Shown: positions 1-64,000 of the stretch, piece by piece | Numbering within the stretch: position 1 is the first letter of the stretch | Layout: the number at the start of each line of letters is the position of its first letter | Notes under the pieces: model-generated | What the model was told of the DNA's origin: nothing | Databases searched by the model: none | What the model saw: only the letters and a program-made list of their open reading frames with translations | Translations under genes and position numbers: made by a program | From: Acidovorax sp. 69 | GTDB taxonomy: Bacteria > Pseudomonadota > Gammaproteobacteria > Burkholderiales > Burkholderiaceae_C | Direction of reading: 5' to 3' | DNA: 64,000 bases | NCBI RefSeq assembly: GCF_002797445.1 | Contig: NZ_PGEP01000001.1 | Location: forward strand, 991,001-1,055,000

Positions 1-103
1 ACGCCAATACGCCGAGACGCCCTGACTTGCGAAGCGCGTGCCTGCTGGAGCCTTTCACCCCCTCGACATGACGACCTCAAAGCACAACACGAAGGAGACA
101 AAC

Positions 104-1147
104 ATGAAGCCTCATCCATTTCTCGTCCCGTACGGCAACGTGCCGCCTGCGCCTGGCATGCAGCGTCGGTGCAAGCTGCTTGCCCTGTCAGCCGTGCTGT
201 GCCTCGGCATGGTGGCCGGGATGCCCACGGCCACGCATGCGCAGGACGTGTGGCCCAGCAAACCTCTCCGGCTGATTGTTCCTTTCACCCCTGGAGGCGT
301 CACCGACACCAGCGGGCGTCTGATTGCCGAAAGTCTTGGCAAGCGCCTCGGCCAGCAGGTCGTGGTGGACAACAAACCGGGTGCCTCCGGGAACATTGGC
401 ACCGCGCTGGCCAAATCGGCGCCGGCAGATGGCTACACCCTGGTGCTGGGTTTTGACGGCACCATGGTGATCAATCCGCATGTGTTTTCCAAACTGCCTT
501 TTGATACGGCCAAAGACTTCGCGCCGATCGGCAAGATTGGTGATGCGACCCTGGTGCTCGTGGCAAACCCTGGCGTGCCGGTCAAGGGCCTGGCCGATGT
601 GATTGCCTTGTCGAAGACCCAGCAAGGAGGCCTTTCATTCGGCACCTCGGGGACGGGAGGCACCCCCCATATTGCCGGTGAATTGCTCAAGATCCGGACG
701 GGTGCCAACCTGACCCACGTGCCCTACAAGGGCGGTGGCCAAGCCATGACCGATGTGCTGGGGGGCACGATTCCACTGGTGTACACGGCGGTGGCGGGCG
801 CCCACGGACACATCAAATCCGGCAAGCTCAAAGCCATTGCGGTGTCGAGTGCGCAGCGCACCAGCGCCTTGCCCGATGTTCCCACGTTTGTCGAGAGCGG
901 TGTGCCGGACTTTGTTGTCAACTCCTGGGTGGGACTGCTGGCACCGGTGGGTACGCCTGCGGCGGTCATCACGCGACTGAACACGGAACTGAACGCGGTG
1001 CTGAACGATGCCGCAGTGCGCGAGAAATTGCGTGTGATGGGTATCGAGCCCACACCTGGCACTGCGGAGCAATATCGCGATGAAATCAAGCGGGACCTGG
1101 ATCGGTATGGTGCCGTGGTCAAAGCGGCTGGCATTTCGATCGAATGA
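104..1147 (+). CDS. Bug-family tripartite tricarboxylate transporter substrate-binding protein
   Basis: This is a periplasmic solute-binding protein of the Bug/TctC family, which delivers small carboxylates to TctAB-type membrane partners. The ATG at 104 is chosen over an upstream ATG at 38 because a good ribosome site (gaaggag) lies just before it. The 347-residue product begins with a long N-region and a hydrophobic signal segment ending near THAQD. The mature part has the family opening LRLIVPFTPGG and the ligand-loop signature DNKPGASGNIG, followed by ADGYTL. Length is normal for the family (about 320 mature residues). No TctA or TctB genes are nearby, so it is an orphan binding protein, as is common in Comamonadaceae and Bordetella. 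The ligand cannot be deduced. An SDR gene follows after 43 bases and may share its transcript. Confidence 0.9.
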   Translation: MKPHPFLVPYGNVPPAPGMQRRCKLLALSAVLCLGMVAGMPTATHAQDVWPSKPLRLIVPFTPGGVTDTSGRLIAESLGKRLGQQVVVDNKPGASGNIGTALAKSAPADGYTLVLGFDGTMVINPHVFSKLPFDTAKDFAPIGKIGDATLVLVANPGVPVKGLADVIALSKTQQGGLSFGTSGTGGTPHIAGELLKIRTGANLTHVPYKGGGQAMTDVLGGTIPLVYTAVAGAHGHIKSGKLKAIAVSSAQRTSALPDVPTFVESGVPDFVVNSWVGLLAPVGTPAAVITRLNTELNAVLNDAAVREKLRVMGIEPTPGTAEQYRDEIKRDLDRYGAVVKAAGISIE

Positions 1148-1190
1148 CGCGGCGTGGTCCTGCCAACTTAACCTTTATCAGAGCAAGTCA

Positions 1191-1991
1191 ATGGATCTGA
1201 ATCTCAAGGACAAGCATGTCCTCATCACGGGGGGCAGCAAAGGCATTGGTTTTGCCTGTGCGGCGGCGTTTCTGACCGAAGGGGCGCGCGTAAGCCTGGT
1301 ATCGCGCAGCATCGAACACCTGGAGGCCGCACGCCACCGGCTGGCGGCGGATGTGAATGGCAGCGCTGGGCGTATCAGCATCCATGCCGCTGACCTGCAG
1401 CAGCCGGAGTCGGCGGCGAAAGCGCTGGCTGCTGCCGAAGCCGCCTTTGGGGACGTCGATGTGCTGGTCAACTCTGCAGGGGCTGCCCGGCGTACACCGC
1501 CCGAGGAACTGAGCGCGCAGGCCTGGCACGATGCGATGAACGCCAAATTCTTCACCTATGTCCACATGGTGGATCTGGTGGTCAAGAAGATGGGGACACG
1601 GGGCCAGGGGGCCATCGTCAATGTGGTGGGTGCAGGCGGAAAGGTCGCCAGCCCCATCCATATGCCTGGCGGGGCCGCCAATGCGGCGCTGATGCTCGTG
1701 AGCGCGGGCATGGCGGCTGCCTATGGGCCGAAGGGCGTGCGCGTGAATGCCGTCAACCCCGGCGCCACCCACACCGAGCGGTTGCAGGCGGGAATGCTCG
1801 CCACGGCACGCATGCACAACATCTCGGAACAGGAAGCGCTTGCGCAGGCGACGAGCAAGGTGCCGCTGGGTCGCCTGGCACAGCCGGAGGAGGTCGCCAA
1901 TGTGGTGCTGTTTTTGGCGTCCGAGCGTGCCAGCTATGTCACGGGCGTGGTCCTGACGATGGATGGTGCAGCGACGCCCATGGTGGTGTGA
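1191..1991 (+). CDS. SDR-family protein lacking the usual catalytic residues
   Basis: This is a short-chain dehydrogenase/reductase fold protein of 266 residues. The Rossmann glycine motif GGSKGIG is at residues 14-20, a VNSAG motif follows, and the C-terminal signature ending in VTGVVLTMDGA is present. The start at 1191 places the first beta strand (KHVLITGG) at the normal distance from the N-terminus. The active site is unusual. The serine position after the fifth strand reads NVVG (Gly147), and the place of the YxxxK pair reads GGAAN (Gly160, Asn164). Ser, Tyr and Lys are therefore all absent although the cofactor fold is intact. It may bind NAD(P) without classical SDR chemistry, or use other residues. 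It lies 43 bases after the Bug protein gene and is probably co-transcribed with it. Confidence 0.88.
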   Translation: MDLNLKDKHVLITGGSKGIGFACAAAFLTEGARVSLVSRSIEHLEAARHRLAADVNGSAGRISIHAADLQQPESAAKALAAAEAAFGDVDVLVNSAGAARRTPPEELSAQAWHDAMNAKFFTYVHMVDLVVKKMGTRGQGAIVNVVGAGGKVASPIHMPGGAANAALMLVSAGMAAAYGPKGVRVNAVNPGATHTERLQAGMLATARMHNISEQEALAQATSKVPLGRLAQPEEVANVVLFLASERASYVTGVVLTMDGAATPMVV

Positions 1992-2115
1992 TACTTGAAG
2001 CACGCTCTGGTTGGACTGCACTTCAACGGCTCCCGGAGGCCTTCATTAAACCTGCGGCCTGCGCGGTTTTGAGGCCCGTCCTACTATCCCCGCTTGCCAT
2101 CCTCAGACTTGACCC

Positions 2116-2763
2116 ATGCCCACCACCCTCAAAATCGATTTCGTCTCCGATGTCTCCTGCCCCTGGTGCATCATCGGCCTCAAGGCGCTGGAGCAGGCGG
2201 CGGATCGCCTGCAGGGCGAGGTCGCGCTGGACCTGCATTTCCAGCCGTTTGAGCTGAACCCGCAGATGGGCCCTGAGGGCCAGGACATCAACGAGCATCT
2301 GCAGGAAAAATATGGCTCCACCCTTGAGCAGCTAGAGCGCAATCGCGAGGCGATTGCAGCGCGTGGCGCCGACCTGGGGTTTACGTTTGGCAAGGGCAAA
2401 CGCAGCCGTGTCTACAACACCTTCGACGCGCACCGCCTGTTGCATTGGGCTGAAGAGGCGGGCCTGCAACCGCAGCTCAAGCATGCGCTGTTCAAGGCGT
2501 ATTTCACCGACGGACAAGACCCGAGCAACCACGAGGTGCTCGTGCGTGTGGCGGGGGAGGTGGGGCTGGATGTGGCCGAGGCGCGTGCGCTGCTCGCCTC
2601 AGACCGCTACGCCGACGAGGTGCGCGAGCGCGAGCAGTTCTATCTGCAAAACGGCATCCATTCGGTACCCGCGATCATCGTCAACGAGCGCCATCTGATC
2701 CAGGGTGGGCAGCCGGTTGACGTGTTTGAGCAGGCGCTGCGGCAGATTGCGGCACAGGGGTGA
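2116..2763 (+). CDS. FrnE-like DsbA family oxidoreductase
   Basis: This is a cytoplasmic DsbA-fold protein of 215 residues, in the FrnE/2-hydroxychromene-2-carboxylate isomerase-like group. The thioredoxin-type motif CPWC is at residues 15-18, directly after the first strand (KIDFVSDVS). The long helical insertion contains the family segment RVYNTFDAHRLLHWA. Near the C-terminus the cis-proline loop reads GIHSVPAIIVN, followed by GGQPVDVFEQAL. There is no signal peptide, which fits FrnE rather than periplasmic DsbA. Family members are thought to act as disulfide oxidoreductases or isomerases, sometimes linked to oxidative stress. The substrate here is unknown. It ends before a perfect palindromic terminator shared with the convergent creA gene. 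Confidence 0.9.
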   Translation: MPTTLKIDFVSDVSCPWCIIGLKALEQAADRLQGEVALDLHFQPFELNPQMGPEGQDINEHLQEKYGSTLEQLERNREAIAARGADLGFTFGKGKRSRVYNTFDAHRLLHWAEEAGLQPQLKHALFKAYFTDGQDPSNHEVLVRVAGEVGLDVAEARALLASDRYADEVREREQFYLQNGIHSVPAIIVNERHLIQGGQPVDVFEQALRQIAAQG

Positions 2764-2783
2764 TTGGCCTCGGCGCTTTGAAT

Positions 2784-2830
2784 GCTATTAATTAGATAGC
2801 TTCGTGTGCTTTATGCATAAGCATCAGAGG
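2784..2830 (+). repeat. Dispersed Comamonadaceae-type hairpin element, copy A
   Basis: Two small hairpins lie side by side. An AT-rich one, gctattaattagatagc, is at 2784-2800. After five bases comes gtgctttatgcataagcat (2806-2824), then cagagg. The same two-part layout recurs near 12405, 18975 and, reversed, 38784. The function is unknown. This copy is in the 3' region of the FrnE-like gene. Confidence 0.6.
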
Positions 2831-2841
2831 CTGTTTTGATC

Positions 2842-2873
2842 AAAGAATGGGGCTGCATGCAGCCCCATTCTTT
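2842..2873. terminator. Bidirectional terminator, 32-base perfect palindrome
   Basis: The sequence from aaagaatggggctgca to tgcagccccattcttt is a perfect inverted repeat of 16 bases per arm. It has A-rich and T-rich ends on both sides. It sits between the convergent FrnE-like gene and creA, so it can stop transcription from both directions. Confidence 0.85.
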
Positions 2874-3006
2874 TAGGTTTCTTGCGCGCTGGCTGTGCCA
2901 CTGGGTATTGGTGGTAGCGGCGGGTGTCAGGGCCTGCCAGCGTGCGCGCAGCGCATGGGCTACTTGCGCAGCGGTATCGCCAGCGCCCGGTCCACCGGCA
3001 CGGCGG

Positions 3007-3468
3007 TCACGCTGTTCTGGGGGAGCCGTCGATGAGCTTTTCAGAGTAGGTCAGGTACACCAGCGTGTTGCGGGCCGGGTCCACCATGCGCACGATGCGC
3101 AGGCGCTTGAACAGGATGGACATGCGTTCGCTGAACACTTCCTCCTGCTTCTTCAGTGGCTCGGGAATGCTGATGGGACCGACCTGGCGGCAGGCAATGG
3201 ATGCTTCGGCGCGGTCCTCGGCCAGGCCCAGCGTACCCTTGATGCCGCCTACGCGTGCGCGTGAGACATAGCAGGTCACGCCCAGGACACCGGGGTCGTC
3301 ATAGGCCTCGACGATGATGTCGTGGTCGCGGCCAATCCACTGGAAGGCCGTGTCTACGGTGCCGATCTTCTCGCCAGACGCAGCCTGCGCTGCACTGGTC
3401 GCGCCCAGAAGGGCCGCCGTCGCAGCGATGGCCACGAGGGTTGCCGCCGCCGCTTGGGGGGCTTTCAC
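3007..3468 (-). CDS. creA: CreA family protein, C-terminus shifted out of frame
   Basis: This is a small exported protein of the CreA family (DUF of unknown function). From the GTG at 3468 the product has a signal peptide (KAPQAAAATLVAIAATAALLG then SAAQA). The conserved CreA body follows: GEKIGTVDTAFQ, the cysteine segment GVTCYVSRARVGG, ASIACRQVGP and TLVYLTYSEKLIDGSP. The GTG overlaps the cphA stop in a GTGA, so translation may be coupled. The frame ends with SPRTA at 3007. If one more C is placed in the C5 run (plus-strand G5 at 3019-3023), reading continues as NSVTAVPVDRALAIPLRK to a stop at 2960, which is the expected CreA tail. The gene is therefore either frameshifted at its end or carries a one-base sequence error. 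Confidence 0.85.
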   Translation of the reverse strand: MKAPQAAAATLVAIAATAALLGATSAAQAASGEKIGTVDTAFQWIGRDHDIIVEAYDDPGVLGVTCYVSRARVGGIKGTLGLAEDRAEASIACRQVGPISIPEPLKKQEEVFSERMSILFKRLRIVRMVDPARNTLVYLTYSEKLIDGSPRTA

Positions 3469-6044
3469 GCAGCAGCCCCGGCGTCGGTGCAGCGCTGGGC
3501 CAGGTGGGCCAGCGCTTCTTCGACCTGGTCCACCAGCACAAGGCACAGGTCGCCGGGCGAGAGGCGCTCCAGCGCGGCGTCGATGGCGATGAACTCGCCA
3601 CGGATCTCTTCCACATGCGTGGTGCGGGGCGCGCCAGCCAGGCCTTCGCGCAGCAGGGCCATCACCTCGCCGTCGGCACGGCCGCGCTGGGCGGCGTCCT
3701 GGTACAGGATCACGTCGTCAAATGCGGCGCCCAGGATCACGGTCTGCTCGCGGATGTCTTCGTCGCGCCGGTCGCCGGCACCACTGATGACCACGCTGCG
3801 GCGCTTGCCGGGCAGGGCGTCCACGGCCTGCACCAGGGCGCGCATGGCGTCGGGGTTGTGGCCGTAGTCGGCGATCACGGTGGCACCCCGGTAGTCCATG
3901 ATGTTGAAGCGGCCGGGGGCGTTGTCGCTGTCGTTCACAAAGCCCGACAGGCCACGGCGGATGGTCTGCCAGGGCATGCCCACCCCCCAGACGGCGGCGA
4001 CGGAGGCCATGACGTTTTCAACCTGGAAGCCGATCTTGCCGTTGCGCGTGATGGGCACGTCGCGCAGATGGATGGTCTCGCGCCATGAGCCTTCGGAGGC
4101 CACGATGGAGTCGCCATCCACATACACCGTGCGGTGGCCCTGGGCGCGGTGCGTGACCATCACGGGGTGGTGGCGGTCGCTGGCAAAGTAGATCACCTTG
4201 CCGGGGCAGGCCGTGGCCATGGCGGCCACGATGGGGTCGGCGGCGTTGAGCACGGCGTAGCCCGTGGGCGCCACGTTCTGCACGATCACGCGCTTGAGCA
4301 CGGCCAGGTCTTCCACCGTGGTGATGTAGTTCAGGCCCAGGTGGTCGCCCGCGCCGATGTTTGTGACCACGGCCACCTGGCAGCGGTCAAAACCCAGGCC
4401 TTCGCGCAGGATGCCGCCACGGGCGGTCTCGAACACGGCGGCGTCCACCTCGGGGTGCAGCAGCACGTTGCGGGCGCTCTTGGGGCCGCTGCAGTCGCCG
4501 CTGTCAATCTGGCGGCCGTTCACGTAGACGCCGTCGGTGTTGGTCATGCCCACGCGCAGGCCCTGCGCGGTGAACAGGTGCGCAATCAGGCGGGCGGTGG
4601 TGGTCTTGCCGTTCGTGCCGGTGACGGCCACGGTGGGGATGCGGCCGTCGTCGCCGTGGGCGTAGAGCTTGTCGACCATGGCCTGGCCCACATTGCGGGG
4701 CTTGCCGTAGCTGGGTGCCAAGTGCATGCGCAGGCCAGGGGCGGCGTTCACTTCGACAAATCCGCCGCCTTGTTCTTCGAGCGGGCGCAGTACGGTTTCT
4801 GCCACCATGTCCACGCCGCAAATGTGCAGGCCCACCATCTGGGCGGCGGCCACGGCGCGCGCCGCCACTTCGGGGTGCACGTCGTCGGTGACGTCGGTGG
4901 CGGTGCCGCCAGTGGAGAGGTTGGCGTTGTTGCGCAGGATCACGCGCTGGCCCTTGGGTGGCACGGAGTCGGGTGTCAGGTCCTGCATGGCAAGGCGGGC
5001 CACGGCAATGTCATCGAGGCGCATTTTCGTCAGCGAGGTGGCATGGCCTTCGCCACGGCGCGGGTCCAGGTTGACGATGTTCACCAGCTCGCGCACGGTG
5101 TGTTCGCCATCACCCAGCACCTGCGGCGGCTCGCGGCGGGCGGCGGCCACCAGTTGGTCACCCACCACCAGCAGGCGGAAGTCGTGGCCGGGTAAGAAGC
5201 GCTCGACCATCACGGTGCCATACTCAAAGGCGTTCTTATAGGCCTCTTCAAGCTGTGCGCGGTCGGTGATGTTGACGGTGACGCCCTTGCCCTGGTTGCC
5301 GTCTTGCGGCTTGACCACCACGGGCAGGCCGACCTTCAGGGCGACCTCCCAGGCTTCGTCCACAGTCTCCACCGGCTTGCCCAGCGGCACGGGCACGCCA
5401 GCAGCGTGCAGCAGGCGCTTGGTCAGGTCCTTGTCCTGGCCGATGGATTCGGCCACGGCGCTGGTCGAATCGACCTCGGCTGCCTGGATGCGGCGCTGCT
5501 TGGAACCCCAGCCAAACTGCACCAGGCTGCCGCGCGTGAGGCGGCGGTAGGGGATGCCCCGGGCCACAGCGGCCTCGACGATGGAGCCGGTGCTGGGGCC
5601 CAGGCGCTCGTCTTCGTCCAGCTCGCGCAGGTCGGCGACGGCCTTTTCGGCATCAAAGCTGCCGTTGCCCAGCGCGGCCTGGATGAGTTGCTGTGCGTCT
5701 TCAAACGCCTTGCGGCCCACGGCTTCTTCGCTGTATTCGACAACCACTTGGTACACACCGACATCACTGGTGGCTGTGGTGCGCGCAAAGGTCACGGGGC
5801 AGCCGGCCTGCGCTTGCAGCGCCAGTGCTGCGGTCTGCAGCACGTGGGCCAGCGACACATCGCCGCCACCGGTTTCCGGGTGCAGGGCGCCGATGGCGGG
5901 GAACAGGGCCCGCAGGCGGGCTTCGAATCCGGCCATCTGGCCCACGGCGCGCTCGTTCTCGGCGCAGGTCACCACGGCCTCGATGGCCATGTGGCGGCTC
6001 CAGAGATTGGGGCCGCGCAGGGCCCGGGTGCGGGTTACATCCAT
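3465..6044 (-). CDS. cphA: Cyanophycin synthetase
   Basis: CphA polymerises aspartate and arginine into cyanophycin (multi-L-arginyl-poly-L-aspartate) using ATP, in the cytoplasm. The 859-residue product has the usual three parts. First is the N-terminal domain with LGPSTGSIVEAA and RGIPYRRL. Then comes an ATP-grasp domain (VVVKPQDGNQGKGVTV, VNAAPGLRMHL). Last is a Mur-ligase-like domain whose P-loop GTNGKTTT is at residues 476-483, followed by ARGGILREGLGFD and the ligase C-terminal part (DYGHNPDAMRAL, SGAGDRRDEDI). Length and all main motifs fit an active enzyme. The start at 6044 is preceded by a purine-rich gaaagagact. It lies 98 bases downstream of the second synthetase gene on the same strand. 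No cyanophycinase gene is in the window. Confidence 0.96.
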   Translation of the reverse strand: MDVTRTRALRGPNLWSRHMAIEAVVTCAENERAVGQMAGFEARLRALFPAIGALHPETGGGDVSLAHVLQTAALALQAQAGCPVTFARTTATSDVGVYQVVVEYSEEAVGRKAFEDAQQLIQAALGNGSFDAEKAVADLRELDEDERLGPSTGSIVEAAVARGIPYRRLTRGSLVQFGWGSKQRRIQAAEVDSTSAVAESIGQDKDLTKRLLHAAGVPVPLGKPVETVDEAWEVALKVGLPVVVKPQDGNQGKGVTVNITDRAQLEEAYKNAFEYGTVMVERFLPGHDFRLLVVGDQLVAAARREPPQVLGDGEHTVRELVNIVNLDPRRGEGHATSLTKMRLDDIAVARLAMQDLTPDSVPPKGQRVILRNNANLSTGGTATDVTDDVHPEVAARAVAAAQMVGLHICGVDMVAETVLRPLEEQGGGFVEVNAAPGLRMHLAPSYGKPRNVGQAMVDKLYAHGDDGRIPTVAVTGTNGKTTTARLIAHLFTAQGLRVGMTNTDGVYVNGRQIDSGDCSGPKSARNVLLHPEVDAAVFETARGGILREGLGFDRCQVAVVTNIGAGDHLGLNYITTVEDLAVLKRVIVQNVAPTGYAVLNAADPIVAAMATACPGKVIYFASDRHHPVMVTHRAQGHRTVYVDGDSIVASEGSWRETIHLRDVPITRNGKIGFQVENVMASVAAVWGVGMPWQTIRRGLSGFVNDSDNAPGRFNIMDYRGATVIADYGHNPDAMRALVQAVDALPGKRRSVVISGAGDRRDEDIREQTVILGAAFDDVILYQDAAQRGRADGEVMALLREGLAGAPRTTHVEEIRGEFIAIDAALERLSPGDLCLVLVDQVEEALAHLAQRCTDAGAAA

Positions 6045-6142
6045 GGAAGTCTCTTTCAGTGGTCCATCAGAGCGCTGGGGCCCTGTTCAGGTCGTGGGAT
6101 GTGGGGTCAAGCAACAAACAAAGGCAAATGCACGAGAGGCCG

Positions 6143-8350
6143 TCACGACCGCAGGGCGGCGGTGGGGACCAGTTCGGGCTCGAAGGTCTTGATGCCTGCG
6201 CCGATCAGGTCGGGGGCAATGTCCAGCGCCCAGGCGGTGCCGACCGCGGCCAGCAGGGCTTCGGTGTCGGGCACCACGGCATTGCGGCCGAAGGTCAGGT
6301 CAGACAGCGCGCCCAGCACATGCTCGGCACTGCCCGTGGCCAACACCACGCGACCGTTCTTCACGATGACAGCGCGGCCATTGTCTTTGGCACGGTGCTC
6401 GACGATGGCGGGCAGCGTGGCGTCTTGCGCATACAGCACCACGTCTCCGTCGGACAGCGGGGCCAGATCGGCCACCTGGGCGATGGCCGCATTCAGCACG
6501 GTGGCGCCTTCGGCCAGCACCACGTCTACCTGGGTGCGCATCACCTTGGTCATCTGGTCCTGCTCGTGCACGTCAAATTCGGCCAGCGTTTCCACCCCAT
6601 CCATGTCGGTCACCACGCCCACCTGGCAGCGGTCGTAGGCCAGGCCGTCGCGCAGGATGGTGCGAGCGTCGCTTTCGATCACGGCGGCCTGCACCATCTT
6701 GTTCATGAGCAGGCGGTGGGCGGCTTCCCAGTGGGCGCAATCGGTGGCTTCCACGCAGCGGCGGTCCAGGAACAGGCCGTCGCGGCAGGCCAGGCCTGTG
6801 TGGTGGCCGCTCAGGTGCAGCAGCCAGGCCACCACGCGGGCGATGGTCGATGTGTTGCGTGTACCCGCAACACCCACCAGGGGAATGCGGCCCACGGGGC
6901 CTTCGTCGTCGTTTTCAGAGGGGAACAGGTGCTCCGCAATGGCCTGGCCTACGGGGCGCGGGGCGCCCACGGCGGGCTTGAGGTGCATGAGCAGGCCAGG
7001 GCCGGCGTTCACCTCGACGATGGCACCACCCTGGGTGTGCAGGGGTTTGGAAATGTCCCGCGCCACCATGTCGATGCCAGCGATATCGAGGCCCACCACC
7101 TTGGCCGCCAATTGGGCGATGTAAGCCACCTCGGGGTGCACGTCGTCCGTGCAGTCCACGGCCACGTTGCCGTTGCGCTGCACCACCACCTGGCGACCTG
7201 CGGCAGGAACGGAGCCGGCGCCCAGGTCCTGGCGCTTGAGTTCGAGCAGCACCTTGGTGTCGGTGGCCAGGTCGATGATTTCGAGCGGGTACTCTTCTTC
7301 GTAGCCCCTGCGCGGGTCGGAGTTGAGCTGGGTGTCGATGAGTTCCTTGACGGTGGAGCGGCCGTTGCCGGTGATGCTGACCACCTCGCCACGCGCGGCG
7401 GCTACCACCTTGCCACCCACCACCAGGATGCGGTGCTCGTCGCCGGGGATGAAGCGCTCAACCATCACATCACTACCCTCTGGGTAGGCGACGTGGTAAG
7501 CGGCCTTGATGTCTTCCTGCTTGTGCAGGTCCAGAGTCACGCCCCGGCCGTGGTTGCCATCCGAGGGCTTGACCACCACGGGCAGGCCGATATCCTGCGC
7601 AGCCTCCCAGGCTTCTTCGGGGCTGTTGACGACCTGGCCTTCCGGGATGGGCACGCCGCAGGCCTTGAGCAGGCCCTTGGTCAGGTCCTTGTCGCTGGCG
7701 ATGCCTTCGGCAATGGCGCTGGTGAATTCGGTTTCGGCTGTCCAGATACGGCGCTGGCTGGCACCGTAGCCCAACTGAACCAGGTTGCCATCGTTCAGGC
7801 GGATGTGAGGAATGCCACGGTCGGTGGCGGCCGTGACGATGCAGGCGGTGCTGGGGCCTAGGTACTGGTCGTCCACTTCGGTGCGCACCCGGGCCACGGC
7901 GGTAGACACGTCGAAAGGCTCGTCGTTGATGGCCGCCATGATGAGGGCGTGGCCCTGGGCCAGCGCCACGCGCGCCACACTTTCGTCGCGGGCCCGGAAC
8001 ACCATGCGGTACACGCCGCGCTGGCTGGTGCTGCGCGTCTGGCCAAAACCGGTGGGCATGCCCGCCAGGTTCAGCAGTTCAATCACTACGTGCTCCAGCA
8101 CGTGGCCGCACCAGGTGCCTTCCTGCAGGCGCTGCATGAAACCACCGCGCTCGCCCACGCCGCAGTGGTGCTCGACCAGCGCCGGCAGCCAGGCCGTGAG
8201 GCGGTCATTGAATCCAGGAAGGGTGCTGGATGGGTGGTCCTCCAGCGCTCCCAGGTCAAGCCAGACTTCCAGTGCAGGCCGATAGGTCCAGATATTGGGG
8301 CCGCGCAGGTAGTTGATGCGAAGCAGTTGGATGTCGTTGAGTTTCGCCAT
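6143..8350 (-). CDS. Second cyanophycin synthetase-like protein (CphA' type), degenerate Mur-ligase part
   Basis: This 735-residue relative of CphA begins MAKLNDIQLLRINYLRGPN, matching the CphA N-terminus, so the ATG at 8350 is preferred over far upstream codons. The N-terminal and ATP-grasp parts are well kept: GPSTACIVTAATDRGIPHIRL, VVVKPSDGNHGRGVTLD, ERFIPGDEHRILVVGGK, EVNAGPGLLMHLKPAVG. The Mur-ligase P-loop is not. Where CphA has GTNGKTTT this protein has GTRNTSTI (residues 496-503), without the lysine. The protein stops at the end of the central ligase domain and lacks the C-terminal domain seen in CphA. Paired cphA/cphA' genes are known in Cupriavidus and relatives. The second protein presumably keeps one ATP-dependent activity, or acts as a partner or primer factor for CphA; that is inference. 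Confidence 0.93.
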   Translation of the reverse strand: MAKLNDIQLLRINYLRGPNIWTYRPALEVWLDLGALEDHPSSTLPGFNDRLTAWLPALVEHHCGVGERGGFMQRLQEGTWCGHVLEHVVIELLNLAGMPTGFGQTRSTSQRGVYRMVFRARDESVARVALAQGHALIMAAINDEPFDVSTAVARVRTEVDDQYLGPSTACIVTAATDRGIPHIRLNDGNLVQLGYGASQRRIWTAETEFTSAIAEGIASDKDLTKGLLKACGVPIPEGQVVNSPEEAWEAAQDIGLPVVVKPSDGNHGRGVTLDLHKQEDIKAAYHVAYPEGSDVMVERFIPGDEHRILVVGGKVVAAARGEVVSITGNGRSTVKELIDTQLNSDPRRGYEEEYPLEIIDLATDTKVLLELKRQDLGAGSVPAAGRQVVVQRNGNVAVDCTDDVHPEVAYIAQLAAKVVGLDIAGIDMVARDISKPLHTQGGAIVEVNAGPGLLMHLKPAVGAPRPVGQAIAEHLFPSENDDEGPVGRIPLVGVAGTRNTSTIARVVAWLLHLSGHHTGLACRDGLFLDRRCVEATDCAHWEAAHRLLMNKMVQAAVIESDARTILRDGLAYDRCQVGVVTDMDGVETLAEFDVHEQDQMTKVMRTQVDVVLAEGATVLNAAIAQVADLAPLSDGDVVLYAQDATLPAIVEHRAKDNGRAVIVKNGRVVLATGSAEHVLGALSDLTFGRNAVVPDTEALLAAVGTAWALDIAPDLIGAGIKTFEPELVPTAALRS

Positions 8351-8589
8351 GGATTGCAGCGGGTGTGTTTCCAGCCTTAGGAGGGCTTTGCGGGGAAAAG
8401 AGGACGAAGGGGGACTTTTGTGGACGATGATTGTGCGCCAGTCCAAGGCTGTGCGCAGTGTCAGCCAAATGACTGCCGCAGACGTTACATGAGGATGCCG
8501 TCGCACCGTGGTGTGCAGTATCGGTGAGAATTCCTGCTTTCGCGAGTTCGGCCACCGTGGGCTGTCGGTGGCGGAAAAACCAACCAAAA

Positions 8590-10896
8590 ATGCAACATCA
8601 CCATTCTGTGGACGCCTCCGGTGTCTTTTCTGGCCCTGTGGGGATTGATTTGCGAGCCATGCTCGCTTCCAAAGAGAACGTGCTGGCTGCGCTGCAGGTT
8701 GACCTGAGCGTCGCACTGCAGTTTGCGGCAGGGTGGGTGGTGGTGACGTCCGAGCGTTTGTTGGCCTGCGAGCCGGGTACCACCGTCTGGCGCAGTTGGC
8801 CGCTGGGCAGCGCCCTGGCACTGCGCCTGCAGGACCATGGTGGCATCGGCTCGCTGGAGCTGCATGACCCGAGCGCCCGCTTGGCGCTGTGGCGTTTCAC
8901 GCTGGCTCACCATGCCCAGGCATTGCGCCTGGTGCAGCGTTTCGAGCAGCAAAACGCACGGGGCGAGGGTGGGGCTGAGGACGAGGCCGATGAGCCTGCT
9001 TGTCCCACCTGCCACACGCCGCTGCCGCCCGACACGGACGAGTGCCCGGCCTGTGCCCGTGCCCAGCCGCCGCAGACCTCTACCTGGGTGCTGCTGCGTC
9101 TGTGGCGCTTTGCGCGCCCCTACCGCAAGCAGCTGGCGGCGGGCTTTTGCCTCACGCTGGCGTCCACCGCCGCCACGCTGGTGCCGCCTTACCTCACCAT
9201 CCCCCTGATGGATGACATCCTGATCCCTTTCCAGAATGGCCAGAAGATCGAACCCAGCCTGGTGCTGCTGTACCTGAGCGGCCTGCTGGCGTCCGCTCTG
9301 GCCGCCTGGGGCCTTTCCTGGGCGCGTACCTATATCCTGGCGCTGGTGTCCGAACGCATCGGCGCCGACCTGCGCACCACGACCTACGAGCACCTGCTGC
9401 GCCTGTCGCTCGACTATTTTGGCGGCAAGCGCACCGGCGATCTGATGGCGCGGATCGGCTCGGAGACGGACCGCATCAACGTCTTCCTCTCATTGCATGC
9501 TCTCGATTTCGTGACCGATGTGCTCATGATCTGCATGACGGCGGCCATCCTGTTCTCCATCAACCCCTGGCTGGCGCTGGTCACCCTGGTGCCGCTGCCT
9601 TTCATCGGCTGGATGATCCACACCGTGCGCGACCGCCTGCGCACCGGCTTTGAGAAGATCGACCGTGTGTGGTCCGAAGTGACCAACGTGCTGGCCGACA
9701 CCATTCCCGGCATCCGGGTGGTCAAGGCCTTTGCGCAAGAAAAACGCGAAGCCCAGCGCTTTCGCGATGCCAATCAGCACAACCTGGAAGTGAATGACAA
9801 GCTCAACAAGACCTGGAGCCTGTTCACCCCCACGGTGTCGCTGCTGACCGAAATCGGCCTGTTGGTGGTCTGGGGCTTTGGCATCTGGCTGGTCTCGCGC
9901 AACCAGATCACGGTGGGTGTGCTCACTGCGTTCATCGCCTATATCGGGCGTTTCTACAGCCGGCTCGATTCCATGAGTCGCATCGTCTCGGTCACGCAGA
10001 AGGCCGCTGCCGGTGCCAAGCGCATCTTTGACATCCTCGACCATGTGAGCAATGTGCCAGACCCGGCACAACCCGTGAAGGTGGACAAGGTTCAGGGCGC
10101 GATCAGCATGCAGGGGGTGGGCTTTCGCTATGGCAGCCGCTCGGTCATCAAGGGGCTTCAGCTTGACATTCGGCCTGGTGAGATGATCGGCCTGGTGGGC
10201 CACAGCGGCTCGGGCAAGAGCACGCTGGTCAACCTGATCAGCCGGTTTTACGACGTGAGCGACGGCTCCATCCAGGTCGATGGCATCGACATTCGCCGCT
10301 TTGCGGTGGCCGACTACCGCCGCCACATTGGCCTGGTGCTGCAGGAGCCTTTCCTGTTCTTTGGCACCATCGCCGAGAACATCGCCTATGGCAAGCCCGA
10401 AGCGACACGCGAAGAGATCGTGGCGGCCGCCCGTGCCGCCCATGCCCACGAATTCATTCTGCGCCTGCCGCACGGTTACGACTCACTGGTGGGTGAGCGC
10501 GGCCAGGGGTTGTCTGGGGGCGAGCGCCAGCGCATCTCCATTGCCCGTGCCCTGCTCATCGACCCGCGCATCCTGATCCTCGACGAGGCCACCTCCGCCG
10601 TGGATACCGAGACCGAAAAGGAAATCCAGAAGGCATTGGACAACCTGGTGCAGGGCCGTACCACCATCGCCATCGCCCACCGCCTGTCCACCCTGCGCAA
10701 GGCCGACCGCCTGGTGGTGATGGACCGGGGCGAGGTGGTGGAGGTAGGCCCACACGACGAACTGATGGAAAAGCAGGGCGCCTACTGGCGACTCTATGAA
10801 GCCCAGGCGCGCCGCGCCGAAGAAGATGCCCAGGCGGCCGGTGTAATCATTGACAGCGGTCTGCTGCACCCAGCCCACCCTGCTGGCAATCCCTGA
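8590..10896 (+). CDS. Cyanophycin-associated ABC transporter with N-terminal zinc-ribbon region
   Basis: This is a fused ABC exporter (membrane domain plus ATPase, MsbA/LmrA type) with an unusual front part of about 180 residues. That part has a region resembling a small PH-like domain ([19 protein letters not shown]). It is followed by two CxxC knuckles, CPTC and CPAC, about 10 residues apart, probably a zinc ribbon. Six membrane helices follow. The ATPase has Walker A GHSGSGKS near residue 536, signature LSGGERQR near 641, Walker [10 protein letters not shown] near 660 and the switch histidine in IAHRLST. The start at 8590 is the first ATG giving this conserved front. It is divergent from cphA' and is followed after 6 bases by a DUF1854 gene. 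I recall this transporter/DUF1854 pair being named for its association with cyanophycin genes. The substrate is unknown. Confidence 0.92.
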
Positions 10897-10902
10897 GATG
10901 TT

Positions 10903-11322
10903 GTGAGCGAGTCTGTCATGAACCCATCCCCTTCTCCGTCGTCCACCCCGTCTTTCCAACTGGCGCGCAATCCGCATGGCCGTCTGATCCTCACGCTGCC
11001 TGATGGCACAACCCACGAAGGCGTCACGCCGGTGCGTGCCTTTCCCATTGCGGCGCCCGGTGATGGGCTCTCGCTGGTGGGCTCGGACGGGCATGAAATG
11101 CTGTGGATTCCCCGACTGGAGGCGGTAGCTCATCCCGCCCGGCAGCTCATCGAGGAAGAGCTGGAAGTGCGCGAGTTTGTACCCACTATCGAAAAAATCC
11201 TCGCCGTGTCTAGTTTTTCGACGCCCAGCACTTGGAGTGTAGAGACCGACCGAGGTCCGGCCAGCCTTGTTTTGAAGGCCGAAGAGGACATTCGCCGCCT
11301 CGGGGGCGCACGCGTCTCTTGA
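10903..11322 (+). CDS. DUF1854 protein, probably frameshifted near its C-terminus
   Basis: This is a small protein of the DUF1854 family found beside cyanophycin genes and their ABC transporter. Conserved features are GRLILTLPDG, the run AFPIAAPGDGLSLVG, a central EEELEVREFVPTI and the segment WSVETDRGP. The start may be the GTG at 10903 or the ATG at 10918; neither has a strong ribosome site. The frame ends with GGARVS at 11322. Adding one G to the G5 run at 11302-11306 lets it continue as RTRLLIAGGDGVQF and DTTALDRHSRRLLERFL to a stop at 11409-11411. That looks like the genuine family tail. As it stands about 30 C-terminal residues are lost. The role is unknown; the tight spacing behind the transporter gene suggests they work together. 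Confidence 0.8.
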   Translation: MSESVMNPSPSPSSTPSFQLARNPHGRLILTLPDGTTHEGVTPVRAFPIAAPGDGLSLVGSDGHEMLWIPRLEAVAHPARQLIEEELEVREFVPTIEKILAVSSFSTPSTWSVETDRGPASLVLKAEEDIRRLGGARVS

Positions 11323-11411
11323 TCGCTGGAGGCGATGGGGTGCAGTTCAGAGTCAAGGACACCACGGCGTTGGACCGGCACTCACGCCGATTGCTCGAAC
11401 GTTTTCTTTGA

Positions 11412-11810
11412 TCGGCAGGTGGCGGGGCAGACGCAGCCCAGTCCCCGTTTCTCCATCTGTAGCCGCTCTTATCGCTGCAGTGTTTTGACACGCTCGCTCG
11501 TGCCCCTGAGCGTTGGACGCGGCACCGTCTCTTAATACTCCACGGACTTTGGCTAGCTTACAGCCCCGTACGCGACCTCTTTGGGGGGCGTGCCTTTGCT
11601 CGTCGCCTTGCGCCGCTCGGAGGGATGTCCGCCGTCTGTTCTGGTGAAGGGGGCAGGAGAGGCAGGCTGTGGGCGGATTTTCTAAGGGAAAACCCTATAT
11701 TTCAGTCAATCGGTGAAAAAGACCTAAATTTCCCCTTCTTTTTGCCGTAATGAATGTACGAAGAGTCCGGAAGACCTTCTGTAACTTCCTTTCAACTACG
11801 GGCCATTGTT
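11412..11810. other. Intergenic stretch of about 400 bases
   Basis: No convincing gene was found between the possible true end of the DUF1854 gene and the next start. The last 100 bases become AT-richer and hold a candidate sigma-28-like promoter (11725-11751). No terminator or repeat was recognised in the rest. Confidence 0.5.
11725..11751 (+). promoter_or_regulatory. Candidate sigma-28 (FliA) type promoter
   Basis: TAAA at 11725-11728 is followed by exactly 15 bases and then gccgtaat (11744-11751). The FliA consensus is TAAA-N15-GCCGATAA, so TAAA, the spacing and GCCG match but the last four bases match poorly. It lies 59 bases before the start of the next gene. Confidence 0.35.
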
Positions 11811-12242
11811 ATGCAAATGCCACCTGTCGATCGATCGCCGAGCTGGCGTCCTCAGGGCGCTGATTTGTATTCCACTGGCGCCTCTGGGGCGCCTCCGGTG
11901 CGTCCCATCAACGCCCCCAACCCCGTCGAGTCCATGGACCGAATGGGCGATGGCGCGATCGTGCGTGAGCCGGACAAGCCCTCCGCACCCGATGCGCCCA
12001 ATCGGGACTGGACGACGGTCAAGAAGAAGGAGACCGTGGAAGAGCCGCCAGAGCCGCCCAAGGAGCCTCTTTACAAGCAGCTGCTGGAGCACATCCAGTC
12101 CATGTGGCGAGCCAGCGGTAGCGCGGTGGAGATGGCCCAGGAGATCAACAAGATGACCCTGCAGGAACGGCTGGCCCAGCAGGCCAAGAACGAGCCGTTG
12201 ACCTACGCAGACCCGAAGGTCAAGCGCACGGGGGGTGTTTGA
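11811..12242 (+). CDS. Hypothetical protein, proline-rich with C-terminal helical part
   Basis: I do not recognise this 143-residue protein. From the ATG at 11811 the first half is low in predicted structure and rich in proline, ending in charged runs such as TTVKKKETVEEPPEPPKEP. The second half (LYKQLLEHIQSMWRASGSAVEMA, INKMTLQERLAQQAK) looks like two or three amphipathic helices. There is no signal peptide or membrane segment. A candidate sigma-28-type promoter lies upstream, so a link to motility or chemotaxis is possible but rests only on that motif. Codon use is like the neighbours. An alternative start is the second ATG at 11817. Confidence 0.6.
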   Translation: MQMPPVDRSPSWRPQGADLYSTGASGAPPVRPINAPNPVESMDRMGDGAIVREPDKPSAPDAPNRDWTTVKKKETVEEPPEPPKEPLYKQLLEHIQSMWRASGSAVEMAQEINKMTLQERLAQQAKNEPLTYADPKVKRTGGV

Positions 12243-12404
12243 GCCTCGACCGCGCCCTGCGGTAGAGGAGGGGGAGGGCATGCTCCGGCTTGGTGGGGCA
12301 TGGCGTTGTGTGCAGTCTCCGGCATCTTTGCTGGATAGGGCTAGGGCACATGCGGATAGAAATGCACCTCCAGTTGGGGTGCACTGCCTTCTGATGGAGC
12401 GTTT

Positions 12405-12449
12405 GCTCCTAAAAATATAGCTTTTTGCGCTTTATGGATAAGCGCCAGG
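12405..12449 (+). repeat. Dispersed hairpin element, copy B
   Basis: This copy reads ctcctaaaaatatagc, then gcgctttatggataagcgc, a near-perfect palindrome, then cagg. It has the same two-part layout as the copy at 2784. It is downstream of the hypothetical gene and points toward the convergent EF-hand gene. Confidence 0.6.
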
Positions 12450-12504
12450 TGCCAATTCCGCGTGAATTTTTTACCGCTGCTGGCATCGACCACAGAGGTT
12501 GCCT

Positions 12505-12924
12505 TCAAGGCCGGGTTTCGGGTGCTGCCGTGGATGTGTGTGGTGTGGGTGGGATGGTGGTGGCCTGCGCAGCTTTGACACGCTCGCGCTCAGCGCGGTA
12601 CTTGGCCGCAAACACCCGCACCTCGTCGTACGACACGTAGCCGTCCCCATCCGTGTCCGCCTCGTCAAAAGCCGCTGCGAGGCGAGGAAAAAGTTTGACC
12701 TCGGTGCGGCTGAGTTTGCCGTCGCCATTGAAGTCCAGCATCTTGAACTCGCGCATGGCCTTGGCTTCGCCCTGGGTCCGTGAGGCCCGAGGTTCTGTGG
12801 GCGTTGTGGCGGTGTGGTAGGCGCCAGGGGCGGGTTCCGGGGTCGCAGGTGCCTGGGCCTGGGCAGCGCTACAGACCCACAGGGTGGACAACAGCCACCC
12901 CATCCTTGAAATTTGTGTGCGCAA
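12505..12924 (-). CDS. Exported EF-hand domain protein
   Basis: This is a small calcium-binding-like exported protein. Two EF-hand loops are visible, DFNGDGKLSRTE and DTDGDGYVSYDE, each with acidic residues at positions 1, 3, 5 and 12. The TTG at 12924 is proposed as start because aaagga lies about six bases upstream. It then gives a good signal peptide: RTQISR, hydrophobic GWLLSTLWV, and a cleavage site near AAQAQA. An ATG at 12963 would add 13 poorly fitting residues. The linker between signal and EF hands and the C-terminal tail are rich in Pro, Ala and Thr. Family members are periplasmic proteins of unknown role. The gene is separated from the minus-strand 5'-nucleotidase by about 125 bases. 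Confidence 0.72.
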   Translation of the reverse strand: MRTQISRMGWLLSTLWVCSAAQAQAPATPEPAPGAYHTATTPTEPRASRTQGEAKAMREFKMLDFNGDGKLSRTEVKLFPRLAAAFDEADTDGDGYVSYDEVRVFAAKYRAERERVKAAQATTIPPTPHTSTAAPETRP

Positions 12925-13049
12925 GCTGTGTTCCTTTGGTGCAGAGCGGTGATCGTTGCACATGGGGGCGCCGTGCGGGAGATTGCAACCGGGGTTTTGC
13001 AGGATCTCACCGGTCGTTGCAAGCTTTTGCCGGGTCTTTTCAAGCCCGC

Positions 13050-14000
13050 TCAGTTCTGGTTACCGATTTTGTCAATGCCCACCGTTTTGTGGGGGTTCGA
13101 GATGCCGCTGTTCACGTGGCCTGCGGGCACATGGCGTGCGGCCGAGGTGACATGACCCGTCTGGTCATCGAAGAAAAAGTCGGGTTCGAACTCGCGCAGA
13201 AACTCCCCCTTGGGCAGGCCGCCCAGGAACATGGCCTCATCCACTGCGATGTTCCAGCCCATCAGTGTGCGGATTGCGCGTTCGTGCGCTGGGGCGCTGC
13301 GCGCTGTGACCAGGGCCGTGCGGATGCGCATGCCATCGCCACCTGCCTCGCCCGCAGACTGCAGGCGGTGCAACGCAGCCAGCAGCGGCTTGAATGGGCC
13401 ATCGGGCAGAGGTTGTTCGGCCTTGTCGGTTTCGTGTTGCTGAAAAGCGGCCAGCCCTTCGGCCTGGTATACGCGCTCGGCCTCGTCGGAGAACAGCACT
13501 GCGTCGCCGTCAAACGCAATACGCACTTCGTTCGGGTTGGAGTCGCCTGCCTGTACCGATTCCGTCACCACCCGTGCTGCGGGGTAGCCCAGGTGCAGGG
13601 CCTCGCGCACGTCGGCTTCGTTGGCGGACAGGAAAAGATGCGCCCCCAATGGGCGCAAGTAGCGAAAGGGATCGCGCCCCTGGGTGAATACACCGCGCTG
13701 GATGGTGGGCAGGCCATGGGCGTGGCACGAGCGGAACACCCGCATGCCACTCACCGGGTCGTTGCGAGAGAGCAGCACCACCTCGACCCGCTGGTGCTCG
13801 GGCGTGTTGAACGCCAGCAGCTTGCGCACCAGCGAGAACGCCACGCCGGGTGCGGCGGGCACGTCGAGCCGCTGGCGCTGCAGTTCCACGTAGGCGCGGT
13901 CGTCGTTCTCGTGTTCGAAGACGCGGTTCTCTTCCTCGAAATTGAACAGCGCCCGCGAGGAGATCGCCACCACCAGTTTGTCGTCCAGAGTCACGGCCAT
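13050..14000 (-). CDS. 5'-nucleotidase (cytosolic type I-like)
   Basis: This 316-residue protein belongs to the 5'-nucleotidase family related to eukaryotic cN-I, which dephosphorylates nucleoside monophosphates. Characteristic segments are VVAISSRALFNFEEENRVFE near the start, VEVVLLSRNDPVSGMRVF, then RGVFTQGRDPFRYL, FLSANEADVREAL and IRIAFDGDAVLFSDEAE-like VRIAFDGDAVLFSDEAE with the acidic cluster expected for a phosphatase. Near the C-terminus are MFLGGLPKGEFL and DFFFDDQTGH. It is cytoplasmic, with no signal peptide. The gene starts 4 bases after the gspF stop on the same strand, so the two may be co-transcribed, although no functional link is known. Confidence 0.88.
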   Translation of the reverse strand: MAVTLDDKLVVAISSRALFNFEEENRVFEHENDDRAYVELQRQRLDVPAAPGVAFSLVRKLLAFNTPEHQRVEVVLLSRNDPVSGMRVFRSCHAHGLPTIQRGVFTQGRDPFRYLRPLGAHLFLSANEADVREALHLGYPAARVVTESVQAGDSNPNEVRIAFDGDAVLFSDEAERVYQAEGLAAFQQHETDKAEQPLPDGPFKPLLAALHRLQSAGEAGGDGMRIRTALVTARSAPAHERAIRTLMGWNIAVDEAMFLGGLPKGEFLREFEPDFFFDDQTGHVTSAARHVPAGHVNSGISNPHKTVGIDKIGNQN

Positions 14001-14004
14001 ATAG

Positions 14005-15237
14005 TCACTTCACAAACTGGTTGAGCTGAATGATCGGCAGCAGTACCGCCAGCACGATCAGCATCACGATCAGGCCCATGCCCACGATGAGCAGCGGCTC
14101 CAGGATGGTGGCCAGCGCCATGGCGCGGCGCTGCACCTCCGCCGACAACTGCCGCGCTGCGCGCTGCAGCATCACCGGCAGTTGCCCGGTCTGTTCACCC
14201 AGGCGCGCAAACATCGACAGCAGTCCCGGAAAACGTTTTTTCTGCGCCAGTGCCGACGCCAGGGGCGCACCCTCGCGCACCAACACCAGGGCGTCCAGCG
14301 CGTCGGCGCGCAGGGCGCGGTTGCTCAGGGTTTCTGCGGCGGCTTGCAGGGCCTTGAGGATAGGCACGCCGGCACCCGCCAGCATGGCCAACGTACCGGC
14401 AAATCGGGCGGCGTTGTAGCCCCGGGCCAACTTGCCCACCAGTGGCAGGTTGAGCCACGCGGCATCGAATTTTTCGCGAATATGCTCGATGGTGAGCGCC
14501 CATCTTGCTCCAGTTGCTATTAAAACAGAAGCAATCAGCAACACCCAGCCGTAGCTGCGCACAAAGGCGCTGAGGCCCAGCATGGCCACGGTCAAGAACG
14601 GCAGCGCCCGTTTGGTGCCCGCAAAAACGCTGGCGACCTGGGGCACCACATAACCCACCAGGAACAGCACGATGACGATGGCCACCAGCGTCACGATGGC
14701 CGGGTAGAGCGCGGCGCCCACCAGTTTGGCCTTGAGCGCCTGGCGCTCTTCCAGGTCGTCGGCCAGGCGCTCCAGCACCAGGCCGAGGTTGCCACTGTGT
14801 TCGCCGGCGCCGATCACGGCGCAGTAGATGTCCGAGAACTCGCGCGGATGCTGCGACAGGGCCCGTGCAAATGTGGCCCCAGCATTTACCTCGGCGCGCA
14901 GCGCCGCGACGAGGTGGCGCTGGCGTTCGTCATCGGCCTCTTCGGACAGTGCCGTCAGTGCGCGCTCCAGTGGCAGGCCCGACGACACCAGCCCGGCGAT
15001 CTGCCGCGTCCAGATGGCCAGGGCCGTGGCGTTGAACACGGGGCGGGTGAACAGGCGCTGGCCGAGGCTGGCCGTGCGGCCATCCAGCGACTGTCCGGTC
15101 TGCACCAGTTCCACCGCCAGCGGCACCAGAGCCTGGGCCCTGAGCAGGCTGCGCGCCGCCTTGGCGGTATCGGCCTCCATGAGGCCTTTGCGGGTCTGGC
15201 CCTGGGCGTCCAGGGCTTCAAAGGAAAAAGCGGGCAT
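14005..15237 (-). CDS. gspF: Type II secretion inner-membrane platform protein GspF
   Basis: GspF is the polytopic inner-membrane platform protein of type II secretion systems, related to PilC. The 410-residue product begins MPAFSFEALDAQGQTRKGL, the standard opening, and has two copies of the T2SSF helical domain (around LPLERALTALSEEADDERQ and GVPILKALQAAAETL). It has three membrane segments, the last being the C-terminal LLIVGMGLIVMLIVLAVLLPI. No other gsp gene lies in the window, so it is either an orphan or part of a scattered set. The codons around 14515-14536 (the segment SVLIAT) are AT-rich, with TTTTAATAGC, and resemble the dispersed hairpin element. This suggests an old in-frame insertion. 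Confidence 0.93.
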   Translation of the reverse strand: MPAFSFEALDAQGQTRKGLMEADTAKAARSLLRAQALVPLAVELVQTGQSLDGRTASLGQRLFTRPVFNATALAIWTRQIAGLVSSGLPLERALTALSEEADDERQRHLVAALRAEVNAGATFARALSQHPREFSDIYCAVIGAGEHSGNLGLVLERLADDLEERQALKAKLVGAALYPAIVTLVAIVIVLFLVGYVVPQVASVFAGTKRALPFLTVAMLGLSAFVRSYGWVLLIASVLIATGARWALTIEHIREKFDAAWLNLPLVGKLARGYNAARFAGTLAMLAGAGVPILKALQAAAETLSNRALRADALDALVLVREGAPLASALAQKKRFPGLLSMFARLGEQTGQLPVMLQRAARQLSAEVQRRAMALATILEPLLIVGMGLIVMLIVLAVLLPIIQLNQFVK

Positions 15238-15476
15238 GCGATGCGGGTGGGCGTAGTGAGGCGGCGGTTGGATGGTTCATGAACCGGGCCGCCGGTGTAC
15301 AAGGGCAGATATCCGTCACCCAGCGATGGTAGCGGCTACCTGTGACCCCCGCGGGCCCGTCGCTATTGCGGCAATGCCATGACTCAGGTCAAGATACTGA
15401 CGCACTGCGCGCGCAGAATAAAAAAGGGGTCTGCGGCATTCGGCTGCAGGCGTGTTGAACGAACAAGGAGTCTTTC

Positions 15477-16226
15477 ATGCTGAAAAACAAGGTGGCGTTG
15501 GTGACGGGCGCGTCGTCAGGCATTGGCCGTGCCATTGCGCTGGTGTGGGCGCGCGAGGGCGCCAAGGTTGTCGTATCAGACGTGAATGTGGCCGGGGGCG
15601 AGGAGACGGCAGCGTTGGTGCGCGCAGCAAGAGGCGATGCGATTTTTGTGGCGGCGGACGTTGGCAAACCCGAGGACTGCGAAGCGTTGGTGAACCGCAC
15701 CGTGGCCCACTATGGCCGCCTGGATGTGGCGTGCAACAACGCCGGCGTTGGCGGCCCGCAGGCGCTCACGGCCGACTACCCGCTGGACGGTTGGGCACAG
15801 GTCATCAACATCAACCTGTCGGGCGTGTTCTACGGCACGAAGTACCAGATCGCCGCCATGCTCAAGAGCGGCGGTGGCTCCATCGTCAACATGGCCTCCA
15901 TCCTGGGGGCCGTGGGGTTTGCCACGGCATCTGCCTATACGGCGGCCAAGCATGGCGTGGTGGGGCTGACCAAGGCGGCAGCCATCGAATACAGCGCTCA
16001 GGGGGTGCGCATCAACGCCGTAGGGCCGGCCTTCATCCATACGCCCATGATCAGTGGGCTGGAGCAGGACGCGGGCATCAACGCCATGCTGGTGGGCGCA
16101 CACCCCATTGGCCGCTTGGGGCAGCCCGAGGAAGTGGCCGAATTGGTGACCTGGCTGGCGTCCGACAAGGCGTCGTTTGTGACCGGGGCGTACTACCCGG
16201 TTGACGGCGGTTACCTGGCCCGCTAG
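15477..16226 (+). CDS. SDR family oxidoreductase
   Basis: This is a classical short-chain dehydrogenase/reductase of 249 residues. The cofactor motif GASSGIG is at residues 11-17, with an acidic residue (VVVSDVN) at the end of the second strand that favours NAD(H). The NNAG motif is present. The catalytic serine (NMAS), tyrosine and lysine (SAYTAAK) are all in place. The C-terminal signature [15 protein letters not shown] is complete. The start at 15477 follows an aaggag-type ribosome site. The substrate cannot be named; similar proteins act on many alcohols and ketones. The stop overlaps by four bases the end of the convergent LLM oxidoreductase gene. Confidence 0.9.
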
Positions 16227-17233
16227 CGCAGGGTGCCGTGGGCTTGGGCCGCGATGTCCAGCGAGCGCAAGCGCAGTGCCGGGTCGTACACATCGCTCAC
16301 CAGCATGAGTTCATCGGCTCCGGTGGTGTTGGCCAGGTGCTGCAAACCGGTGCGCACGGTGTCGGGCCCACCAATGACTGCAGCCGCCAGAAAATCGCCA
16401 ATGGCAGCGCGCTCCTGGGGTTGCAGGCGAGCGGCATAGTTCTCGATCGGCGGCAGCAAGCGGCGGCGGTCGCCCGTCAAGATGCCCAGCACCCGCTGGT
16501 AGGTGCTGCTGGCCAGATAGTCTGCCTCCTCATCGGTGGGGGCCGCAATCAGCGGCACACCAATCGCCACATACGGCTTGGGCCAGGCGGCCGAGGGCCG
16601 GTACAGGTTGCGGTACAGGTCCAGCGCCTGGTGCAACAAGCGGGGGGCGAAGTGGGAGGCAAAGGCGTAGGGCAGGCCGCGCTCCGCTGCCAATTGCGCT
16701 GAAAAGAGGCTGGAGCCCAGCAGCCAGATCGGCACCTCGGTTCCTGCGCCGGGCATGGCGATCAGGCGCTGGCCGGGCTCGGCCGGGGCCAACAATCGCT
16801 GCAGCTCTGCCACATCTTGCGGAAAGTCGTCAGCGGTTTCTACCCGGCTGCGGCGCAGTGCGCGCATGGTGGTGGGGTCGGTGCCGGGTGCGCGCCCCAG
16901 GCCCAAGTCGATGCGGCCGGGGTACAGCTCGGCCAGCGTGCCAAACGCTTCGGCCACCACCAGCGGCGCATGGTTGGGCAGCATCACACCGCCCGAGCCG
17001 ACGCGGATGCGTGAGGTGCCGCCAGCAATGTGTCCCACCAGCACCGCGGTGGCCGAACTGGCAATACCCGCCATGTTGTGGTGCTCTGCCAGCCAATAAC
17101 GGGCAAAGCCCAGCTTTTCAGCATGTTGCGCGGTACGCAGCGCAATCTGCAGTGCATCGGCCACCGTGCCGCCGTCGCGGACGGCGACCAGGTCAAGCAT
17201 CGACAGGGCTGGGCGGTGAGTGTGTGAGGTCAT
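16223..17233 (-). CDS. LLM class flavin-dependent oxidoreductase (YhbW-like)
   Basis: This is a luciferase-like monooxygenase-fold protein using FMN. The start at 17233 ([16 protein letters not shown]) gives 336 residues; an upstream ATG at 17260 would add nine. Family features are the early [27 protein letters not shown] (with the EHH motif), [32 protein letters not shown] and YAFASHF. These match the alkanal monooxygenase-like YhbW group found in many proteobacteria, whose physiological substrate is unknown. There is no partner flavin reductase gene nearby. Convergent with the SDR gene, it overlaps that gene's stop codon by four bases. Confidence 0.9.
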
Positions 17234-17435
17234 GTGTTGATTGTCTGGTGATTGCCGCATTCATGCCGATGACGCTGCAGAGCTGGCGGGGCCAGAAGGG
17301 TTGCCTTTGGTGCTTTTTATCGGAGGGCAATTTTTTGGTAGCCAAAACAGCCATGTGGACACAGAATGTTTCAAGACTTTTCTGCATTGGCAGGTGTCGC
17401 CACGTACGGATCAGCGACCGTTTTAAGGGAAGACG

Positions 17436-17921
17436 ATGGGTTTTTTCAGCCGCTTGTTCAAGATTCGGGAGCAGGACCCCTCCAGCCCCGAGACCACCTG
17501 GGCCATGGAGGACAACGGCAGTGAGCTGGTGCTGGACGCCGAGTACGCAGCCACGCTCATGACCGAGATTGACATTGACGCCGCCATTGCGAGCCACGAG
17601 CGCTGGCGCCTGCAATTGCAGGACATGGTCAACGGCCGGTCTGACGAGGTCATGCGGCCCGAGCGCATCTGCCACGACGACCGCTGTGACCTGGGGCGCT
17701 GGCTCTATGGCACCGGGCGTGTGCGCCTGGGGCACTACCCGGCGTTTGACATGCTGGTGGCCCGCCACAAGTATTTTCACCAGCAGGCCGCCGATGTAGT
17801 GACGTTTTTCCAGTCGGGCGAGCAGCAAAAGGCGGCGCAACTGCTCAATAGCAGTTGTCGGCATGCGTCCAACCAGGTGTTGCTGTTGCTCAAGGAGCTC
17901 AAGCGCGGTTTGGGGCGCTGA
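17436..17921 (+). CDS. Stand-alone CZB (chemoreceptor zinc-binding) domain protein
   Basis: This 161-residue cytoplasmic protein consists of a short N-terminal part (GFFSRLFKIREQDP) and one CZB domain. The domain shows the expected zinc-ligand pattern: a histidine in SHERWRLQLQDM, the cysteine/acidic motif RICHDDRCDLGRWLYG, and a late histidine in FDMLVARHKYFHQQAADV. CZB domains normally sit at the C-terminus of chemoreceptors or diguanylate cyclases and sense zinc or oxidants. Here the domain stands alone, with no MCP signalling region. A good ribosome site (aagggaag) precedes the ATG. It may act in trans on a receptor or cyclase; that is inference. The flanking genes give no help. Confidence 0.82.
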   Translation: MGFFSRLFKIREQDPSSPETTWAMEDNGSELVLDAEYAATLMTEIDIDAAIASHERWRLQLQDMVNGRSDEVMRPERICHDDRCDLGRWLYGTGRVRLGHYPAFDMLVARHKYFHQQAADVVTFFQSGEQQKAAQLLNSSCRHASNQVLLLLKELKRGLGR

Positions 17922-17957
17922 GCGCGAATCGCTGGAGGTCGCCGCGTTGTGGTCTAT

Positions 17958-18386
17958 CTATCTCGCGCCGGGCCGACTCGGGTGAGGAGGCGGCGGCAGT
18001 GCCAATTGCCAGCCTGCCTCCGTGGCCAGATCCATGCAGTGCTTGGCGTCCACGGTGTAGTGGATCTGGGTCCCCACAGGGGTTTCCAGCGTGGGCAGCA
18101 AAGCGTGCAAGGCTGCGCGTGCAGCGTTCAGGTCGGGGGTGGTGATGTCGATGCGGATGAAGGCGGGAATGCGCTTGCCATCCGCCCGGGCGGCGCCCAG
18201 CGAATCGCCCCAGCCCACCACCGCCCCCAGTGCTTGGGCGCGCAATGCCTGATCGATCTGGTGCTCCCGCAGATGCAACGGGTCGATGGTGTGGCGGCTG
18301 ACCGGAATTTTGACGAACATGAACGCCGGTGGCTCGTCGGGCACCGAAAAAGGTACGGCAGGGGTGGGCGGGGCAGGGGGATGCAT
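17958..18386 (-). CDS. Conserved hypothetical protein downstream of ruvC
   Basis: This 142-residue protein is not recognised as a named family. It has a proline-rich front (HPPAPPTPAVPFSVP), then FMFVKIPVSRHTIDPLHLREHQ, a glycine segment GAVVGWGDSLG, and a strand-helix pattern KRIPAFIRIDITTPDL followed by ARAALHALLPTLETPVGT. It looks like a compact alpha/beta protein without signal or membrane segment. It starts 37 bases after the ruvC stop on the same strand and so is probably read from the ruvC transcript. The proline-rich tail (ALPPPPHPSRPGAR) mirrors the front. Codon use matches the neighbours, which supports a real gene. Confidence 0.65.
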   Translation of the reverse strand: MHPPAPPTPAVPFSVPDEPPAFMFVKIPVSRHTIDPLHLREHQIDQALRAQALGAVVGWGDSLGAARADGKRIPAFIRIDITTPDLNAARAALHALLPTLETPVGTQIHYTVDAKHCMDLATEAGWQLALPPPPHPSRPGAR

Positions 18387-18423
18387 GACAAGCGGGCGGG
18401 TGAAGGCGTCAGGTAGCAGCCGG

Positions 18424-18972
18424 TCAGTAGCTGCGCCCGCCCTTGTACATCGCGTGCTGGCGCCGGTTTAGCGTGGCCGCTTCACCCAGGCGGCTCATGG
18501 CTGCCCCTGCATGTGCATGGGTAATGGCCATGCCCAGGCCGTCGGCCGCGTCGGTGCCTGGCAGGCCGGGCAACTGCAGCAGGCGGCGCACCATTTCTTG
18601 CACCTGGCTTTTGGCGGCGCGTCCGTGGCCGACCACGGCTTTTTTCATCTGCAGCGCGGTGTACTCGGCCACGGGAAGGTTGCTGGCCACCAGGGCGGTG
18701 ATGCACGCGCCCCGGGCCTGGCCGAGCAGCAGGGTGGACTGCGGGTTGACGTTGACGAACACGATCTCGACCGAGGCCACATCGGGTTCATACCGCGCTG
18801 CCACCTCGGTAATGCCGTCAAACAAAATTTTCAGGCGCCCCGGCAGGTCACCCAGCGCCAGTGTGGTGGTGCGGATGGTGCCGCTGGCCACGTAGCTCAG
18901 TTGGTGGCCGTCCATGTCCACCACGCCAAAGCCGGTGGTCTGCAGGCCGGGGTCGATACCAAGAATACGCAT
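18424..18972 (-). CDS. ruvC: Holliday junction resolvase RuvC
   Basis: RuvC is the endonuclease that cuts Holliday junctions as a dimer with RuvAB. The 182-residue product starts [17 protein letters not shown]. The acidic active-site residues are visible as Asp7, Glu69 (in SVEIVFVN) and Asp141/Asp144 in [16 protein letters not shown]. The central [14 protein letters not shown] segment is the family signature. Length is typical. ruvA and ruvB are not in the window. An AT-rich copy of the dispersed hairpin element directly precedes its start codon, and the hypothetical gene 17958-18386 follows. Confidence 0.97.
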
Positions 18973-18974
18973 TT

Positions 18975-19018
18975 GCTATGTTATTTGTAGCTGCTGGCGT
19001 TTATGGGTAAAGCGCTAG
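18975..19018 (+). repeat. Dispersed hairpin element, copy C
   Basis: The AT-rich part gctatgttatttgtagc (18975-18991) is followed by gcgtttatgggtaaagcgct, again an imperfect palindrome. It fills the gap between ruvC and the CdsA-like gene, two bases from the ruvC start. Confidence 0.55.
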
Positions 19019-19029
19019 CGGCCATTTCT

Positions 19030-20022
19030 TTATAAACCGAAGTACCAGCGCACCGAATGGAAGAAAACGGGTGCCGCAAAACACAGCGCATCCACCCGGT
19101 CCAGAAGTCCCCCCGCGCCGGTGACCGACATGCCCTGCATGCCCCAGCTGGTGATGCCCCGGTCGCGCTTCAGGGCCTTCATGACTAGGTGCCCCAGGCT
19201 GCCCGCCACGCAGGCCAGCAGCGCCATGCCCAATGCCTGGCCCGGCTTGAACGGGGTGATGAAGGTGAGTAGCCCACCCGCCAGCCCTCCCGCCGTCAGC
19301 CCTGCCAGCCAGCTCATCCATTGAAAGCTCTGGCTCACCTGGGGCGCCACGGGTTTGTGCGGAAGGTACCGGCCCAGCAGGTGCTGCACCACCATGCAGG
19401 TCTGCACCACAAACACCAGGAAGAACACCAGAAATGCGCCCTTGTCGCGGTAGCCCGGAAAGTCCAGCAGCAGCAGCGCGGGCACATGGCTCATGCCATA
19501 CACGCAGACCATGATGCCCCACTGCAGCTTGGCATTGCGTTCCAGAAACCGCTGGGGGTCGTTGGCCAGAGCGCTCACCACGGGCAGGGCCAGGAACACG
19601 TAGACCGGGATGAACACCGTGAACAGGTCAAACATCTTGCTGCCCACAATGTAGAACTGCAGGGGCAGCACCACAAAAAATGCCAGCACCAGACTGCGAT
19701 GGTCGCCGCGCCGGGTGGGCGAGAGCGTGATGAACTCGCGCAGCGCAAAAAACCCCACGATGGCAAACAGCACCGTGGCCACCGTGTCGCCCAGCACCCA
19801 GCCGATCCAGAAGACGGAAGCCATCACCCAGGATGTTTTGAGCAGGCCCCAGAAGCGTTTGGCCTCCAGCGCACTGGCTTCGGCTTCAGCGTCGTCGCTG
19901 GCGTGCTCGCGCAGATTGCGCACAAAGGCCCAGACGGTGACGATGGACAGAATGCCGAACACGACGAGGAACAAAGCCCCGATCTGCTGGGTGGCGGTGA
20001 GATTGCGCAGGAAGTTGTTCAT
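19030..20022 (-). CDS. CdsA-family phosphatidate cytidylyltransferase-like membrane protein
   Basis: This is a polytopic inner-membrane protein of 330 residues related to CDP-diglyceride synthase, which makes CDP-diacylglycerol from phosphatidate and CTP. About eight hydrophobic segments are visible. The C-terminal signature region reads LVMKALKRDRGITSWG, then GAGGLLDRVDALCFAAPVFF. The DRVD part is kept, but the usual KRxxxxKD box is altered to KRDRGI. This fits the variant group often encoded next to an acyltransferase, rather than the housekeeping CdsA near rseP and bamA. The acyltransferase gene lies 63 bases upstream on the same strand, so the pair may make a special phospholipid. An acidic stretch (DDAEAEASALEAKRF) separates the first two helices. 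Confidence 0.85.
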   Translation of the reverse strand: MNNFLRNLTATQQIGALFLVVFGILSIVTVWAFVRNLREHASDDAEAEASALEAKRFWGLLKTSWVMASVFWIGWVLGDTVATVLFAIVGFFALREFITLSPTRRGDHRSLVLAFFVVLPLQFYIVGSKMFDLFTVFIPVYVFLALPVVSALANDPQRFLERNAKLQWGIMVCVYGMSHVPALLLLDFPGYRDKGAFLVFFLVFVVQTCMVVQHLLGRYLPHKPVAPQVSQSFQWMSWLAGLTAGGLAGGLLTFITPFKPGQALGMALLACVAGSLGHLVMKALKRDRGITSWGMQGMSVTGAGGLLDRVDALCFAAPVFFHSVRWYFGL

Positions 20023-20085
20023 GTCAGCGCGCCCCCTCGGGGGCAGCGATAGGCGAAGAGAGGGGCTGAGGCGTTGTCATGGGGT

Positions 20086-20847
20086 TCAGACTTCCCTGAG
20101 CGCAATGACGGCGCGGCGCGCGCGGTCAAGGAACGGGCGACGCTCTTCGCCTGCTTCCAGCTGAATGGGCTCCCCAAACGTCACCGAACACAGGATGGGC
20201 ACGGGCACCACTTCTCCCTTGGGCATCACGCGCTGCACGTTGTTGATCCATGCGGGCACCAGCACCACCTGCGGGAACATTTGCGCCAGCTTGAAAAGGC
20301 CCGATTTGAAGGACTGCGGCTCGTCGCCATGGCCGCGCGTGCCCTCGGGGAAGATCACGATGGAGTCGCCGCTCGACAGTGCGCGCACCAGCGGTGCCAG
20401 CGGGTCGGACTCGGGCAAGGCGGCGCGCAGCTCTTCAGGGGTGGGCGCACGCGGCGGGGCTTCGGGCGAGGGGTCGGGGCCACCGGCCATTGCGGTGTCG
20501 GCATCGGTCGGTGCAATGGGCACGCCCGTTGGCTCGGCCGCTGCGGGCGCAGGCGTCCGCGCGGGAGTCGCTTGGCGGTCCACATAGACGGCGTTGAACA
20601 CGGCCGTGGTGATCCACTGGCGAAACGGCGTCTGGGTCCAGTAGTCCTTGGCCGCAATGGGGCGGGTGATGCTGCGCAGCTCCTCGGGCAGCGCGGCCCA
20701 GATCAGCACCATATCAGCGTGGCTCTGGTGGTTGGCGAAATAGATGCGCTGCTCGGCCTTGGGCGGGCAGCCATACCAGCGGGCCTGGGACCCTGTCAGA
20801 AACCGCACGATCCCCAGCAGAAGGAAACTCATCAACTTGGCAAGCAT
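20086..20847 (-). CDS. 1-acylglycerol-3-phosphate acyltransferase-like protein (PlsC family)
   Basis: This is a membrane-associated acyltransferase of 253 residues from the ATG at 20847. The N-terminal hydrophobic segment (MSFLLLGIVRFL) is followed by the catalytic HxxxxD box in FANHQSHADMVL, and the second box is FPEGTRGHGDEPQSFKSG. PAWINNVQRVMPKGE near the end matches the family. Between the two boxes is an unusual insertion of about 55 residues rich in proline and alanine (PARTPAPAAAEPTGVP and APPRAPTPEE), probably a flexible loop. It is read just ahead of the CdsA-like gene, which supports a joint role in phospholipid synthesis. Far upstream in-frame codons give no homology and were not used. 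Confidence 0.87.
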   Translation of the reverse strand: MLAKLMSFLLLGIVRFLTGSQARWYGCPPKAEQRIYFANHQSHADMVLIWAALPEELRSITRPIAAKDYWTQTPFRQWITTAVFNAVYVDRQATPARTPAPAAAEPTGVPIAPTDADTAMAGGPDPSPEAPPRAPTPEELRAALPESDPLAPLVRALSSGDSIVIFPEGTRGHGDEPQSFKSGLFKLAQMFPQVVLVPAWINNVQRVMPKGEVVPVPILCSVTFGEPIQLEAGEERRPFLDRARRAVIALREV

Positions 20848-20921
20848 GGCGGGGATGATACGGGGGCGGGCCAGCCCTTTCTTCGCAAGGCTGGCGAGGC
20901 CGCCTTTGCCCCCGTGCGGTT

Positions 20922-21833
20922 CTACACCCAGATCCGGTACGCCCAGAACGCCTCTTCGCCGTAGATGCCGTCGTACAGCGCCTGCGGGGCGAAGCCGGTG
21001 ATGCGTCGTGTCACGCGGCACAGATGCGACTGGTCCGAGAAACCAGCCCCCGCTGCCACGTCGGCCCATTTCACCGTACCCTGGGCTGCGTCGGCAGCAA
21101 TGGCGTCAAAAAATGCCTGCTCGACCTTGCCAAAGCCGCGCAGCTCGCGCAGCGGCAGCCCAGCCCAGCGTTTGATGCGCCGCTCCAGCTGACGCAGGCT
21201 GCGGCCTGGGGCGGACACTGCGGCGCGTTGCGCCAAGTGTGTGGCCCAGTCGCCGTAGCGCTGCACCTGCAGCGCCTGCATGGGGCGGCAGGCTTGCCAG
21301 CGGGGCTCCAGAAACGCTTCCAGGCATTCCATGCGGGCAGCGTTGTCGGGCTGGTATTGAACGGCTTCGCACATGGCCAGCCAGTCGGGGGGCAGCACAG
21401 TTTGTGCATCGACCATGTGGTCGGTCAGTGCCTCTGGTTCCAGGCCCGTAAGCTGGTGCAGCGCGTCGGGCATGAACATCACCATCATGGCGTGGGTGGG
21501 CTCGGCGCAGAAGCTGGCGGTGGGCCGGGTCTGCGGACCTGCCAGCACCCAGCGGCCGGGGATGGGTTCGCGCGGGCTGTGTATTCCGGGCGTCGTGTCG
21601 GGACGCTCGGACACCAGGGATTCGCTGCGGCCTTCAAACCACCAGCTCAGGCTGCACAGGGGGGTGGCTGGAAAACGGTTGATGCGCTGTGTGTCGCTGA
21701 GCACATAGCCCACCGTGCTGCGCGCCAGCGTACCGCGCAGGCAGGTCGACAAGCTGGCGCGCGGCAGCCACAACTGTCCTGAGGGGATCAGCCCTTGTGG
21801 GTGCCGTGCGGAAGGTGGTGCCAGGGTTGCCAT
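20922..21833 (-). CDS. AraC family transcriptional regulator
   Basis: This is a one-component regulator of about 303 residues. The first 200 residues form a sensing domain (with PGRWVLAGPQTRPTASF and AMMVMFMPDALHQLTG), and the C-terminal 100 residues are an AraC-type double helix-turn-helix (SLRQLERRIKRWAGL, WADVAAGAGFSDQSHLCRVTRRITGFAP). This layout resembles the DUF6597-containing AraC group. The start is uncertain: ATG 21833 is used here, and ATG 21860 would add nine residues (GTRLHSRR). It is divergently transcribed from the cytochrome P450 gene with only about 75 bases between starts, so it is a likely regulator of that gene. Confidence 0.88.
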   Translation of the reverse strand: MATLAPPSARHPQGLIPSGQLWLPRASLSTCLRGTLARSTVGYVLSDTQRINRFPATPLCSLSWWFEGRSESLVSERPDTTPGIHSPREPIPGRWVLAGPQTRPTASFCAEPTHAMMVMFMPDALHQLTGLEPEALTDHMVDAQTVLPPDWLAMCEAVQYQPDNAARMECLEAFLEPRWQACRPMQALQVQRYGDWATHLAQRAAVSAPGRSLRQLERRIKRWAGLPLRELRGFGKVEQAFFDAIAADAAQGTVKWADVAAGAGFSDQSHLCRVTRRITGFAPQALYDGIYGEEAFWAYRIWV

Positions 21834-21908
21834 GCGCCGCGAGTGTAGGCGAGTGCCCATGTCGAATTCATTCAATACCCCGCCGCTGTTGCGCCGCAAC
21901 ATGCCCGC

Positions 21909-23363
21909 ATGAACCACGTCACCTCCACCACGGCGGCCACCCCGCCAATGCCCACAACGCCACTCTTTTCTGCACACGCCACGCACAGCGCGCGTCTGAC
22001 GCCCGGTGGCCCGGCCAGCCGCTGGTGGGGCTTGCCCCTGCTGTGGCAGATGCGTCAGGACTACCTGGGTTTTGTGACCCGTCTGCAGCGCGACCATGGC
22101 GACCTGACCCGCATGCGCCTGGGCAACGAGGATGCCTGGGATCTGATGTCCCCCGACTTGGTCCGCGAGGCGCTGATCACCCATGCGGACCAGCTGATCC
22201 GCTGGGAACGCGGCATTGCCGTGTTCGAGCAGGTGTTCGGCCAGAGCGTGCTGGTGACGGAGGGCGACACCTGGCAGCGCCAGCGCCGCATGCTGATGCC
22301 TGCGTTTACCCCCAAACGCGTGGTGGGCTACGCACAGCTGATGACCGATGCGGCTCGCAGCGCGCTTGATAGTGCCGTGCCTCCAGGCCAGACCGAGGCC
22401 CTGGTGGCCATCGACACCTTCTGGACCGATGTGGCCATGGATGTGATCTTGCGCGCGCTGTTCAGTGAGTCGGCCCACGCCGATGCGCGCGATGCCGCCT
22501 GGGCCACGCAGACGCTGTCGGAGACGGCGTTCCAGGAAATGTTCATGCCCCTCACGCTGCCCGACTGGATGCCCCTGCCCGGCAAGGCCGCCAAGCGGCG
22601 TGCGCTCACGGCGCTGAAGGGGCTGGTGCGGCGCCACATCGATGCGCGCAGGCGGGAGCCGGGCGACACGGCGGGCGCTCCGCCGCGCACCGACCTGCTG
22701 CACATGCTGTTGGCGCTGCGCGATGAAACCACCGGCGAATTTCTATCGTCGCAAGAGGTGTTTGACCAGTGCATGGTCAGCTTCCAGGCCGGGCACGAAA
22801 CCAGCGCCACCAGCTTGTTGTGGTGGAGCCGCCTGATGGCCGAACACCCCGAGGCCGCGCAGCGAGCGCAGGCCGAGGTGGACCATGTGCTGCGCTCCGG
22901 CCAGACCCCCGGCCCTGAGCATCTGGCCCAACTGCCTTTTCTGGCCGCCACGCTCAAGGAGGCCCTGCGCCTGTACCCGCCGGTCGCCGCCTTGATGACC
23001 CGGCGCACCACTGCACCCATCACGCTGGGTGGGGTGGATGTGCCCCAGGGCGCCATGCTGCGCATCACGCCTTGGGTCCTGCACCGGGATGAACGCTGGT
23101 TTGCGCAAGCCGACCGGTTTGTGCCCGAGCGTTTTCTGGACGGCGCACCGGATATCCCCAAAGGCGCGTGGATGCCGTTTGGCGTGGGCCCCCGTGTGTG
23201 TATTGGGCAGCACTTTGCAATGCTGGAGATGACGCTGCTGGCGGCCATGCTGCTGCAGCGGTATCAGCTGCGGTTGCCGGAGGGGGCGCCAGTGTGCACG
23301 CCCAAGCTGCATGTGACCCTGCGGCCCGAAGTACCCGTGACGCTGCGGCTGGTGCGGCGCTAA
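21909..23363 (+). CDS. Cytochrome P450
   Basis: This is a haem-thiolate monooxygenase of 484 residues. The haem-binding loop FGVGPRVCIG places the cysteine ligand at residue 431. The ExxR pair is Glu351/Arg354 in KEALRLYPP. The I-helix oxygen-activation motif is AGHETSATSLLWW. The sequence is of the soluble bacterial CYP4-like kind (WAQ-type C-helix: DTWQRQRRMLMPAFTPKR), without a fused reductase. No ferredoxin or reductase gene is adjacent, so electron partners must be elsewhere. The substrate is unknown; relatives hydroxylate alkanes or fatty acids. The ATG at 21909 lies near the divergent AraC gene. Confidence 0.94.
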   Translation: MNHVTSTTAATPPMPTTPLFSAHATHSARLTPGGPASRWWGLPLLWQMRQDYLGFVTRLQRDHGDLTRMRLGNEDAWDLMSPDLVREALITHADQLIRWERGIAVFEQVFGQSVLVTEGDTWQRQRRMLMPAFTPKRVVGYAQLMTDAARSALDSAVPPGQTEALVAIDTFWTDVAMDVILRALFSESAHADARDAAWATQTLSETAFQEMFMPLTLPDWMPLPGKAAKRRALTALKGLVRRHIDARRREPGDTAGAPPRTDLLHMLLALRDETTGEFLSSQEVFDQCMVSFQAGHETSATSLLWWSRLMAEHPEAAQRAQAEVDHVLRSGQTPGPEHLAQLPFLAATLKEALRLYPPVAALMTRRTTAPITLGGVDVPQGAMLRITPWVLHRDERWFAQADRFVPERFLDGAPDIPKGAWMPFGVGPRVCIGQHFAMLEMTLLAAMLLQRYQLRLPEGAPVCTPKLHVTLRPEVPVTLRLVRR

Positions 23364-23435
23364 CGGCGTGCCATGGAGGCGTTGTGACTGAGCGCGGCAC
23401 CGGTAGTGCGGCGCCGGAACGTTGCATCCGCTCAG

Positions 23436-24170
23436 TCAGGGCAGCTCCGCACTCCCCATGCGTGCCAGGATGGTCCGGGTGCGGCCCGCCAAGTAGGCCG
23501 AACCTGGGGCCTTTTCAAACCGCTTGGGCGCGGGCAGCATCACCGCCAGACGGGCGGCTTCTGCGGTGCTCAGGCGGCCGGCGCTCTTGCGAAAGTAGTG
23601 CTGGGCGGCGGCCTCGGCGCCGAACACGCCCTCGCCCCATTCCACGTTGTTCAGGTAGATCTCCAGAATGCGCTGTTTGCTCAGCAGCTGCTCCAACGCC
23701 AGCGTGAGCACAAACTCCTGTCCCTTGCGCAGCAGCGTGCGTTCGCCCGAGAGCAGCAGGTTCTTGGCCAGCTGCTGGGTGATGGTGGAGCCACCGCGGA
23801 TTTTGGGCGCGCGCACCGGTCGGTCGGGCGCGCGGGCTTGGGCCTTGTTGACCTGGGCTTCGGCCTGGGCGTTGCGCTCCCAGGCTTTTTCGATGGCGTT
23901 CCAGTCCACACCGTCGTGGTTCACGAATCCGTCGTCTTCTGACGCGATGACTGCGCGCTTGAGGTGGTCGGAGATGTCGGCATACGGCACCCACCGCTGT
24001 CGCCAAGGGACATGCCCCTTGCTGGCGAGCAGCGTCCAGGCTTCGGAGCGCTGGAAGGTGGTGGACTCGGGGTTGATCGCCACCATGGACGCGATGCGCA
24101 GCACAAAAAACAACTGCAGCGCCACCAGGGCCAGCATCACCAGTCCCAGCCAGCGCATCATGGCTTTCAT
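23436..24170 (-). CDS. mtgA: Monofunctional biosynthetic peptidoglycan transglycosylase
   Basis: MtgA polymerises lipid II into glycan strands at the cytoplasmic membrane. From the ATG at 24170 the 244-residue product has one N-terminal membrane anchor (GLVMLALVALQLFFVL). The GT51 motifs follow in order: AVIASEDDGFVNHDGVDW with the catalytic glutamate, GGSTITQQLAKNLLLS, RKGQEFVLTLALE, and KQRILEIYLNNVEWGEGVFG. A short insertion rich in Ala, Gln and Lys (AQAEAQVNKAQARAPDRP) sits before the GGST motif. The gene begins 16 bases after aroE, so they are probably one operon. The gene end shares an inverted repeat with the convergent P450 gene. Confidence 0.95.
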   Translation of the reverse strand: MKAMMRWLGLVMLALVALQLFFVLRIASMVAINPESTTFQRSEAWTLLASKGHVPWRQRWVPYADISDHLKRAVIASEDDGFVNHDGVDWNAIEKAWERNAQAEAQVNKAQARAPDRPVRAPKIRGGSTITQQLAKNLLLSGERTLLRKGQEFVLTLALEQLLSKQRILEIYLNNVEWGEGVFGAEAAAQHYFRKSAGRLSTAEAARLAVMLPAPKRFEKAPGSAYLAGRTRTILARMGSAELP

Positions 24171-24186
24171 CGTGCGGCTCCCAGCG

Positions 24187-25029
24187 TCAGGCCGCAGCGT
24201 GTTGCATCTCGTGCAGCACCTGTGCGGAGGGTGGACGCACGCCGCGCCATAGCAGGAAGGCTTCGGCCGCCTGCTCCACCAGCATGCCCAGGCCATCGCG
24301 AGGCGTGGCGCCATGGGCGCGTGCCCAGTCCAGAAAACCCTGGGCGGCGGGGCCGTACATCATGTCGTAGGCCAGGCTGCCAGGGCGCAGCACGGTGGCG
24401 GGTACAGGCACGCCAGCGCCTGCCAGGCTGCTGGCCGTGGCGTTGATGATGATGTCGAAATGGCCTGCTACCGCCGGTGGAGTAATCGCTATCAGCTCTG
24501 CTTTTTGTAGCGCAGCCAGCGCACTGTGTGAATGCACCAGTGCCTGCGCCTTGGACAAGGTGCGGTTGGCCACGGTGATACAGCGGGCGCCGGCGAGCAG
24601 CAGCGGGCCCAGCACGCCAGCGGCGGCACCGCCCGCGCCGATCAGCAGCACATCGCGCCCGGCCAGCGACACGCCGGCGTTGCGCGTGATGTCGGCCACC
24701 AGGCCCAGGCCGTCGGTGTTGTCGGCATAAATGCTGCCGTCCTTGCGAAAGGTGAGCGTGTTGGCCGCGCCGGCCAGTTGCACCCGTGCGCTGCATTCGG
24801 TGGCCAGGCCGGGCGCTTCGGTCTTGAAGGGCACGGTGACGTTGCAACCACGCCCATGCATGGCTGCGAAGTCGCGCACGCCTTGTGCGAAGCCATCCAT
24901 CGGGACCAGGCGGCGCTCATAGACGAGGTGTTCACCCGTCAGCTCGGCAAAACGGGCGTGAATGGCGGGCGAGCGGCTGTGGGCCACCGGGTTACCCATC
25001 ACGCAGTACAGGTCAGTGAATTGGCTCAT
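24187..25029 (-). CDS. aroE: Shikimate dehydrogenase
   Basis: AroE reduces 3-dehydroshikimate to shikimate with NADPH in aromatic amino acid synthesis. The product from ATG 25029 is 280 residues. The substrate-binding motif is VMGNPVAHSRSPAIH, the catalytic lysine region reads GCNVTVPFKTEAPGL, and the cofactor loop is GAGGAAAGVLGPLL. The C-terminal part DGLGMLVEQAAEAFLLW is typical. The segment LQKAELIAIT is encoded by AT-rich codons (around 24485-24515) that resemble the dispersed hairpin element. The gene is followed closely by mtgA. Confidence 0.96.
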   Translation of the reverse strand: MSQFTDLYCVMGNPVAHSRSPAIHARFAELTGEHLVYERRLVPMDGFAQGVRDFAAMHGRGCNVTVPFKTEAPGLATECSARVQLAGAANTLTFRKDGSIYADNTDGLGLVADITRNAGVSLAGRDVLLIGAGGAAAGVLGPLLLAGARCITVANRTLSKAQALVHSHSALAALQKAELIAITPPAVAGHFDIIINATASSLAGAGVPVPATVLRPGSLAYDMMYGPAAQGFLDWARAHGATPRDGLGMLVEQAAEAFLLWRGVRPPSAQVLHEMQHAAA

Positions 25030-25137
25030 GGAGGGCGATGGCTGAGGCGGGGCGGTGCGACGGCAGGGGGGTTGTGTGGGCCGCACAGGGACAAGCCGAA
25101 ATGGCTCGCTGGGGCGATCAAAAGGTGCAGCGGCCGT

Positions 25138-26010
25138 TCAGCGGGCGTTTTCTTTGACGACGGTTTCCAGGGTCTGATCGCGTGTGAATTTGAAGCGTGC
25201 CACCATGGCGATCTGGTCATATTCACGGCGCATTTCACGACTGAATGCGTCAAAGGGGCCCGCGGCACGGGCGATGGCTTCTGCACGCCGGTCCAGGGTG
25301 ACATTGCCCGAACCTTGCACGATCTCGGTGCCCAGCACGCGGCCATCGTTGTTGACGGTGAGGATCATGGTCAGCTCACCATAGAGTTTGCGACCGCTTT
25401 TCTCGGGGAAGTTCTCTGTGCCCTTGTCTTCCACCTTGTGGCGCAGGGTGTCGTAGTAGGCCGCATAGACTTTTTCCTGCGTGGCCGGACTGATATAGCG
25501 CTTCTTGGGGCGCGAGTTTTCTTCGTTGATGCGTTTTTCGATCTCGGCCAGCAGTTTCACAAGCTGGCGTCGCTTTTCCTGCTCGGTCGCCTGTTCGGCA
25601 CTCTGGCTGGGTTGGCGCAGGTCGGGCTCCGGCATGGTGGCCAGTTGCTTGCGCAACTGGGCCAGCATCTGGGCCTGCTGTTCCTGCATCGCGTCCATCT
25701 TGCGCTGTGCTTCTTCATAGTCGTCGCCGACGGTTGTCAGCGCCGAATAGGGCAACGGGCTGGTGGCGCGGCCTTTTTCTGCATCGCCACCCCCCGCGAG
25801 GTTGGCCTGGGCAATGGCCTGGGCCTTGTCGGGGCGCTCGTTGGACTTGGCGTTGACCAGTATGACTTCGAGGGGCGTGTCCTGGAACACGCGGTTGAAG
25901 CCCTCTGGGTCGATGAAGCGCACGGAGATGAGTGCGGCATGCACGACCACAGAGACGCCCAGCGCCAGCTGCAGCGTGCTGAAGGTGCGGAGGATGGCGG
26001 GAAGCTTCAT
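25138..26010 (-). CDS. TonB-like energy transducer protein
   Basis: This is a membrane-anchored protein of 290 residues with a TonB C-terminal domain. The N-terminal helix (LALGVSVVVHAALISV) carries the Ser/His pattern seen in TonB anchors that contact ExbB. The middle is charged and coiled, with EEAQRKMDAMQEQQAQMLAQL and EKRRQLVKLLAEIEKRI. The TonB fold begins near KKRYISPATQEKVYAAYYDTLRHKVE and ends ARFKFTRDQTLETVV. No exbB or exbD is adjacent. It could energise an outer-membrane receptor or act in a Tol-like role. The gene lies just downstream of the RNB exoribonuclease gene, 55 bases apart on the same strand. Confidence 0.88.
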   Translation of the reverse strand: MKLPAILRTFSTLQLALGVSVVVHAALISVRFIDPEGFNRVFQDTPLEVILVNAKSNERPDKAQAIAQANLAGGGDAEKGRATSPLPYSALTTVGDDYEEAQRKMDAMQEQQAQMLAQLRKQLATMPEPDLRQPSQSAEQATEQEKRRQLVKLLAEIEKRINEENSRPKKRYISPATQEKVYAAYYDTLRHKVEDKGTENFPEKSGRKLYGELTMILTVNNDGRVLGTEIVQGSGNVTLDRRAEAIARAAGPFDAFSREMRREYDQIAMVARFKFTRDQTLETVVKENAR

Positions 26011-26065
26011 CGCAGCCCTTTGAAGGGGCTGCGACCCGCGTCGCTGTGGGGCGTGTGGGCTGTGT

Positions 26066-28141
26066 TCACGGAGTGGGATTATCTGTGTTCGTGGCCTCGG
26101 CCTCGTTCATGTCCACCGCGATGGCGATGGGCCCGCCCACGGTGTCGTCGTCCTCTTCGGCATCCTCCACCGGGCCATCGTCGCTTGAATCCGCCGGGTC
26201 GTCCAGCCGCTCGATGACGGTGCCATGGATGTCCAGGGTGATTTCATCGACTTCACCCAGCTTGACCTTGAGGCGCGCGCCGCGCGGCAGGTTTTGCGCG
26301 CCCAGTACGGGGAAGACCAGCGGAATGTCGTCTGCACGCACCAGAAAACTGCCCCCGGGGCCTTCCTTGAAGACGGTGGCGTTCAGCTCGGTGATACCGT
26401 TTTGCTCGACATATTTGAGCGTCCAGAAGCGCTCCATGCCCGCCTGGTAGCCGTTGTAGGCGCTGTAGGCGCCGTCAAAGCTGCTGATGATGGAGAACAG
26501 GTCGGCATCCTTGGGCTTGAAGGGCGCGGCCAGCGCAGCGGTCTTGCCGTGGCGGGCGCAGGCAATGATCTGCCATTGGTTGACCAGGTCGGTGTAGCGG
26601 CGCAGGGGCGACGTGGCCCATGAATACGCTTTGACGCCAATGCCCGCATGCGGCAGCGCCTTGGTGCCCATGCGCACCTTCACGCCGGGCGCCATGCTGG
26701 CCTGGCTGCGGTAGATGCCGGGCACGCCCAGCTCGGCCATCCAGCTGCCCCAGGTGCTGTTGGCCACGATCATGGCCTCGGCCACAATCAAATCGAGTGG
26801 TGCGCCGCGCTGGCGCACGCTGATCTGCACCTGCTCGTCGCCCGTGGGCTCCGCACCGTGGTTGCCGACCAGGCGGAAGTTGTAGTCCGGCCGGTTGAAG
26901 TTCTCGGGCTTGCCACGCACCACTTCGCGGCGGGCTTTGAGTTCTTTGGCCAGACGGTGCAAAAAAGATAGCTGCGGGCGCAGATCAGACAAGCGCTGCG
27001 GGTCATTTTTATGCTCAAATTCCGGGTTGCTGAGCCATTCTTCTGTCACCACGCTGTCGAGCTGGTCGTGGCGCAGGTTGGCGGCCACGTGCACCCGCTC
27101 GAGCTTGGTTTCTGAGCTTTTGAACTCCAGCGTGGCTTCGTCGATGGTCACGTATAGCGACACGGCCGGGTTGGCGCGGCCTTCGTCCAGCGTGTAGGTC
27201 TGGACCACATCGTCGGGCAGCATGGTGATCTTGTAGCCCGGCATGTACACGGTGGACAGGCGGGCGCGGCCGAGCTGGTCGATGGCGCTGCCCGGCTGGA
27301 TGGCCAGGCCGGGTGCGGCGATGTGGATGCCCAGCACCACGGTGCCCGTGCCCAGGCCTTGTACCGACAGCGCGTCGTCGATTTCGGTGGTCTGCGAGTC
27401 GTCGATGGAGTACGCCTGCGCGGTGGACAGCGGCAGCTCGTCGGCAATGACCGGCGCCGTAACGGCAGGAAACCCCGTGCCCTTGGGGAAGTTCTCGAAC
27501 AAAAAGCGCTTCCAGTGGAACTGGTAGGCCGAGTCGATGGCGCCCGCCTTTTGCAGCAGGTCGAGCGGCGCGGTGTGCGTGGCGCGGCTGGCGTCGACCA
27601 CGGCCTTGTACTCGGGGGCGTTCTTGTCGGGCTTGAACAGGATCTTGTAGAGCTGGTCGCGGATGGGCTGCGGGCATTCGCCCCGACCCAGCGCAGCGGC
27701 CCACTCGTCGATCTGTGCGAGGAGGGCCTTTTTCTTCTCGATGGCGGCCAGCGCCTGCTGCAGGATCTCGGCCGATGCCTTCTTGAACCGGCCCTTGCCT
27801 GCGCGGCGGAAGTAGTGCGGCGCGTCGTATACGCGGAACAGTGCGCCCGCCTGCTGCACCAGCGTGGCGTTTTCCGAGAAGTAGTCGCGCGCCAGGTCGG
27901 CAAAGCCGAATTCGTCCTCGGGCGCGAACTCCCAGGCGAGGTCCAGCTCGATGGACTCGGCCACGGCCTGGGCCTGGGCGATCAATTCGGAAGGGGAGGG
28001 CTTCTCGAATTTCAGGAGGATGTGGGCGGCCTTGACCTTGACTCGCTTGCCCGAGTCAAGCTCGACCTGGGCGGATGTATCGGCTTCGGACAGGATACGG
28101 CCGGCCATGAATTTGCCGGCTTCTTCAAACAATGCGTGCAT
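26066..28141 (-). CDS. RNB domain exoribonuclease (RNase II family)
   Basis: This is a 3'-to-5' exoribonuclease of the RNase II/R superfamily, 691 residues from ATG 28141 (MHALFEEAGKFMAGRIL). The RNB catalytic region has the acidic cluster in SIDDSQTTEIDDALSVQ and continues through HIAAPGLAIQPGSAID and YKITMLPDDVVQTYTLDEG. Near its end is SWATSPLRRYTDLVNQWQI, the second signature. There is a short C-terminal S1-like part followed by an acidic tail (DSSDDGPVEDAEEDDD). The N-terminus lacks the cold-shock pair of RNase R, so it is the shorter betaproteobacterial form. It precedes the TonB-like gene. Confidence 0.92.
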   Translation of the reverse strand: MHALFEEAGKFMAGRILSEADTSAQVELDSGKRVKVKAAHILLKFEKPSPSELIAQAQAVAESIELDLAWEFAPEDEFGFADLARDYFSENATLVQQAGALFRVYDAPHYFRRAGKGRFKKASAEILQQALAAIEKKKALLAQIDEWAAALGRGECPQPIRDQLYKILFKPDKNAPEYKAVVDASRATHTAPLDLLQKAGAIDSAYQFHWKRFLFENFPKGTGFPAVTAPVIADELPLSTAQAYSIDDSQTTEIDDALSVQGLGTGTVVLGIHIAAPGLAIQPGSAIDQLGRARLSTVYMPGYKITMLPDDVVQTYTLDEGRANPAVSLYVTIDEATLEFKSSETKLERVHVAANLRHDQLDSVVTEEWLSNPEFEHKNDPQRLSDLRPQLSFLHRLAKELKARREVVRGKPENFNRPDYNFRLVGNHGAEPTGDEQVQISVRQRGAPLDLIVAEAMIVANSTWGSWMAELGVPGIYRSQASMAPGVKVRMGTKALPHAGIGVKAYSWATSPLRRYTDLVNQWQIIACARHGKTAALAAPFKPKDADLFSIISSFDGAYSAYNGYQAGMERFWTLKYVEQNGITELNATVFKEGPGGSFLVRADDIPLVFPVLGAQNLPRGARLKVKLGEVDEITLDIHGTVIERLDDPADSSDDGPVEDAEEDDDTVGGPIAIAVDMNEAEATNTDNPTP

Positions 28142-28265
28142 GGCGGGATTGTCCCATGGGCGCCGCCGCAGCCTGCGAAGGCCCCCGGAAGGCGTGGGAG
28201 GCGCAATCGCTGGGGGCCGGCGCATATGATCCACGGCGCCCTTTCACGCTTCATCTGGGTCCGAC

Positions 28266-29828
28266 ATGCCTTTTGCCGCTGTTGCCACGCCGCTGACAAT
28301 GCTGGCGGTGGCATTGCCTTTTCTGTACTGTTTCACGCAGGCGCCCATCATCAATTTCTGGCCCGTGCTCGCTTCGTGGGGATGTGGCGTGGTACTGGTG
28401 CTTTTTGCCTTGGCGGGAAGAGGGGGGCGATCTGCCAGGGCGCGTGATCCGCGCTCGCCGTGGCAGCTTGTGTCTGTGGGACAACTGGCCGCCGGGCTGC
28501 TTTGCGCCTCGCTGGTGGCGGGTGTCATCGGCTTGTTGCAGTATTTTCTGGGGGACCCCGGGATTGTTGGGGTGCAGCCGTCCACATTGGGGCAGGCCAT
28601 TGGCAACCTGCGCCAGCGGAACCAGCAGGCATCGCTGATCAGCATGGGGGTGTTGGCCGTGTTCTGGCTGATGGAACACAGGGCACCGGCACTGATGGGG
28701 AGTCTTGCTGTCGCGCACAGGCGGATGGCTCAATGGGGGCTCCTCGGGATTTGCGCGGCGGCCTTGGCACTGCTGGCTGCGGCCAGTGCGGCCACCGCGT
28801 CCCGCACGGGAGGCCTGCAATGGCTGCTGGTGGTGGCGTTGCTGGCACTGTGGCCGGTGGCGGGTGGGCGCAGGCCTTGGGGCTTCGTGCTGCTGGCTCT
28901 GGCGTTCTACGGGGTGGCCGCCTGGGCTTTGCCTGTTCTATTGCAGGCCTGGAGCGGGGTAGCCACGGATGGGCTTTTTACACGTTTTTTGGCTGAGCAG
29001 CCCGATTGCAACAGCCGCACGGCCCTGTGGTCTAACGTGATGTACCTGATCGCACAACGGCCCTGGTCCGGATGGGGGTGGGGCGAACTGGACTACGCCC
29101 ACTATGTGACGCTGTTTCCGGGAGAGCGGTTCTGCGTTCTGCTGGACAATGCCCATAACCTGCCTCTGCAGTTGGCTGTGGAGTTGGGTTTGCCAACCGC
29201 CTTGCTCTTATGCGGCCTGGTTGTGACCTGGGTGGTTCGCAGCAGGCCCTGGAGAGAGTCATATCCGCCCCGTCAGTTCGCCTGGGGCCTACTCGCTATC
29301 GTGGGTTTGCACAGCCTGCTGGAGTTTCCCCTGTGGTACGGGCCCTTTCAGCTGGTCACCGTGTTGGCTGTGCTGCTGCTGGTGCGTTGGGAGGTGCCAA
29401 GCTGGGCGGAGCGGTTGGGGATTGCCCTGGTCGTGGTGGTGGTGGTCATGGGGGGCTATGCGGGTTGGGATTTCCACCGAGTCAGTCAACTTTACATGCC
29501 CATTGCGGAGCGAGCACCCTCTTTGCGCAGCGATACAGTGCGAAAGGTGGGCGGCACGCCCTTCTTTACGGACCAGGTCGATTTTGCATTGCTGACCACC
29601 CTTGGACTCACGGAAGATAACGCAGCGCAGGTCTTTGCCGTTGCCAATAAGCTGTTGCACTTTTCGCCCGAACCCCGCGTGATAGAGCCGCTGATTGAGA
29701 GTGCTGTGATGTTGGGGCTGGACGATGAGGCGGCTTTTCATCTGAAGCGCTATCGTGCGGCCTATCCTGCGGACTATGCACGCTGGCAAGAAGAAGGTCG
29801 GCGGCTTTCGTCGCGCCTGAGGCCGTGA
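28266..29828 (+). CDS. PglL/Wzy-type O-oligosaccharyltransferase or O-antigen ligase family protein
   Basis: This is a polytopic membrane protein of 520 residues with about 12 hydrophobic segments and the Wzy_C signature region. The periplasmic part has NQQASLISMG at the front and RPWSGWGWGELDYAHY with LLDNAHNLPLQLAVELGLP in the large loop. SLLEFPLWYGPFQ follows, which is typical of PglL-type protein O-glycosyl transferases. A soluble C-terminal tail of about 100 residues (Wzy_C_2-like) ends the protein. It probably transfers lipid-linked glycan to pilin or other proteins in the periplasm. Single isolated pglL genes are common in this family of bacteria. No glycan synthesis genes are nearby. 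Confidence 0.86.
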   Translation: MPFAAVATPLTMLAVALPFLYCFTQAPIINFWPVLASWGCGVVLVLFALAGRGGRSARARDPRSPWQLVSVGQLAAGLLCASLVAGVIGLLQYFLGDPGIVGVQPSTLGQAIGNLRQRNQQASLISMGVLAVFWLMEHRAPALMGSLAVAHRRMAQWGLLGICAAALALLAAASAATASRTGGLQWLLVVALLALWPVAGGRRPWGFVLLALAFYGVAAWALPVLLQAWSGVATDGLFTRFLAEQPDCNSRTALWSNVMYLIAQRPWSGWGWGELDYAHYVTLFPGERFCVLLDNAHNLPLQLAVELGLPTALLLCGLVVTWVVRSRPWRESYPPRQFAWGLLAIVGLHSLLEFPLWYGPFQLVTVLAVLLLVRWEVPSWAERLGIALVVVVVVMGGYAGWDFHRVSQLYMPIAERAPSLRSDTVRKVGGTPFFTDQVDFALLTTLGLTEDNAAQVFAVANKLLHFSPEPRVIEPLIESAVMLGLDDEAAFHLKRYRAAYPADYARWQEEGRRLSSRLRP

Positions 29829-29862
29829 CGGGCGGCTTTGGGCACGCGTCTCGCTCAGGCTT

Positions 29863-30447
29863 TTAGGTCAGTTGAAGGAACCGGGTGATAACGGGCAGGT
29901 AGTCCCCAAAGTTGCCCAGTGCGTGGTCTCCGCCCTCTTGCACGATCTGGCGGGCTTGCGGATAGCGCCCCGCCATTTCGCGCCAGTCGAGCACTTCATC
30001 CCCTTTGGCCATGATGGCCAGCTCGGGGGCCGCGGGGGCATGGCCCCGCATGTCCAGGGCCTGGAGTTCGCCGATGTATTCCGGCAGAAAGTAGAACCGC
30101 TCGGAGGGGTTTTGCCAGGTGGTTTGCTCGCCGATGTAGCGCTTGAGATCGCGGGCTGGGTCCACGGCGGGGTTGAGCATCACACTGGGGCAGGTGGCGT
30201 GCTGGGCCACCCAGCTTGCATAAAACCCACCCAGCGACGATCCGATCACTGCCATCGCCCCACGGGGCCACTCGGCGATGCCCTGGGCCACCAGGGCCAT
30301 GGCGGCTTGGGGCGAGGGCGGCAACTGGGGGCACCAGAAAGTAACCGCAGGGTGGTGCCGGGCCACATGGGCTGCCATCTGGCGCGCCTTGGCCGACGAG
30401 GGCGAAGATCGAAAGCCGTGCAGGTACAGGAGGTGTGTGGTGGTCAT
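29863..30447 (-). CDS. YqiA-type alpha/beta-hydrolase esterase
   Basis: This is a small cytoplasmic esterase of 194 residues. The start at 30447 gives the family opening HLLYLHGFRSSPSSAKA. The nucleophile elbow is GSSLGGFYASW, the acid residue is likely in MAKGDEVLDWREM, and the histidine is in EGGDHALGNF. All three match the YqiA (UPF0227) family, which has weak palmitoyl-CoA/ester activity in E. coli. It is divergent from the kinase-HDOD gene. Longer in-frame starts upstream add unrelated residues. Confidence 0.9.
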   Translation of the reverse strand: MTTTHLLYLHGFRSSPSSAKARQMAAHVARHHPAVTFWCPQLPPSPQAAMALVAQGIAEWPRGAMAVIGSSLGGFYASWVAQHATCPSVMLNPAVDPARDLKRYIGEQTTWQNPSERFYFLPEYIGELQALDMRGHAPAAPELAIMAKGDEVLDWREMAGRYPQARQIVQEGGDHALGNFGDYLPVITRFLQLT

Positions 30448-30564
30448 CAGAGTCAGGGGCGCGCAGGGCAGGGGAATCACTGCTTCATGCAGGGTGGCGC
30501 AGGCATAAGATAGGAGATACAAGGGCGCCACGCAGTGCGGCGTCTTGATTTGCCACCCTGCACC

Positions 30565-33003
30565 ATGACCGATTTTGCCCCGCTTTCCACCGCCAGACGA
30601 TGGGCTCTCGGATCAGGCGACAAGCCCCCCGCCTCGCTGGGCCGGTTTGAACTGAAGAAGCAGCTGGGCCGGGGGGCCCAGGCCACTGTGTGGCTGGCTG
30701 TGGACCCACGCCTGCAGCGTGAGGTGGCCATCAAGCTCATGCGCCCCCTGCAGGCCCGGGACCCATCGGTGCTGGAGCATTGGCTGCGCGAAGCGCGCCA
30801 TGTGGGGCGCCTTGCGCATCCGTACATCGTGCCGGTGTTCGAGGCCGATGTGCAGGGCCTGCAGCCGTATATCGTTTTTGAGTATGTGCCCGGATTGACT
30901 CTGGCCGAGCACCTGGCCCAGCAGGGGCGGTGCACGCCACATGATGCGGTGGCGCTTTTGGTGGACGTGCTCGACGGCCTGCATGCGGCACACCAGGCGG
31001 GTATCGTCCACCGCGACCTCAAGCCTTCCAACATCATGGTCGATACCCATCGACATGCGCGGGTGATGGATTTCGGTATGGCTGCCCCGGTGCAGGCTGA
31101 GCCCGATGCGCAACTGGCCAGCGGTACGCCTGCTTACATGGCGCCCGAGGCGGCCGCAGGTGCTGCGCCGACGCCTGCGATGGATGTGTATTCTGCCGCG
31201 CTGGTGCTGATCGAGTTGCTGACAGGCAAACCACTGATTCATCAGAAAGACACCTGGCAGGCGCTGTACCGCATTGCCAATGAAGACCTGGTGTTGCCCG
31301 ACGATCTGGGCCCTGGCGTGGATGACGGACTTCGGGCCATCCTTCAACGCGCCATCGCACGCGACCCCGGGCAGCGTTATCCGTCGGCTGCCGAGTTGCG
31401 GGATGCGTTGCGCGCCTGGGCAGCCCCCGCCAGCGCCCCCACGGCCGCGAGCAATGCCACGTTGGATTTTTTGTTGCGCCGCATGCGGCACAAGAGCGAT
31501 TTCCCGGCGTTGTCGGATTCGGTAGCCCGCATCCAGCGCGTTGCCAACTCGGAAGACGACAGCATCAGCGACCTGACACACGAAATCCTCAAGGATGTGG
31601 CGCTGACCAACAAGCTGCTGCGCCTGGTCAACAGCGTGCACTACGCACATGCCAGCCGGGGCACGATCAGCACGGTCTCGCGTGCGGTGAGCCTGGTGGG
31701 TTTCAACGCCGTGCGCAACATGGCGCTGAGCCTGGTGTTGCTGGACCATATGCAGGACAAGGCACATGCCAGCCAGATGCGCGAGGAGTTCTTGCGGGCC
31801 ATGATGGCGGGATCGGTGGCGGCCGAGTTGTGCGCCACCAGTCAGGCTGCTGAAGAAGCGTTCATTGGCGCCATGTTCCAGAACCTGGGGCGCATGTTGT
31901 GCGAATTTTATTTTCCAGAAGAGGCCCGGCAGGTTCGCAGTCTGGTGGCCTCTGGGCGCTTGGAGGGCGGAGAAGAGCCTGCGTCCTTGCAGGTGCTGGG
32001 GCTGGGTTTTGAGGATTTGGGGGTGGGTGTTGCTCGCGTATGGGGTTTGCCCGAAAGCCTGCAGCGCTGCATGCGCAAACCGCTGGGTTCCCCCATGCAG
32101 CGCGCGCCTGAGCAGGGCATAGAGCGTCTGCGCTGGGCGGCCATGGCGGCCAACGAAGTGGCCAGCACGCTGTTGTTCAGCGAGCCCGCCCAGCTCGAAG
32201 CCCAGTTGGGGCAAATCGGGGCCCGGTACGCGCGCACGCTGGCCCTGTCGGCCGAGGCAATTGCCGAAGCCACCCTGCGCGCACGCCACAAACTGGTGGC
32301 ATTGGCCGAAGCGCTCGATCTGCGTGTCGCCCCCGACACCCCCGCCGCCCGACTGCTGAAGCTGCCCCCGGTGGCTGGATCGCAGGTTGTCCCCGAAGAT
32401 GCCATCGGGGCGCATGAACTGCGCGTCAGCGAAACCCAGCCCCTGCCTGCGGTACTCGAATCCCAGGCCGGCGGCGCGGTGTCGGTGGCCCAGGTCAACG
32501 AGGTGTTGGCCGCAGGTATCCAGGACATCACCAATGCCATGGTCGAGAGTTTTCAGCTCAATGATGTGCTTCGCATGATTCTGGAAACCATGTTTCGTGC
32601 GCTGGGTTTTCGGCGCATGGTGTTTTGCCTGCGCGAGGCGCGCACCGACATGCTGACGGGCCGCTTTGGTCTGGGGGAGGGGAGTGAAACGGCCGTTCGT
32701 GCCCTGAAAGTGCCTCTCAAAGCGCAGGGCGATCTGTTTGCTGCGGTGTGCTTGCGGGGGGCGGATACCCTCATCAACGACGCGACCGAACCCCGCATGC
32801 AGGCGCGCCTGCCCGAGTGGTACCGCAAGGGGATCAACGCCCCGTCGTTCCTGCTCTTGCCGCTGCAAATCAAGGGGCAGACCTTTGCGTTGATTTACGC
32901 CGACCAGGCCGCAGCGGGCGGTATTGTGGTGGACGACAAGGCCCTGGGTCTGCTGCGAACGCTGCGCAACCAGGCCGTCATGGCCTTCCGACAGGCAGGT
33001 TGA
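30565..33003 (+). CDS. Ser/Thr protein kinase fused to HDOD and GAF domains
   Basis: This 812-residue signalling protein has three parts. A eukaryotic-type kinase domain begins near residue 34 with the glycine loop LGRGAQATVWLAVD, has the catalytic HRDLKPSN near residue 148 and an MDFGMA motif in place of DFG. An HDOD domain spans about residues 300-510 (FPALSDSVARIQRVAN, LVNSVHYAHASRGTIST, AVSLVGFNAVRNMAL). A GAF-like domain fills about 645-812 (QDITNAMVESFQLNDVLRMIL, LPLQIKGQTFALIYAD). It has no membrane segment, so it is cytosolic. It probably joins phosphorylation to second-messenger or c-di-GMP-type control through HDOD; the target is unknown. ATG 30565 is preferred to a GTG at 30535. 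rodA follows after 36 bases. Confidence 0.9.
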   Translation: MTDFAPLSTARRWALGSGDKPPASLGRFELKKQLGRGAQATVWLAVDPRLQREVAIKLMRPLQARDPSVLEHWLREARHVGRLAHPYIVPVFEADVQGLQPYIVFEYVPGLTLAEHLAQQGRCTPHDAVALLVDVLDGLHAAHQAGIVHRDLKPSNIMVDTHRHARVMDFGMAAPVQAEPDAQLASGTPAYMAPEAAAGAAPTPAMDVYSAALVLIELLTGKPLIHQKDTWQALYRIANEDLVLPDDLGPGVDDGLRAILQRAIARDPGQRYPSAAELRDALRAWAAPASAPTAASNATLDFLLRRMRHKSDFPALSDSVARIQRVANSEDDSISDLTHEILKDVALTNKLLRLVNSVHYAHASRGTISTVSRAVSLVGFNAVRNMALSLVLLDHMQDKAHASQMREEFLRAMMAGSVAAELCATSQAAEEAFIGAMFQNLGRMLCEFYFPEEARQVRSLVASGRLEGGEEPASLQVLGLGFEDLGVGVARVWGLPESLQRCMRKPLGSPMQRAPEQGIERLRWAAMAANEVASTLLFSEPAQLEAQLGQIGARYARTLALSAEAIAEATLRARHKLVALAEALDLRVAPDTPAARLLKLPPVAGSQVVPEDAIGAHELRVSETQPLPAVLESQAGGAVSVAQVNEVLAAGIQDITNAMVESFQLNDVLRMILETMFRALGFRRMVFCLREARTDMLTGRFGLGEGSETAVRALKVPLKAQGDLFAAVCLRGADTLINDATEPRMQARLPEWYRKGINAPSFLLLPLQIKGQTFALIYADQAAAGGIVVDDKALGLLRTLRNQAVMAFRQAG

Positions 33004-33039
33004 GGGCGTTTCGTTCCAAGGCAGCCCGATAATCGGAGG

Positions 33040-34212
33040 ATGGCCGTCGTATTTGAAAAGCCCACGCTGTCTCAGCGTCTTGCTCCCTTGTTTCGGGGGT
33101 TTGATCTTCCGCTCATTCTGTTAGTGGTCCTGCTGGCATGTGCAGGGCTGCTGGCCATGTATTCGTCGGGGTACGACCATGGCACACGTTTTGTGGACCA
33201 CGGACGCAACATGTTGATTGCGGGCACCATCCTTTTCATGGTGGCCCAGGTGCCACCGCAGAAGATCATGGCCTGCGCTTTGCCTTTGTATGCCGCCGGT
33301 GTGGCCTTGCTGGTGGCCGTGGCGTTGTTTGGCATCACCAAGAAGGGCGCGCAGCGCTGGATCAATGTGGGTATCGTCATCCAGCCCAGCGAAATCCTCA
33401 AGATCGCCATGCCCCTGATGCTGGCCTGGTGGTTTCAGAAGCGCGAAGGCGCGCTGCGGCCTCTGGACTTCGCCGCAGCGGGTTTGCTGCTTGTGGTGCC
33501 GGTGGGGCTCATCATGAAGCAGCCCGACCTTGGTACGTCGCTGCTGGTGCTGGCGGCGGGCCTGTCGGTCATATTTTTTGCGGGTTTGTCTTGGAAACTG
33601 ATCTTGCCGCCTGTGCTGATTGGCGGGGTAGGCATCTTCACGCTGGTGCTATTGGGCGACCAGTTGTGCGCGGACGGCGTGCGCTGGGTGGTGCTGCACG
33701 ACTACCAGCAGCAGCGCATTTGCACGTTGCTGGATCCCACCCGTGATCCGCTGGGCAAGGGGTTCCACATCATCCAGGGCATGATCGCCATCGGTTCGGG
33801 CGGCCTGTGGGGCAAGGGCTTCATGGCGGGCACGCAGACCCATCTGGAGTTCATCCCCGAGCGCACCACCGATTTCATTTTTGCCGCCTTCTCCGAGGAG
33901 TTCGGGCTGGCAGGCAACCTGTTCCTGATCGTCTGTTTCTTGCTGCTGGTCTGGCGGGGCCTGGCCATTGCCGTGGGGGCCACCAGCCTGTTCGGGCGCT
34001 TGATGGCGGGGGCTGTGTCAATGATCTTCTTTACCTATGCCTTCGTGAACACGGGCATGGTCAGCGGCATCCTCCCCGTGGTGGGGGTGCCGCTGCCGTT
34101 CATCAGCTATGGCGGCACGGCCATGGTCACCCTCGGACTGGCGCTGGGCATTCTGATGTCGGTGGCACGGGCGCAGAAGCAGGACACGAAAGACCCCCGC
34201 CCAGCGCTCTAG
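33040..34212 (+). CDS. rodA: Rod shape-determining protein RodA (SEDS glycosyltransferase)
   Basis: RodA is the SEDS-family peptidoglycan polymerase of the elongasome, partner of PBP2. The 390-residue product has about ten membrane helices and the SEDS landmarks: ITKKGAQRWINVGIVIQPSEILKIAMP, MKQPDLGTSLLV, the large periplasmic loop ending QGMIAIGSGGLWGKGF, FIPERTTDFIFAAFSEEFGL and VGVPLPFISYGGTAMV. The start at 33040 sits close to the end of the kinase gene, and the two may be co-transcribed. mreBCD and mrdA are not in the window on the upstream side. Confidence 0.95.
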   Translation: MAVVFEKPTLSQRLAPLFRGFDLPLILLVVLLACAGLLAMYSSGYDHGTRFVDHGRNMLIAGTILFMVAQVPPQKIMACALPLYAAGVALLVAVALFGITKKGAQRWINVGIVIQPSEILKIAMPLMLAWWFQKREGALRPLDFAAAGLLLVVPVGLIMKQPDLGTSLLVLAAGLSVIFFAGLSWKLILPPVLIGGVGIFTLVLLGDQLCADGVRWVVLHDYQQQRICTLLDPTRDPLGKGFHIIQGMIAIGSGGLWGKGFMAGTQTHLEFIPERTTDFIFAAFSEEFGLAGNLFLIVCFLLLVWRGLAIAVGATSLFGRLMAGAVSMIFFTYAFVNTGMVSGILPVVGVPLPFISYGGTAMVTLGLALGILMSVARAQKQDTKDPRPAL

Positions 34213-34368
34213 AACCGGCCCCGTATCTTTGGGTAGATCGCTCACAAAGACTTTGAACAGGTTCTTCGTTCAGGCGGCCGAAGGGGTTTGCCCGGCGTTG
34301 CGTGCGCAGGGGCTTCGGGTTACAAAGCGGTTGCCAGCTGTGTTTTGGCAATCTCTGGAGGTGCTCCC

Positions 34369-34710
34369 ATGGCGTCGAAGTTCGAGCTGAAGAAGTCCAA
34401 GAATGACAAGTTTGTCTTTAACCTTCTGGCGGGCAACGGGCAGGTCATTCTGACCAGCGAGATGTATGACTCCAAGGCGAGCGCGCTCAATGGCATCGAA
34501 TCCGTCAGGAAGAACGCGCCCAACGACGGCCGTTATGGTCGGCTTTGCGCCAAGGATGGCTCACCGTACTTCACGCTCAAGGCGGCCAATGGCCAGGTAA
34601 TTGGGCAAAGCCAGATGTACTCAGGAGAAAAAGCGCGCGATGCGGGCATCGAGTCTGTTCAGCAGAACGCGCCGGGTGCGGTGACCAGCGACCTCACAGC
34701 GGCTGGCTGA
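34369..34710 (+). CDS. YegP family protein (two DUF1508 repeats)
   Basis: This small protein of 113 residues is made of two DUF1508/YegP repeats: KFELKKSKNDKFVFNLLAGNG and, in the second half, YFTLKAANGQVIGQSQMY. Each repeat is followed by a helix ending in SALNGIESVRKNAP or ARDAGIESVQQNAP. The start at 34369 has a good ribosome site (ctggagg). Structures of relatives show a compact dimer-like fold; the function is unknown. Confidence 0.9.
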   Translation: MASKFELKKSKNDKFVFNLLAGNGQVILTSEMYDSKASALNGIESVRKNAPNDGRYGRLCAKDGSPYFTLKAANGQVIGQSQMYSGEKARDAGIESVQQNAPGAVTSDLTAAG

Positions 34711-34796
34711 CCAGGAATCCGGTTGATTGATGGGGTAGGGGCATGGTTCGTGTCCCTGCTTACGTGCGGGCATGGCTGCGCGCCTAAAATGCGCCA

Positions 34797-36281
34797 ATGA
34801 CTTTCCGCACCCCCACTGCCGCCCCTCAGCGCGCGGCGACCAGCCAGCGCATCGACGTTGCCCGTGAACTGTTGTTGACCCCCTTCGGTCTCGATGAAAG
34901 CCACCTGGCCCGTGCCCTGGCCGAGATCCGCGCTCACCAGGTGGACGACGCTGACCTGTACTTCCAGTACACGCGCAGTGAGGGCTGGAGTTTGGAGGAG
35001 GGCATCGTCAAGACGGGCTCGTTCAGCATCGACCAGGGCGTGGGTGTGCGGGCGGTCAGTGGCGAGAAGACGGCCTTTGCATATTCGGACGACATCTCCG
35101 AGGCCTCGCTCCTGGATGCTGCCCGCACTGTGCGTTCCATTTCGGTGGCAGCGCAAGCTGGGAAAGTACGAGTAGCTCCTAGAAAAATAGCGGTGAGTCG
35201 CAGTCTTTATCCTGGTGTGGACCCGATCGCCTCGCTGGACAGCACGGCGAAGGTGGCACTCCTGGAGCGGCTGGAACAACGCGCCCGCGCCAAGGATCCG
35301 CGCGTGGCGCAGGTCATGGCCGGCCTGGCCAGCGAGTACGACGTGGTGCTGGTGGCCCGGGCTGACGGCACGCTGGCGGCCGATGTGCGTCCGCTGGTGC
35401 GCCTGTCGGTCACGGTGATCGCTGAGCAAAACGGCCGTCGCGAGATGGGCTCGGCGGGTGGCGGTGGCCGCTTTGGCCTGGCCTATTTCGACGACGAGCA
35501 AATGGGGCAATATGTGGACGAGGCGGTGAATGCCGCCTTGGTCAACCTTGAGTCGCGCCCAGCCCCGGCTGGTGAAATGACGGTGGTGCTGGGCTCGGGC
35601 TGGCCCGGCATCTTGTTGCACGAGGCCATTGGCCACGGGCTGGAAGGTGACTTCAACCGCAAGGGCTCCAGTGCTTTTAGCGGCCGTATCGGCCAGCGGG
35701 TTGCGGCCAAGGGCGTCACGGTGCTGGACGATGGCACCATCGCAGACCGCCGGGGCTCTTTGAATGTGGACGATGAAGGCCATGCCACCCAACGCAACGT
35801 GCTGATCGAGGACGGCATCTTGAAGGGTTACATCCAGGATTCGCTCAACGCGCGCCTGATGGGTGTGCCCCCCACCGGCAACGGCCGGCGCGAAAGTTAT
35901 GCCCATATCCCCATGCCACGCATGACCAACACGTACATGCTGGGTGGCGACAAGGATCCGCAGGAGATCATCGCCAGCATCAAGAAGGGGTTGTACGCCT
36001 CCAACTTCGGTGGTGGGCAGGTGGACATTACTTCGGGCAAGTTCGTGTTTTCGGCCAGCGAGGCCTATTGGGTCGAAAACGGCAAGATTCAGTACCCCGT
36101 CAAGGGCGCGACCATCATCGGCAGTGGTCCTGAATCGCTCAAAAAGGTGACCCTGATCGGCAATGACATGCGCCTCGATAGTGGCGTGGGAACCTGTGGC
36201 AAAGAAGGCCAGAGCGTGCCCGTGGGCGTGGGCCAGCCCACGTTGCGCATCGAGGGGCTGACGGTGGGCGGAACGGCCTGA
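34797..36281 (+). CDS. tldD: Metalloprotease TldD
   Basis: TldD is the catalytic subunit of the TldD/TldE (PmbA) protease, which degrades unfolded peptides and processes modified peptides. The 494-residue product has the zinc motif HEAIGH with His275, Glu276 and His279, followed by GLEGDFNRKGSSAFSGRIGQ. The C-terminal region has VDITSGKFVFSASEAYWVENG and the cysteine segment GVGTCGKEGQSVPVGVG. The segment VRVAPRKIAVSRS (about 35170-35210) has AT-rich codons (gtagctcctagaaaaatagc) and matches the dispersed hairpin element. It may be an in-frame insertion. Confidence 0.96.
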   Translation: MTFRTPTAAPQRAATSQRIDVARELLLTPFGLDESHLARALAEIRAHQVDDADLYFQYTRSEGWSLEEGIVKTGSFSIDQGVGVRAVSGEKTAFAYSDDISEASLLDAARTVRSISVAAQAGKVRVAPRKIAVSRSLYPGVDPIASLDSTAKVALLERLEQRARAKDPRVAQVMAGLASEYDVVLVARADGTLAADVRPLVRLSVTVIAEQNGRREMGSAGGGGRFGLAYFDDEQMGQYVDEAVNAALVNLESRPAPAGEMTVVLGSGWPGILLHEAIGHGLEGDFNRKGSSAFSGRIGQRVAAKGVTVLDDGTIADRRGSLNVDDEGHATQRNVLIEDGILKGYIQDSLNARLMGVPPTGNGRRESYAHIPMPRMTNTYMLGGDKDPQEIIASIKKGLYASNFGGGQVDITSGKFVFSASEAYWVENGKIQYPVKGATIIGSGPESLKKVTLIGNDMRLDSGVGTCGKEGQSVPVGVGQPTLRIEGLTVGGTA

Positions 36282-36398
36282 ACAGGACGCTCTGGACCGC
36301 TCGGAGGTCCCCATGTGTTGCGCGCCCCCACCAACTGCGTTTTGTGGTGGGTACAAAGCTCTCCACAGGCCTGCAGGCGGCGCAAAATGGGAGGCACC

Positions 36399-36938
36399 AT
36401 GCCCGCCGCCACGCGCCCCAGTCAACTGCTGACACTCCAGTCTTTTGGGGATATCAGCCGGTTTCTGCGCGAAGGTGTGGCGGACGAAGACTCCCGCCAG
36501 TTGCGCGACAGTCTGGGGGCTTTGTCGACGCAGATCGACGATGCGGTCCGCGCTCGCCGTACCAGCACTGACACCACGGATATCACGCGCCGCGTTGTCA
36601 CCCTGTCGCACTGCGCGCGTGAGCATCAGCTGTTCCTTACCGGCCTGGGTTCTGCCTGGCATGCTCTGTATGAATTCGGCGCCTACCAACGCGCGTTGCG
36701 GGAGCTGCGTACCGCGATCGCAGACTGGCTGCAGATGCTGGAGCGCCGCAGCACCAAGGAAAGTGCCTGTTTCGATCAGTTCGAACTTCTGGCGTGGCGC
36801 ACGCTGGGCGAGGCACTTTTGTTGGTCGATATGTACGAGCACCAGAGCGATCCCCAGAGTGACCTGCAGGATGCGCCACCGCGCAAGGTGTCCGCATTGC
36901 AGCGCGCGCGCGCCTGGCTGAAGCGGTGGAGCCGCTGA
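36399..36938 (+). CDS. Conserved hypothetical protein, helical
   Basis: This 179-residue protein is not recognised. The ATG at 36399 is preceded by gggagg, which decides the start. The sequence is strongly helical with many Arg, Leu and Ala (DSRQLRDSLGALSTQIDDAV, then AYQRALRELRTAIADWLQML). It has no signal peptide or membrane helix. It lies about 100 bases after tldD and just before the attenuator of the DAHP synthase gene. It may be cytosolic and form coiled structure. No function is proposed. Confidence 0.62.
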   Translation: MPAATRPSQLLTLQSFGDISRFLREGVADEDSRQLRDSLGALSTQIDDAVRARRTSTDTTDITRRVVTLSHCAREHQLFLTGLGSAWHALYEFGAYQRALRELRTAIADWLQMLERRSTKESACFDQFELLAWRTLGEALLLVDMYEHQSDPQSDLQDAPPRKVSALQRARAWLKRWSR

Positions 36939-37039
36939 AGTTGAGGGGCAAAAGGCGGGCGGTAACCCACCGTTGTGTCGTGCAATCACAACATCTTGGG
37001 GTTGTGGCAGTGGCGTACAGCTGTGCTACATTGGTTGCC

Positions 37040-37096
37040 ATGCAAGTTCGCAGCGCGTTTTATTTTTGGTTTTTTATCTCGGTCCCCGGCGGATGA
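37040..37096 (+). CDS. Aromatic-rich leader peptide of the DAHP synthase attenuator
   Basis: An 18-codon reading frame, MQVRSAFYFWFFISVPGG, ends at TGA 37094-37096. Six consecutive codons (37058-37075) specify Phe-Tyr-Phe-Trp-Phe-Phe, a run very unlikely by chance and just what a leader peptide sensing aromatic aminoacyl-tRNA would have. It stands 129 bases before the start of a gene of the aromatic pathway and is followed by a terminator hairpin with a competing pairing. There is no clear ribosome site upstream. An extended -10-like TGcTACATT at 37024-37032 could start the RNA almost at the ATG, making it leaderless; this is a guess. Confidence 0.75.
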   Translation: MQVRSAFYFWFFISVPGG

Positions 37097-37170
37097 GAGG
37101 AAAACGCGCAAGCACACACACCTCCCCATACCAACCGCCGACGCTGCAAAGCCCGGCGGTTTTTTGTTTT
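37084..37170 (+). promoter_or_regulatory. Transcription attenuator region: antiterminator and terminator arms
   Basis: The sequence cggcgg at 37087-37092, at the end of the leader peptide frame, can pair with ccgccg at 37135-37140, the 5' arm of the terminator. A ribosome stalled on the aromatic codons would leave cggcgg free, so the antiterminator forms. A ribosome reaching the stop codon would cover it, so the terminator forms. This is the logic of the classical trp and phe attenuators. Confidence 0.7.
37133..37170 (+). terminator. Attenuator terminator hairpin before the DAHP synthase gene
   Basis: The arms aaccgccg (37133-37140) and cggcggtt (37154-37161) pair perfectly over 8 bases with a 13-base loop. 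They are followed by ttttgtttt. It lies inside the leader, 55 bases before the coding start, so it would act as a regulated stop rather than the end of an operon. Confidence 0.85.
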
Positions 37171-37225
37171 CTGCCCTCCCGTTTTTCTTCATCCACCACA
37201 ACTTCTACTCCACGAGGAAGCAACC

Positions 37226-38347
37226 ATGACGGTCTCCAACACCCCCACCAGCGAAGCCTGGTACCGCAGCGTCGAAAAAACAAGCCAAACCGACGACGAA
37301 CGTATCAAGGACATCACTGTGTTGCCTCCTCCCGAGCATCTGATCCGCTTTTTCCCCATCGGCGGCACGCCGGTCGAAACGCTGATTACCCAGACCCGCA
37401 AGAACATCCACAACATCATGGCAGGCAAGGATGACCGCTTGCTGGTGGTCATCGGCCCCTGCTCCATCCACGATCCAGCCGCCGCCGTTGAGTACGCGCG
37501 TCGCCTCATGGCCGCGCGCACACAGTACGCCGACACTTTGGAAATCGTGATGCGCGTGTACTTCGAAAAGCCACGCACCACGGTGGGCTGGAAGGGTCTC
37601 ATCAATGACCCCTACCTCGATGAAAGCTACCGCATCGACGAAGGCCTGCGCATTGCGCGCCAGCTGCTCATCGAGATCAACCGCTTGGGCATGCCCGCCG
37701 GCAGCGAGTTCCTCGACGTGATTTCGCCCCAGTACATCGGCGACCTCATCAGCTGGGGCGCGATTGGTGCCCGCACCACGGAGAGCCAGGTGCACCGCGA
37801 ACTGGCCTCGGGTATCTCGGCGCCAATCGGCTTCAAGAACGGCACTGATGGCAACATCCGTATCGCCACCGATGCGATTCAGTCGGCGAGCCGGGGCCAC
37901 CACTTTCTGTCGGTGCACAAGAACGGCCAGGTCGCCATCGTCAACACCAAGGGCAACAAGGACTGCCACGTCATCTTGCGTGGTGGCAAAACGCCCAATT
38001 ACGACGCCGCCAGTGTCGCGGCCGCCTGCAAAGACCTTGAAGCCGCCAAATTGCCCGCCACGCTGATGGTGGATTGCAGCCACGCCAACAGCAGCAAGCA
38101 GCACGAAAAGCAGCTCGAAGTTGCCCGCGACATTGCGACCCAGCTCGCAGGCGGTTCGCGCAGCGTGTTTGGTCTCATGATCGAAAGCCACCTCGCGGCA
38201 GGTGCCCAGAAATTCACGCCCGGCAAGGACCAATCGTCCGCGCTCGAATACGGCAAGAGCATCACCGATGCGTGCCTGGGCTGGGATGATTCGCTGCAGG
38301 CACTGGCAGAACTGTCCGACGCTGTCAAAGCGCGCCGCGCGCGCTGA
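37226..38347 (+). CDS. aroG: 3-deoxy-7-phosphoheptulonate (DAHP) synthase, class I
   Basis: This enzyme joins phosphoenolpyruvate and erythrose 4-phosphate in the first step of aromatic amino acid synthesis. The 373-residue product is of the AroF/G/H type: RLLVVIGPCSIHDPAAAVEYA, YFEKPRTTVGWKGLINDPYLD, QYIGDLISWGAIGARTTESQVHRELASG, the metal-ligand region MVDCSHANSSK and RSVFGLMIESHLAAG. The start at 37226 follows gaggaag. The upstream leader has an aromatic-rich peptide and a terminator, so expression is probably controlled by attenuation. Which end product inhibits the enzyme cannot be told from sequence alone, and the exact symbol (aroF, aroG or aroH) is uncertain. Confidence 0.94.
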   Translation: MTVSNTPTSEAWYRSVEKTSQTDDERIKDITVLPPPEHLIRFFPIGGTPVETLITQTRKNIHNIMAGKDDRLLVVIGPCSIHDPAAAVEYARRLMAARTQYADTLEIVMRVYFEKPRTTVGWKGLINDPYLDESYRIDEGLRIARQLLIEINRLGMPAGSEFLDVISPQYIGDLISWGAIGARTTESQVHRELASGISAPIGFKNGTDGNIRIATDAIQSASRGHHFLSVHKNGQVAIVNTKGNKDCHVILRGGKTPNYDAASVAAACKDLEAAKLPATLMVDCSHANSSKQHEKQLEVARDIATQLAGGSRSVFGLMIESHLAAGAQKFTPGKDQSSALEYGKSITDACLGWDDSLQALAELSDAVKARRAR

Positions 38348-38377
38348 GTTCGGGGCCTGCGACAGGCTCTAAACTCA

Positions 38378-38410
38378 GGCCTGTGGACTGCACATTTCTG
38401 TGCAGTTACA
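38378..38410 (+). other. Stem-loop after the DAHP synthase gene
   Basis: The arms cctgtggactgcaca (38378-38392) and tgtgcagttacagg (38397-38410) form 8 perfect pairs next to a 4-base loop, then a bulge and 5 more pairs. There is no T-run, so it is not a standard terminator. It lies 32 bases before the next gene and may end or process the upstream transcript. Confidence 0.5.
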
Positions 38411-38441
38411 GGCGTGGATATCAGAAGAAAGGCGAACCATC

Positions 38442-38753
38442 ATGCACAGCGAAGTGTCGGTCAGATTGACTGGGGATCAGGAGTTTCGTTTTGACCTGGC
38501 GGGAGCGGAGCCCATGGGCAACGAGGCCGGGCGACGTTGGCTGGACGAGCAGTTCATCTCGCTGGACTGCGAACCTCTGCGTGCCAGTGGCAAGGTGCTG
38601 TTGGCGGACAAGGTGCTCACTGTGGCACGCGCTGCCGGGGCATCGCTGCTGGCGGACCCTGCCTGGTCGAGCGACTTTGCGCGTGCTGCCAGCGCGGCTT
38701 TGGTCAAGCCCATCGTCAGGGTGGACGTGCCGGGAATGGCGGTCACGTTCTGA
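38442..38753 (+). CDS. Conserved hypothetical small protein
   Basis: This 103-residue protein is not recognised. From ATG 38442 it reads as a compact alpha/beta protein: SVRLTGDQEFRFDLAG, then RRWLDEQFISLD and KVLTVARAAGASLLADPAW. It ends VRVDVPGMAVTF. It has no signal or membrane segment. A purine-rich site (gaagaaaggcg) precedes the start. It lies between the DAHP synthase gene and the end of the convergent mpl gene. Similar small genes next to mpl or aroG are common in Comamonadaceae, but I know of no function. Confidence 0.65.
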   Translation: MHSEVSVRLTGDQEFRFDLAGAEPMGNEAGRRWLDEQFISLDCEPLRASGKVLLADKVLTVARAAGASLLADPAWSSDFARAASAALVKPIVRVDVPGMAVTF

Positions 38754-38783
38754 GCGCCCGTTTTTGGGTGATATCGGCGGATA

Positions 38784-38820
38784 GCGCTCTTGCAATAAGC
38801 GTTTGCTGCTATTGTTTTTG
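38784..38820 (-). repeat. Dispersed hairpin element, copy D (reverse orientation)
   Basis: The layout is reversed: gcgctcttgcaataagcg first (38784-38801), then gctgctattgtttttg. The AT-rich part runs into the mpl gene and supplies its stop codon and last two codons (Lys, Gln). Confidence 0.5.
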
Positions 38821-40233
38821 AAGTGCCTGTAGTAGCTTGGCGTGGATGCCCCCAAAGCCGCCGTTGCTCATGCACACCACGTGGTCTCCCGGGCGGGCTG
38901 CCTGTGAAACCTGGGTCACCAGCGTCTCGATGTCTGCGGCAGTTTGCGCGCGCTGACCAGGGCCTACTCCCAGTGGCGCCAGCGCTTGTGCCGCATCCCA
39001 GTCCAGCCCCGCCGTGTGACAGAACGCCAGGTCTGCGGGCTCCAGCGCCCAGGGCAGCTGGCTTTTCATGGCGCCCAGTTTCATGGTGTTGCTGCGGGGC
39101 TCGAACACGGCCAGGATGCGCGCCCCGGGGCCCAGGCTGCGGCGCAGACCATCGAGCGTAGTGCGCAACGCGGTGGGGTGGTGGGCAAAGTCGTCGTATA
39201 CGGCAATGCCGCTCACAACGCCACGAAGTTCCATGCGCCGTTTGACGTTCTGGAAGGTGGAGAGCGCCGTGGCCGCTTGGTCGGGGGGTACACCCACATG
39301 GTGGGCAGCGGCGATGGCGGCCAGCGCATTCAACTGGTTGTGCACGCCGGTGAGTGCCCATTCCACACGGGCCACTGTGCGTCCACGGTGCATCACATCA
39401 AATGCCTGGGGCTCGCCCACTGCATAGAAGTCGCTCACTGCCGAACCAAAGCTGGTGACTTCGCTCCAGCATCCTGTATGTAGCACGCGGGTGAGGCTTT
39501 CTTCGAGGCCGTTCACGATCACACGGCCTGACGGCGGTACGGTGCGCACCAGGTGGTGGAACTGGCGCTCGATGGCCGCCAGATCCTCAAAGATGTCAGC
39601 GTGGTCGAATTCGAGGTTGTTGAGCACAGCGGTGCGGGGGCGGTAGTGCACGAACTTGCTGCGCTTGTCGAAGAAAGCTGTGTCGTATTCATCTGCCTCG
39701 ATCACGAACAGCGGCGCCGTGCCAAGCTGTGTGGTGGCTGGCGTGGGGCGTTGTGGGGTTCCCAGCCGGGCTGACAGGCCAAAGTTCAGTGGAACGCCAC
39801 CGATCAGGAAGCCGGGCTGTTGCCCCGCACTTTCCAGAATCCATGCCAGCATCGAGGTGGTAGTGGTTTTGCCGTGGGTGCCCGCAACCGCCAGTACATG
39901 GCGTCCTTGCAGGACATGCTCGGCCAACCACTGCGGGCCGCTGGTGTAGGGCTTTCCCGCATCCAGAATAGCTTCCATCAGAGGAAATTTGGGTGAACCG
40001 TCGGGCAGTCGGGCCCGGCTGACCACATTGCCGATCACGAACATGTCGGGTTGGAGTGCCATCTGGTCGGCACCAAAACCTTCGATCAAGTCGATGCCCA
40101 GAGCCCTGAGCTGGTCGCTCATGGGGGGGTAGACGCCGGCGTCGCAACCCGTCACCTTGTGGCCTGCTTCACGCGCGAGGGCTGCGAGGCCTCCCATGAA
40201 CGTGCCGCAAATGCCCAGTATGTGTATATGCAT
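38809..40233 (-). CDS. mpl: UDP-N-acetylmuramate:L-Ala-gamma-D-Glu-meso-DAP ligase (Mpl)
   Basis: Mpl reattaches the recycled murein tripeptide to UDP-MurNAc in the cytoplasm. The 474-residue product starts MHIHILGICGTFMGGLAALA. The ATP loop is GTHGKTTTT, followed by DTAFFDKRSKFVHYRP, a hallmark of Mpl that distinguishes it from MurC. NNLEFDHADIFEDL, YDDFAHHPTALRTTL and FEPRSNTMK complete the three-domain pattern. It fits with AmpD, also in the window, as murein-recycling functions. Its last codons and stop come from a dispersed hairpin element. Confidence 0.96.
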   Translation of the reverse strand: MHIHILGICGTFMGGLAALAREAGHKVTGCDAGVYPPMSDQLRALGIDLIEGFGADQMALQPDMFVIGNVVSRARLPDGSPKFPLMEAILDAGKPYTSGPQWLAEHVLQGRHVLAVAGTHGKTTTTSMLAWILESAGQQPGFLIGGVPLNFGLSARLGTPQRPTPATTQLGTAPLFVIEADEYDTAFFDKRSKFVHYRPRTAVLNNLEFDHADIFEDLAAIERQFHHLVRTVPPSGRVIVNGLEESLTRVLHTGCWSEVTSFGSAVSDFYAVGEPQAFDVMHRGRTVARVEWALTGVHNQLNALAAIAAAHHVGVPPDQAATALSTFQNVKRRMELRGVVSGIAVYDDFAHHPTALRTTLDGLRRSLGPGARILAVFEPRSNTMKLGAMKSQLPWALEPADLAFCHTAGLDWDAAQALAPLGVGPGQRAQTAADIETLVTQVSQAARPGDHVVCMSNGGFGGIHAKLLQALQKQ

Positions 40234-40440
40234 GGGCGCCGATTCTAAGGTTCAATTCAGAACAGTCCTCTGGCGCTTGATGGGGCGTCAAATGAAGCTA
40301 TTAAAAGTGTAGTGAATGGGGTGGTGCTTGGATGATGGGTCAGGATGGTACTTAGGGGCAGGCCGTCGCTCGTGTCACCAGTTCAAGCCACAATAGGGTC
40401 GTTTTCTCTGCTGTGGCCCTCCTTTTTTTGACTGACTGCC

Positions 40441-40998
40441 ATGCACACACCTTTGAGCGAGGAAATCGCCCACACCACGGCACGCCTGGTGGTGGAAGAG
40501 GGGCTTGAGTGGGGCCCCGCCAAGCGTCGGGCATTGCGCCAGATGGGGTTGCCCGCCCGCACCCCATTGCCCGACAACGATCAGGTCGAGGCGGCAGTGC
40601 GGGAATACATCCAGATCTTCTGCGCCGATACACAGCCGCGCGAATTGAGGGCCCTGCGGCAACTGGCGCTGGTCTGGATGGAGCGCATGGCGGTGTTTCG
40701 TCCGCATCTGGGCGGGGCTGTCTGGCATGGCACAGCCACCCGGTTGTCGGATATTTATTTGCAGTTGTTTTGTGATGACCCTAAATCAGCAGAGATAGCG
40801 CTGATAGACCATCATGTGGATTACGAGCCCCGTACGGTAAAGGGTTTTCATGGTGAATCGGTCGAGGCCCTGAGCTTGGGCAGCAAGTCAGCTGAACTCA
40901 ATGAGATGATCGGCGTGCACTTGCTGATTTATGACCTTGACGATCTGCGCGGCGCGTTGAAACCCGATGGCAAAGGCCGTACCCCCGCGGGGACATGA
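40441..40998 (+). CDS. Conserved hypothetical protein, possible nucleotidyltransferase fold
   Basis: This 185-residue cytoplasmic protein is not assigned with certainty. A helical N-terminal half (EEIAHTTARLVVEEGLEWGPAKRRALRQM) is followed by FRPHLGGAVWHGTATRLSDIYLQLFCDD. That stretch faintly resembles a minimal nucleotidyltransferase fold (a G-T/S motif followed by an acidic strand), then GFHGESVEALSLGSKSAELNEMIGVHLLIYDLDD. There is no membrane part. The AT-rich codons at about 40789-40806 resemble the dispersed hairpin element. It is divergent from mpl and lies 37 bases before the TlpA-like gene on the same strand, probably in one transcript. Confidence 0.6.
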   Translation: MHTPLSEEIAHTTARLVVEEGLEWGPAKRRALRQMGLPARTPLPDNDQVEAAVREYIQIFCADTQPRELRALRQLALVWMERMAVFRPHLGGAVWHGTATRLSDIYLQLFCDDPKSAEIALIDHHVDYEPRTVKGFHGESVEALSLGSKSAELNEMIGVHLLIYDLDDLRGALKPDGKGRTPAGT

Positions 40999-41035
40999 CG
41001 GCCGTGCGCCGCCTGCTCCAGGAAACCATTGCGCC

Positions 41036-41614
41036 ATGACGAACCCTGCTGATTTGCCTGTACCTGTGATGATCCCCTCCGATGCTCCATCGTCCGCACG
41101 CCGCCGCCTGCTTTATGCCGGGGTTGCTGGTGCGGCGGCGCTGGGTGGTGCTGGCCTGGCGTGGTGGAAGTTTCAGCCACACGCCATGGCATCGGGCGCC
41201 GAGCAGGCGCTCTGGGGCATGGAGTTCGACAAGCCTGATGGCGGAGCAGTCGCTATGAAGTCTTTCGCAGGCAGGCCGCTGTTGCTCAACTTCTGGGCGA
41301 CTTGGTGCCCGCCTTGCGTGGAAGAGCTGCCCATGCTTGATGCCTTTTATCGAGAACATGCGGGCAAAGGCTGGCAAGTTCTGGGTTTGGCCATCGACCA
41401 GCCTTCGGCCGTGCGCAAGTTTCTGGCACGTATTCCCCTGGAGTTTCCGGTGGGGCTGGCGGGTTTGGGTGGCACGGACCTGGGGAGGTCCCTCGGCAAC
41501 CTCACGGGTGGGCTGCCCTTCAGTGTGGTGCTGGGTGAGGAGGGGCGGGTGCTGCATCGTAAAATGGGGCAAGTGACTCCGCAGGACTTGCAGTTGTGGG
41601 CCCGCTTGCGCTGA
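41036..41614 (+). CDS. TlpA-like thioredoxin-family protein
   Basis: This is a thioredoxin-fold protein of 192 residues exported by an N-terminal helix (RRRLLYAGVAGAAALGGAGLAWW; the RRR suggests a possible twin-arginine or simple anchor signal). The active site WATWCPPCVEELPML has the CPPC motif of TlpA/ResA. It is followed by VLGLAIDQPSAVRKFL and a cis-proline loop GGLPFSVVLGEEGRV. It probably reduces periplasmic cysteines, for instance of apocytochromes or copper proteins. Its partner is not visible here. It lies upstream of accBC and is separated from them by an inverted repeat. Confidence 0.9.
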   Translation: MTNPADLPVPVMIPSDAPSSARRRLLYAGVAGAAALGGAGLAWWKFQPHAMASGAEQALWGMEFDKPDGGAVAMKSFAGRPLLLNFWATWCPPCVEELPMLDAFYREHAGKGWQVLGLAIDQPSAVRKFLARIPLEFPVGLAGLGGTDLGRSLGNLTGGLPFSVVLGEEGRVLHRKMGQVTPQDLQLWARLR

Positions 41615-41665
41615 GCTTTTCTTTCGGTGTTTCCCTCGTTGTGCTGTTGCCAGCGGCCCTGTTGG

Positions 41666-41702
41666 ATGCATATTTCCATGATGAAGTTCATGGAAAATGC
41701 AT
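41666..41702. other. Long inverted repeat upstream of accB
   Basis: The arms atgcatatttccatga and tcatggaaaatgcat (one base shorter) face each other around a 6-base loop. It lies 51 bases after the TlpA-like gene and 72 before accB. It has no T-run, so it could be a protein-binding site or a weak terminator. Confidence 0.5.
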
Positions 41703-41774
41703 GTGGAAGACTGCGGTAGGGCGAAATTGGAGTAAATTCGCGCCCTATTCAGTTTTATAGCCGTTGGAGCTCCC

Positions 41775-42230
41775 ATGGATCTGCGAAAACTCAAAACCCT
41801 GATCGATCTCGTGTCCGAGTCGAACGTATCCGAACTCGAAATCACGGAGGCCGAGGGCAAAGTCCGCATCGTCAAGAGCGTTGGTGGTGTAGTCCAGCAG
41901 TATGTGGCTGCCCCCATGCAGGCCCCTGTTGCCCCCGCACCTGCCGCAGCCCAGGTGGCCGAGTTGCCTGCCCCCTCTGCGCCTGCTGTTCCCGCAGGCC
42001 ACATCGTCAAGTCGCCCATGGTGGGCACCTTCTACCGCTCGTCCAGCCCCGGCGCTAAGGCTTTTGTTGAATTGGGCAGCCAAGTCAAGGAAGGCGAGAC
42101 CATTTGCATCATTGAAGCGATGAAGATCCTCAATGAGATCGAAGCCGACAAGTCCGGCACGGTCACTCGCATCCTGGGCGAAAACGGCCAGGCGGTCGAA
42201 TACGGACAACCGCTGTTCGTCATCGAATAA
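41775..42230 (+). CDS. accB: Biotin carboxyl carrier protein of acetyl-CoA carboxylase
   Basis: AccB carries the biotin for acetyl-CoA carboxylase in fatty acid synthesis. The 151-residue product starts [16 protein letters not shown]. It has an Ala/Pro linker ([14 protein letters not shown]) and ends with the biotinyl domain, where Lys117 in EAMKILNEI is the biotinylated residue. [14 protein letters not shown] is the usual start of that domain. accC follows after 7 bases. Confidence 0.97.
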
Positions 42231-42237
42231 GGCGCTC

Positions 42238-43587
42238 ATGTTCAAGAAAATCCTGGTCGCAAACCGGGGAGAGATCGCTCTCCGTATCCAGCGCGCCTGC
42301 CATGAGTTGGGCGTGAAGGCTGTGATGGTCTATTCCGAGGCCGACCGCGACGCCAAGTATGTGAAGCTGGCGGAAGAGGCCGTGTGTATTGGCCCCGCGC
42401 CATCGCCCCTCTCCTACCTCAACATGCCCGCCATCATTTCTGCGGCAGAAGTGACCGATGCGGAGGCGATTCACCCCGGCTACGGCTTTCTGTCGGAAAA
42501 CGCCGACTTCGCCGAGCGTGTGGAAAAGAGCGGTTTCCAGTTCATCGGCCCGACACCCGACAACATCCGTACGATGGGTGACAAGGTATCGGCAAAGCAG
42601 GCCATGATCAAGGCCGGTGTGCCCTGCGTGCCGGGCTCTGAGGGCGAATTGCCGGACGATCCGGTCCAGATCCGCCGCATTGCCAAGGCGGTGGGTTATC
42701 CCGTGATCATCAAGGCCGCCGGCGGTGGCGGTGGCCGAGGCATGCGTGTGGTGCATACCGAGGCCGCGCTGGTCAATGCGGTGCAGATGACCAAGGCCGA
42801 GGCGGGCGCTGCTTTCGGCAATCCTGCGGTCTACATGGAGAAATTCCTGCAGAACCCGCGGCACATTGAAATTCAGGTGCTGGCCGACAAACACCGCAAC
42901 GCGGTGTATCTGGGCGAACGCGACTGCTCCATGCAGCGTCGCCACCAGAAGGTGATCGAAGAGGCGCCTGCGCCGGGCATCCCACGCAAGCTGATCGAAA
43001 AGATTGGCGAACGCTGCGTGGCCGCGTGCAAGAAGATTGGCTACCGCGGTGCAGGCACGTTCGAGTTCCTGTACGAAAACGGCGAGTTTTATTTCATTGA
43101 AATGAACACCCGCGTGCAGGTGGAGCATCCGGTGACCGAATGGATCACGGGTGTGGACATTGTGCGCACGCAGATCATGGTGGCGGCGGGTGAGAAGCTG
43201 CCCTTCACGCAGCGCCAGATCGAGATCCGTGGCCACTCCATTGAATGCCGGATCAACGCGGAAGACGCGTACAAATTCACCCCGTCACCCGGTCGCATCA
43301 CCACCTGGCATCCGCCGGGTGGACCGGGCGTGCGCGTGGATTCGCATGCATACACGAACTACTTTGTGCCCCCCAACTACGACTCGATGATTGGCAAGAT
43401 CATCGTGCACGGCGATACGCGCGAACAGGCCCTGGCCCGCATGCGCACGGCGCTGTCAGAGACGGTGATTGAAGGCATTAATACCAACGTGCCACTGCAC
43501 CGCGAGTTGATGGTCGATGCCAAGTTCATGGCTGGCGGCACCAATATCCATTACCTGGAAGAGTGGCTGTCGCAGCACAAGCGCTGA
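42238..43587 (+). CDS. accC: Biotin carboxylase subunit of acetyl-CoA carboxylase
   Basis: AccC carboxylates biotin on AccB with ATP and bicarbonate. The 449-residue product starts [20 protein letters not shown]. It has the ATP-grasp glycine loop [13 protein letters not shown], the motif [21 protein letters not shown], and [22 protein letters not shown]. Length and motifs are typical. The start at 42238 follows accB directly and is read as part of the accBC operon. A terminator lies after it, before prmA. Confidence 0.97.
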
Positions 43588-43614
43588 TACTGCCCTTGTG
43601 CGGTCGCATACAAC

Positions 43615-43654
43615 ATGCTGGCTCCTGGCGACGGGTGCCAGCATTTCATTTTTT
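43615..43654 (+). terminator. Rho-independent terminator after accC
   Basis: The arms atgctggc (43615-43622) and gccagcat (43637-43644) pair perfectly, followed by ttcattttttc. It separates accBC from prmA. Confidence 0.75.
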
Positions 43655-43667
43655 CTGAGAGGCGCCT

Positions 43668-44570
43668 ATGTTTGAGCTGAGTCTGATGTGTCCTGAGGAC
43701 CGTATTGAACCGGTCAGCGATGCGCTGGATGCGCTGGATGCGTTGAGCGTGTCGGTGGAAGATGCCGACGCTCAGACCGATGCCGAGCAGGCGTTGTTTG
43801 GAGAGCCTGGCATGCCGCCTCCCAAGGAGGGTTGGCAGCGCAGCCGCGTGGTTGCGTTGTTTCCTTCAGAGGTGTTAGCCCGCGAGGCGCAGCAACTGCT
43901 GGTGGTGCAGGATTTTTTTGTGGGCTGCCAGGTGCTTGGTGTGGCGCAGGTGCCCGAGCAGGATTGGGTGCGGCTGACCCAGTCGCAATTTACGCCCGTG
44001 GATATCACGCCTGATTTCTGGATCGTGCCCACCTGGCATGAATTGCCAGCGCAGGCGGTACGTAGCATCCGGCTGGATCCAGGGCTGGCTTTTGGGACCG
44101 GGACCCATCCTACGACGCGCATGTGTCTGCGCTGGGTAGCACGCAACGGAGCCGCACAACTGGCGTCGGGCAATCCGCTGGGGCGGGTTTTGGACTATGG
44201 CTGCGGTTCGGGCATTTTGGCCATCGGTGCTGCAAAGTTCGGGGCGACGGATATTGATGCCGTGGATATTGACCCCGCTGCGGTGGAGTCTACGGCCCAG
44301 AATGCGAAGGCCAACGAGGTGGTGTTGCAAGCAGGTTTGCCTCACGCGGCACAGGGCGAATACCAGACTGTGTTTGCCAACATTCTCGCCACGCCCCTTC
44401 GGGTGCTGGCACCCCTGTTATGTGGCCATGTAGCACCCGGTGGGCATCTTGTTCTTGCCGGCATCCTGGAGCGGCAGGCAGATGAATTGAAAGAGGCCTA
44501 TGCGCCTTGGCTTCCTCTGGAAGTGGCCGATGCCGAGGACGGCTGGATTCTGATGACTGCCAAGCGCTGA
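43668..44570 (+). CDS. prmA: Ribosomal protein L11 methyltransferase
   Basis: PrmA uses S-adenosylmethionine to methylate ribosomal protein L11. The 300-residue product begins MFELSLMCPEDRIEPVSDAL. It has the family segment RLDPGLAFGTGTHPTTRMCLRW and the SAM loop VLDYGCGSGILAIGAAKFGA, followed by DIDPAAVESTAQNAKAN and FANILATPLRVLAPLL. A gaggcgcc site precedes the start. The DUF3426 gene follows 55 bases later on the same strand, a common arrangement in betaproteobacteria. Confidence 0.95.
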   Translation: MFELSLMCPEDRIEPVSDALDALDALSVSVEDADAQTDAEQALFGEPGMPPPKEGWQRSRVVALFPSEVLAREAQQLLVVQDFFVGCQVLGVAQVPEQDWVRLTQSQFTPVDITPDFWIVPTWHELPAQAVRSIRLDPGLAFGTGTHPTTRMCLRWVARNGAAQLASGNPLGRVLDYGCGSGILAIGAAKFGATDIDAVDIDPAAVESTAQNAKANEVVLQAGLPHAAQGEYQTVFANILATPLRVLAPLLCGHVAPGGHLVLAGILERQADELKEAYAPWLPLEVADAEDGWILMTAKR

Positions 44571-44625
44571 GCCCGCGCGTGCTTCGCTTTGGCTGGGGTG
44601 GCACGACCCCTACAATCCACGGCTG

Positions 44626-46205
44626 ATGAGCCAGATCACTCGCTGCCCGTCCTGCGCCACATCCTTCAAGGTTGTGGCGGACCAATTGCGCATATCGGAA
44701 GGATGGGTGCGCTGTGGCCAATGCAAAGAGGTATTTGATGCCTCGGCGCATTTGGTCCCATCGGCGCCCCCGGCACTTTTGCCAGATATGTCGCTGACCG
44801 ATGCGCGGCCGCCCTCAGTCCCGGTGGCGCGCAAGGTGGATGCCGCACGCGCATGGGGCGATGGGGCTGCGTCACCTGTTGTACCTTTTTCAGGCGTTGT
44901 CTCTCGCCCAGTCGCGGAGGGTGCCGGATTCTCGGATCCACCGGTGGGTGCTCTAGGCGGCCCGCGCGGTGGGGATGCTCTGCCGCCCGCGTTGTCTGCA
45001 GCATTCACACCAGTGCTCGATATTCCCAGCCCTGCAGTGCCCGCATTTCTAGCCGCGGGGGGAATGGGGTGGAGTTGGGTACCGATGGCTTGACTCTAGA
45101 GCCCACCACGCCGTTCGCTTGGCGCTCTCCGCCGTCGCCTTCGCCCGCAGCATTGAGTGCCTCTGACCGGCTGACGCGCCCGCGCAGGGCTGAGGCCGCC
45201 GCTTTGGCAATCCCCGCCGTAACGTTGATGCCTGGGCTGGAGGATGTTGTACTTCCCGCTGTTTCGTTGCCTGCATCGTCGTTGTTGATGGATACGGCAC
45301 AGCCGACGTTGCGCGGAGGATACGAGCTGCCTTTTGCCGATCAGCGTGATGCTGACTGGCCTGGGGATGCAGCAGCCCCTGCGGTCACTGAGGCTGCCGT
45401 GGAGTCCGGCCGCGTCGGCCCTGAGAGAGACATCCAGACACCACCCACACCGCTGAATGACATTGAGCGTGGCCCTGCGCCCACCTCGGTTTCCATCGCT
45501 GAGCCCATCGTGGGTTCTTTGCCTTCGGTGGATTTTGTGCAGCAACCGCCGGTGGTGGATTTGCCGGGTGCATTGGCCCTTGAGGGGGATGATCCGCTGG
45601 TGGCGGAGTTGCAGGCCAGTTCGCGCAGCGCTGCTCGCACGAGGGAGGGTGTCTCAGAGTCTGATGAGGTCACGCACGACGCTGATCAAGAAGAGGTCAG
45701 CTTTGTGATCGCAGCGCGTCGCAAGGCCTTTTGGCGCAAACCGGCGGTGCGTATCGTTCTTGTGCTGGCAGTCTTGCTGTCGATCCTGGGTCTGGCTTTG
45801 CAGGTGGTGGTGCAGGAGCGAGATCACATCGTGGCCCTGGACGCTCGTGCAAGGCCCTGGCTGATGAAACTGTGTGAGTCATTGCGGTGCGAGATTGCCC
45901 CGCAGCGCCAGATCGCCGATGTGGTCATCGACAGTTCATCTTTCAACAAAGCCAGGGGTGATAGCTATCAGCTGGCGCTCACGATGAAGAGCAAGGCCGC
46001 CATTCCGTTGGCCATGCCGGCGGTCGAGTTGACTTTGACTGATGCGCAGGACCAGCCAGTGCTTCGGCGGGTCCTGCTGCCAACGGACATGGCGGCACCG
46101 GCAGAACTCCCGGCACGTGGCGAGTGGGGTACGTCGGTCTCTGTGATCGTGACCACTGGTGGAGCGCGTGTTGCGGGATACCGGCTGCTGGCTTTTTACC
46201 CCTAA
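44626..46205 (+). pseudogene. Zinc-ribbon and DUF3426 membrane protein, split by a one-base frameshift
   Basis: The first frame (44626-45093) has an MJ0042-type zinc finger with two CxxC pairs, CPSC and CGQC, and then a low-complexity Pro/Ala region. It runs out of frame at WVPMA. The second frame covers the rest to 46205, with a membrane helix (RIVLVLAVLLSILGLALQVV) and the DUF3426 domain (DVVIDSSSFNKARGDSYQLAL, ending AGYRLLAFYP). The switch lies at the G6 run 45057-45062. One more G would join them as FLAAGGNGVELGTDG. Intact relatives have exactly this zinc-ribbon, linker, helix, DUF3426 order. It may be a real frameshift, a slippery site or a sequence error. It follows prmA and precedes the PfkB kinase gene. 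Confidence 0.82.
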
Positions 46206-46229
46206 ATTTTCTTAACCGACTGATTCAAT

Positions 46230-47132
46230 ATGGCTGCCCTCATTTGTGGTTCCTTGGCGTTCGACACCATCATGACCTTCGAGGGGCGGTTTGCAGAGCA
46301 GATACTGCCCGATCAGTTGCACATTCTCAATGTGTCTTTTCTCGTGCCTTCCCTGCGCCGCGATTTTGGCGGATGTGCTGGCAACATCGCATACAGCCTC
46401 AAGCTGCTGGGTGGTGAGCCCTTGCCCATGGCGATGCTAGGCAGTGATGGTGCAGAGTACCTGCAGCGACTGGAATCACTGGGCATCAGCGCACGCCATG
46501 TGGGGCAGGTGCAGGACACATATACCGCACAGGCCATGATCATGACGGACCGTGACAACAACCAGATCACGGCATTCCACCCCGGGGCCATGATGGAGGC
46601 GCATGTCAATCGCGTTGTGGCCGACGTCGGTGTGGGTGTGGGTGTGGGGATCATCGCACCGGATGGTCGTGACGCGATGCTTGAGCATGCGGCTCAGTTT
46701 GTGGCGGCGGGCATTCCCTTTGTGTTTGATCCAGGCCAGGGCCTGCCGATGTTCGATGGGCAAGAGTTGGTGCGGTTCATTGCTCAGGCGTCCTGGGTAA
46801 CGGTCAATGACTACGAGGGGAAAATGCTGTGCGACCGCACGGGCTGGACCCTTGCAGAGATCTCGCGCCAAGTGAAGGGCCTGGTGGTCACGTTGGGCGC
46901 GGAGGGTTGCGAGGTCTGGGTGGATGGCCAGAAAACGCACGTGCCTGCAGTGGTGCCTGCCCAGGTGGTTGACCCCACTGGGTGCGGCGATGCCTGGCGT
47001 GGCGCCCTGCTGTTTGGCCTGGAAAAAGGCTGGCCGCTGGTGCGTTGTGCTGAGTTAGGTAACCGGGTTGGTGCTCTCAAGATCGCGCAGCGTGGCCCAC
47101 AGAACTACACGCTGGATTTCACCCCTGCTTAG
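46230..47132 (+). CDS. PfkB-family carbohydrate/nucleoside kinase
   Basis: This is a ribokinase-like kinase of 300 residues that phosphorylates a sugar or nucleoside with ATP. The N-terminal half has LICGSLAFDTIMTFEG and RDFGGCAGNIAYSLKLLGG. The C-terminal motif DPTGCGDAWRGALLFGL holds the catalytic aspartate and the anion hole, with Gly-Cys-Gly in place of the more usual Gly-Ala-Gly. The group is often annotated adenosine kinase-like. A six-base repeat (gtgggt) at about 46630-46648 encodes VGVGVGVG. It is read downstream of the DUF3426 gene and starts 24 bases after it. Confidence 0.9.
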   Translation: MAALICGSLAFDTIMTFEGRFAEQILPDQLHILNVSFLVPSLRRDFGGCAGNIAYSLKLLGGEPLPMAMLGSDGAEYLQRLESLGISARHVGQVQDTYTAQAMIMTDRDNNQITAFHPGAMMEAHVNRVVADVGVGVGVGIIAPDGRDAMLEHAAQFVAAGIPFVFDPGQGLPMFDGQELVRFIAQASWVTVNDYEGKMLCDRTGWTLAEISRQVKGLVVTLGAEGCEVWVDGQKTHVPAVVPAQVVDPTGCGDAWRGALLFGLEKGWPLVRCAELGNRVGALKIAQRGPQNYTLDFTPA

Positions 47133-47218
47133 TTTTGTGTGTTGGCAAGGTTGCGGAAATGTCGTCGGGTCAGGGGGGTGTTGTGTTGCATGTCGCGCAG
47201 AACATCCTCCGCAGGCAT

Positions 47219-47246
47219 AAAAAACCCGGTGCGCAGGCACCGGGTT
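47219..47246 (-). terminator. Terminator of the histone-like gene
   Basis: The perfect 10-base arms aacccggtgc and gcaccgggtt surround the loop gcag (47223-47246). On the minus strand the stem is followed by six T bases (47219-47224 read in reverse). It is 20 bases past the stop of the repeat protein gene. Confidence 0.88.
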
Positions 47247-47266
47247 GAGCGTGTGACACGCCAGGA

Positions 47267-47872
47267 TTAAGGCTTGTTGCCCGTAGGGAAAGGCCAAGCA
47301 GCCTGAGGGTTCAGGGTGGTCTGTGCTGCTGGAGTTGCAGGGGCAGGGGCCTTTGGGGCCTTCTTGGCCGGTGCAGCTTTCTTTGCAGGAGCCTTGGCAG
47401 CGGGTGCTGCCTTCTTCGCTGCTGCGGCCTTCTTGGCGGGAGCGGCTTTCTTGGCCGGTACTGCTGCCTTCTTGGCAGGTGCGGCCTTCTTCGCTGCTAC
47501 TGCCTTCTTGGCGGGAGCGGCTTTCTTGGCCGGTGCTGCTGCCTTCTTGGCAGGTGCAGCCTTCTTCGCTGCTACTGCCTTCTTGGCGGGAGCGGCTTTC
47601 TTGGCCGGTGCTGCTGCCTTCTTGGCAGGTGCAGCCTTCTTCGCTGCTACTGCCTTCTTGGCGGGAGCGGCTTTCTTGGCCGGTGCTGCTGCCTTCTTGG
47701 CAGGTGCAGCCTTCTTCGCTGCTACTGCCTTCTTGGCGGGAGCGGCTTTTTTGGCCGGTGCTGCTGCCTTCTTGGCAGGTGCAGCCTTCTTCGCTGCTAC
47801 CGGTTTTGCCGGTGCAGCCTTTTTCGCTGGGGCAGCCTTCTTAGCGGCTGGTTTTTTCGCAGTTGCCATCAT
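47267..47872 (-). CDS. Histone H1-like lysine/alanine repeat protein
   Basis: This 201-residue basic protein is nearly all Lys, Ala and Pro, in the manner of the C-terminal tail of histone H1 (like BpH1/HctB). It is expected to bind DNA or polyanions. It is built from a 25-residue repeat of the KKAAPAKKAAAPAKK type, and the DNA period of 75 bases is repeated about five to six times. The C-terminus (TPAAQTTLNPQAAWPFPTGNKP) is unlike the repeats and may be a conserved end. The start is ATG ATG at 47872 with aaggag a few bases before it. The 5' leader has two hairpins. Repeat number is likely to vary between strains. Confidence 0.9.
   Translation of the reverse strand: MMATAKKPAAKKAAPAKKAAPAKPVAAKKAAPAKKAAAPAKKAAPAKKAVAAKKAAPAKKAAAPAKKAAPAKKAVAAKKAAPAKKAAAPAKKAAPAKKAVAAKKAAPAKKAAAPAKKAAPAKKAVAAKKAAPAKKAAVPAKKAAPAKKAAAAKKAAPAAKAPAKKAAPAKKAPKAPAPATPAAQTTLNPQAAWPFPTGNKP
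47409..47800 (-). repeat. 75-base tandem repeats in the histone-like gene
   Basis: The marker tcgctgctac (with one variant, tcgctgctgc at 47416) recurs at 47491, 47566, 47641, 47716 and 47791, exactly 75 bases apart. The units are nearly identical, a sign of recent expansion. The period is a multiple of three, so changes in copy number keep the frame. Confidence 0.92.
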
Positions 47873-47905
47873 GTTCTCCTTGGGTCAATTTGCAAAGAGC
47901 ACTTC

Positions 47906-47962
47906 CTGTCTGCAGTGGACAGAAAGCGATCCATGGAGATGGAGAAGAACTCCATCTCCATG
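47906..47962 (-). promoter_or_regulatory. Two hairpins in the leader of the histone-like gene
   Basis: The outer hairpin pairs catggagatggag (47932-47944) perfectly with ctccatctccatg (47950-47962) around a 5-base loop. Closer to the gene is a small one, ctgtc (47906-47910) with gacag (47918-47922). They lie 34 to 90 bases upstream of the start codon, in the gap between nrdB and this gene. They could control the leader or end the nrdB transcript. Confidence 0.55.
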
Positions 47963-48053
47963 AACACGGGAACGCACCCCACAGCCGCACTCTGAGGCGC
48001 TGTCTGTGGCGGGCGTGGTGTAAAAATCCATGGTGGTGTGATGCGAAAAGGCG

Positions 48054-49253
48054 CTAGTCCCAGGACAGCGCACCACCAGATTGGTATTCAATAACGCGGG
48101 TCTCGAAGAAGTTTCGTTCCTTCTTCAGGTCGATCATTTCGCTCATCCATGGGAACGGATTTTCTTCGTTGGGGAAGAGTGTTTCCAGTCCGATCTGCGT
48201 GGCACGGCGGTTGGCGATGTAGCGCAGATAGCCCTTGAACATGGATGCATTCATGCCGAGCACGCCACGCGGCATGGTGTCTTCTGCGTAGCGGTATTCG
48301 AGTTCAACGGCCTGCATGAACAAGGCCTTGATCCCCGCCTTGAACTCGGCTGTCCACAGGTGCGGGTTCTCCAGCTTGAGCTGGTTGATCAGGTCGATGC
48401 CGAAGTTGCAGTGCATCGACTCGTCGCGCAGGATGTATTGGTACTGTTCGGCAGCGCCGGTCATCTTGTTCTGGCGGCCCAGTGCCAGAATCTGTGTGAA
48501 GCCCACGTAGAAGAACAGGCCTTCCATCAGGCAGGCGAAGACGATCAGCGACTTGAGCAGCGTCTGGTCGGTCTCGAAGGTGCCGGTGTGGAAGTTGGGG
48601 TCCATGATCGCCTCGATGAAGGGGATCAGGAACTGGTCCTTGTCGCGGATCGATGGGACTTCCAGGTAGGCGTTGAAGATCTCGCCTTCATCGAGACCGA
48701 GCGACTCCACGATGTACTGGTAGGCGTGCGTGTGGATCGCTTCCTCGAACGCCTGGCGCAGCAGGAACTGGCGGCACTCTGGCGCGGTGATGTGGCGGTA
48801 GGTGCCCAGCACGATGTTGTTGGCAGCCAGCGAGTCTGCGGTCACGAAGAAGCCGAGGTTGCGCTTGATGATGCGGCGCTCGTCTTCTGTCAGGCCGTTG
48901 GGGTCTTTCCACAACGCGATGTCGCGCGTCATGTTCACCTCTTGCGGCATCCAGTGGTTGGCGCAAGTGGCGAGGTATTTTTCCCACGCCCACTTGTACT
49001 TAAATGGCACCAGCTGGTTGACGTCGGTTTGGCCGTTGATGATGCGCTTGTCGGCGGCGTTCACGCGGCGGTACGCGGTTGCGGCGGCAGGGGCTGCTTG
49101 CGGCGCTGCAGATGCAGTCATCGACGCGTGCACTTCTTGCAGGGAAGGGGTCTGGAAAGGCAAAGGCGGCTGTCCCGCCGGGTGGCTCTTGTTCAGTCCA
49201 CCGTCCAGTTGATTTTGCGATGAGGGCTTGACTTCTTCGTCCCAGGTCAACAT
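48054..49253 (-). CDS. nrdB: Ribonucleoside-diphosphate reductase small subunit
   Basis: NrdB holds the di-iron/tyrosyl radical for class Ia ribonucleotide reductase. From the ATG at 49253 the product is 399 residues, with an N-terminal extension of about 60 residues (Pro/Ala/Gln-rich) before [23 protein letters not shown]. The metal and radical residues are visible in [20 protein letters not shown], where the tyrosine stands four residues after the first histidine as in E. coli. The second metal motif is [15 protein letters not shown]. The C-terminal tail ([19 protein letters not shown]) is the usual docking peptide for NrdA. The gene follows nrdA with a 135-base gap. Confidence 0.95.
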
Positions 49254-49388
49254 AGATTTTCCAGTGTTCGGATTATGAAAGCAGTGCTGCAAAAAGAAAA
49301 GCACTGAAGCGTTGTGCAGCAACGTTTTGTTGCTTCACAGCACATGCGCGACGCTTCGAATGCATGCGAGCCGTCGCGCACGAAGTTT

Positions 49389-52307
49389 TTATTGGCAGGC
49401 TTCGCAGCCTGGATCGTCGATGGGAGAAAACTGAACGTCTGTGGCGGGCACTGCTGCGGCTGCTTCCATCGCGTGTTGTTTGCTTTGCGTGGGCGCAAAT
49501 GCACCGGTTGGTGCTTCGTCATTTCCCGAAGAAACCGAGTTGAGCTGGCGCGTGTTCACCGTGCTCATCTCGACGTGCGTGGCACTCTGCGTGCGCAGGT
49601 AGTACGTGGTCTTGAGGCCGCGGATCCAGGCCAGTTTGTAGGTGTCGTCGAGCTTCTTGCCCGACGCGCCTGCCATGTAGATGTTCAGGCTCTGCGCCTG
49701 GTCAATCCACTTCTGGCGACGGGATGCGGCTTCGACCAGCCACTGCGCCTCGACTTCAAACGCGGTGGAATACAGGTCCTTGATGTCTTGCGGCACGCGG
49801 TCGATGGGGTGCAACGAACCCTTGAAGTGCTTGAGGTCCATTATCATCACGTCGTCCCACAGGCCCAGGCGCTTGAGGTCGCGCACCAAGCCGCCGTTGA
49901 TGACCGTGAACTCTCCCGACAAGTTGGACTTGACCGAGAGGTTGCCGAACGAAGGCTCAATCGATGCGTCCACACCGATGATGTTGGAGATGGTGGCTGT
50001 GGGGGCGATGGCGACGCAGTTGGAGTTGCGCATGCCGTCCTGGGCAATCTTTTTGCGCAGGGCATCCCAGTCCAACGTGACCGAGCGGTCCACTTCGACG
50101 TAACCGCCGCGTGCCTTGGCGAGCATGTCCAGCGTATCGGGGGGCAGGATGCCTTGGTCCCACAGCGATCCTTTGTAGCTTGCATACTGGCCGCGTTCTT
50201 TGGCCAGTTCAGTGGAGGCCCAATAGGCGTAATAACAAATGGCTTCCATCGAGCGGTCGGCAAACTCCACGGCCTGTTGAGACGCATAAGGAATGCGCAG
50301 CTCATACAGGCTGTCCTGAAAGCCCATCAGGCCCAGACCCACAGGCCGGTGACGAAGATTAGAGTCACGGGCTTTCTTGACGGCGTAATAGTTGATGTCG
50401 ATCACGTTGTCGAGCATGCGCATGGCGACCTTGATGGTCTTCTTGAGCTTGTCGTGATCGAGTTGACCATCCTTGATGTGTTGCAGCAGGTTGACCGAAC
50501 CCAGGTTGCACACAGCAGTTTCGGTGTCGCTGGTGTTGAGTGTGATTTCGGTACACAGGTTAGACGAATGCACTACACCAGCGTGCTGCTGGGGCGAGCG
50601 CACGTTGCAGGCGTCCTTGAAGGTGATCCAGGGATGGCCCGTCTCAAACAGCATCGTCAGCATCTTGCGCCACATGTCGGTGGCCTGCACCGTCTTGGCA
50701 GGTTTGATCTCGCCGCGCGCGGCCTTCTCTTCGTAGGCCACATAGGCCTTCTCAAAGTCAGCACCGAACAGGTCGTGCAGGTCTGGTACGTTGGAGGGCG
50801 AGAACAGGGTCCAGGTGCCCTTCTCCATCACGCGGCGCATGAAGAGGTCAGGAATCCAGTTGGCCGTATTCATGTCGTGCGTGCGGCGGCGGTCGTCCCC
50901 GGTGTTCTTGCGCAGTTCCAGGAATTCTTCGATATCGAGGTGCCAGGTTTCCAGGTAGGTGCAGACAGCGCCCTTGCGCTTGCCGCCCTGGTTCACGGCC
51001 ACTGCCGTGTCGTTCACCACCTTCAGGAAGGGCACCACGCCCTGCGATTCGCCGTTGGTGCCCTTGATGTGCGAGCCCAGTGCGCGCACACGGGTCCAGT
51101 CATTGCCCAGGCCGCCAGCAAATTTGGACAGCAAGGCGTTTTCCTTGATCGACTCGTAGATACCGTCCAGATCGTCGGGCACCGTGGTCAGATAGCAGCT
51201 CGACAGTTGCGAGCGCAGCGTGCCACTGTTGAACAGTGTGGGCGTGCTGGACATGAAGTCAAAGGACGACAGCACTTCATAGAACTCGATGGCGCGGGCT
51301 TCGCGGTCTGCTTCATTGAGTGCGAGACCCATGGCTACACGCATGAAGAAGGCCTGGGGCAACTCGATGCGACTCTTCTTGACGTGAAGGAAGTAGCGGT
51401 CGTACAGGGTCTGCAGGCCGAGGTAGTCGAATTGCATGTCCCGCTCAGCCTTGAGCGCACTGCCCAAGCGTTGCAGGTTGTACGTCAGGAGGCGCTCGTC
51501 CAGCAGCTCGTTTTCCACGCCCTTCTTGATGAATTGGGGAAAATATTCCAGGTACGCGTGACCCATTTCATCTTGGGTCACATCCTTGCCAAGGACCTCG
51601 CGCACGATGGTGTGCAGCAGCAGGCGGGCCGTGGCGTAGGTGTAGTCAGGGTCTTTCTCGATCAGCGTGCGGGCGGCAAGGATGGATGCCTTGTAAACCT
51701 CGTCCATGGGCACGCCGTCATACAGATTGCGCATGGTTTCTGCCACGATGGGATCAGCTTTAACGTCTGCGCCCAGATTCACGCAGGCCGATTCGATCAG
51801 TGCCTGCAGGCGGCCCAGGTCCAGCACAACGCGTGCGTCACCGTCTATCACGTGCAGCAGTGGTGTGGATGGGGCGGGGGCTTGTTGTTCCGTCTGGCGA
51901 GCGCGCTCTTGAGTGCGGCGTTCGCGGTACAGCACATAGGCGCGTGCGACTTCGTGGTTTCCGCCGCGCATGAGGCCCAGCTCAACCTGGTCCTGTACGT
52001 CCTCAATATGGAAGGTGCCACCGCCGGGGCGCGAGCGTACCAGCGCACGGGTGACGTTGTGGGTCAACGTGTCAACGACTTCGCGAACGCTGGCTGAAGC
52101 GGCGCCCTGCGTTCCATGGACCGCCAGAAAGGCCTTCATCATCGCCACTGCGATTTTTTGCGGCTCGAACGGCACCACTGCGCCATTGCGGCGAATGATC
52201 TGGTAATGCGCGAACGAATTGTTGGTCCCCGCAAGCGTGGCCTGGGATGCGGAGGCATCTGCAGGCGTCGCGTGGGTAGTGGAAGGCGTATTCAAAGCAG
52301 CTTGCAT
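49389..52307 (-). CDS. nrdA: Ribonucleoside-diphosphate reductase large subunit
   Basis: NrdA reduces ribonucleoside diphosphates to the deoxy form. From the ATG at 52307 the product is 972 residues, with an N-terminal ATP-cone (YQIIRRNGAVVPFEPQKI, VARAYVLYRERR) for allosteric control. The catalytic core has TPTLFNSGTLRSQLSSCYL, the SSNLCTEITLNTSDTETAVCNL segment, and the radical-chain region near the end (QSLNIYMAGASGKKLDDTYK, KTTYYLRTQSATHVE). The tail ends DDPGCEACQ with the redox cysteine pair CEAC. Upstream are two NrdR boxes around a promoter. nrdB follows. Confidence 0.96.
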   Translation of the reverse strand: MQAALNTPSTTHATPADASASQATLAGTNNSFAHYQIIRRNGAVVPFEPQKIAVAMMKAFLAVHGTQGAASASVREVVDTLTHNVTRALVRSRPGGGTFHIEDVQDQVELGLMRGGNHEVARAYVLYRERRTQERARQTEQQAPAPSTPLLHVIDGDARVVLDLGRLQALIESACVNLGADVKADPIVAETMRNLYDGVPMDEVYKASILAARTLIEKDPDYTYATARLLLHTIVREVLGKDVTQDEMGHAYLEYFPQFIKKGVENELLDERLLTYNLQRLGSALKAERDMQFDYLGLQTLYDRYFLHVKKSRIELPQAFFMRVAMGLALNEADREARAIEFYEVLSSFDFMSSTPTLFNSGTLRSQLSSCYLTTVPDDLDGIYESIKENALLSKFAGGLGNDWTRVRALGSHIKGTNGESQGVVPFLKVVNDTAVAVNQGGKRKGAVCTYLETWHLDIEEFLELRKNTGDDRRRTHDMNTANWIPDLFMRRVMEKGTWTLFSPSNVPDLHDLFGADFEKAYVAYEEKAARGEIKPAKTVQATDMWRKMLTMLFETGHPWITFKDACNVRSPQQHAGVVHSSNLCTEITLNTSDTETAVCNLGSVNLLQHIKDGQLDHDKLKKTIKVAMRMLDNVIDINYYAVKKARDSNLRHRPVGLGLMGFQDSLYELRIPYASQQAVEFADRSMEAICYYAYWASTELAKERGQYASYKGSLWDQGILPPDTLDMLAKARGGYVEVDRSVTLDWDALRKKIAQDGMRNSNCVAIAPTATISNIIGVDASIEPSFGNLSVKSNLSGEFTVINGGLVRDLKRLGLWDDVMIMDLKHFKGSLHPIDRVPQDIKDLYSTAFEVEAQWLVEAASRRQKWIDQAQSLNIYMAGASGKKLDDTYKLAWIRGLKTTYYLRTQSATHVEMSTVNTRQLNSVSSGNDEAPTGAFAPTQSKQHAMEAAAAVPATDVQFSPIDDPGCEACQ

Positions 52308-52397
52308 GGGTGTCCTCTTCTGTGGGCTGTCTGGGGTAGGCGGGCGGCGCGGGTGCCGTCGCAATGTGCGAGTGGTGCGATCGACTTCAGTCTGTCG

Positions 52398-52413
52398 CAC
52401 ACTATATATGGTG
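52398..52413 (-). promoter_or_regulatory. NrdR box 1 (overlaps the -10)
   Basis: acactatatatggtgt matches the NrdR consensus (acaCwAtATaTwGtgt) at nearly every position. NrdR represses ribonucleotide reductase genes when dATP is plentiful. Confidence 0.85.
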
Positions 52414-52428
52414 TGTCGTGAGTGTTCA
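52400..52428 (-). promoter_or_regulatory. Promoter of nrdAB
   Basis: On the minus strand TTGAAC (52423-52428) and TATAGT (52400-52405) stand 17 bases apart, a good sigma-70 promoter. The -10 lies inside NrdR box 1, and box 2 lies immediately upstream of the -35, so NrdR could block RNA polymerase directly. Confidence 0.7.
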
Positions 52429-52429
52429 A

Positions 52430-52445
52430 GACACTACCGGTAGTG
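52430..52445 (-). promoter_or_regulatory. NrdR box 2
   Basis: acactaccggtagtgt is a perfect palindrome and fits the box in its outer bases. Its centre is 32 bases from that of box 1, about three helical turns, the spacing typical of paired NrdR sites. Confidence 0.78.
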
Positions 52446-52693
52446 TACCGTCGGAACTGGTCTGAAAAAGAGAAGCGGCCTGTGGCAAGCCCGACGAGAT
52501 CGGCCAACGACCTCGCGGAGAGCCCTTGCGGGTACTGTGGTTCTTGCTAAAAGTCACGCTGTGGCGTGTGATGGCGGCGGATTTCCTTCGCCAAGCCGCG
52601 TGGCGCTTGGGTGACGCATTTTGTGCAAATGCACAAAGAAAAATATTGTGTTGACGCGCCGCTGCGACAGTGTTTTTTGCGGGGCAGCAGTCT
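52446..52693. other. Intergenic remainder between NrdR boxes and ampD
   Basis: No gene was found here. One compact inverted repeat, ttgtgcaaatgcacaa (52621-52636), is the only clear structure. Nothing resembling an RNA gene was recognised. Confidence 0.45.
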
Positions 52694-53302
52694 TTAGGGC
52701 TGGTGTGGTTCCGGGAACCGGCGCAGGGGCCAGTCCAGAGAATTCTTCAGGCAGACCCAGTCGAACCCAGAGCCTGGATCCTGCTTGCGTCCAGGGGCAA
52801 TGTGCTCATGTCCCGCAATGTGTTCGATGGGATAGCGCTGCGCAATGTCCAGACAAAGTTGCGCCAGCGTTTGGTACTGCGCAGATTCAAACCCCTGACC
52901 CTCCAGGCCCTCCAGCTCGATGCCAATGGAATCGTCGTTGCACTGGCCGCGTCCGCGATAAAACGATTGTCCTGCGTGCCAGGCACGCAAGTCGCAGTCC
53001 ACAAACTGCCATGGCACGCCGGCTCGGTCGATAAAAAAATGCGAAGAAACCTGAAGGCCCCGAATACCCTGGTAATAGGGATGTACGTCCCAGTCCAGGG
53101 TGTTGGTGAACAGTTGCTGCACTGCGCCCGTGCCATATTTTCCCGGCGGCAGGCTGATCGAGTGCACTACGATCAGATCGATATGGTTCTTGGCGGGGGG
53201 GCGCGCGCCATGATTGGGTGAATCCAGTCTTTTGGCTGAGCGGTGCCAGCCTCCCTCCCAGGGTGACGTCGCCACCGTCGATGCATCATCCGATGTCGTC
53301 AT
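52694..53302 (-). CDS. ampD: 1,6-anhydro-N-acetylmuramyl-L-alanine amidase AmpD
   Basis: AmpD cleaves anhydro-muropeptides in the cytoplasm during peptidoglycan recycling and so affects AmpR-controlled beta-lactamase in some bacteria. The product from ATG 53302 is 202 residues. The zinc ligands appear in LIVVHSISLPPG (His), ELEG after DDSIGIELEG and IAGHEHIAPGRKQDPG (His, Asp). The family segment SSHFFIDRAGVPWQFVDCDLRAWHAGQS is complete. The start overlaps the end of pilR by 17 bases; an alternative ATG at 53344 exists. No ampR or ampG is nearby. Confidence 0.94.
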   Translation of the reverse strand: MTTSDDASTVATSPWEGGWHRSAKRLDSPNHGARPPAKNHIDLIVVHSISLPPGKYGTGAVQQLFTNTLDWDVHPYYQGIRGLQVSSHFFIDRAGVPWQFVDCDLRAWHAGQSFYRGRGQCNDDSIGIELEGLEGQGFESAQYQTLAQLCLDIAQRYPIEHIAGHEHIAPGRKQDPGSGFDWVCLKNSLDWPLRRFPEPHQP

Positions 53303-54815
53303 GCGGGTCTTGGTCGTTGGGGACGGCGATGTCCAGGCGGGCAATGCGATAGCGTATCTGGCGCAGGCTGATACCCAGCCGAGCTGCCGTGGCGGTGCGG
53401 TTAAAGCCCGCTTCTTTCAGTGCGCGGATCAGTATGTCCCGCTCTTGCTGATCCAGCCATGCTTGCAGATCGCTCGGTAGTGGCACCGTGCAACCTGCGT
53501 TGATAAGGGGAGGGCCGGCCTGCGTGTCTGTCGCACTTGGGTAGGAAGACGGCCCGGAAGACAATGCCGTTGCAGGAGTACCTTGGCGGGTCCCCAGGGC
53601 ATCTGCCGCGCCTGATGGCCAGTCAACGTGTAACTCATCTCCATCGCTGAGCGCCACGGCGCGGTGCAGCAGGTTCTCCAGTTCCCGGACGTTGCCTGTC
53701 AGGGGGTGGGCTGCAATCGCATCCAGTGCGTGTTCGGTGAGTGCTGGCACGGGCGTCCCGGAATCTTGGGCAATTCGTGCCAGCAGCGCGGTACACAGTG
53801 CGGGCAAGTCCTCACGCCGTTCTCGCAATGGGGGTATCAGAATCTCGATCACATTGAGCCGGTAATACAGGTCCTGCCGAAAGCGGCCCGATTGCACATC
53901 GGCCGCCAGGTCCCGGTGGGTGGCGCTCACAATGCGCACATCCACCGTTTCTTCCTGGGTGGATCCCAGCGGCCGCACGCTGCGCTCCTGAATGGAACGC
54001 AGCAGCTTAGATTGCATGGCGAGCGGCAAGTCGCCAATTTCATCGAGGAACAGAGTGCCTCCGCGCGCTGCTTGAAAGTAGCCGTCCCGGTCCTGGGTGG
54101 CGCCGGTGTAAGAGCCCTTGCGGGCCCCAAAAAACTCAGCTTCCAGAAGGTTTTCGGGAATCGCCCCACAATTCACTGCAATCAGCGGACCCTCTGCGCG
54201 TTGGCTGCTGGCGTGCAGGGCCTGCGCCACGAGCTCCTTGCCGGTACCGGATTCTCCATGGATGAGGACGGGTGCCATGCCCCGCGAGACTTTGGCGATC
54301 CGCTGCTTCACGTTGCGGATGGCTTCTGACTCTCCCACCAGCTTGTCGAGCGCTGGGTTGCCATGGGCGTTTTCGGCGGTGGCTGCCATGGCCTGCCGGG
54401 TGTGACCTGAGCCGCGCGCAGCACGGGGTGCCGGAACCCCCCCTGTGCCTTGCACGGCGGACGCGACGACCGAGCGAAATTGTTTCAGATCCACCGGCTT
54501 GGTCAGGTAGTCGAAGGCCCCTGCGCGCAATGCTTCGACGGCATTTTCTGCCGATCCATACGCGGTCATGACCACACACCGTTCACGGCGCTGTTGGTCG
54601 CGCAAGTCTTGCAGCAGCTCCATGCCAAACCCGTCAGGCAGGCGCATATCGGTGATCACGGCATCGAAGCGGTGGGCCCGGAGATGATCACGTGCCTCCT
54701 GCACGCTGGAGGCGGTTTCCACGCGATAGCCTTCGCGCAGCAGGGTGAGTTCGTACAGGGTACGCAGATCGGGTTCGTCGTCAACGACAAGAATGGAGGC
54801 GGAAGGGGCGGTCAT
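53286..54815 (-). CDS. pilR: Type IV pilus sigma-54 response regulator PilR
   Basis: PilR activates sigma-54 promoters, classically that of the pilin gene, when phosphorylated by PilS. The 509-residue product has a receiver domain with the phospho-acceptor Asp56 (AVITDMRLPDG), an AAA+ domain with Walker A GESGTGKE and the sigma-54 contact loop GSYTGA, and a Fis-type helix-turn-helix at the end (NRTATAARLGISLRQIRYRI). It lies 11 bases after pilS. The pilin gene itself is not in the window. Confidence 0.94.
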   Translation of the reverse strand: MTAPSASILVVDDEPDLRTLYELTLLREGYRVETASSVQEARDHLRAHRFDAVITDMRLPDGFGMELLQDLRDQQRRERCVVMTAYGSAENAVEALRAGAFDYLTKPVDLKQFRSVVASAVQGTGGVPAPRAARGSGHTRQAMAATAENAHGNPALDKLVGESEAIRNVKQRIAKVSRGMAPVLIHGESGTGKELVAQALHASSQRAEGPLIAVNCGAIPENLLEAEFFGARKGSYTGATQDRDGYFQAARGGTLFLDEIGDLPLAMQSKLLRSIQERSVRPLGSTQEETVDVRIVSATHRDLAADVQSGRFRQDLYYRLNVIEILIPPLRERREDLPALCTALLARIAQDSGTPVPALTEHALDAIAAHPLTGNVRELENLLHRAVALSDGDELHVDWPSGAADALGTRQGTPATALSSGPSSYPSATDTQAGPPLINAGCTVPLPSDLQAWLDQQERDILIRALKEAGFNRTATAARLGISLRQIRYRIARLDIAVPNDQDPHDDIG

Positions 54816-54826
54816 GGCAATGCAGT

Positions 54827-56530
54827 TCAGACCACGATGGTGTCAAACAGCGTGGCGGAGTCGGCGGGACGGGTGGTGCGGCGGAAACCGACGGTGAAGG
54901 CGTTTCCCCCTGTTTCGCCCCGTAGGGTTTCGCGGTTCAGGCGCTGGTAGCTGATGGACGCTCCGTGGCGCTGGCACAGCTCGCGGCAGATATAAAGACC
55001 CAGGCCGCTGGAGCGGCTCTCGGAAGAGAAGAAGGGCTCGAACAAATGGCGCTCCACGGATTTGTCCATGGGGGCGCCATCGCTCCAGACCTGCAGGCTG
55101 ACTTGGCCAACCGGTGTGATGCGCGTGGTGACGCAAAGGGAGTCGGGCTCCTGTCCCCTGTAGCGCAATGCGTTGTCCAGCAGGTTCACCAGCACGCGGC
55201 GCAAGTGTTCCGCATCGAACTCCACCTGGGTGGCATGGGAGTCCAGTGTCACGACTGCATGGCGCTGCGCTGGGTTCTGGGCCTGCCAGTCATTCCATAT
55301 TTGGGCGATGGCCTCGTCAAGCTGTACCGTGGATGCAGGTGCATGGCTGATCTGATGTTGTACGCGGGCAATGTCGAGCACTTCTTCGGCGATGCGTGCC
55401 AGTCGATCGGCATTCTGCTGGACCATGTGTGCCAGGCGCTTTTGTGCCGGATCATGCAGGTCCTCTTCCAGCAGTGCATTGGCCTGCACGATGGCTGCCA
55501 GCGGGTTGCGGATCTCATGGGCCACTGCCGCAGACATGCGGCCCATGGCGGCGAGCTTCTCGGTACGCAGGCGTGCTTCCATCTCTCGCAGATCGTGCAG
55601 GAACATCACGCACAAACGTTCAGTGTGAGCCTGAAGCGCTGCCTGGCGGGTGGACGTGAGCCACGTGCGTGCATGCAGGCCCGTAGGGCTTTGGCCTGCG
55701 TGCAGGAGATCGACATCCGCTGTTTGGGGCTGTTCGTTGCGAAAGGTGCGCTGGGCGAGGGTGACCAGGGGCTGCCATGGGAGGATCGTTGTCAGTGCGA
55801 AGGGAAGCTCGGGCAGTGTGCCTCCGCCCAACAACTGGAGCCCGGCTGGATTGGCAACGCGTACTACGTTGTTTTCATCGACCACCAGCACACCATCGGT
55901 CAGGTTCTGGATGACCAGTGCGCTGACCTGGGTCTGGACGCGCGCTGCGACTTGGCTTTGATGAGCCACCTCTTGCTCGCGCGTCAGCCGCGTGGCCAGT
56001 TGGTGCACCAGGTAGCTCACTATGAAATAGCCCGTGCCGGTGAGCGCGCTTTGCAGATAGCGTTGCGCGTCGTCGCCTGCGGTGTGTGTGCCCACCCACC
56101 AGGCCCAGCCCAGAAGCAGCAGGGTGACGCCTGCCGTGGTGCCCAGAGCCAGGGTGAGCGTGCCCAGAACGGCTGCCGTGAGGATGGGCAGACCGAACAA
56201 AGGGGTGTAATTCATGGCGCCGGCGTGCAGCAACTGCAGCGCCGTGATAGCTGCCAGGTCGACGCCAATAGAGGGAAGCCACTGGGGGCCGGCGCCTGGA
56301 GACGGCGGTCCGCGCCTGGCCAGCACGCGCAAGATCACCGTGGCCGCCAGATATGCGACGCAAACAGCCAAAACCGCAGGTTCGGTGACCTGATTGATGA
56401 TTTGCCCCGCGCCCTGCAGCACCAGAAGGGCCAGCGCCACCATGAGGCGGCCCGTCAGAAATCCGCGCCAAAGTCGCACAAACGGTGCATCAACCGTGGG
56501 CAGGAAAGCATCTGCAGGCAGGGGTTGCAT
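54827..56530 (-). CDS. pilS: Type IV pilus sensor histidine kinase PilS
   Basis: PilS is an inner-membrane histidine kinase with an N-terminal helical membrane part (about six segments, such as LMVALALLVLQGAGQI and VCVAYLAATVILRVLA). A PAS-like part follows (LTDGVLVVDENNVVRVANPAGLQLLG). The phospho-acceptor histidine lies in the box SAAVAHEIRNPLAAIVQANALLEE. The ATP-binding part contains VLVNLLDNALRYRG and SSGLGLYICRELCQRHGA. In Pseudomonas PilS reads pilin levels in the membrane and controls PilR. The 567-residue length is typical. Confidence 0.94.
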   Translation of the reverse strand: MQPLPADAFLPTVDAPFVRLWRGFLTGRLMVALALLVLQGAGQIINQVTEPAVLAVCVAYLAATVILRVLARRGPPSPGAGPQWLPSIGVDLAAITALQLLHAGAMNYTPLFGLPILTAAVLGTLTLALGTTAGVTLLLLGWAWWVGTHTAGDDAQRYLQSALTGTGYFIVSYLVHQLATRLTREQEVAHQSQVAARVQTQVSALVIQNLTDGVLVVDENNVVRVANPAGLQLLGGGTLPELPFALTTILPWQPLVTLAQRTFRNEQPQTADVDLLHAGQSPTGLHARTWLTSTRQAALQAHTERLCVMFLHDLREMEARLRTEKLAAMGRMSAAVAHEIRNPLAAIVQANALLEEDLHDPAQKRLAHMVQQNADRLARIAEEVLDIARVQHQISHAPASTVQLDEAIAQIWNDWQAQNPAQRHAVVTLDSHATQVEFDAEHLRRVLVNLLDNALRYRGQEPDSLCVTTRITPVGQVSLQVWSDGAPMDKSVERHLFEPFFSSESRSSGLGLYICRELCQRHGASISYQRLNRETLRGETGGNAFTVGFRRTTRPADSATLFDTIVV

Positions 56531-56533
56531 GGC

Positions 56534-56764
56534 TCAGGCCGGGCCCAGTCGCCGGTGCTCTGCGCTGCAATAGGCATGGTCGCCAAGCATCATGGCTTCT
56601 GCCTGTGGAATATGCATGCCGCAGTGTGCACAGGCCAGCATGTCCTGCGGCAGTGCGCGTGGTGAAGGTGCGGAAGACTTCGGCGCGTCATCGTCCCGGT
56701 CGCGGCGACTGCGCCAGATTCCGATGGCCACCACCAATACAACCAACAAGACCAGATATTTCAT
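56534..56764 (-). CDS. Small PP0621-like protein with paired cysteines
   Basis: This 76-residue protein begins MKYLVLLVVLVVAIGIWRSRR, one membrane segment followed by a basic turn. A charged linker (RDRDDDAPKSSAPSP) follows, then MLACAHCGMHIPQAEAMMLGD and HAYCSAEHRRLG. The CAHC pair with the later cysteine and histidines looks like a metal site facing the cytoplasm. It matches the PP0621 family, which is always small and of unknown function and often stands beside pilS. Its ATG overlaps the stop of the ccsA-like gene (56761-56764), so translation is coupled. Confidence 0.82.
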   Translation of the reverse strand: MKYLVLLVVLVVAIGIWRSRRDRDDDAPKSSAPSPRALPQDMLACAHCGMHIPQAEAMMLGDHAYCSAEHRRLGPA

Positions 56765-57558
56765 GTGCTGCGGCCAAGAACAACTTCCAGGACAAAACGG
56801 GAGCCCACATAGGCGAGCAACAGCAGGGCGGACCCTGCATACAGCACGCGCACGGCATTTCGCCCGCGCCAGCCAAAACGCGCGCGACCCAGCAGCAAGG
56901 TGGCAAAAGTCAGCCAGGACAGCAGGGAGAAGATGGCCTTGTGGTCCCACCGCCATGCGCGGCCATACAGCGTTTCTCCGAAAAGCCAACCCGCCAGCAG
57001 CGTGGCCGTGAGGAGAACAAAGCCCGCCGTTACAAAACGGAAGGTCAGCCGTTCCAGCGTGAGCAGCGGAATGCCGCTGTGCGGGTCTTCGGCTTGGCGG
57101 ATATGGCGCTCTGCGCGTGTCATGAGCCAGGCGTGCACCACGGCGGCCGCAAACAGGCCATAACAGGCGATGCCCAGGGCCAGGTGCAGCGGCAACCAAG
57201 CCGACGCCGTCACGTGCAAGGGCTGTCCCGGAAACAACATCGCCAGCACAATGGCCGCTGCGCCCAAACCTGCCAACACCCAGCGGGATTGCATCTGTGG
57301 GAACAGCTGTCGCTCCACGGCGTACACCGTGAGAACCAGCCAGGCAGTCATTGACAAGGCGGGTGCAAAACCAAACCGAGGGGCATCGCCCCACAGGCCC
57401 CAGACCAGCACTGCGCCGTGCAACAGCCAGGCTACCAGCAGTGCGTTGCGCGCCGCTACGGCCCCTAGCCGCGAGGCAGCAGCGGCGGGCACGGCGTATG
57501 CCACGGCGGCGGCAAGGGCCAGCAGCCAGCTGACGGGGGAAGCACTGGGTAAAATCAT
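56761..57558 (-). CDS. CcsA/YpjD-type cytochrome c assembly family membrane protein
   Basis: This inner-membrane protein of 265 residues has about eight hydrophobic segments, of the YpjD/HemX group related to the haem-handling protein CcsA. The features are the loop LFPGQPLHVTASAWLPLHLALGIACYG, with a conserved histidine, and the motif WLFGETLYGRAWRWDHKAIFSLLSWLTF near the end, which resembles the WDHK-type WWD-like region. It may bind haem, though a cytochrome c role has not been shown for this group. It is divergent from ffh, where its start is 99 bases from the ffh start. Confidence 0.88.
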   Translation of the reverse strand: MILPSASPVSWLLALAAAVAYAVPAAAASRLGAVAARNALLVAWLLHGAVLVWGLWGDAPRFGFAPALSMTAWLVLTVYAVERQLFPQMQSRWVLAGLGAAAIVLAMLFPGQPLHVTASAWLPLHLALGIACYGLFAAAVVHAWLMTRAERHIRQAEDPHSGIPLLTLERLTFRFVTAGFVLLTATLLAGWLFGETLYGRAWRWDHKAIFSLLSWLTFATLLLGRARFGWRGRNAVRVLYAGSALLLLAYVGSRFVLEVVLGRST

Positions 57559-57657
57559 GGGTACAGTTTAGCCTTTCGCCCCACCGCCAGCGCCCTGGCG
57601 GGCCCGCGTGCACAACGACAGCGTTGATGGCGCGCAGGCAACACCGGAACTTCTCCT

Positions 57658-59037
57658 ATGGCCTCCGCCCTCACCGACAAACTCACGCGCCTCGTCAAGG
57701 AGATGCGTGGCCAGGCCCGCATTACCGAGTCCAACGTCACAGACATGCTGCGCGAAGTGCGCATGGCCCTGCTCGAAGCCGACGTGGCACTGCCCGTGGT
57801 GCGTGACTTCATTGCCCGTGTCAAGGACAAGGCGCTGGGCCAGGAAGTGTTGGGCTCTCTCAAACCGGGTCAGACGCTGGTGAGCATCGTCAATCGCGAG
57901 CTGGCCGTGACCATGGGCGAGGGCATTGCCGACATCAACCTGGCAGCCCAGCCGCCTGCCGTCATCCTGATGGCGGGTCTGCAAGGCGCGGGCAAGACCA
58001 CCACCACGGCCAAGTTGGCCAAACACCTGATTGAAAAGCGCAAGAAGAAGGTGCTCACGGTGTCGGGCGACGTGTACCGCCCTGCAGCCATTGAACAGCT
58101 CAAGACCGTGACGAAGCAGGCCGGTGCGGAGTGGTTCCCGAGCACGCCGGACCAGAAACCACTGGACATCGCCTACGCCGCGCTCGACTACGCCAAGAAG
58201 CATTACTTCGACGTTCTGCTGGTTGATACCGCCGGCCGTCTTGCCATCGATGAAGCCTTGATGAAGGAAATCAAGGAACTGCACGCAGCGCTGAACCCGG
58301 TCGAGACGCTCTTCGTCGTTGATGCGATGCAGGGCCAGGATGCGATCAATACCGCCAAGGCTTTCAAGGAAGCGCTGCCACTCACCGGCATCGTTTTAAC
58401 GAAGCTTGACGGTGACTCGCGCGGTGGAGCAGCGCTGTCGGTGCGGCAGATCACCGGTGCGCCCATCAAGTTCGCGGGGGTTTCGGAAAAAATCGACGGG
58501 CTGGAAGTGTTTGACGCCGAGCGCCATGCGGGGCGCATCCTGGGCATGGGCGACATCGTGGCGCTGGTGGAGCAGGTCACTGCCGGTGTCGACATGGAGG
58601 CTGCACAAAAGCTGGCCGCCAAGGTCAAGAGCGGAGACGGCTTCGACCTGAATGACTTTCTGTCCCAGATCCAGCAGATGAAGCAAATGGGTGGTCTGTC
58701 CAGTTTGATGGACAAGTTGCCTTCTCAGCTCACCGCCAAGGCGGGTGCGGTGGACATGGACAAGGCCGAGAAGGACATCAAGCGCAAGGAAGGCATCATT
58801 CAAAGCATGACGCCCAAGGAGCGCCGCAAACCCGAGATCATCAAGGCCACCCGGAAGAAGCGCATTGCCGATGGTGCCGGGGTGCATGTCCAGGAGGTCA
58901 ACCGCTTGCTCAAGGAGTTTGAGCAGATGCAGGGCATGATGAAAAAGATGAAGGGCGGTGGCCTGATGAAAATGATGAAGAAGATGGGTGGCATGAAGGG
59001 CATGGGTGGTGGAGGCATGCCCAAGATGCCTTTCTGA
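57658..59037 (+). CDS. ffh: Signal recognition particle protein Ffh
   Basis: Ffh binds 4.5S RNA and signal sequences and targets proteins to FtsY. The 459-residue product has the N domain (ALTDKLTRLVKEMRGQ, VRMALLEADVALPVV), the G domain with GLQGAGKTTTTAKLA near residue 107, DTAGRLAID, TKLDGDSRGGAAL, and the M domain rich in methionine (MQGMMKKMKGGGLMKMMKKMGG). The length and end (GGGMPKMPF) are typical. A terminator follows 75 bases after the stop. Confidence 0.97.
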   Translation: MASALTDKLTRLVKEMRGQARITESNVTDMLREVRMALLEADVALPVVRDFIARVKDKALGQEVLGSLKPGQTLVSIVNRELAVTMGEGIADINLAAQPPAVILMAGLQGAGKTTTTAKLAKHLIEKRKKKVLTVSGDVYRPAAIEQLKTVTKQAGAEWFPSTPDQKPLDIAYAALDYAKKHYFDVLLVDTAGRLAIDEALMKEIKELHAALNPVETLFVVDAMQGQDAINTAKAFKEALPLTGIVLTKLDGDSRGGAALSVRQITGAPIKFAGVSEKIDGLEVFDAERHAGRILGMGDIVALVEQVTAGVDMEAAQKLAAKVKSGDGFDLNDFLSQIQQMKQMGGLSSLMDKLPSQLTAKAGAVDMDKAEKDIKRKEGIIQSMTPKERRKPEIIKATRKKRIADGAGVHVQEVNRLLKEFEQMQGMMKKMKGGGLMKMMKKMGGMKGMGGGGMPKMPF

Positions 59038-59111
59038 TTTTTTCAAGCCTTTTTGGCACTATGCGCCGTAGTCGTATGCCTGAGGTGCTATGAAAACAGG
59101 AGCCAATAGAA

Positions 59112-59137
59112 AAGCCGACAGAGATGTCGGCTTTTTT
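59112..59137. terminator. Terminator between ffh and mdoH
   Basis: The arms aagccgaca and tgtcggctt (9 perfect pairs, loop gaga) are followed on the plus strand by tttt. The A-rich run before the stem makes it useful for the convergent mdoH gene as well. Confidence 0.88.
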
Positions 59138-59170
59138 GTGGGTTCGGCGGACGGCGTTCCATCCGCCGCC

Positions 59171-61249
59171 CTACGTCGCCTGCAAAGCCACCGGCCGCGC
59201 CAGTCGGCCGGCGTGCAACCAGGCGCGGCGCAGCACGGGGGGCGACCACGACTCCTCGGGGATCAGCAGCAGCCGTTGGGCACGCAGAGCCTTGCCCAGT
59301 GCAATCTGGCTGGTGAACACGGCCAGCGGAATCGCCAGCGCCAGGGGCAGGCCCACAGGCATCAGCCACAACAGGGCGCTGCTGTCGATCAGTGCCACAC
59401 CCAGCGCCAGCAAGGCGATCACCACGCTCATCGGAGCCAGCTGGCGTGCAGCGTGGCGCCAGGGCACCGCATGGGCCTCGCGCGGGGGCGACTTCCATTC
59501 CAGTTTCAGGCCCGTGAGTGCAATCAGTACAAACAATGAGTGCGCGAGCATCCGCACGGGCGCCTGCAAAATAGCCATGACACTTTCCAGTGCCGCGCTT
59601 TTGAGCAGGCTCAAGGCACCGCCGTACTGCTTTTGCTCGCGGCGCATGAACACGGCGGCCACGCCCAGGATGCGCGGCAAAAACAGCAGGCACAACGTCC
59701 AGGCCCACAGGGCGAGCAGCTCGGCGGGCAGGATGTGCCAGTCGGCCACCAGCTTGGCGCCTGACAGCCACAGCGCCGTGCCCAGCGTCAGGAACGCCAG
59801 CCACAGGGGGGCCGACAGGTAGGCCATGGCGCCCGTCACAAACATCGAGCGGTGCACCGCGTGCAGGCCCGGCTCGGCCATCAGGCGTGCATTCTGCAGG
59901 TTGCCCTGGCACCAGCGGCGGTCGCGTTGCAGTTCGGCCAGCAGGTCGGGGGGTTGCTGTTCATAGCTGCCGATCAGGTCCGACACCAGCCACACGTGGT
60001 AGCCGGCGCGGCGCATCAGTGCGGCCTCGACAAAGTCGTGCGACAGGATGCCGCCCGCCAGACCACCCTTGCCCTGGATGGGCGCGAGGGCGCAGTGGTG
60101 CATGAAGGGTGCCACCCGGATGATCGCGTTGTGCCCCCAGTAGTGCGATTCACCCAGTTGCCAGAACTGCATGCCCAGCGTGAAGAGGCGGCCGGTGACG
60201 CGCGAGGCGAACTGCTGCGCACGGGCGTGCAGCGTGACGTGGCCGATGGCCTGGGTTGCCGTCTGGATGATGCCCGCCGTGGGGTTGGCTTCCATGAGCT
60301 TGGCCATCGAGACGATGCAGTCACCGCTCATCACGCTGTCGGCATCCAGCACCACCATGTAGCGGTAGTCCTTGCCCCAGCGACGGCAGAAATCCGCCAC
60401 GTTGCCAGCCTTGCGGTGCGTGCGGCGGGTGCGCAAGCGGTAGTACACCTGCACCTGAGGCTGCTGGCTGTGCTCGGCCAGGGCGCTGCGCAGTTCTTCC
60501 CAAGCAGCGCGCTCGGCCCGGGCGATGGCGGGGTCGTAGCTGTCGGACAGTACAAACACGTCGAAGGTGGTGCCGTGCCCGGTGGCGGCCACGGACTCGC
60601 AGGTCGCCCGCAGCCCGGCAAACACCGTGGCCACGTCTTCATTGCAGATCGGCATGATGATCGCCGTGCGGGCCTCGGGCGCCAAGGTGTGCTCTGCGAC
60701 GCTGCGCACCGACAGCGCATGTTTGTCGCCGCGCAGCATGACCCAACAGCCCATCAACCCGGTGAGGAAGCCTGTGACCACCCAGGCAGACAGCATCGCA
60801 AACAGCGCAATCTGGCCGTAGCCCAGCCAGGCACTTTCGTAGTCGGGTTGAACGCCTGCAAACAGCAAGCTGGCCAGGGCCGTGGTCAGAACCGTCAGCA
60901 CGGCAAACGCCCAGCGGCGCCTTTGTGCAGCAGCTTGCCACGTCTGCGACGGCAGATCATCCTGGGGTGTCTTGGTGCCGCTGTGGGCGACTGTGCGTCT
61001 TGTCGCGCGCAGCAGCAGAGCCGTGCTCAGGCTGTTCCAGAAGCCGCGCCAGGGAATCGGCGCCATAGACCCTCGGTGCAGCGGGGGCGCGGTCACCGCG
61101 TTGGGGTGGCGCTCTTCGCGCACTGCACTGCGGCTGGTCGCGACCGGTCTTTGGTAAGAGGCGCCACGCCGCGCCACCACGGCAGGGGCGGGGCAGGCAT
61201 GTGAGTGGCGGTCTCTGGGGCTTACTCGGGAAGAATGATGTGCGTCCAT
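59171..61249 (-). CDS. mdoH: Glucans biosynthesis glucosyltransferase MdoH (OpgH)
   Basis: MdoH is the inner-membrane glucosyltransferase that makes the beta-1,2 glucan backbone of osmoregulated periplasmic glucans. The 692-residue product has several membrane helices and a GT2-type catalytic core: IIMPICNEDVATVFAGL, VVLDADSVMSGDCI (DxD-type), ILSHDFVEAALMRRAGY and the ELQRDRRWCQGNLQ motif (QxxRW). The end of mdoG and the start of mdoH overlap by 28 bases, so they are translated together. The N-terminal 100 residues are poorly conserved. Confidence 0.95.
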   Translation of the reverse strand: MDAHHSSRVSPRDRHSHACPAPAVVARRGASYQRPVATSRSAVREERHPNAVTAPPLHRGSMAPIPWRGFWNSLSTALLLRATRRTVAHSGTKTPQDDLPSQTWQAAAQRRRWAFAVLTVLTTALASLLFAGVQPDYESAWLGYGQIALFAMLSAWVVTGFLTGLMGCWVMLRGDKHALSVRSVAEHTLAPEARTAIIMPICNEDVATVFAGLRATCESVAATGHGTTFDVFVLSDSYDPAIARAERAAWEELRSALAEHSQQPQVQVYYRLRTRRTHRKAGNVADFCRRWGKDYRYMVVLDADSVMSGDCIVSMAKLMEANPTAGIIQTATQAIGHVTLHARAQQFASRVTGRLFTLGMQFWQLGESHYWGHNAIIRVAPFMHHCALAPIQGKGGLAGGILSHDFVEAALMRRAGYHVWLVSDLIGSYEQQPPDLLAELQRDRRWCQGNLQNARLMAEPGLHAVHRSMFVTGAMAYLSAPLWLAFLTLGTALWLSGAKLVADWHILPAELLALWAWTLCLLFLPRILGVAAVFMRREQKQYGGALSLLKSAALESVMAILQAPVRMLAHSLFVLIALTGLKLEWKSPPREAHAVPWRHAARQLAPMSVVIALLALGVALIDSSALLWLMPVGLPLALAIPLAVFTSQIALGKALRAQRLLLIPEESWSPPVLRRAWLHAGRLARPVALQAT

Positions 61250-62793
61250 GTTTCACTCACAGCGTTGTTGTCGTGTTGGAGAAAAGCGCGCAGCTCGATC
61301 GGGCGACCGGCCTTCTGGCGCTGTACGCGAACGGTCATGCGCCACTGGTCAGTGGCGGGATTGCGGTAGACGATGTTTTCCAGCACCTTGCCGTTGGCAT
61401 CGCTGGTCACCACGGCCTTCACCGTGGCGTCAGCGGGCAAAGCCTTGAGGGCGGGGCCGTCGAAATCGACCACGTACTGCGTCTGCTGGCGCAGGGCGGC
61501 AGCGGTCTCTTTGGTGTAGCCCATGCCGCGGCGCGATTGCGTCGCCCAGGCCCCGGGTGGCCTCTGCTGCTCATCGCCTTGCCAGCTCAGCTCATAGGCA
61601 AATTCCAGGGGCTGGCCGGGGGCTGGCATCTGGGCGGGCACCCAATACGCCACGATGTTGTCGTGCGTTTCGTCGGGGGTGTTGAGCTGCACCAGTTCGA
61701 CCCGGCCTGCGCCCCAGTCGTGCAGTGGGCGCACCCAGGCGCTGGGGCGGCGCTCATAGCGGGCTTCCACATCCTCATAGTTCGACCATTGGCGGTCGCG
61801 CTGCATCAGGCCAAAGCCCTTGGGATTCTGGGTGGCAAACGAGGTGACCAGCGTCTGCTGGGGGTTTTGCAGCGGGCGCCAGAGCCATTCGCCCTCACCC
61901 GTGGCCATCATCAGCCCATCGGAGTCATGGACCTCGGGCCGAAAGTCGTCTTTGCGGGGCTGGTTCTCGCCAAAGAAAAACATGCTGGTCAACGGCGCAA
62001 TGCCCAGCGTGGCGGTGGGTTTGCTGCCCGTGCTGGGCCGCACAAAAATACGGCTGCGCACGGTGGTGGTGGTCTGCGTGCCCGGCTGAATGTCGAAGCG
62101 GTAAGCGCCGGTGGCACGGGGCGAATCCAGCAGCGCATACACGGTGACCTGCGTGGACAAGGGATCGGGCCGCACCAGCCAGAACTCGGTGAAGCGTGGG
62201 AACTCTTCGCCACTGCCACCCACGGTGTCGATGGCCAGCCCGCGGGCCGACAGGCCGTACTGCTGGCCCTTGCCCAGTGCGCGGAAGTAACTTGCGCCCT
62301 GGAAGACCACCAGCTCATCCTTGTAGGCGCTGGAGTTGAGGTGGTTGTGCAGGCGAAAGCCCGCAAAGCCGAGGTCGCCCCAGGCCTCAGGCCGCACCTG
62401 GTTCTTGCCGTAGTCGAAGTCCGCGCGGCTGTAGCCGATGTGGCGCGCGCCCTGCGGCGTCACCTCGTTGATCAGCACTGGCTCCTTCTGGTACAGGCCC
62501 AGGTGGAAGAACATGGCCTCGAACGGCAACTTTTCGGCGCGCCACAGGGCACGGTCAGGACGCCAGCGGATGTCGCGCACCTGGTCGTAATTGAGTTTGG
62601 CGAGGTCGGCGGGGAGCGTGTCGCTGGATGCGCGATAAGGCTTCTCCGCACGTTCCCGGGCGAGGCGGGTGACGCTGTCGAAATCGAAGCTTTGGGCCTG
62701 TGCGGCGCCTGTCAACAGGGCGGCGGCCAGCACCATCAAGGCTTGGGGGCGGCGGCCGGTGATACGTAAACGATGAGAAAAAACAGCTGGCAT
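61222..62793 (-). CDS. mdoG: Glucans biosynthesis protein MdoG (OpgG)
   Basis: MdoG is a periplasmic protein needed for branching and release of osmoregulated glucans. The 523-residue product has a signal peptide (LMVLAAALLTGAAQAQ). The family opening FDFDSVTRLARERAEKPY is followed by LNYDQVRDIRWRPDRALW and SMFFFGENQPRKDDFRPEVHDSDGLMM. It ends SETWTHIILPE. It is the first gene of the mdoGH operon. The minus-strand sigma-54 activator gene ends about 180 bases upstream. Confidence 0.96.
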   Translation of the reverse strand: MPAVFSHRLRITGRRPQALMVLAAALLTGAAQAQSFDFDSVTRLARERAEKPYRASSDTLPADLAKLNYDQVRDIRWRPDRALWRAEKLPFEAMFFHLGLYQKEPVLINEVTPQGARHIGYSRADFDYGKNQVRPEAWGDLGFAGFRLHNHLNSSAYKDELVVFQGASYFRALGKGQQYGLSARGLAIDTVGGSGEEFPRFTEFWLVRPDPLSTQVTVYALLDSPRATGAYRFDIQPGTQTTTTVRSRIFVRPSTGSKPTATLGIAPLTSMFFFGENQPRKDDFRPEVHDSDGLMMATGEGEWLWRPLQNPQQTLVTSFATQNPKGFGLMQRDRQWSNYEDVEARYERRPSAWVRPLHDWGAGRVELVQLNTPDETHDNIVAYWVPAQMPAPGQPLEFAYELSWQGDEQQRPPGAWATQSRRGMGYTKETAAALRQQTQYVVDFDGPALKALPADATVKAVVTSDANGKVLENIVYRNPATDQWRMTVRVQRQKAGRPIELRAFLQHDNNAVSETWTHIILPE

Positions 62794-62974
62794 GCTGAGA
62801 CTAGGGCAAACCCTGTGCCAGCTTAAAAAAACTGTTTTAAATCAATGGCTTAAGTCATCAATTGCATGTAAGCAGTTGTGCGACCCGTGGATTGACGGGG
62901 AAACCCCGGGTTTTTGTCGCTGTATGGCGACAGCGGGGCTGGGCGCTAGAGAAAAACTGAATCAAATCAACGGA

Positions 62975-64000
62975 CTAGTCGTGTCGCTCATCAGCGACGT
63001 CTTCGTTGTCCACAACATCGTTCTTGAAGTTTCCGGGGGTCAAGGCGTGCTTTTGCAGCAGCCGGTAGAACTCCGTGCGGTTGCGCTGCGCCAGGCGCGC
63101 CGCGTCGGCCACGTTGCCATCCGTCATCTTGAGCAGGCCCACCAGGTACTCGCGCTCAAACCTTTGCCGGGCCTCGGCAAAGCTCAGCACCTGGGTAGAC
63201 GGCGTGCGCAACGCGCGCTGCACCAGCGTCAGGGGCACGAGCGGTGTGGTGGACAGGGCGCACACCTGCTCGACGACGTTGTAGAGCTGGCGCACATTGC
63301 CGGGCCAGGAGGCCTGGGTCAGAGCCTTGAGTGCCTCGGGCGCAAAGCCTGACAGGCGTTTGTCGTACTTGCGTGCCAGCTTGTCGAGAAAATGATTGGC
63401 CAGCAGTGCGATGTCTTCGCGCCGGTCTGCGAGCGTGGGCAGAGTCAGCGTGACCACATTGAGCCGGTAGTACAGGTCCTCGCGAAACTGGGCCGTGGTC
63501 ATGGCCGCTTCCAGATCGCGGTGCGTGGCCGAGATGATGCGCACATCGATGGGAGTCGACTGGTTGGCCCCCACGGGGCGTACTGCGCGCTCTTGCAGCA
63601 CCCGCAGCAGCTTCACCTGCAGGGCGGGCGGCATGTCGCCAATCTCGTCCAACAGCAAGGTGCCACCTTCCGCGGCCTGGAACAGCCCTTTGTGGTGGCT
63701 CACTGCATCGGTGAAAGCCCCTTTGATGTGGCCAAAAAGTTCGGATTCGAGCAAGGCCTCCGGAATGGCGCCGCAGTTGACGGCGACAAAAGGGTGGCGT
63801 GCTCGCGGACTGGCTCGGTGGATGGCCTGGGCCAACAGTTCTTTGCCTGAGCCGCTATCGCCCAGCAGCAGCACGCTGGCGTCCGACTGGGCCACCATGT
63901 AGGCCTCGGCCAGCAGGTCGGTCATGCGGGCCGAGCGGCTCACGATGTCGGCCCGCCAGGCCTCGTTGGCGTGGGCCTGGTGCACGGCGGGGGCGCTCAG
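62975..64000 (-). CDS. Sigma-54 dependent response regulator, GlrR/QseF-like (5' part beyond window)
   Basis: The gene runs off the right edge, so its start and likely receiver domain are missing. The visible 340 residues hold the AAA+ domain with Walker A GDSGSGKE, an altered contact loop GAFTDA (usual GAFTGA) in HIKGAFTDAVSHHKGLFQAAEGG, Walker B GGTLLLDEIGDMP and the arginine finger part ISATHRDLEAAM. A C-terminal helix-turn-helix follows (NVADAARLAQRNRTEFYRLLQKH). The last 20 residues are acidic (DVVDNEDVADERHD). The GlrR/QseF group controls envelope and small-RNA genes in enterics. The frame is open to the window edge without a start. Confidence 0.9.
   Translation of the reverse strand: MSAPAVHQAHANEAWRADIVSRSARMTDLLAEAYMVAQSDASVLLLGDSGSGKELLAQAIHRASPRARHPFVAVNCGAIPEALLESELFGHIKGAFTDAVSHHKGLFQAAEGGTLLLDEIGDMPPALQVKLLRVLQERAVRPVGANQSTPIDVRIISATHRDLEAAMTTAQFREDLYYRLNVVTLTLPTLADRREDIALLANHFLDKLARKYDKRLSGFAPEALKALTQASWPGNVRQLYNVVEQVCALSTTPLVPLTLVQRALRTPSTQVLSFAEARQRFEREYLVGLLKMTDGNVADAARLAQRNRTEFYRLLQKHALTPGNFKNDVVDNEDVADERHD

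Follow-up and report, generated by a model that had tools for sequence, protein, structure and literature searches.

The element described here offers a concrete, family-wide answer to the question of how Betaproteobacteria control DAHP synthase (3-deoxy-7-phosphoheptulonate synthase), the first enzyme of aromatic amino acid synthesis. In Escherichia coli the enzyme is controlled through TyrR and TrpR; in the window, that is, the whole 64-kb stretch of the Acidovorax sp. 69 genome that was analyzed, a DAHP synthase gene is preceded by a short aromatic reading frame and a terminator, and the question is what these parts do there. The reading favored here, to which a probability of roughly 0.88 is given, is that of a leader-peptide attenuator through which the availability of charged Phe-, Tyr-, and Trp-tRNA governs transcription of the DAHP synthase gene. 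Classical attenuation through aromatic codons had been proposed in a first-pass annotation of this DNA, and both the sequence parts and their conservation support it, the response to Phe, Tyr, and Trp being a predicted component.

Leader, terminator, and gene in the window

All the features discussed lie on the forward strand. The regulated gene (37226-38347) encodes a protein of 373 aa that matches TIGR00034 with 532.8 bits (cut-off 173.2) and also PF00793, and a Shine-Dalgarno-like GAGGA stands before it at 37214-37218. Two hallmarks of an attenuator are found upstream: a leader in which codons for the products of the pathway are clustered, and a terminator between the leader frame and the structural gene. 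The leader peptide frame has 18 codons (37040-37096; ATG at 37040, TGA at 37094-37096; peptide MQVRSAFYFWFFISVPGG) and contains the control codons as the run F Y F W F F at 37058-37075. The intrinsic terminator (37133-37165), recognized in the sequence and in the fold, consists of a hairpin (37133-37161) with the arms AACCGCCG (37133-37140) and CGGCGGTT (37154-37161), and of a U-run at 37160-37165. Between the aromatic run and the stop, the sequence CGGCGG (37087-37092) is complementary to CCGCCG at 37135-37140. The frame with its six consecutive aromatic codons, the hairpin with its T-run, and this complementarity had all been pointed out in the first-pass annotation, and their coordinates proved exact to the base.

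In a forced fold the complementarity can be extended into a longer antiterminator, in which AUG (37093-37095) pairs with CAU (37127-37129), and GAGG (37097-37100) with CCUC (37121-37124). The 5′ arm, CGGCGG AUG A GAGG (37087-37100), is the one addressed by the pairing tests below; the 3′ arm, CCUC..CAU.....CCGCCG (37121-37140), has its CCGCCG in common with the terminator. The minimum free energy fold contains in addition a competing, protector-like helix between region 1, GCGCGUUUU (37053-37061), and its partner AAAACGCGC (37101-37109), which can form without a ribosome. The fold stability of the leader as a whole is unremarkable (z -1.48).

Read in both orientations, the 64-kb window yields a single short ORF (8-45 aa) in which at least six of 8 residues are aromatic, namely the leader. 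By the same criterion there are 79 ORFs in 80 related loci, 1.10 Mb with both strands counted, and all but one of them are leader frames (78, plus 1 other frame); the aromatic frame before DAHP synthase is not a product of chance. The genome encodes a second DAHP synthase, 55% identical to the first, without such a leader. As to the surroundings, a 207-aa frame (36315-36938), itself preceded by TldD (34797-36281), lies just 5′ of the leader and matches nothing at E 0.001, either in Pfam (searched with the entire frame) or in NCBIfam (searched with a shorter piece from 36387); a 117-aa frame 3′ of the DAHP synthase gene (38400-38753) likewise has no match in Pfam or, for a shorter piece, in NCBIfam.

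Conservation within and beyond Comamonadaceae

In Comamonadaceae, 108 of 111 DAHP synthase loci are preceded by an aromatic leader frame (4 aromatics in 8). The loci comprise 80 from a named collection of relatives (Acidovorax, Variovorax, Polaromonas, Comamonas, Hydrogenophaga, Curvibacter, Ramlibacter, and others) and a further 31 from genome searches. The three exceptions are the same-genome paralog (L002) and two truncated contigs, whose ends lie 31 and 2 nt upstream of the gene. A covariance model built from 63 sequences (R1) has one strong match per genome in 60 of 60 Comamonadaceae genomes, at least 6 of which supplied sequences to the model and match by construction. Wherever the gene place was listed, the match lies on the same strand as DAHP synthase and 25-97 nt before it (35/35), and the matches that were fetched are also upstream of DAHP synthase (20/20), so that 35 + 20 of the 60 matches are covered. 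Extra matches elsewhere in these genomes, at E 0.007-0.08, look like chance. The interpretation had been staked on the conservation of the aromatic codons and the helices in relatives, and it survived this test, to which the other families and the pairing data described below also contributed.

The 101 distinct sequences from this family share a rigid layout, with 124-142 nt from the ATG to the U-run in all of them and a CCGCC/GGCGG terminator in 63/63 representatives. Phe, Tyr, and Trp are all present in 100 of the 101 leaders, and the order YFWF is kept in 92, which is stricter than composition alone demands. An alignment of the leader across the family had been suggested as the way to see whether its parts are conserved and covary: the first part of this expectation is borne out by the aromatic run and the two arms, while the arms do not covary (for the antiterminator, 77 of 500 shuffles reach the observed value), and covariation in the terminator is marginal (10 of 500). 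Both arms are nearly invariant in Comamonadaceae, which explains the lack of covariation there; the informative variation is that between families.

The start of the leader is also conserved. An extended -10 box, TGCTACATT (37024-37032), of the family type TGnTACATT, lies 7 nt before the ATG in the window; it is recognized by its conservation, and its promoter activity is putative, a simple promoter scan having reported 0 sites. The motif TG.TA[TCA]A[TG]T is found 5-9 nt before the ATG in 99 of the 101 distinct leaders after start correction, and the two remaining leaders carry TGCTAGAGT in its place. Given the usual spacing from a -10 box, transcription should start at or within 2 nt of the ATG. 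Shine-Dalgarno-like 4-mers precede none of the 101 leader ATGs (as counted before five start corrections), compared with 89/101 DAHP synthase starts. The leader is thus probably leaderless in Comamonadaceae; in the other families, where TANNNT occurs at the right distance in 20/43 elements and Shine-Dalgarno-like words in 4/43, leaderlessness is partly supported.

Outside Comamonadaceae, the leader (5 aromatics in 8, within the 400 nt examined upstream) was found in 48 of 170 DAHP synthase loci, 150 from other families of the order and 20 from the class outside the order, paralogs included. Its distribution is concentrated by family: within the order it is present in f3 (4/4), f22 (6/6), f9 (5/6), f12 (5/6), and f7 (5/7), and further in f4 (4/6), f19 (3/4), f10 (3/6), f43 (3/6), and f31 (3/7). 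No leader was found in 18 families of Burkholderiales with 1-7 loci each (f2, f5, f6, f13, f14, f15, f17, f18, f20, f21, f23, f24, f25, f32, f42, f44, f46, and f50), and the element is therefore not universal in the order. Among the 20 class loci outside the order, 19 are without a leader. In a class-wide search beyond the order the element was confirmed, with leader and terminator upstream of DAHP synthase, only in two f60 genomes (L304/L305; G667/G531), which suggests either joint transfer of gene and switch or an older origin. Four weak matches from the class search had no DAHP synthase in the stretch fetched.

The order of the aromatic residues is free between families (FYFYFYGF, YFFWFWY, and FFYYFYFF are examples), and Trp is missing in several lineages. 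The CCGCC/GGCGG terminator, in turn, follows the leader in 44 of the 48 loci outside Comamonadaceae and in 107 of the 111 elements examined overall. The four without a terminator were left out of the pairing tests: L233 (f9), and L210, L240, and L230, leader candidates from f27 and f38 that look like chance. L189, in which the word is altered, was left out as well, leaving 106 elements, 63 from Comamonadaceae and 43 from other families.

Pairing, spacing, and the proposed switch

Of these 106 elements, 100 have exactly GGCGG as the word that follows the aromatic run, and 6 differ from it by one base. The word is translated as Gly-Gly in 56 elements from Comamonadaceae and 5 from other families, as x-Ala-x in 6 and 33, and as Arg-Arg in 1 and 5, respectively; a word that is kept although it is read in three frames must be held at the RNA level. 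The peptide hardly accounts for such a pattern, which is consistent with pairing to the CCGCC of the terminator. The flanking positions change together: the nucleotide preceding the word and the one following CCGCC form C-G in 55 elements, U-A in 18, and U-G in 8, and are unpaired in 25 (n=106), U going with A in 18/30 and with G in 8/75, and the 3′ arm of the terminator mostly follows this co-change.

When the partners were re-dealt among the 106 elements, none of 5000 reshuffles gave arm duplexes as strong as the cognate ones, and the same was true of the second helix (0/5000), whose duplexes include GAGA with UCUC and GAAA with UUUC. With one element per family (n=15) the swap test is weak, borderline for the arm (230/5000) and not significant for the second helix (915/5000), so relatedness contributes to the pairing signal. 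Region 1 and region 2 gave 0/5000 with all 106 elements, 1 within Comamonadaceae, and 9 within the other families. Composition shuffles lend moderate support, the family means being below 0.5 in 12/15 families for the second helix and in 10/15 for region 1 with region 2. The elements thus have what is expected of an attenuator, an exclusive antiterminator that shares an arm with the terminator and changes together with it, but the co-change is weak with one element per family and absent within Comamonadaceae.

These data also bear on the possibility that the leader is an arrest peptide, in which free aromatic amino acids or another ligand would stall the ribosome through the nascent chain, as Trp does with TnaC. 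The retention of YFWF in most Comamonadaceae leaders, tighter than codon counting needs, speaks for a role of the peptide itself; however, the run is rearranged between families, where Trp is lost or G, S, A, and H are taken in, the stretch behind it keeps its RNA sequence whichever of the three frames it is read in, and ligand-induced arrest at DAHP synthase would act in the opposite sense, with an end product turning the gene on. An arrest peptide is therefore considered improbable.

The spacing of the parts points to attenuation as well. In 106/106 elements the word is separated from the last aromatic codon by 8-17 nt. A ribosome that has this codon in its A site is expected to shield some 9-10 nt beyond it; the word would then be just about free during a stall and hidden once the ribosome advances. 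The control codons are thus placed so that stalling would free the antiterminator arm. In folds of the RNA ahead of the stalled ribosome, before the 3′ arm of the terminator is included, the probability of pairing between the word and CCGCC exceeds 0.5 in 104/106 elements, compared with 31/106 without a ribosome; with the ribosome at the stop codon it does so in 0/106, by construction, since the RNA behind the ribosome was masked. In some elements the stop codon comes as many as 26 nt after the word, and a ribosome positioned there may leave the word uncovered. Once the terminator is complete, the antiterminator rises above 0.5 in just 10/97 stalled elements, and it costs a mean of 4.2 kcal/mol; the terminator is usually favored at equilibrium even with a stalled ribosome, and the switch must consequently be kinetic.

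This equilibrium advantage of the terminator could be taken to mean that the hairpin simply ends an upstream unit, or acts as a fixed partial terminator, the aromatic frame being a by-product of a U-rich stretch. The stretch is indeed U-rich, and Phe is mostly encoded by UUU (288 of 435 codons in the leaders, 66%, compared with 140 of 844 in the genes behind, 17%), as Tyr is more often by UAU (38% in the leaders and 16% in the DAHP synthase genes behind). A by-product would nevertheless leave unexplained that codons for Phe, Tyr, and Trp (UGG) alike stay in frame, that the frame is placed between a near -10 box and the terminator, and that the distance from the run to GGCGG is so constrained, which makes this explanation even less probable than peptide arrest. 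For an attenuator, the bias toward UUU may reflect either slow (rare) codons or the need for an unstructured stretch.

From the sequence we infer the transcription start, the translation and stalling, the kinetic race, and the three-amino-acid response of the attenuator as follows. RNA polymerase would initiate no more than 2 nt away from the leader ATG, and a ribosome would load on the leaderless RNA; the kept frame and the codon bias are indirect signs that the leader is translated. With charged aromatic tRNAs plentiful, the ribosome would reach the stop, covering or passing GGCGG, so that the terminator would form and an RNA of about 127 nt be released. With one aromatic tRNA scarce, it would halt among the aromatic codons, its leading edge not quite reaching GGCGG, and the freed word, together with AUG and GAGG, could pair with the newly made CCGCC before the 3′ arm of the terminator emerges, allowing readthrough into the gene. 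The same layout predicts a leaderless terminated RNA of about 127 nt that might chiefly act in trans, as a small RNA or a small leaderless mRNA like rnTrpL of Sinorhizobium meliloti (a precedent taken from the part of PMC7298713 that concerns it), with attenuation secondary, but the pattern of varied and kept parts fits a cis switch, and this alternative has a negligible share of the probability.

Regulatory setting and known systems

The whole genome of Acidovorax sp. 69 contains no match to the Trp repressor (PF01371), control searches being positive, and two matches to the TyrR-type HTH (PF18024), both under the cut-off. The attenuator is therefore likely to be the main transcriptional control of the gene and not an extra layer, and the earlier suggestion that it may represent a scheme different from TyrR/TrpR control in E. 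coli gains ground from these searches. According to the relevant part of a regulon reconstruction, many Gammaproteobacteria have conserved TyrR and TrpR, which other classes lack (PMC5343134). A wider proposition, which is put forward as somewhat better than an even bet, is that a leaderless three-way sensor takes the place of TyrR/TrpR as the transcriptional control of DAHP synthase throughout Comamonadaceae and in many Burkholderiales, that running short of any one of the three amino acids would open the first committed step of the shikimate pathway, and that lineages retune the sensor through their Trp and Tyr codons. Phe, Tyr, and Trp codons packed close to the edge of the ribosome footprint are what gives rise to the three-way reading.

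The E. coli trpL and pheL attenuators differ from the present element in reading one amino acid each and in standing before branch operons rather than DAHP synthase. Regulatory codons and an alternative antiterminator and terminator are common to all of them (PMC11802643, in its passage on these leaders). A close counterpart is aroR, before aroF of Corynebacterium glutamicum, where, in the portions of the two reports that deal with it, ribosome stalling at a Phe-Tyr-Phe leader raises transcription (PMC11802643, PMC4046766). Compared by description, both leaders have consecutive aromatic codons before a DAHP synthase gene, Phe-Tyr-Phe in aroR from Actinobacteria, and six aromatic codons including Trp in the window, from Burkholderiales. 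As far as that account of aroR goes, it responds to Phe, and Tyr supply is without effect despite the Tyr codon (PMC11802643); the amino acids sensed cannot therefore be read off the codons.

The uORFC-13-1 motif upstream of aroF, with 24 representatives, only in Acholeplasma and environmental sequences (PMC8632094, in the section on this motif), resembles the element in that a DAHP synthase gene is preceded by a terminator and a predicted uORF containing one or more Phe codons, attenuation likewise being a prediction there; it differs in its predicted ribosome binding site and in that the same section describes no Tyr/Trp run. The rnTrpL RNA of S. meliloti also begins with the leader ATG and acts by attenuation without repression of transcription, but it is restricted to Trp and trpE(G), belongs to Alphaproteobacteria, and has a reported start, where that of the window leader is predicted (PMC7298713, in the same part as above). 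Rfam gave 0 matches at gathering score in the window; near the leader, at E up to 10, STnc310, a PreQ1 riboswitch (13.2 bits compared with 39), and sR52 appeared, each on the opposite strand and well short of its gathering score. Among the literature matches listed there is no DAHP synthase attenuator in Burkholderiales, none with Phe, Tyr, and Trp codons together, and none that is leaderless at this gene, although an earlier description is possible. A putative attenuator noted in the pertinent passage for Bordetella parapertussis concerns a different place, the gyrA-serC-pheA-tyrA cluster (PMC1173090), and in the searched text of Naville and Gautheret (PMC2965389) aroF, aroG, and aroH are absent, the sole match being a passage on transposons.

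Attenuation before DAHP synthase is thus already known from aroR; new, among the matches listed, is the three-amino-acid form in Burkholderiales, probably leaderless. The mechanism is classical, and the element closes a gap that concerns a large part of a bacterial order and can be tested with one reporter. It also offers a means of de-repressing the production of aromatics in these bacteria, and the varied aromatic orders in a fixed RNA frame provide a ready series for establishing which codon positions the attenuator reads.
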